DNA of 5,677 bases from Tannerella sp. (GTDB taxonomy: Bacteria; Bacteroidota; Bacteroidia; Bacteroidales; Tannerellaceae). Positions 1-5,677 of the stretch are shown in pieces. A program made the translations under genes and the position numbers. Below the pieces are notes generated by a model, which ran no database searches, had not been told where the DNA came from, and worked only from the letters and a program-made list of their open reading frames with translations. Positions within the stretch are counted from its first letter, which is position 1; every line of letters starts with the position of its first letter. The stretch covers positions 1 through 5,677 of the forward strand of contig JAITBC010000126.1 in NCBI GenBank assembly GCA_031283785.1, in the 5' to 3' direction.

Positions 1-2250
1 GCAACGTTACAGGAGATAGAACAGGTCATACGTGATAAAACATGGACGCCGGATCAGAGCGACAGTTCCGATGTAATGGAATTTACGCCGTTTGTCTCGA
101 TTGTTCCCGAACGCGAATACAGCCGTCCGGTTTCCCTGATGAGAGAGATTCCGATGGAAGCGTTAAAACCCAAAGGGATAAAAAACATTTGGGTTTTAGG
201 GCCTTCTGCCGGTATTTCCAAAGAAACGGCCGCCATATTAATGCGTCCCGTAAATGGCATTTCCTTAGGGCAAATCGTGGGGGAAAAAGTTGTTTCCGGG
301 ATAAAGGACAAAACGGCGTCAAAGGATGTAAGGGTATATAATCCGGTTATAAAAAAAGGAGAGAATAAAGGCGAAATACGTGAATTGTTGTTCCCCTTAC
401 GCCCTGACGGGCTGAAAGACAAGGTATTGTCCCCCGTTTCCGCTTTGCCGGTGCTGGGTTCTTACAATGTGGTTGTCATGGGAGGCGGTACTGCCGGCGC
501 CCCTGCCGGTATATCCGCTGCACGTCAGGGAGCCGGCACTTTAGTACTGGAATATTTACACGGGCTTGGAGGCATTATGACACTCGGATTAATCGGAAGG
601 TATTGGGATGGATATCGTGAAGGATTTTCTTCGGAAATAGACAACGGCGTCCGTTCAATGGCTCCGCCGGATCATCCGCGACAATTAAAGGACTGGAAAG
701 ACGCCCATTCTTCGGACTGGAAACAGGAATTTTTTCGCAGGGAATTACGAAAAGCAGGCGGCGAACTTTGGTTCGGGGTTTTAGGCAGCGGCGCTTTGGT
801 AAAAGATAATCAGGTAAAGGGTATCGTTGTAAGCACACCATACGGACAGGGAGTTGTTCTTGCAGATGAGATTATCGACAGTACCGGGAGTGCAGATATA
901 GCCATAGCAGCGGGCGCGGTTTACAATTATACAGGGAAACATGTTGCCGTACAGGGCGCCGGTATGGGAGCCTGGGAGCCTGAAGATTATTATAATAATA
1001 ATGACTGGGCGTTTATTGATGATACGGACGTCCTGGATATAAGTCGTATTTATGTGCAAGCCAAGAAAAAACTTACAGGCGCGTATGACATGGTCAAATT
1101 GCCGCAAACGCGGGAGCGAAGGCGTATTGTCGGAGAATATTCCGTTTCCGTTTATGACGTCATAAGCAAACGGCGTTATCCTGATACGATCTCGTATCAT
1201 AAGAGTTCATTCGATACGCACGGTATGATTGTCGATCCCTATTTTATATTATCTCCACCGGAAAAAAGACATGTCATATACGACGCCGACGTGCCTTTAC
1301 GCGCTTTATTGCCGAAAGGATTGAGCGGTATTCTGGTTACCGGTCTGGGAACAAGCGCTGATCGCGACGCAATGCCTGTGATAAGGATGCAGGCCTGCTT
1401 GCAGAATCAGGGGTATGCCGTCGGATACCTGGCTGCATTGGCCGTGCGTGAAAATAAACCGGTTACTGAAGTGGATATAAAGAAAGTTCAAAAGTATTTG
1501 GTCGGTATGGGTAACCTTCCTGACCGTATTTTGAAAGAAAAGCCATTTAAAGGATACGACAACAGGAATTTTGCGGAAGCAGCCCGGAGCGCTAAAGATA
1601 ATTATAAGGGACTGGAGGTTTTACTGACCGATCCTGTCCGGTGTATGCCGGCGCTCAGGAAAGAGATGCTTGCGGCAGTTTCGGAAAACGACCGTATAAT
1701 GTATGCTTCTATCCTTTGTATATTGGGCGATAAAACCTGCGCCTCCGTTTTAGCAGACGAGATTAAAAGGAATGAGAAATGGGACGCCGGATGGAATTAT
1801 ATAGGTATGGGACAATTCGGCCCGTGTATGAGCCGCTTGGATTCTTTATTGATAGCATTAGGCAAATCCCACGACAGCCGTTATTTGCCGGTCGTATCGG
1901 AGAAAGCGCTGTTACTGAATCCGGAAAATACGTTCTCGCATTTCCGGGCGGTAGCTACTGCTATGGAAGATTTGAAAAGCGCCGACGCTGCGCCTGTTCT
2001 TTACGATATGTTGCTCATGCCGGATATGCGGTATCATCATATCGAATCTTACCGTGACGCCCGAAGAAAGACGGTTCCCGGTATAGACGATGATAGCGTA
2101 AGGAATATGGCGCTGAGAGAACTTCATTTGGCCCGTGCTTTATATATGTGCGGCGATAAGGATCGACTGGGGGAAACGATACTGAATAATTATGCAAAAG
2201 GTTTACAGGGACATTATGCCCGTTATGCAAACACGGCATTGAATCAGTGA
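1..2250 (+). CDS. Large FAD-dependent oxidoreductase with tandem flavoprotein modules, 5' end outside window
   Basis: The frame is open from base 1, so the gene enters from upstream; the ATG at 76 is internal, because residues before and after it are continuous and the first recognisable motif would otherwise be headless. Numbering from base 1 gives 749 visible residues. Residues 49-96 (IPMEALKPKG, then NIWVLG, then MRP...LGQIVG) match the C-terminal signature of the FAD_oxidored family. Residues about 155-515 form a second, complete module: GxGxxG at G161/G163/G166 (VVVMGGGTAG), a DSTG motif at 293-296, RERRRIVGEY at 371-380, and a second copy of the C-terminal signature at 431-475 (VPLRALLPKG). 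Residues about 521-749 are a Leu/Ala-rich, probably helical domain resembling HEAT-type repeats. The family oxidises C-H/C-OH groups using FAD; the substrate here is unknown, possibly a sugar derivative. Location cannot be judged without the N-terminus. The stop is 17 bases before the next gene's ATG, so the two are probably co-transcribed. Confidence 0.88.
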   Translation, partial: ATLQEIEQVIRDKTWTPDQSDSSDVMEFTPFVSIVPEREYSRPVSLMREIPMEALKPKGIKNIWVLGPSAGISKETAAILMRPVNGISLGQIVGEKVVSGIKDKTASKDVRVYNPVIKKGENKGEIRELLFPLRPDGLKDKVLSPVSALPVLGSYNVVVMGGGTAGAPAGISAARQGAGTLVLEYLHGLGGIMTLGLIGRYWDGYREGFSSEIDNGVRSMAPPDHPRQLKDWKDAHSSDWKQEFFRRELRKAGGELWFGVLGSGALVKDNQVKGIVVSTPYGQGVVLADEIIDSTGSADIAIAAGAVYNYTGKHVAVQGAGMGAWEPEDYYNNNDWAFIDDTDVLDISRIYVQAKKKLTGAYDMVKLPQTRERRRIVGEYSVSVYDVISKRRYPDTISYHKSSFDTHGMIVDPYFILSPPEKRHVIYDADVPLRALLPKGLSGILVTGLGTSADRDAMPVIRMQACLQNQGYAVGYLAALAVRENKPVTEVDIKKVQKYLVGMGNLPDRILKEKPFKGYDNRNFAEAARSAKDNYKGLEVLLTDPVRCMPALRKEMLAAVSENDRIMYASILCILGDKTCASVLADEIKRNEKWDAGWNYIGMGQFGPCMSRLDSLLIALGKSHDSRYLPVVSEKALLLNPENTFSHFRAVATAMEDLKSADAAPVLYDMLLMPDMRYHHIESYRDARRKTVPGIDDDSVRNMALRELHLARALYMCGDKDRLGETILNNYAKGLQGHYARYANTALNQ

Positions 2251-2267
2251 TACATACAGAGTTAATC

Positions 2268-3776
2268 ATGAAAAAGCAAACAAGAAGAGATTTTATCAAA
2301 CATTCTACAATCGGTGGTATTGCTGCAACAACCGGTTTATCAGGATTATACATGAAAAGTTACGGCGCATCGTCCGCTGACGGCGTGGAAGCGAAAAGCG
2401 CTTATTCTTTTAAACGGGATATTCCTGTGGATAGTGAAGTGTACGATTTGATTATCGCAGGCGGTGGTCCTGCGGGTATTGGCGCAGGTATCGCCGCTGC
2501 GCGGCTGGGCGCAAAAGCGCTGATTATTGAAGCGATGGGATGCCTTGGGGGAATGGGAACATCAGGACTGGTGACCGCTTTCGACCCGATGGCGAACGGA
2601 GAGGAAATGCTGGTAGGCGGTATCATGCACGAAATTGTCTTCAAAATGTATGAACGTGGATTTCTCGGACCGCGAGAGAAACCGGAGGTGTTTGCGAAGT
2701 CCTATCATCACTGGACAAGTTTTCATGCGGAAGGATACAAGTTACTGCTTGACGAAATGATCGTGGAAGCCGGTATTGAAGTACGTTTTTTTACACGTGT
2801 GATCGCGGCGGACGCCGACCCGAAAAAAGGCCGGGTTAATGGTATCATCCAGCAGAATGTGGAAGGGTTGCGTTATGTCAGGGCGAAAACGTTTATTGAT
2901 GCGACAGGCGACGCGATCTTGTCGGAGTTTTGCGGAGTGAAATATCGTGAAGCCGGTATAGACATGCCCGGCGCTATGCCGCCTACGCTCTGTTCGTATG
3001 TTGCGAATGTAAACGGAAAACACGCCGGAAATGGCGGGCAGGAATCGCCTGCGCTATTCAAAGCCATTGCAGACGGCCATTTCACACAACCGGACAAGCA
3101 TGTGCCAGGCGCATTTCACGTAAGTGAAACAATCAATTACTTCAATACAGGCCATGTTTTTGGAACAAATGCCATGAATTGTGCAAGTCTTACGCAAGCT
3201 ATGATAAAAGGACGTAAAATAGTACAGGAGTTTGTTTCGTATTATAAAAAGTATGTACCCGGATATGAAAACATAGAGTTAGTGGCTACGGCAGCGTTAT
3301 TAGGCGTGCGCGAATCGCGGCGGATTGTCGGCGAATACGAATTGTGCTATGCCGATTATGAAGCCCGTCGCCATTTCCCTGATCAGATAGGTATTTTTAA
3401 TAAAGCGGTTGATATCCATATATACGATACTTCGGAAGAAGAATATCAGCGCTACAGAGATGAATATACCCGGACTTCCCGGCTCAACCCCGGCGAGTAT
3501 TTCGGAATTCCCTATTCCATATTAGCGCCCAAAGGGTGGACAAATTTGTGGGTAGCAGGCCGGTGCAATTCGAGCGACGTCAAAGTACATGGTTCCATAC
3601 GTGTACAGCCGGCCGCCAATATGATGGGACAAGCTGCCGGTACGGCTGCCGTCCAGTCCATCCGTACCGGGCAGCCCGCCTGCGACCTGAATACGGAAGA
3701 ATTGGTGAAAACCTTACGGAAGGCCGGCGCTAATTTGCCTCAAAAAACTTTATCATCCAAAATGACACGTTCCTGA
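2268..3776 (+). CDS. Tat-exported FAD-dependent oxidoreductase (FAD_oxidored family)
   Basis: This complete gene encodes 502 residues, a normal length for the family. The start is the ATG at 2268 because it places a twin-arginine signal right at the N-terminus: TRRDFIKHS at residues 5-13 followed by a hydrophobic Gly/Ala/Thr-rich stretch to about residue 35. A GTG at 2247 overlaps the upstream stop (GTGA) and would add seven residues; it is possible but less likely. Residues 61-70 (LIIAGGGPAG) are the FAD ADP-binding loop with G65/G67/G70. CLGGMGTSG at 92-100, DATGDA at 211-216, RESRRIVGEY at 348-357, VDIH at 381-384 and the C-terminal signature IPYSILAPKG...NLWVAGRCNSS...GSIRVQP...MGQAAG at 414-458 are all family hallmarks. 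Tat export implies folding with FAD in the cytoplasm and work in the periplasm. Proteins of this family are sometimes mislabelled xanthan lyase in databases; nothing here indicates a lyase. The substrate is unknown, and the setting beside GH16 and Gfo/Idh/MocA genes suggests a carbohydrate. Confidence 0.93.
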   Translation: MKKQTRRDFIKHSTIGGIAATTGLSGLYMKSYGASSADGVEAKSAYSFKRDIPVDSEVYDLIIAGGGPAGIGAGIAAARLGAKALIIEAMGCLGGMGTSGLVTAFDPMANGEEMLVGGIMHEIVFKMYERGFLGPREKPEVFAKSYHHWTSFHAEGYKLLLDEMIVEAGIEVRFFTRVIAADADPKKGRVNGIIQQNVEGLRYVRAKTFIDATGDAILSEFCGVKYREAGIDMPGAMPPTLCSYVANVNGKHAGNGGQESPALFKAIADGHFTQPDKHVPGAFHVSETINYFNTGHVFGTNAMNCASLTQAMIKGRKIVQEFVSYYKKYVPGYENIELVATAALLGVRESRRIVGEYELCYADYEARRHFPDQIGIFNKAVDIHIYDTSEEEYQRYRDEYTRTSRLNPGEYFGIPYSILAPKGWTNLWVAGRCNSSDVKVHGSIRVQPAANMMGQAAGTAAVQSIRTGQPACDLNTEELVKTLRKAGANLPQKTLSSKMTRS

Positions 3777-4004
3777 TATAAATAATAATAATATTCTAAA
3801 AAAAATAGACTGTATGAATAGACGAACATTTGTAAAAAACGCAGGTTATATAGGTTTGGCAGCAGGTCTTCCAACCGCGGGAAGCGCCGCCGTTTCCAAC
3901 GGTCAGGATAAAAAAGGCAACATGCTGCTGCAAAAGAAAATACCGGTTGACGGCCAGTGGGATGTTATAGTTGCCGGCGGCGGCTCCGGGTTTCGGAGCA
4001 ACTT

Positions 4005-4029
4005 CCGCATAAATTTTATACATTTGCGG
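4005..4029. repeat. Imperfect inverted repeat at the pseudogene breakpoint
   Basis: Arms ccgca(ta)aat at 4005-4014 and atttgcgg at 4022-4029 are complementary over 8 base pairs with a two-base bulge and a 7-base loop. The left arm begins in the last flavoprotein-like codons and the right arm lies beyond them, so the repeat sits across the point where coding homology ends. This arrangement is compatible with a recombination or excision scar but may be chance in AT-rich DNA. Confidence 0.4.
4019..4026 (+). promoter_or_regulatory. Candidate Bacteroidetes -7 promoter box (TAnnTTTG) ahead of the GH16 gene
   Basis: TACATTTG fits the known Bacteroidetes -7 consensus TAnnTTTG exactly. It would start a transcript near 4033 and give a leader of about 155 bases before the GH16 ATG at 4189, containing the 4117-4138 inverted repeat. 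No good TTTG -33 element lies 19-21 bases upstream, which lowers confidence. The same bases form the right arm of the 4005-4029 repeat. Confidence 0.35.
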
Positions 4030-4116
4030 CATGGTTGATAATTCTCTTAGCTCTCGTATTGTAATTTAAGTTGCCATCATACAGTAACGATTGGGTATAG
4101 TTATTGATAGTGCCTC

Positions 4117-4138
4117 TATTGATTTTAGTAAATCAATA
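4117..4138. repeat. Perfect 9-bp inverted repeat in the GH16 leader
   Basis: The arms tattgattt (4117-4125) and aaatcaata (4130-4138) are perfect reverse complements around a TAGT loop. The repeat lies 51 bases before the GH16 ATG. It has no following T-run and an AT-rich stem, so it does not look like an intrinsic terminator. It could be a regulator operator or a leader RNA hairpin. A further TATTGAT copy at 4102-4108 lies 15 bases before the left arm in the same orientation, which suits a multi-site operator. Confidence 0.55.
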
Positions 4139-4144
4139 TATTTC
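4137..4144 (+). promoter_or_regulatory. Near-consensus -7 box overlapping the inverted repeat
   Basis: TATATTTC differs from TAnnTTTG only in the last base and overlaps the right end of the 9-bp inverted repeat. If used, transcription would begin near 4151, giving a leader of about 38 bases, and a protein bound at the repeat would block it. There is no TTTG at the -33 position (4113-4116 reads cctc), so this is a weak alternative to the box at 4019. Confidence 0.25.
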
Positions 4145-4170
4145 GGGTTACTTGTTAATTGAAAAAAAGA

Positions 4171-4176
4171 AAAGGA
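4171..4176 (+). promoter_or_regulatory. Possible ribosome binding site for the GH16 gene
   Basis: AAAGGA ends 12 bases before the ATG at 4189. The spacing is slightly long, but it is the only purine-rich Shine-Dalgarno-like stretch near any start in this window, and it supports the ATG at 4189 over the in-frame TTG at 4159, which would place this site inside the gene. Confidence 0.4.
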
Positions 4177-4188
4177 ATTTGTAAGTTT

Positions 4189-5490
4189 ATGAAAAGAAAT
4201 GTTGTTATTTTAGGGTTAATAGTGCTGATCAAAATTTGTGTTGTAAACGAATTGAAACCGCAAAATCATACGGGTTTCACTGATATCTACAAAGACTTCA
4301 ATTACGGACAAAACACGGATAAGAATACGGAGTGGATACAAGCCATTCAAGTTATAGAACCGGCTTGTCGTTCAGAAGTAAAAGGACAAGTAATCGTTAA
4401 ATTCAAAGCTCCGGGCATGGAACAAGCTAAAGCTTTTTGCTGGCGGCAACCGACCAAAGAAAATCCAAGCGAATGGGGGACTGATGTTAATTTGACTCCC
4501 CAAATATTGAAATTAGCAAAAAAAGGAGAAAGTGCATTCTCCTTTAATGCAGATGATTTTCCGGCAGGTCCGATGAATATCCGTATATACGCGCAAAACA
4601 AAAAGGGAGAGCATGATGTCTTTGAACTTCAATTGTATAATCTCGGTGGAGTTAAATGGAATATGGGAATTCCCTTGTCTGATCCTCCTGCGGCAAAAGG
4701 CTTAAAATTAGTATTCTCCGATGACTTCAATGGACCTTTGTCTATTTCAAACGATGGTCGTAATGCAAGATATAATGCACACAAACCACGTTTCGGCGAT
4801 TTTAGCGGCTGGCAATTTGCGGATGTGGACGGTCTCGATAATCCATTCAAACAGGTAGACAGTTATTTAAAAATAGAGGCGCGTAAAAAATCCGGCACAA
4901 AAGGAAGCAGCGGACTTATCGCTTCGGTTGATATGGATGGTAAGGGTTTCTGGGTAAAAGCTCCATGTTATTTGGAATGTCGTTTTATAGCACAATCGGC
5001 TCCCGGAACATGGCCTGCTTTTTGGACGATTACTCATCTTGACAGAGGAACTCAAGGAGATGAACTTGATATAGTTGAGGCTTATGGCGGTGTAGGGAAA
5101 GGAAATCCTAATCATCCCGGATATAGTCTTGTGAGCCATTTCTGGGGACAAAGCAATCCGGACGGAAGCGAAAAGAAGCATCCCGATAAAGTTGTTCCTA
5201 TTATGGAACTTGGCAGTAAATCTTACTGGTCAACTACTTTTCACACTTATGGAGTATATATCGGCTTAGAAGAAACGGTATATTATTTTGACAATATTGA
5301 AGTATTTCGTCATCCGACAAATCATATTTCACGCGACTATCCACATGTTTTTCTTATCAATTATGCCATAGGAGGCATTAGCGGTTGGTCCATTGATCTG
5401 GAGCGTTATGGAAACGGTTCGGATATGTATGTTGATTTCGTTCGCGTATATGCTTTATATAATGTTGATTACGTGCAAGAAGAGAAATAA
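4189..5490 (+). CDS. Secreted family 16 glycoside hydrolase (beta-glucanase/agarase-like)
   Basis: The gene encodes 433 residues from the ATG at 4189; an in-frame TTG at 4159 is a less likely start. Residues 2-19 have two basic residues and then a hydrophobic run (VVILGLIVLIKICVV), a probable signal peptide, though with a Lys inside it. Residues about 45-155 look like an all-beta accessory domain, probably Ig-like. The GH16 jelly roll spans about 172-422: LVFSDDFNG at 174-182, GTWPAFW at 273-279, and the active-site motif ELDIVE at 292-297. By family knowledge E292 is the nucleophile, D294 the assisting acid and E297 the acid/base. The ExDxxE form marks the beta-bulge branch that holds laminarinases, agarases and porphyranases. 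The end (MYVDFVRVYA, 413-422) is the usual last GH16 strand, so the enzyme is intact. It should hydrolyse internal beta-1,3/1,4 bonds of a glucan or galactan outside the cytoplasm. It is more AT-rich than its neighbours on both sides. The precise substrate cannot be read from the sequence. Confidence 0.93.
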   Translation: MKRNVVILGLIVLIKICVVNELKPQNHTGFTDIYKDFNYGQNTDKNTEWIQAIQVIEPACRSEVKGQVIVKFKAPGMEQAKAFCWRQPTKENPSEWGTDVNLTPQILKLAKKGESAFSFNADDFPAGPMNIRIYAQNKKGEHDVFELQLYNLGGVKWNMGIPLSDPPAAKGLKLVFSDDFNGPLSISNDGRNARYNAHKPRFGDFSGWQFADVDGLDNPFKQVDSYLKIEARKKSGTKGSSGLIASVDMDGKGFWVKAPCYLECRFIAQSAPGTWPAFWTITHLDRGTQGDELDIVEAYGGVGKGNPNHPGYSLVSHFWGQSNPDGSEKKHPDKVVPIMELGSKSYWSTTFHTYGVYIGLEETVYYFDNIEVFRHPTNHISRDYPHVFLINYAIGGISGWSIDLERYGNGSDMYVDFVRVYALYNVDYVQEEK

Positions 5491-5544
5491 ACAATGAAGA
5501 ATGTATTTTTATTATATACAAATCATGTTAACTAAATTTCAAAT

Positions 5545-5677
5545 ATGAGAGAAAAAAGAAAACTCAAAATGGGCATGGTTGGCGGCGGAAGCGACGCCTT
5601 TATCGGAGCCATACACCGTCGTGCGGCATTCATGGATAACCTGATCGAACTGGTTTGCGGTTGTTTCAGCGTTAACC
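5545..5677 (+). CDS. Gfo/Idh/MocA-family NAD(P)-dependent oxidoreductase, N-terminal part only
   Basis: Forty-four codons are visible before the window ends. The start chosen is the ATG at 5545; in-frame ATGs at 5569 and 5575 would begin inside or just before the first strand of the fold and are less likely. Residues 9-21 (MGMVGGGSDAFIG) are the Rossmann dinucleotide-binding loop, followed by AIHRRAAFMD and LIELVCGCFSVN, the beta1-alphaA-beta2 pattern of Gfo/Idh/MocA enzymes. There is no signal peptide, so it should act in the cytoplasm. Members oxidise or reduce sugars, inositols and related polyols with bound NAD(P). It follows the GH16 stop by 54 AT-rich bases lacking a clear terminator, so co-transcription is possible. 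Its base composition resembles the flavoprotein genes more than the GH16 gene. The catalytic Lys/His and substrate domain lie outside the window, so specificity is unknown. Confidence 0.88.
   Translation, partial: MREKRKLKMGMVGGGSDAFIGAIHRRAAFMDNLIELVCGCFSVN

Follow-up and report, generated by a model that had tools for sequence, protein, structure and literature searches.

Rab GDI and REP keep a flavoprotein-like fold in which FAD binding has been lost, but they form a separate family and are not fused to an active flavoprotein module. Fusion with a degenerate module is not known to be a feature of the GMC-type glycoside oxidases either. The GMC-type glycoside 3-oxidases and C-glycoside oxidases are reported to carry out FAD-dependent oxidation of sugar hydroxyls (PMC10646112, PMC11673046). 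The protein described here would share this chemistry if our guess at its substrate is right, but it belongs to a different family: no GMC oxidoreductase family is found among the Pfam matches of its reading frame up to an E-value of 1. In the trypanosome AdoMetDC-prozyme system, a dead paralogue is likewise kept beside an active one (PMC5201418); unlike that system, the present protein is a single fused chain of flavoprotein fold, and any regulation of one half by the other would be hypothetical.

Single-module FAD_oxidored (PF12831) proteins, among them gene 2 of the window and the c3 proteins encoded beside tandem genes of relatives, have the same fold class and the same C-terminal signature (IPxxxLxPKG..LWVxG..R..GqaaG), to which the first module of our protein is the weaker match. 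In contrast to them, it has two modules, the first without flavin-site residues, and a HEAT-like tail; the single-module proteins that were read keep the GG and GD motifs. This tandem architecture is undescribed in the literature searched, a search whose reach left out most subscription journals. Source records label the proteins of about 1000 residues, where they name them at all, as 'FAD-dependent oxidoreductase', 'hypothetical protein' or by the names of other flavoproteins.

In our main reading, to which we assign a probability of roughly 0.6, the protein is an exported flavoprotein with the order signal, N module, C module and HEAT-like tail, in which the C module would be active, the N module would be its pseudo-enzyme partner and the reaction would be the oxidation of a carbohydrate. 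The window is the whole stretch of 5,677 nucleotides of Tannerella sp. DNA that was analysed. Alignment predicts that the gene at its left edge is the final three quarters or so of an exported bacterial enzyme consisting of two fused copies of one flavin-enzyme fold. This reading frame is open to the left, occupies positions 1-2250 and gives a product of 749 residues (translation of 1-2247), by which residues are numbered. The features of the window are as follows.

1..450, + strand: C-terminal part of the N module, its last ~150 residues (alignment with relatives; the gene extends left of base 1)
145..288, + strand: C-terminal signature of the N module, residues 49-96, IPxxxLxPKG..NIWVLG..RP..LGQxxG (sequence, shuffle test)
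463..1515, + strand: C module, the second FAD_oxidored module, residues 155-505 (PF12831; C-profile)
481..498, + strand: FAD loop of the C module, GGGTAG, residues 161-166 (sequence; Gly 1, 3 and 6 in 77/77 C modules)
1291..1425, + strand: C-terminal signature of the C module, residues 431-475, VPxxxLxPKG..GILVTG..IRMQ (sequence)
1516..2247, stop codon 2248-2250, + strand: helical HEAT-like tail, residues 506-749 (HEAT_PBS of relatives, window model)
2268..3776, + strand: gene 2, single-module FAD_oxidored with a Tat-like signal (PF12831 308.4 bits; TIGR01409 Tat signal 22.5 bits, cutoff 16.7)
3814..4038, + strand: start of a third gene, single-module type, broken off (best neighbour match L006_4, residues 1-57, E 3e-5)
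4189-5490: GH16-like gene, its product weakly similar to EglC (PF00722 25.7 bits, cutoff 22)
5545-5677: start of the last gene (44 residues, no Pfam match)

A homolog search gave 2791 proteins at E <= 0.001 among 7997 scored candidates, and the 120 of them that were listed are mostly about 1000 residues long. The closest full-length relatives among the matches listed are P0002 (83%) and P0004 (80%), each of 1001 residues. Alignment with full-length relatives places base 1 of the window at about residue 253 of a protein of ~1001 residues; about 252 residues therefore lie upstream, and the start is not close to base 1, a possibility that the sequence-only reading had raised against itself. At full length, a Tat-like start and the N module are followed by the C module, which begins near residue 405, and by a tail some 250 residues long. 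The build, which that reading called unusual, is indeed so beside single-module PF12831 proteins, but the family is a recurrent one, with 2791 homologous proteins found. That the tail is helical is supported by confident helices in the predicted window model. Of the HEAT repeat families (PF03130/PF13646), HEAT_PBS (PF03130, cutoff 20.9) is reached in two of eight full-length relatives scanned (P0009, 21.6; P0014, 22.3) and is not among the matches listed for the window protein or the other six.

The starting observation was that a C-terminal signature of the family stands ahead of the FAD loop at 161-166, as if one module ended where another began. The motifs are where they were reported: IPMEALKPKG at 49-58, NIWVLG at 62-67, MRP at 81-83 and LGQIVG at 89-94. 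The signature does recur in the C module (VPLRALLPKG from 431, GILVTG at 443-448, IRMQ at 461-464) and in gene 2 (IPYSILAPKG ... NLWVAGR ... IRVQP ... MGQAAG). Local alignment scores are 55 for the N against the C signature, 65 for the N signature against gene 2 and 75 for the C signature against gene 2; shuffled sequences average about 23 (SD about 4), and in each comparison none of 500 shuffles reached the observed score. On the whole reading frame PF12831 scores 173.6 bits (cutoff 27) over two stretches, the best at 368-500, and profiles of the two modules assign residues 1-148 to N (131 bits) and 150-504 to C (649 bits).

The further FAD_oxidored module thus proposed to precede the visible one is found in relatives, where Pfam, profile comparison and predicted fold identify the N module as a true member of the family. 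Both N parts given to Pfam alone reached the PF12831 cutoff of 27 bits, with 54.1 bits for Proteiniphilum acetatigenes DSM 18083 (L010:9248-12250; 403 residues with the signal) and 87.3 bits for a planctomycete (L067). A comparison of the N profile with the C profile matches them along 285 columns (probability 98.7%). The predicted model of the N module of L001 (pLDDT 91) matches flavoprotein folds of the two-dinucleotide-binding type, so that structure prediction, too, makes the region before the C module flavoprotein-like; a flavoprotein fold is also predicted for the C module, in a window model of poor quality. The PDB holds no solved close relative, and sequence matches there span mainly the dinucleotide-binding loop. 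The middle (substrate) region is shorter in N than in C. The sequence-only reading had looked to Pfam for two matches, each with its own GxGxxG. In relatives both modules match PF12831, but only C has a GxGxxG of its own.

The state of the flavin site was read in a row set drawn from the best 80 of 222 confirmed loci, 76 of which gave frames of at least 840 residues that were aligned with the window (L008, L031, L041 and L062 were left out). In the resulting 77 rows the N loop is readable in 73, the exceptions being L035, L040, L053 and the window, whose own N loop would lie to the left of base 1. The first Gly of the loop is kept in all N loops, and the sixth-position Gly is still there in 23/73. 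Four features of the site are missing: Ser or Thr takes the place of the third Gly of GxGxxG in 73/73 rows; the position at the end of strand 2 has no acidic residue but Ala, Gly, Cys, Thr or Ser in 73/73; LGG has Glu, Asp, Ala or Asn for its second Gly in 73/73; and the Gly of the TG motif is missing in all 76 rows that reach it, a single row (L078) retaining the Asp that follows. P0002, the closest full-length relative among those listed and outside the row set, has the N loop GGASAA. Twelve divergent tandems (L081-L092; N-profile E 5.6e-31 to 3.8e-77), picked from the weaker N-profile rows and not at random, score 0/12 for each of the four features; the sixth-position Gly remains in three, and three have a Gly one place ahead of the TG position. 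In the C modules, loop Gly 1, 3 and 6, the acidic residue (E in 58, D in 19), the GG and the TG-Gly are all present in 77/77, and the Asp after the TG motif in 76/77. Judged from these residues, the N module lacks its flavin-binding positions in every relative read and is predicted to have lost FAD. Accordingly, the claim of two complete flavoprotein domains is not supported, as the third Gly and the other flavin-site residues are absent from all 85 N loops read.

The place of the LGG stretch in N is taken by a conserved YLG[ED]DxCG, with Y and G in 73/73 rows and D and C in 71/73. One explanation that we consider improbable, though it fares best among the alternatives, is that N is a ligand-binding or regulatory domain for a molecule other than flavin (a nucleotide, sugar or glycan), with YLG[ED]DxCG and the conserved NRSGRQ forming a new site. 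In its favour, the stretch that replaces LGG is itself conserved, an F5/8C domain is inserted within the N module of L067, and PF00754 is precomputed on many proteins among the matches listed. However, the NRSGRQ-type residues may be merely structural, and among the divergent tandems the Cys occurs in three of twelve and the Tyr is not universal.

Single-module relatives indicate how much weight each loss can bear. The flavin motifs of gene 2 are all canonical (GGGPAG, E, LGG, TGD), as they are in 4/4 gene-2-type proteins read (the window's gene 2, L001_6, L006_4, L040_1) and in 4/4 distant stand-alone proteins (L093-L096). A second group, c3, comprises 43 single-module FAD_oxidored proteins that adjoin tandem genes, 42 of them readable. 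Their loops start GGT, GGN or GGG, mostly without the third Gly, and 13/42 lack the acidic residue; because these proteins tolerate both losses, the two alone are no proof for the N modules. Every readable c3 protein (42/42) retains the GG behind strand 2 as well as the GD of YEGD/ELGD, whereas the N modules keep neither. By this comparison it is the combination of losses that sets the N modules apart from their single-module relatives. A c3 subgroup (L003_2, L004_3, L010_7, L045_3 and nine more) has the loop GGTSAA, or its variants GGTSSA and GGTSGA, and has lost the acidic residue with LGG (one MGG) and EGD kept; it possibly represents an intermediate state.

Both modules are under purifying selection. 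Nei-Gojobori dN/dS ranges from 0.08 to 0.20 in N and from 0.009 to 0.069 in C and is higher for N in all 12 pairs with both values; the values are rough because several of these pairs have dS above 1, three of the 15 pairs lack a value for N or C through saturation, and some sequences are in two pairs. These data bear on a second explanation, that both modules bind FAD and either act in series, as the two-step oxidase first suggested, or transfer electrons between their two flavins. Such an arrangement could draw on the predicted flavoprotein fold and PF12831 similarity of both modules, on the purifying selection acting on N, and on the c3 proteins, presumably flavoproteins, most of which lack the third Gly as well. 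It is nevertheless unlikely, clearly more so than a non-flavin ligand: all four features are missing together in every N row, divergent tandems included, the middle region of N is shorter than that of C, and N evolves faster than C in 12/12 pairs. As N lacks the flavin-site residues though it is retained, a two-step oxidase is unsupported, and the better fit is a pseudo-dimer that has a single active site. The chain is probably a single enzyme that carries its own non-catalytic partner, and not two enzymes in one.

Several results bear on the retention of N. Its mean identity is 0.44, as against 0.64 for C (71 proteins), and 16 columns are invariant in an alignment of 65 N modules, out of 72, that spans both phyla. 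In a tree of 58 modules the N (19 rows) and C (20 rows) modules are split by a fully supported branch; the tree is midpoint-rooted and is compatible with internal duplication or with fusion of two paralogues. Genome searches, which scored the best 6 or 7 candidates per genome so that weak copies may be missed, covered two draws. Among 294 genomes from the phylum of L067, the N-profile matches (E <= 1e-20) in 22, two of which (G329, G424) have weak single-module matches only; the C-profile (E <= 1e-60) gives 30 matches in 21 genomes, of which 28 share an open frame with an N match and the other two (G577, G442) lie at contig ends. Among 295 genomes of the order of L010, the same seven match both profiles, with an unbroken shared frame in six; the C match of the seventh (G027) holds one in-frame TAG. 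From these reading frames the N-C fusion looks obligate within the sampled genomes, short N-only protein records aside. That N is simply what a fusion left behind, decaying and no longer of use, is very improbable in spite of its lower conservation and higher dN/dS, since its dN/dS is well under 1, 16 columns are invariant across both phyla and, in the planctomycete draw, it stands in frame with all 28 C matches whose upstream side is not truncated by the end of a contig. A lineage expansion is seen in the same draw, where one genome carries seven tandem genes on one contig (G425, C1), with frames of 1040-1383 residues.

In the main reading, with an active C module and a pseudo-enzyme partner, C would bind one FAD and make one two-electron oxidation, the likeliest substrate being an alcohol carbon on a carbohydrate or glycoside. 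In Bacteroidota, the neighbouring SusC/SusD system would capture this carbohydrate. N would pack on C in place of a second subunit, in a geometry that is a guess, and may hold the substrate or close the active site; the F5/8C domain in L067 is of carbohydrate-binding type. The tail could serve as a scaffold or docking surface. The self-dimer first suggested thus survives in part: a pseudo-dimer with one active half would fit the residues, but two active sites would not. A more far-reaching version, to which we give slightly less than an even chance, is that of an obligate intramolecular pseudo-dimer across Bacteroidota and Planctomycetota. Here N would be a half that is essential without being catalytic; its flavin pocket would have been remodelled to capture the substrate or to control the active half, and the setting would be loci in which glycan uptake makes use of oxidation. 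The kept degenerate half makes these ~1000-residue proteins a defined case of a fused pseudo-enzyme.

Export is indicated by an RRxF motif, which 58 of 60 non-planctomycete rows have among their first 75 residues (57 within the first 20); because start codons were chosen in favour of a Tat-like motif, the count was also made over 75 residues. Pfam TAT_signal is above cutoff for L010 and below it in 7/8 scanned relatives. The motif is found in 0/12 planctomycete rows (L063, L066, L067, L070, L072-L078, L080), several of whose N-termini look Sec- or lipoprotein-like by eye. As these versions have no Tat motif, loading of FAD after export would need explaining.

The neighbouring genes, clustered by BLAST, point to a putative role in the oxidation of carbohydrates, perhaps amino sugars. 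Genes of SusC and SusD clusters are both upstream in 26 of the 46 non-planctomycete loci whose upstream sequence reaches 6 kb or more; the main SusC cluster and the two SusD clusters were identified through representative members, and the small cluster c72 is putatively SusC-like. Another FAD_oxidored-type gene is in the locus in 34/67 cases, and FecR-type and ECF-sigma-type genes are in 16 and 13 loci. All six planctomycete loci with at least 7 kb downstream have genes for PIG-L, a 309-residue protein, PfkB, DUF4432 and a mannitol-dehydrogenase-like protein, and five of the six have a xylose-isomerase-like gene. The 309-residue protein (L067:14123-15049 and eight homologs) has a profile that resembles glucosamine-6-phosphate deaminase (E 2.8e-4), with no Pfam or NCBIfam match for the L067 copy. 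The carbohydrate link is not universal, because 20/46 loci are without the SusC and SusD pair and L078 has none of the planctomycete operon within its 2.9 kb downstream. Where it holds, it points to an oxidative carbohydrate route in Bacteroidota SusC/SusD loci and likewise to a conserved planctomycete operon with amino-sugar-type genes.

Downstream of gene 2, the third gene (3814-4038, no Pfam family) has a Tat-like start followed by GGGSG, and its similarity to single-module proteins ends within the FAD loop. From about 3990 the sequence is unrelated up to the GH16-like gene; a deletion or an insertion could explain the break, as could a join made in assembly. The gene that begins at 5545 presumably resembles Gfo/Idh/MocA.
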